This document shows, piece after piece, positions 1 to 5,359 of a DNA stretch of 5,359 nucleotides (its first letter is position 1; every line of letters begins with the position of its first letter). The DNA comes from Candidatus Poribacteria bacterium. Lineage in GTDB: Bacteria > Poribacteria > WGA-4E > WGA-3G. The position numbers and the translations under genes are program-made. Location: positions 1 to 5,359 of the forward strand of contig JAPPMR010000651.1 of assembly GCA_028818995.1 (NCBI GenBank), written 5' to 3'. The notes beneath the pieces are model-generated. The model was not told where the DNA came from. It made no database searches and was given only the letters and a program-made list of their open reading frames with translations.

Positions 1-40
1 CTGCAAGACACGTAGCAGGTGATTATTCTTCTGTGCTATC

Positions 41-130
41 TTATTTGTTTTCTTCTTCACCAACCAACTGCTCTTTTTTAAGATACCCAATAATTAACTT
101 ACACGCCTGGATAATCGCGTTTAAGAAATC
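41..130 (-). pseudogene. Possible 3' remnant of a minus-strand coding sequence (29 codons, no start)
   Basis: On the minus strand the codons from 130 down to 44 are open and end at a TAA (41-43). A TAG (131-133) closes the frame just upstream and there is no start codon. The 29 residues read like a natural protein C-terminus: a hydrophobic helix with the core AIIQACKLIIGYLKKE, then a charged, Glu-rich tail ending in ENK. I do not recognise the family. The frame breaks about 20 bases from the end of the inverted-repeat element at 153-280, which fits a gene whose 5' part was lost on element insertion or other rearrangement. I see no continuation of the gene on the far side of the element. A chance open frame this short is quite possible, so this is tentative. 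Confidence 0.3.
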
Positions 131-152
131 CTATACCTTGAAAGAAATAATT

Positions 153-280
153 ATAACGTGAACTCGGTATAAGAAATATGAGGTTTTTAATGATTTGAAT
201 TCTATCCACATAGCCGCGGCAGGTACGGTTTCCTAACCCGCATCGATTCCCCAAAATTGCTTATACCGAACTCACGTTAT
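153..280. mobile_element. MITE-like element with 21-bp imperfect terminal inverted repeats
   Basis: The ends are 153-173 and 260-280. They are inverted copies matching at 19 of 21 positions; both mismatches lie in the middle, so the left arm reads GAACTC where the partner's complement reads GAGTTC. Each arm contains the string GGTATAAG or its complement at its inner end. The 86-bp interior has no coding capacity and carries the palindromic core GGTTTCCTAACC (227-238) followed by an imperfect GC-rich arm. Small size, terminal inverted repeats, no ORF and an intergenic position all fit a non-autonomous miniature element. I could not identify a convincing target-site duplication, so mobility is inferred, not shown. 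Confidence 0.55.
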
Positions 281-320
281 TTTTCTCTGAAAACTCTGAA
301 ATTTACAAACTGAAAATAAC

Positions 321-350
321 TTGTCCGATACCTCTTTCCTATGGTATAAT
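321..350 (+). promoter_or_regulatory. Sigma-70-type promoter with extended -10
   Basis: A perfect TATAAT lies at 345-350, preceded by TGG at 342-344, which fits the extended -10 TGn pattern. TTGTCC at 321-326 matches the -35 consensus TTGACA at four of six bases, with an 18-base spacer. Transcription would begin near 357 and leave a leader of about 80 nt before the ATG at 440. This is the best housekeeping-type promoter in the window and points directly at the FGE-fold gene. Confidence 0.6.
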
Positions 351-439
351 AAAATCCAACAACGCGGAAACGGTATATCGTATTTGAGATTGTCCAGCGT
401 CTTAGAATTAATCTGAAGCTGTGTTGCGCCCGAAAGAAT

Positions 440-1324
440 ATGCTATTAGATGTCACAAAGCCGAAAGCATCTCGAATTGCACTAACTGAAAGCGATACCC
501 CAGATGCATTCAAGCAACTGCTTCGAGATTACTGGACTTGGCACTATAACGACTCACTACATGATGCTGTCAAACTACTTTTAAGCATAGACTTAGGTTG
601 GGAACAAATTCCACAACTCACGACACCTCCCGTTGGAGAGGTAATTTCACCTCTGGGACATGCACTCGCTCATGCTGAAAAGGAAGTTCGGGAGGCTGCC
701 CTACAAGTGCTGGATACAACCGTGTGTATTCCAGCTGGAACTGCACTTATTGGGGAAGAATGTGAACCGCTCAAAATTGACGAATTTGAGATCGGCGTTT
801 ATCCCGTGACCAATGCACAATACCTTCGATTCTTACAAGACACTGGACATGGACCTCCAAAGGATTGGGTTGACAATCCTCAGCTAAACCATGAAATTTA
901 CGCATTAAAGGGTGACCATCCTATAGTTTGGATCAGTTGTGAAGATGCGGAAGCTTACGCTAATTACGTCGAGGGAAGATTGCCGACATTCGCAGAGTGG
1001 CAGTACGCAGCGCGCGGCACCGATGATAGAATGTTTCCGTGGGGATACGAAATAGACAAACCACGCTGTAACACGACAGAACTCGGTGCTGAAGGCACAA
1101 TACCAGTCGGCGCGTTCAAAGATGGTATTAGCCCGTTTGGATGTTATGATATGATAGGTAATGTCTGGGAATGGACCAGCACCCCTTATGACGATGAAGC
1201 TACCTTCCGTGTTGCTTGTGGCGGTGCTTGGTATTACAACCACGATTATAGTACCTGTACCAGTTTCGATTTTTTCAGTACAAACTATGCTGAATTTGTA
1301 ATAGGGTTTCGCGTTGCTCGTTGA
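440..1324 (+). CDS. FGE/SUMF1 (formylglycine-generating enzyme)-fold domain protein, catalytic cysteines absent
   Basis: A 294-residue protein. Residues about 95-294 form an FGE-sulfatase domain with the family landmarks in order: VCIPAGTALIGEE (95-107), YPVTNAQYLRF (121-131), HPIVWISCEDAEAYA (160-174), GRLPTFAEWQYAARG (179-193), FPWG (199-202), IPVGAF (221-226), GCYDMIGNVWEW (234-245), CGGAWYY (260-266) and GFRVAR at the end. True FGE oxidises a sulfatase cysteine using a cysteine pair shortly after the GGS motif; here those positions read Tyr/Ser. Sulfatase activation is therefore unlikely, and an EgtB/PvdO-like or ligand-binding role is possible. Residues 1-94 are helical, with one HEAT-like stretch (about 73-92, HALAHAEKEVREAALQVL). 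There is no signal peptide, so it is probably cytoplasmic. ATG 440 is the first ATG in the open frame, which begins after TAA 350-352. It lacks a strong Shine-Dalgarno, so the start is less certain than the family. Confidence 0.92.
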   Translation: MLLDVTKPKASRIALTESDTPDAFKQLLRDYWTWHYNDSLHDAVKLLLSIDLGWEQIPQLTTPPVGEVISPLGHALAHAEKEVREAALQVLDTTVCIPAGTALIGEECEPLKIDEFEIGVYPVTNAQYLRFLQDTGHGPPKDWVDNPQLNHEIYALKGDHPIVWISCEDAEAYANYVEGRLPTFAEWQYAARGTDDRMFPWGYEIDKPRCNTTELGAEGTIPVGAFKDGISPFGCYDMIGNVWEWTSTPYDDEATFRVACGGAWYYNHDYSTCTSFDFFSTNYAEFVIGFRVAR

Positions 1325-1336
1325 TGCTGCATCAAC
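1320..1336 (+). terminator. Stem-loop over the stop codon, possible weak terminator
   Basis: GTTGATG (1320-1326) and CATCAAC (1330-1336) form a perfect 7-bp stem with a 3-base loop. It spans the TGA stop of the FGE-fold gene and is followed by a T-rich but interrupted tract (ATTGTTATTAT). The stem is short and the tract imperfect, so termination is plausible but not strong. Confidence 0.35.
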
Positions 1337-1363
1337 ATTGTTATTATGGTAAAGAATACAAAT

Positions 1364-1431
1364 AATTATACACTTACCTCCCACGGTAGGCGAGGTTTCC
1401 TAACCTCGCTTATACAAGTGTAAGAATAATT
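1364..1431. repeat. Nested palindromic intergenic element with GTAG head and GGTTTCCTAACC core
   Basis: The centre is GCGAGGTT-TCCT-AACCTCGC (1390-1409), an 8-bp perfect stem with a 4-base loop, directly preceded by GTAG (1386-1389). Around it lie outer inverted pairs: TACACTT (1369-1375) with AAGTGTA (1416-1422), and AATTAT (1364-1369) with ATAATT (1426-1431). The 12-base core GGTTTCCTAACC (1394-1405) is identical to 227-238, and both copies are followed by GCTTATAC (1408-1415 and 259-266). The two sites therefore look like members of one repeat family. When transcribed, the central hairpin could also act as a terminator-like or stabilising structure. Confidence 0.55.
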
Positions 1432-1447
1432 CAAAAATCTACAATAA

Positions 1448-1476
1448 TTGACACTTTTTTTGCACATAGGTGTTAC
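1448..1476 (+). promoter_or_regulatory. Promoter-like site upstream of the TPR gene (sigma-54 or sigma-70 reading)
   Basis: Two readings compete. TTGACACT-N4-TTGCA (1448-1464) fits the sigma-54 -24/-12 layout, with exactly 10 bases between the GA (normally GG, 1450-1451) and GC (1462-1463); the one departure is A for the second, highly conserved G. Alternatively, TTGACA (1448-1453) is a perfect -35 with a poor -10 (TGTTAC, 1471-1476) after 17 bases. Either reading starts transcription around 1475-1483, about 35-40 bases before the TPR start codon. Confidence 0.4.
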
Positions 1477-1504
1477 AGTAATTGAGTTTCAGAAAACGGC
1501 AAAT

Positions 1505-1508
1505 GGAG
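1505..1508 (+). promoter_or_regulatory. Ribosome binding site of the TPR gene
   Basis: GGAG lies 7 bases before ATG 1516, a standard Shine-Dalgarno distance, and supports that start. Confidence 0.75.
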
Positions 1509-1515
1509 TTAACGG

Positions 1516-2124
1516 ATGAAAAATAATAAAACCGATGAAGAACAAGTCTCAATTAAAGACGAGTCCGCTAATTCTCCGCTAAAACGTGATGAATCGGTTA
1601 TTTCATCAGAAAGATTACAGAATCGGGTTATTCAGCGTGGACGCTTAGATATTCATCTTCATCAAGCCGCCGCCAAACATTTAAAACAGGGAGCGGATGC
1701 CTTAAACGCTCGCAACTATGAAAAAGCGATTGAAGAATTTCTTCAGGTAATACAACATAATCGTGAGTCCGCTGAAGCCCATTTCCATCTCGGTTTAGCT
1801 TATTTTATGTTAGAAAACTATGAAAAAGCGATTGACGCTTACAAAATGGCAATCGCGTGCGAACCGAGCGAAGTGACTGTGTATATCAATCTTGCATCCA
1901 CCTATCGTATGCTAAAACGTTATGACGAGGCAATTGAAGTTTACGAAAGTGCTATCCGGTCTATTCCGAACCATCCAGAATTACATTCGGAACTCGGGGC
2001 AGTTTACTCTCTCCGAGGCAAACGGCAAGAAGCCATTGCTGCTTTTAAAACTGCGATGCGCCTCAAATTAAATACAGCGAAAGAGTATCGTCCAACAAAA
2101 ACAAAGGGCAGCGAAGAAGAATAA
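1516..2124 (+). CDS. TPR-repeat protein (four TPRs)
   Basis: A 202-residue protein. Residues 1-50 are charged, polar and probably disordered. Four consecutive 34-residue tetratricopeptide repeats follow in perfect register at 52-85, 86-119, 120-153 and 154-187, each with the usual small/aromatic pattern (for example AHFHLGLAYFMLENYEKAIDAYKMAI in the second). A Lys/Glu-rich tail (188-202) closes the protein. TPRs form a helical superhelix that binds partner proteins; the partner cannot be told from sequence. There is no signal peptide or membrane segment, so it is presumably cytoplasmic. GGAG 7 bases upstream supports the ATG. Repeats 1 and 2 share an exact 20-base stretch (1714-1733 and 1816-1835), 102 bases apart, which fits duplication of a TPR unit. 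It is separated from the sigma-factor operon by 260 bases, so joint transcription is possible but not indicated. Confidence 0.94.
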   Translation: MKNNKTDEEQVSIKDESANSPLKRDESVISSERLQNRVIQRGRLDIHLHQAAAKHLKQGADALNARNYEKAIEEFLQVIQHNRESAEAHFHLGLAYFMLENYEKAIDAYKMAIACEPSEVTVYINLASTYRMLKRYDEAIEVYESAIRSIPNHPELHSELGAVYSLRGKRQEAIAAFKTAMRLKLNTAKEYRPTKTKGSEEE

Positions 2125-2179
2125 AACAAAATCGTTACTTAACGACTTGTGCTAGTTACATAACAGTTTTGTTGTTTTT
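2125..2179 (+). terminator. Possible AT-rich terminator after the TPR gene
   Basis: AACAAAA (2125-2131) can pair with TTTTGTT (2167-2173), enclosing a small hairpin TCGTT-ACTT-AACGA (2132-2145). G and five T follow (2174-2179). The outer stem is all weak pairs apart from one G-C, so this is only a candidate intrinsic terminator. Confidence 0.3.
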
Positions 2180-2197
2180 CACAATTGTTCATATTCT

Positions 2198-2255
2198 GTA
2201 GGAGCGATCTCCGAATCGCGACCCGTTGTAGTCGGGAATCGGAGTTCCCTCCTAC
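2198..2255. repeat. REPIN-like inverted pair of GTAG-headed REP palindromes
   Basis: The arms 2198-2222 and 2231-2255 are inverted copies matching at 21 of 25 positions, separated by 8 bases. Read inward from each outer end, both start GTAGGAG, as REP sequences of RAYT families start with GTAG or GGAG. Each arm folds on itself: GCGAT/ATCGC around loop CTCCGA (2204-2219), and GGGAA/TTCCC around loop TCGGAG (2234-2249). The four inter-arm differences all fall in these stems and are compensated within each arm, and the two loops are complementary to each other. That covariation argues for selected secondary structure, not a random palindrome. No transposase gene is present in the window. Confidence 0.65.
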
Positions 2256-2335
2256 CTTTGAAGGCGGCAAGAATCGGAAAAGTTATGGAATTCAACTCAA
2301 ACGAGACGGGCATGTGAAATATAAACATACCAAAT

Positions 2336-2363
2336 GTTAACTAACACAACGTGTTTACTTAAC
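2336..2363. promoter_or_regulatory. Dyad upstream of the ECF sigma gene, candidate operator or leader hairpin
   Basis: GTTAA (2336-2340) pairs with TTAAC (2359-2363), and inside it AACAC (2343-2347) pairs with GTGTT (2351-2355) around AAC. The dyad ends 11 bases before the AGGAG ribosome binding site. It could be an operator or an RNA hairpin influencing sigma-factor expression. A TATAAA (2320-2325) lies just upstream but has no convincing -35, and I found no clear ECF autoregulatory promoter. Confidence 0.35.
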
Positions 2364-2373
2364 CTGAATAGAT

Positions 2374-2378
2374 AGGAG
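2374..2378 (+). promoter_or_regulatory. Ribosome binding site of the ECF sigma gene
   Basis: AGGAG lies 6 bases before ATG 2385, which fixes the start with good confidence. Confidence 0.8.
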
Positions 2379-2384
2379 AACATC

Positions 2385-2984
2385 ATGATAGTTTCAGACG
2401 AAGAATTGATGCTGGAATGCAGTAAAGGAGATATGAGTGCATTTGAGTTGCTTGTCAGGAGGTATCAGGATGCGCTTGTGAACTATATCTATTATACCAT
2501 CAACGATTATCATCGTGCCGAAGATCTCGCGCAGGAGACGTTTCTCCGTGTTTTCAAGAACGCGAGTCGTTATGAGCCGAAAGCATCCTTTAAAAGTTGG
2601 CTTTATACGATTGCTACCAATTTGTCTAAAAACGAAATCCGAAATCGGGCTCGGCGAAATACATACTTTCTGGAAGATATGGTTGAAGAAAACGAGGATG
2701 TGTACCACTCTGAATTTATGATAGATACCCGTTATCAACCGGATATCCTTTATGAAAAAAAAGAACGTCAACAACTCATCAAGAAAACATTAAAGCAGCT
2801 CCCTGAAAATCAACGTTTAGCATTAACACTGGTAACATATCAGGAACTTAGTTATGAAGAAATTTCTGATATTCTAAATTGTTCAACAGGAGCAGTAAAA
2901 TCTTTAATTCACCGTGCACGTCAAAACATGAAAAAACTACTTATCAAGGCTGGAATTGGAGGTGGAGTCAATGAAAAAATATAA
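2385..2984 (+). CDS. ECF-family RNA polymerase sigma factor
   Basis: A 199-residue protein of normal ECF length with only the two essential domains. Sigma region 2 covers about 16-91: the core-polymerase-binding helix with AEDLAQETFLRVF (45-57), then FKSWLYTIATNLSKNEIRNRARR (69-91), which contacts the -10 element. An acidic linker (96-125) precedes sigma region 4 (about 128-187), with QLPENQRLALTL (138-149) and the -35-binding helix-turn-helix LSYEEISDILNCSTGAVKSL (155-174), followed by HRARQNMKKLL. ECF factors are alternative sigmas, usually held inactive by a cognate anti-sigma factor. Here that gene starts inside the sigma 3' end, giving a 14-base overlap and probable translational coupling. 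The subgroup and regulon cannot be assigned from this window alone. Confidence 0.97.
   Translation: MIVSDEELMLECSKGDMSAFELLVRRYQDALVNYIYYTINDYHRAEDLAQETFLRVFKNASRYEPKASFKSWLYTIATNLSKNEIRNRARRNTYFLEDMVEENEDVYHSEFMIDTRYQPDILYEKKERQQLIKKTLKQLPENQRLALTLVTYQELSYEEISDILNCSTGAVKSLIHRARQNMKKLLIKAGIGGGVNEKI
2958..2962 (+). promoter_or_regulatory. Ribosome binding site that decides the anti-sigma start
   Basis: GGAGG lies 8 bases before ATG 2971, inside the sigma gene. An in-frame TTG at 2956 would add five residues, but it overlaps the Shine-Dalgarno itself and has no site of its own. The ATG is therefore the better start. Confidence 0.75.
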
Positions 2985-3498
2985 AATAAGCGAATGTAAA
3001 AACGTTCAAACACAACTTTCAGCCTATTTTGACCATGAAATGCCCACGTGGAAACGACACCTGATTCGGTGGCATCTAAAGCAGTGTCCGGATTGCAGTG
3101 CGCGAGTCAAGGCGATAGAACAGACGCATAAACTTCTTCACCTTGCAGAACCGGTTGAGGCTTCCGATACTTTTCTGTCAACTGTAATGTCCCGTGCAAC
3201 TACGTTGAAAACGACCCAAAAGGCACAGCAGTCGATCTTCAATCGCTTCGGTTCGTTTGTTGAAGGGTTGCAAATGCGGATGCGAGGCAACATTCGCGCT
3301 TATAACCTTGTTTATATGTTTGGGTTAATATTTGCTGTATTTACAATGATAGGTGTAACGCTCTATTCACCTCGTATTGATAGTCTTAACCCGTTCACTC
3401 AATTAAGTTCTAAATCATCAGAGGTTCAACAAGAAAGGCTTATTTCGTTTGAAGTAATTCCACAGCAGGAACCTAAACGTTCCCTTAAAATTCGTTGA
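2971..3498 (+). CDS. Membrane-anchored zinc-binding (ZAS-type) anti-sigma factor
   Basis: A 175-residue protein. The N-terminus is a zinc-finger anti-sigma domain: Cys9, then His35-x3-Cys39-x2-Cys42 in HLKQCPDC. The 26-residue spacing from Cys9 to His35 equals that of the zinc ligands Cys11 and His37 in RsrA. A charged linker (45-110) leads to one hydrophobic transmembrane helix (about 111-132, YNLVYMFGLIFAVFTMIGVT), then about 43 residues probably outside the cytoplasm. Such proteins bind their ECF sigma through the cytoplasmic ZAS domain and release it after a redox signal or after proteolysis triggered from outside. The gene overlaps the sigma gene by 14 bases and is 12 bases from the next gene. 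Start chosen by the Shine-Dalgarno at 2958-2962. Family assignment is firm; the signal is unknown. Confidence 0.93.
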   Translation: MKKYKISECKNVQTQLSAYFDHEMPTWKRHLIRWHLKQCPDCSARVKAIEQTHKLLHLAEPVEASDTFLSTVMSRATTLKTTQKAQQSIFNRFGSFVEGLQMRMRGNIRAYNLVYMFGLIFAVFTMIGVTLYSPRIDSLNPFTQLSSKSSEVQQERLISFEVIPQQEPKRSLKIR

Positions 3499-3499
3499 T

Positions 3500-3503
3500 G
3501 AGG
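3500..3503 (+). promoter_or_regulatory. Ribosome binding site of the TonB-like/vWA gene
   Basis: GAGG lies 7 bases before ATG 3511, starting directly after the anti-sigma stop codon, which supports translation as part of the same message. Confidence 0.7.
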
Positions 3504-3510
3504 TTCAACA

Positions 3511-5301
3511 ATGAAAAGTTTAAACCGCCACACCGTAAGGTCTATAACGCGTAAAGCACTGCTTATTTCAACGATATTCCATGTATTCTTTCTGGTCACG
3601 CTGTTTTATTTTTCTATTCGCAATCAGCCTATTTTACCCAATCAAGACAAGATTGCTGTAACACTTTCAACAGCACCAAAACCGCTGCCAGCAAAGATTC
3701 CTAAAAAAGCACCAATACTTCAACAACATACAAAAACCGTGTATAAAACAGCAAAACCACTTGCAGAAGTTGAAGCGATTAAACCTCACATTGCGTTTCA
3801 ACCGCGTCTTACGCCTCCGTCGCCCATTGTTTCAGAACAACCACGGCTCGAACAGACAAATACAGCACCTGACGTGAAAGTGAATGTCAGCACCGCGCTC
3901 AACGAACTGCGTCAAGTTGAAGATGGGCTATCAAAGACAGAGGCAGCAGAACCAACAATAGGAAGTTCTTTCGGTTCAAAACGCTCCGGTATGCTGGGCG
4001 CACAACGCACACCTACCCGTACTACGCTTGATATTGCTGAAACAGTAGATGACGATGACGATATTCCAAATATAGCAGATCTCCAAGAAAACAAACCCTC
4101 TTTACCTTATATTCCATTTGGTTCTGTTATCAAAAATCTTGCACGTGAGATCGTGGAAACAAGTGATGGCGGGCCAATTGATGTCGTTTTTGTCATTGAT
4201 GCCAGCAGTAGTATGGGTGATAATATAAAAGCAGTTGTTGAACACTTGGCAGAAATGGTTGATGTCTATAAAGCTTCAGATATTGATTACGCACTCGGTT
4301 TAACCCATTTCTCTGCACGAGCAAAGGGAAATTCACGGAAACAAGAAAACTATATAAAAGTTTTTCAATTAACTCAAAAATTTTCTGCATACAAACAGAG
4401 TCTAAATACGATTGTCCCTCGCGGCGATGAGAAAGCGTTGGACGCTATCGCGCAAACAGTCGACGAAATGCAATTCCGTGCCACATCCAAAAAACATCTT
4501 ATTCTCGTTACTGATGAACCGTTCACCAGTCTTGAAGGTTTAACAGTCCAAGACTCAATTGCCCTATGTCGCGAGTTTGGCATTTATGTTAATATCCTTG
4601 GTCTGCCAAACAAACAACACCTATTACTTGCATTTGAAACTGATGGAAAATGGCACGCAATTCCCGAGGATCCGAAGAGGCAACAAGCAGTGCAAAGCAA
4701 TAGAAGTCTAACACTAAAGCAAAGAACCCAATTGCTGAGAACAACACACTGGCAAAAGGCACAGAAGATCAAGAAAACATTGCTCCAAAAATATGGGAAT
4801 ACATCTGTAGACATCGTCTTGTTCATTGATGCAAGTAAGAGCATGGAAGATAAACTCCCACAATTTTTACAACAACTGGATATTTGGGTTCGGGATTGGG
4901 ATAACGCGCTTATTGACTATCAGATTGGTGTCGTTAGGTTTCGGACACGTGCTTCCGTTGACATAGTGAATGTATTCAATCCACCACAATCTCTTGATCA
5001 GATCCACAAAATTGTCGAACTGCCATGTCAAGAAGATGAAAACCTGCTGCACGCTATTACTGAAGGTTTACGCCGTATTAAGCTCCGTCCGGATGCACAA
5101 ACACATCTCATTCTTGTTACAGATGAACCTGCAAGTAAAAACTCACCTTCAGCAGGTGTCATCCAGTTTTTAGAGGAAAAACAGGCTGTTGTAAGTGTTA
5201 TTGGAACTTTCGATAATTTTCAAGAAGAGGTAACAATTAAAACGGGTGGTGTGTGGGTGCCGATTCCAGAGGGACACACAACTAATCACAGGCACTGGTA
5301 A
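3511..5301 (+). CDS. TonB-like N-terminal anchor fused to two von Willebrand factor A domains
   Basis: A 596-residue protein. A basic N-terminus and one membrane helix (about 16-36) contain Ser20-x3-His24. This is the SxxxH arrangement of TonB, where the His is needed for coupling to ExbB/ExbD, and the following IAVTLSTAP plus Pro/Lys-rich stretch (49-112) also resembles TonB. A polar linker with an Asp run (180-184) leads to vWA domain 1 (about 222-388) with MIDAS motif DASSS (230-234), and vWA domain 2 (about 432-588) with DASKS (440-444). Both carry HLILVTDEP (329-337, 532-540) and end in a related motif (KWHAIPED, VWVPIPEG), showing tandem duplication. vWA domains bind proteins through a metal ion, presumably in the periplasm here. 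There is no TonB C-terminal domain, so it is not an ordinary TonB. It is third in the sigma/anti-sigma operon, suggesting a sensor, anti-sigma partner or output protein. Confidence 0.92.
   Translation: MKSLNRHTVRSITRKALLISTIFHVFFLVTLFYFSIRNQPILPNQDKIAVTLSTAPKPLPAKIPKKAPILQQHTKTVYKTAKPLAEVEAIKPHIAFQPRLTPPSPIVSEQPRLEQTNTAPDVKVNVSTALNELRQVEDGLSKTEAAEPTIGSSFGSKRSGMLGAQRTPTRTTLDIAETVDDDDDIPNIADLQENKPSLPYIPFGSVIKNLAREIVETSDGGPIDVVFVIDASSSMGDNIKAVVEHLAEMVDVYKASDIDYALGLTHFSARAKGNSRKQENYIKVFQLTQKFSAYKQSLNTIVPRGDEKALDAIAQTVDEMQFRATSKKHLILVTDEPFTSLEGLTVQDSIALCREFGIYVNILGLPNKQHLLLAFETDGKWHAIPEDPKRQQAVQSNRSLTLKQRTQLLRTTHWQKAQKIKKTLLQKYGNTSVDIVLFIDASKSMEDKLPQFLQQLDIWVRDWDNALIDYQIGVVRFRTRASVDIVNVFNPPQSLDQIHKIVELPCQEDENLLHAITEGLRRIKLRPDAQTHLILVTDEPASKNSPSAGVIQFLEEKQAVVSVIGTFDNFQEEVTIKTGGVWVPIPEGHTTNHRHW
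4174..4674 (+). other. vWA domain 1 of the TonB-like/vWA protein
   Basis: Residues about 222-388. The strand-then-MIDAS pattern is IDVVFVIDASSSMGDN, with Asp230, Ser232 and Ser234 as metal ligands. A later Asp335 in LVTDEP is the likely fourth-motif residue. The usual MIDAS Thr is not obvious; the loop reads VPRGDEKALDAI (302-313). Confidence 0.85.
4804..5274 (+). other. vWA domain 2 of the TonB-like/vWA protein
   Basis: Residues about 432-588. The MIDAS is VDIVLFIDASKSMEDK, with Asp440, Ser442 and Ser444, and Asp538 sits in the same LVTDEP motif. The loop corresponding to the MIDAS Thr reads LPCQEDENLLHAI (504-516). It is shorter than domain 1 and diverged outside the motifs, so the duplication is old. 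Confidence 0.85.
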
Positions 5302-5359
5302 TGCTTTATAGTAAAATCCGAAAATATGTTCACATTTCAATGAACAACAAACCCTACAC

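Follow-up and report, generated by a model that had tools for sequence, protein, structure and literature searches.

ECF sigma factors commonly recognize promoters with AAC in the -35 element, autoregulation is common among them, and the anti-sigma factor RsiW is controlled by proteolysis. VreI (PMC2729926) and HemI (PMC12772443) are presented as cell-surface-signalling sigma factors that control exbBD. The D-box of TonB is described as the piece gripped by ExbD (PMC10907165; PMC10771500). A further published class, the vWA force transducers, is defined by an SHLS-type anchor followed by a motor box, a disordered linker, a C-terminal double vWA fold and service as a motor client, with TPR and motor genes as frequent neighbours in the PVC group (PMC12204202, Mol Biol Evol 2025); the word Poribacteria occurs nowhere in that paper. 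Here we compare with these systems a locus from Candidatus Poribacteria, contained in a window of 5,359 nt (contig JAPPMR010000651.1, the whole stretch of DNA analysed), all of whose features discussed below lie on the forward strand.

The ECF sigma factor gene (2385-2984) encodes a protein in which domain searches detected sigma-70 regions 2 and 4 (E 4e-19 and 5e-16) and no other regions; it scores above the cut-off of the sigma70-ECF superfamily model, and its closest solved chains are 6in7_B (E 2.5e-30) and 8z6g_B (E 2.7e-30). The anti-sigma gene (2971-3498) overlaps it by 14 nt and specifies a zf-HC2 domain (E 2e-9) with the zinc-binding motif H35xxxC39xxC42, one transmembrane helix, as evidenced by hydropathy, and a periplasmic C-terminal tail. 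The HxxxCxxC domain, the helix and the location of the gene beside an ECF sigma factor are those of a ZAS protein, closest among solved chains to RsiW in a profile search (5wuq_C, E 8e-7); the motif is missing in two divergent family members (L128 and L129). Twelve bases (3499-3510) separate the anti-sigma stop from the ATG of the third gene (3511-5301), which codes for a 596-aa SHLS-anchored double-vWA protein as judged by domain search, alignment and AlphaFold2. Purine-rich ribosome-binding sites, read from the sequence as AGGAG, GGAGGTGGAG and GAGG, precede the three starts. The tight ECF/ZAS/TonB-like vWA operon proposed in the first-pass annotation, with a ribosome-binding site for each gene, is thus real, on the strength of the overlap, the short gap and domain matches for all three products. 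Its statement that this is not a FecI/FecR/TonB-dependent-receptor arrangement also holds by domain content: domain searches returned no FecR match in the anti-sigma protein, and the window contains no receptor gene (neighbours in other loci were scanned in part). Rfam and tRNA searches of the window yielded no match.

In Candidatus Poribacteria, the sigma/anti-sigma/vWA trio is a conserved unit. A full-length vWA gene (at least 700 bits) was found in 56 of 84 genomes, all 56 of which also carry the anti-sigma gene, directly upstream in 54 and split over contigs in the other two. The order is not due to chance: when loci were retrieved by the vWA family only, the complete trio stood in the same order in 46 of 51. 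The conserved unit is indeed longer than the trio, since two genes are kept upstream: a TPR gene (1516-2124; Pfam TPR), conserved across loci, whose product has no obvious signal peptide when judged by eye, and an FGE-sulfatase-domain gene (440-1324; PF03781, E 1e-39), the conserved first gene of the block, present in the listed loci except L045, L005, L042, L047 and L049. Downstream genes, named by eye as PurN-like and TIM-barrel-like, are syntenic too, and we therefore distrust synteny alone as evidence of linkage. On this question bear L045, which has the trio while its 10-kb contig lacks the FGE, TPR and PurN-like genes, and the genomes with the sigma/anti-sigma pair but no vWA gene.

At its periplasmic end the anti-sigma factor carries a conserved strand whose hydrophobic pattern is that of the TonB D-box, seemingly a new feature of such proteins. 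In the window it is I158-S-F-E-V-I-P164 (3442-3462), followed by EPKR, with the pattern taken from PMC10907165. This pattern occurs in 45 of 61 non-redundant anti-sigma tails, against a mean of 7.4 and a maximum of 16 in 500 shuffles. Other ZAS proteins from the same genomes supply 22 distinct tails, of which 4 show it, or 5 when the whole tail is scanned. Very divergent members keep the pattern with different letters. By column entropy, the predicted strand (1.27) is conserved as well as the ZAS region (1.60), the spacer reaching 2.40; E161 is 89% conserved. In most tails some 20-30 residues separate the strand from the inner membrane. The D-box definition includes a proline on either side, which is not a feature of these tails: a proline follows within eight residues in 58 of 59 but precedes the strand in only 4 of 59. 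The E. coli D-box core reached only p 0.009 in a PSSM derived from the tails. When 12 tails were aligned locally with 9 TonBs, the mean score was 23.5 versus 22.8 +/- 0.38 in shuffles (maximum 23.8), not clearly above them, and tail-TonB sequence similarity was discarded as an argument. A single pair out of these 108, the window's tail with L204, scores 36.

In its architecture the vWA protein agrees with the published force transducers, with an SHLS-motif transmembrane helix, a disordered linker and a two-Rossmann C-terminal vWA fold. AlphaFold2 predicts a helix at residues 6-37, disorder at 39-197 (pLDDT <50) and two confident vWA domains, matched by PF00092 (E 1e-17) and PF13519 (E 9e-11). 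These map to 4165-4671, with D230xS232xS234, and 4801-5268, with D440xS442xS444, the DxSxS motif being kept in both. Alignment and AlphaFold2 place the membrane anchor at 3556-3621; its S20, H24, L31 and S35 are the SHLS residues of TonB/TolA. H24 never varies among 62 aligned sequences and S20 is conserved to at least 90%, with L31 and S35 in neither class. A weak candidate for a motor-box strand, IAVTLST (3652-3672), was spotted by eye after the anchor, and the tail-derived PSSM has its top match in the juxtamembrane region of 19 of 58 vWA proteins, a weak signal. No ExbB or ExbD was seen beside the 700-760-aa paralogues among 120-320-aa neighbours read by eye. The TPR gene adjoins the trio; the motor genes are not adjacent and share with it a promoter-like element. 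The vWA protein resembles a client of the motor, produced under shared regulation, more than it does the sensor.

This putative ECF-like promoter element (ACTT-N12-GGTGTT), which appears to be new, precedes both the sigma operon and motor genes. The window's copy, GACACTT-N12-GGTGTTA (1450-1475), leaves 63 nt between ACTT and the TPR start and is conserved in close loci (16 of 16, L126 being left out of the count for having a copy on the opposite strand only), while only 27 of 20000 random 100-nt stretches contain the element. Its CGWAACTT form has 69 genome-wide matches versus 4 for the reversed pattern; 57 of the 69 sites precede exbB or exbD, and none was assigned to a TonB gene, with 12 sites not fully identified. 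Of 81 genomes, 54 have this form ahead of an ExbB-ExbD-ExbD motor operon or of an exbD gene; these are 54 of 74 with an anti-sigma match versus 0 of 7 without (Fisher test, p 2.6e-4, kinship ignored). The AACTT element precedes exbB, whereas the sigma operon itself has it in some lineages only: it stands before the ECF gene in L045/L056, L120, L121 and L130, and is lacking from 10 of 14 ECF upstream regions of divergent lineages. In the second large clade there is none before FGE, TPR or ECF, and FGE is preceded by a sigma70-like promoter. A PWM built from exbB sites flags a site before TPR in 9 close loci and one before ECF in L045; it misses 7 close loci and the window, whose copy has CACTT instead of AACTT. 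A GGAAC-type promoter regex disclosed no conserved site near the operon, and sigma-70-like matches in the window (9) were not in excess over shuffles (11.4).

We tentatively favour, with somewhat less than even confidence, a reading in which the locus governs an ECF sigma system dedicated to a Ton-type envelope motor; ExbD may be what the anti-sigma factor senses. The sigma factor would read the A-ACTT-N12-GGTGTT promoter before the TPR-sigma-anti-sigma-vWA operon, in some lineages, and the same element before the ExbB-ExbD-ExbD motor operon, which lies at another locus, while the ZAS anti-sigma factor would hold it at the membrane. A free ExbD dimer might capture the TonB-like D-box strand of the short periplasmic tail; with the ExbD grooves occupied by transducers (TonBs and the SHLS-anchored vWA protein), or with ExbD scarce, the tail would be left without its partner and the freed sigma factor would drive production of more motor and vWA transducer. 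Reading of the element by this sigma factor, binding of the tail by ExbD and the sign of this feedback are what we infer from the observed gene order, co-occurrence, tail conservation and element before both operons. Trio conservation, the tail pattern, the regulon matches, the element at the own operon, the vWA architecture and the presence of the Ton motor and TonBs in the genomes examined favour this motor-control reading. It is weakened by tail-TonB alignments near shuffles, few preceding prolines, absence of the element in the second large clade and at most divergent ECF upstream regions, the deviating window copy and the kinship-blind Fisher test; the exbB element could also be recognized by a different ECF sigma factor encoded in the same genomes. 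More doubtful still, though conceivable, is a built-in Ton-motor gauge, in which the D-box of the anti-sigma factor would compete for the groove of ExbD against TonB and the vWA transducer, matching ExbBD output to transducer load or proton-motive force. If true, the sigma system would serve motor homeostasis, and ExbD would be both a product under its control and the ligand of the anti-sigma factor.

The same regulon figures (69 versus 4 matches, 57 of 69, 54 of 74 versus 0 of 7) fit equally well an ordinary RsiW-type system, where the tail strand would be a site-1 protease recognition site, regulated proteolysis after envelope stress would release the sigma factor, and the vWA protein and ExbBD would be mere regulon products with no ExbD-anti-sigma link. 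That RsiW is the closest solved chain to the anti-sigma protein speaks for it as well, but persistence of the D-box pattern with other letters in divergent tails suggests, in our judgement, a backbone-pairing partner rather than a cleavage site, and we regard this explanation as rather unlikely. TonB itself might be that partner, as its recruitment of strands is established (PMC10907165) and all 10 genomes examined have both TonB_C matches and plugs of TonB-dependent receptors. Binding of the tail by Poribacterial TonB C-terminal domains nevertheless seems very improbable, given a strand so near the inner membrane, closer to the place of ExbD, and an element that precedes motor genes, with no site assigned to a TonB gene among the 57 of 69 that were fully identified.

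The first-pass annotation had the third protein sense or relay the signal, or be the main output. A sensor model along these lines would let the periplasmic vWA domains perceive a ligand or strain, bind the tail, for example with Glu161, a residue that hardly varies, docking at the metal of a MIDAS, and thereby control the sigma factor. The tight operon, the co-occurrence of the trio, DxSxS in both domains and the conservation of E161 would suit this role. However, nine genomes have a good anti-sigma match (154-175 bits) and no trio-type vWA gene, and the tails read in seven of them (L120-L124, L130 and L131) retain six clear strands, that of L124 being degenerate. The strand thus mostly persists without an adjacent vWA gene, and the proposal, so far unsupported, strikes us as improbable. 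More distant double-vWA proteins encoded elsewhere in such genomes make action in trans possible. Folding of a read-through anti-sigma/vWA chain left the tail disordered (pLDDT 26-28) and lent binding no support; the test is weak, since in such a chain the tail is joined through the linker to the cytoplasmic end of the vWA protein.

Within open-licence PubMed Central, the literature on ECF or anti-sigma factors with vWA, Poribacteria or ExbD/D-box gave no account of this system. It touches on how Ton/Tol-type motors are adjusted to demand and on the role of the newly described vWA force transducers. A conserved sigma/anti-sigma pair that shares its operon with a vWA transducer and a promoter element with motor genes offers a handle on both questions. 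It brings a ligand open to experiment (ExbD), a predicted regulon and phylum-wide natural variants, including lineages that have the pair but no adjacent vWA gene.

Compared with the D-box of TonB, the predicted Poribacterial strand sits at the C-terminus of an anti-sigma factor devoid of an SHLS helix and has no conserved preceding proline. The locus shares with SigW/RsiW and AlgU-like systems the general type of ECF sigma factor and a single-pass ZAS anti-sigma factor, and differs in its very short tail with a D-box-like strand and its linked vWA transducer. As in the VreI (PMC2729926) and HemI (PMC12772443) systems, an ECF sigma factor would control an exbB-exbD operon; those rely on FecR-like regulators with a receptor or receptor-like partner, whereas the Poribacterial system has a ZAS anti-sigma factor, a vWA protein and no receptor gene in the operon. 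With the vWA force transducers (PMC12204202) the Poribacterial protein has in common the SHLS-type transmembrane anchor, the disordered linker, the double vWA fold, a nearby TPR gene and a motor with two different TolR/ExbD proteins; there the transducer gene follows the motor genes, whereas the Poribacterial gene comes after a sigma/anti-sigma pair, with the motor encoded elsewhere in the genome.

In the window, the genes for the ECF sigma factor (2385-2984), the ZAS anti-sigma factor (2971-3498) and the SHLS-anchored double-vWA protein (3511-5301) lie downstream of an FGE-sulfatase-domain gene (440-1324) and a TPR gene (1516-2124), coordinates that bear out exactly the spacing (an overlap, then 12 bases) given for this trio in the first-pass annotation. 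With only the vWA family as query, a scan of species genomes delivered 51 loci, 46 of which carry the trio complete and in order, with anti-sigma-to-vWA gaps of −8 to 157 nt. As for the others, L051 retains the sigma/anti-sigma pair and a vWA gene that runs off the contig, L005 and L042 start at or near contig starts, and L047 and L049 hold a paralogue preceded by a larger TPR gene instead of the pair. The most divergent complete trio (L045, 46% identity) stands bare on a 10-kb contig, with FGE, TPR and PurN-like genes absent. Across the phylum, the vWA gene scored at least 700 bits in 56 of 84 genomes. None of these 56 lacks the anti-sigma gene: in 54 it immediately precedes the vWA gene on the same strand, and in two it sits on a different contig. 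A wider count that adds G052, whose vWA gene is truncated at a contig end and scores 301 bits, and G017 (460 bits, trio-type because it adjoins a sigma/anti-sigma pair) raises these figures to 58/58 present and 56/58 directly upstream. The suspected linkage of the vWA gene to the pair thus held, and the trio is conserved as a unit. Nine genomes carry an anti-sigma gene (154-175 bits) without a trio-type vWA gene, with more distant vWA proteins elsewhere, and eight of the 84 yielded no anti-sigma match at E 1e-6.

The window stems from Candidatus Poribacteria, to which the named relatives of the vWA protein belong. Locus L001 (isolate RHO2_bin_17) matches the window at 97.4% over 2954 bases and 95.5% over 2141 bases, and its genome, G001, served as a stand-in for that of the window. 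About 213 bp of the TPR-ECF interval (window 2142-2354) are missing in L001, which is otherwise 97% identical; given this absence, the flanking TTACTTAAC repeats and an internal ~60-nt palindrome with copies in other loci, the stretch looks like a MITE-type insertion. An inverted repeat 5' of the FGE gene (153-280; arms 153-177 and 256-280, 88% complementary) also occurs in L001. Tandem vWA copies, some broken or truncated, were seen in L001 (10001-16655), L002, L003, L012, L014, L019 and L043, and TPR-vWA paralogue pairs devoid of sigma/anti-sigma genes in L047 (8173-11119), L049 (6830-9796) and L041 (499-3505, minus strand); those of L047 and L049 bear the strands AIQVDLIS/AIQVDIIS C-terminal to the anchor.

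The periplasmic part of the anti-sigma factor spans ~33-73 residues among 61 non-redundant members (44 in L001). Its spacer is variable (mean column entropy 2.40) and its terminal strand conserved (1.27, with L-I-S-F-E-V-I and P-K-R kept), residues 1-60, including the zinc finger, scoring 1.60. The hydrophobic pattern of the D-box, the TonB strand gripped by ExbD, was evident in 45 of the 61 tails (500 shuffles averaged 7.4 and peaked at 16); by our own reading, eight of the 16 remaining tails deviate at one position, six at two and two (L124, P0141) at more. Highly divergent members retain the strand in other letters, i.e., VEFEIVS (L120), IQVDLVS (L128) and ISVTVIS (L127). As a control, the other ZAS proteins that have a TM helix were taken from seven genomes; 4 of their 22 distinct tails matched, at scattered positions. 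Direct alignment of the tails to same-phylum TonB segments did not rise clearly above shuffles, and a proline follows the strand in 58/59 tails and precedes it in only 4/59; we therefore label the strand D-box-like. Two divergent members (L128 7624-8160, L129 7772-8311) have lost the HxxxCxxC zinc motif and keep the tail strand. Other ZAS families of these genomes have recurring tails of their own, LDFYFG.HTE and Y.LK.VSY.....GGL (L165-L168, L179, L181; L189-L191), perhaps further docking motifs.

ExbD was found in 15/15 genomes examined, as adjacent pairs, and ExbB, with a carboxypeptidase-regulatory-like N-terminal domain (L194), in 10/10. No TonB gene lies beside the ExbB-ExbD operon in the three regions whose ORFs were read (L194, L195, L197); L199 represents a second motor, with a single ExbD and, by eye, a TonB-like gene alongside. 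Since ten genomes gave 2 to 5 TonB_C matches each (fragments included) and 5-16 receptor plugs, one main motor seems to serve several transducers, and under such conditions it would be useful to gauge free ExbD. Just upstream of exbB, L194 encodes a 1124-aa protein (1484-4858) without Pfam match at E 0.001, and similar-sized ORFs occupy this position in several other genomes.

The promoter-like sequence block upstream of the TPR gene also precedes exbB. A form of it, CGWAACTTY-N11-RGTGTT, gave 69 genome-wide matches in 56 of 81 genomes searched (reversed pattern, 4): 54 before exbB (54-315 nt), three before stand-alone exbD (57 nt) and 12 elsewhere or unassigned, among them the G027 exbB site, which at an estimated ~0.5 kb upstream exceeds the 420-nt limit. 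An exbB/exbD site occurs in 49/64 genomes with a strong anti-sigma hit, 5/10 with a weak one and 0/7 with none (54/74 vs 0/7, Fisher p 2.6e-4, kinship ignored). We inspected exbB in 26 genomes, eight without the anti-sigma gene and 18 of the others that lack a strict exbB site. Of these 18, eight have one-step variants, seven more have copies with 2-3 mismatches, G036 and G079 offer too little upstream sequence and G007 has none; of the eight without the anti-sigma gene, the six scored in this way gave 4-6 mismatches at best and the other two no relaxed match. Chance copies in random 450-nt stretches amount to 0.4%, 1.5% and 9.8% at up to two, three and four mismatches. Genomes that carry the anti-sigma gene thus widely have the exbB element. 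The element was also seen in G037 and G080 (L258, L285), about 20 nt ahead of an ORF judged PurQ-like by eye, and, near-identical, at a contig end (L261, G041).

At the trio's own locus, ACTT-N12-GGTGTT is conserved 56-76 nt ahead of the called TPR start in the window and in 16/16 clade-1 loci, those most like the window (L001-L004, L006-L016, L020); of 20000 random 100-nt stretches, 27 contain a match to its regex (N11-13). In clade 2 (L017-L051 minus L020, L045 and paralogues; both labels rest on identity and neighbours, not on a tree), the sequence preceding the sigma operon yielded no element of this kind; among the matches listed, many of these loci have a sigma70-like promoter before FGE instead. 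Divergent lineages show the element before ECF in 4/15 upstreams (random 300-nt stretches, 1.2%); in G002 (L045/L056), G022, G026 and G027 the pre-ECF and pre-exbB elements share the CGAAACTT form. Autoregulation is therefore supported in some lineages only.

Gene order, co-occurrence, tail conservation and the element before both operons are read directly from the sequences. In the mechanism we favour, the ECF sigma factor of the trio would read the element, ExbD would grip the anti-sigma tail, and loss of this contact would free the sigma factor. Its main rival is plain proteolytic control of the anti-sigma factor. The suggestion that the vWA protein itself senses the signal is weakened, as some lineages keep the tail without an adjacent vWA gene and, in a weak test, the tail was disordered in a predicted fused anti-sigma/vWA fold.

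That a sigma factor can control exbBD is already known from FecI-type systems, VreI (PMC2729926) and HemI (PMC12772443), so this idea alone is not novel. For a D-box-like tail on a ZAS anti-sigma factor and for the linked vWA transducer, the literature searched yielded no report.
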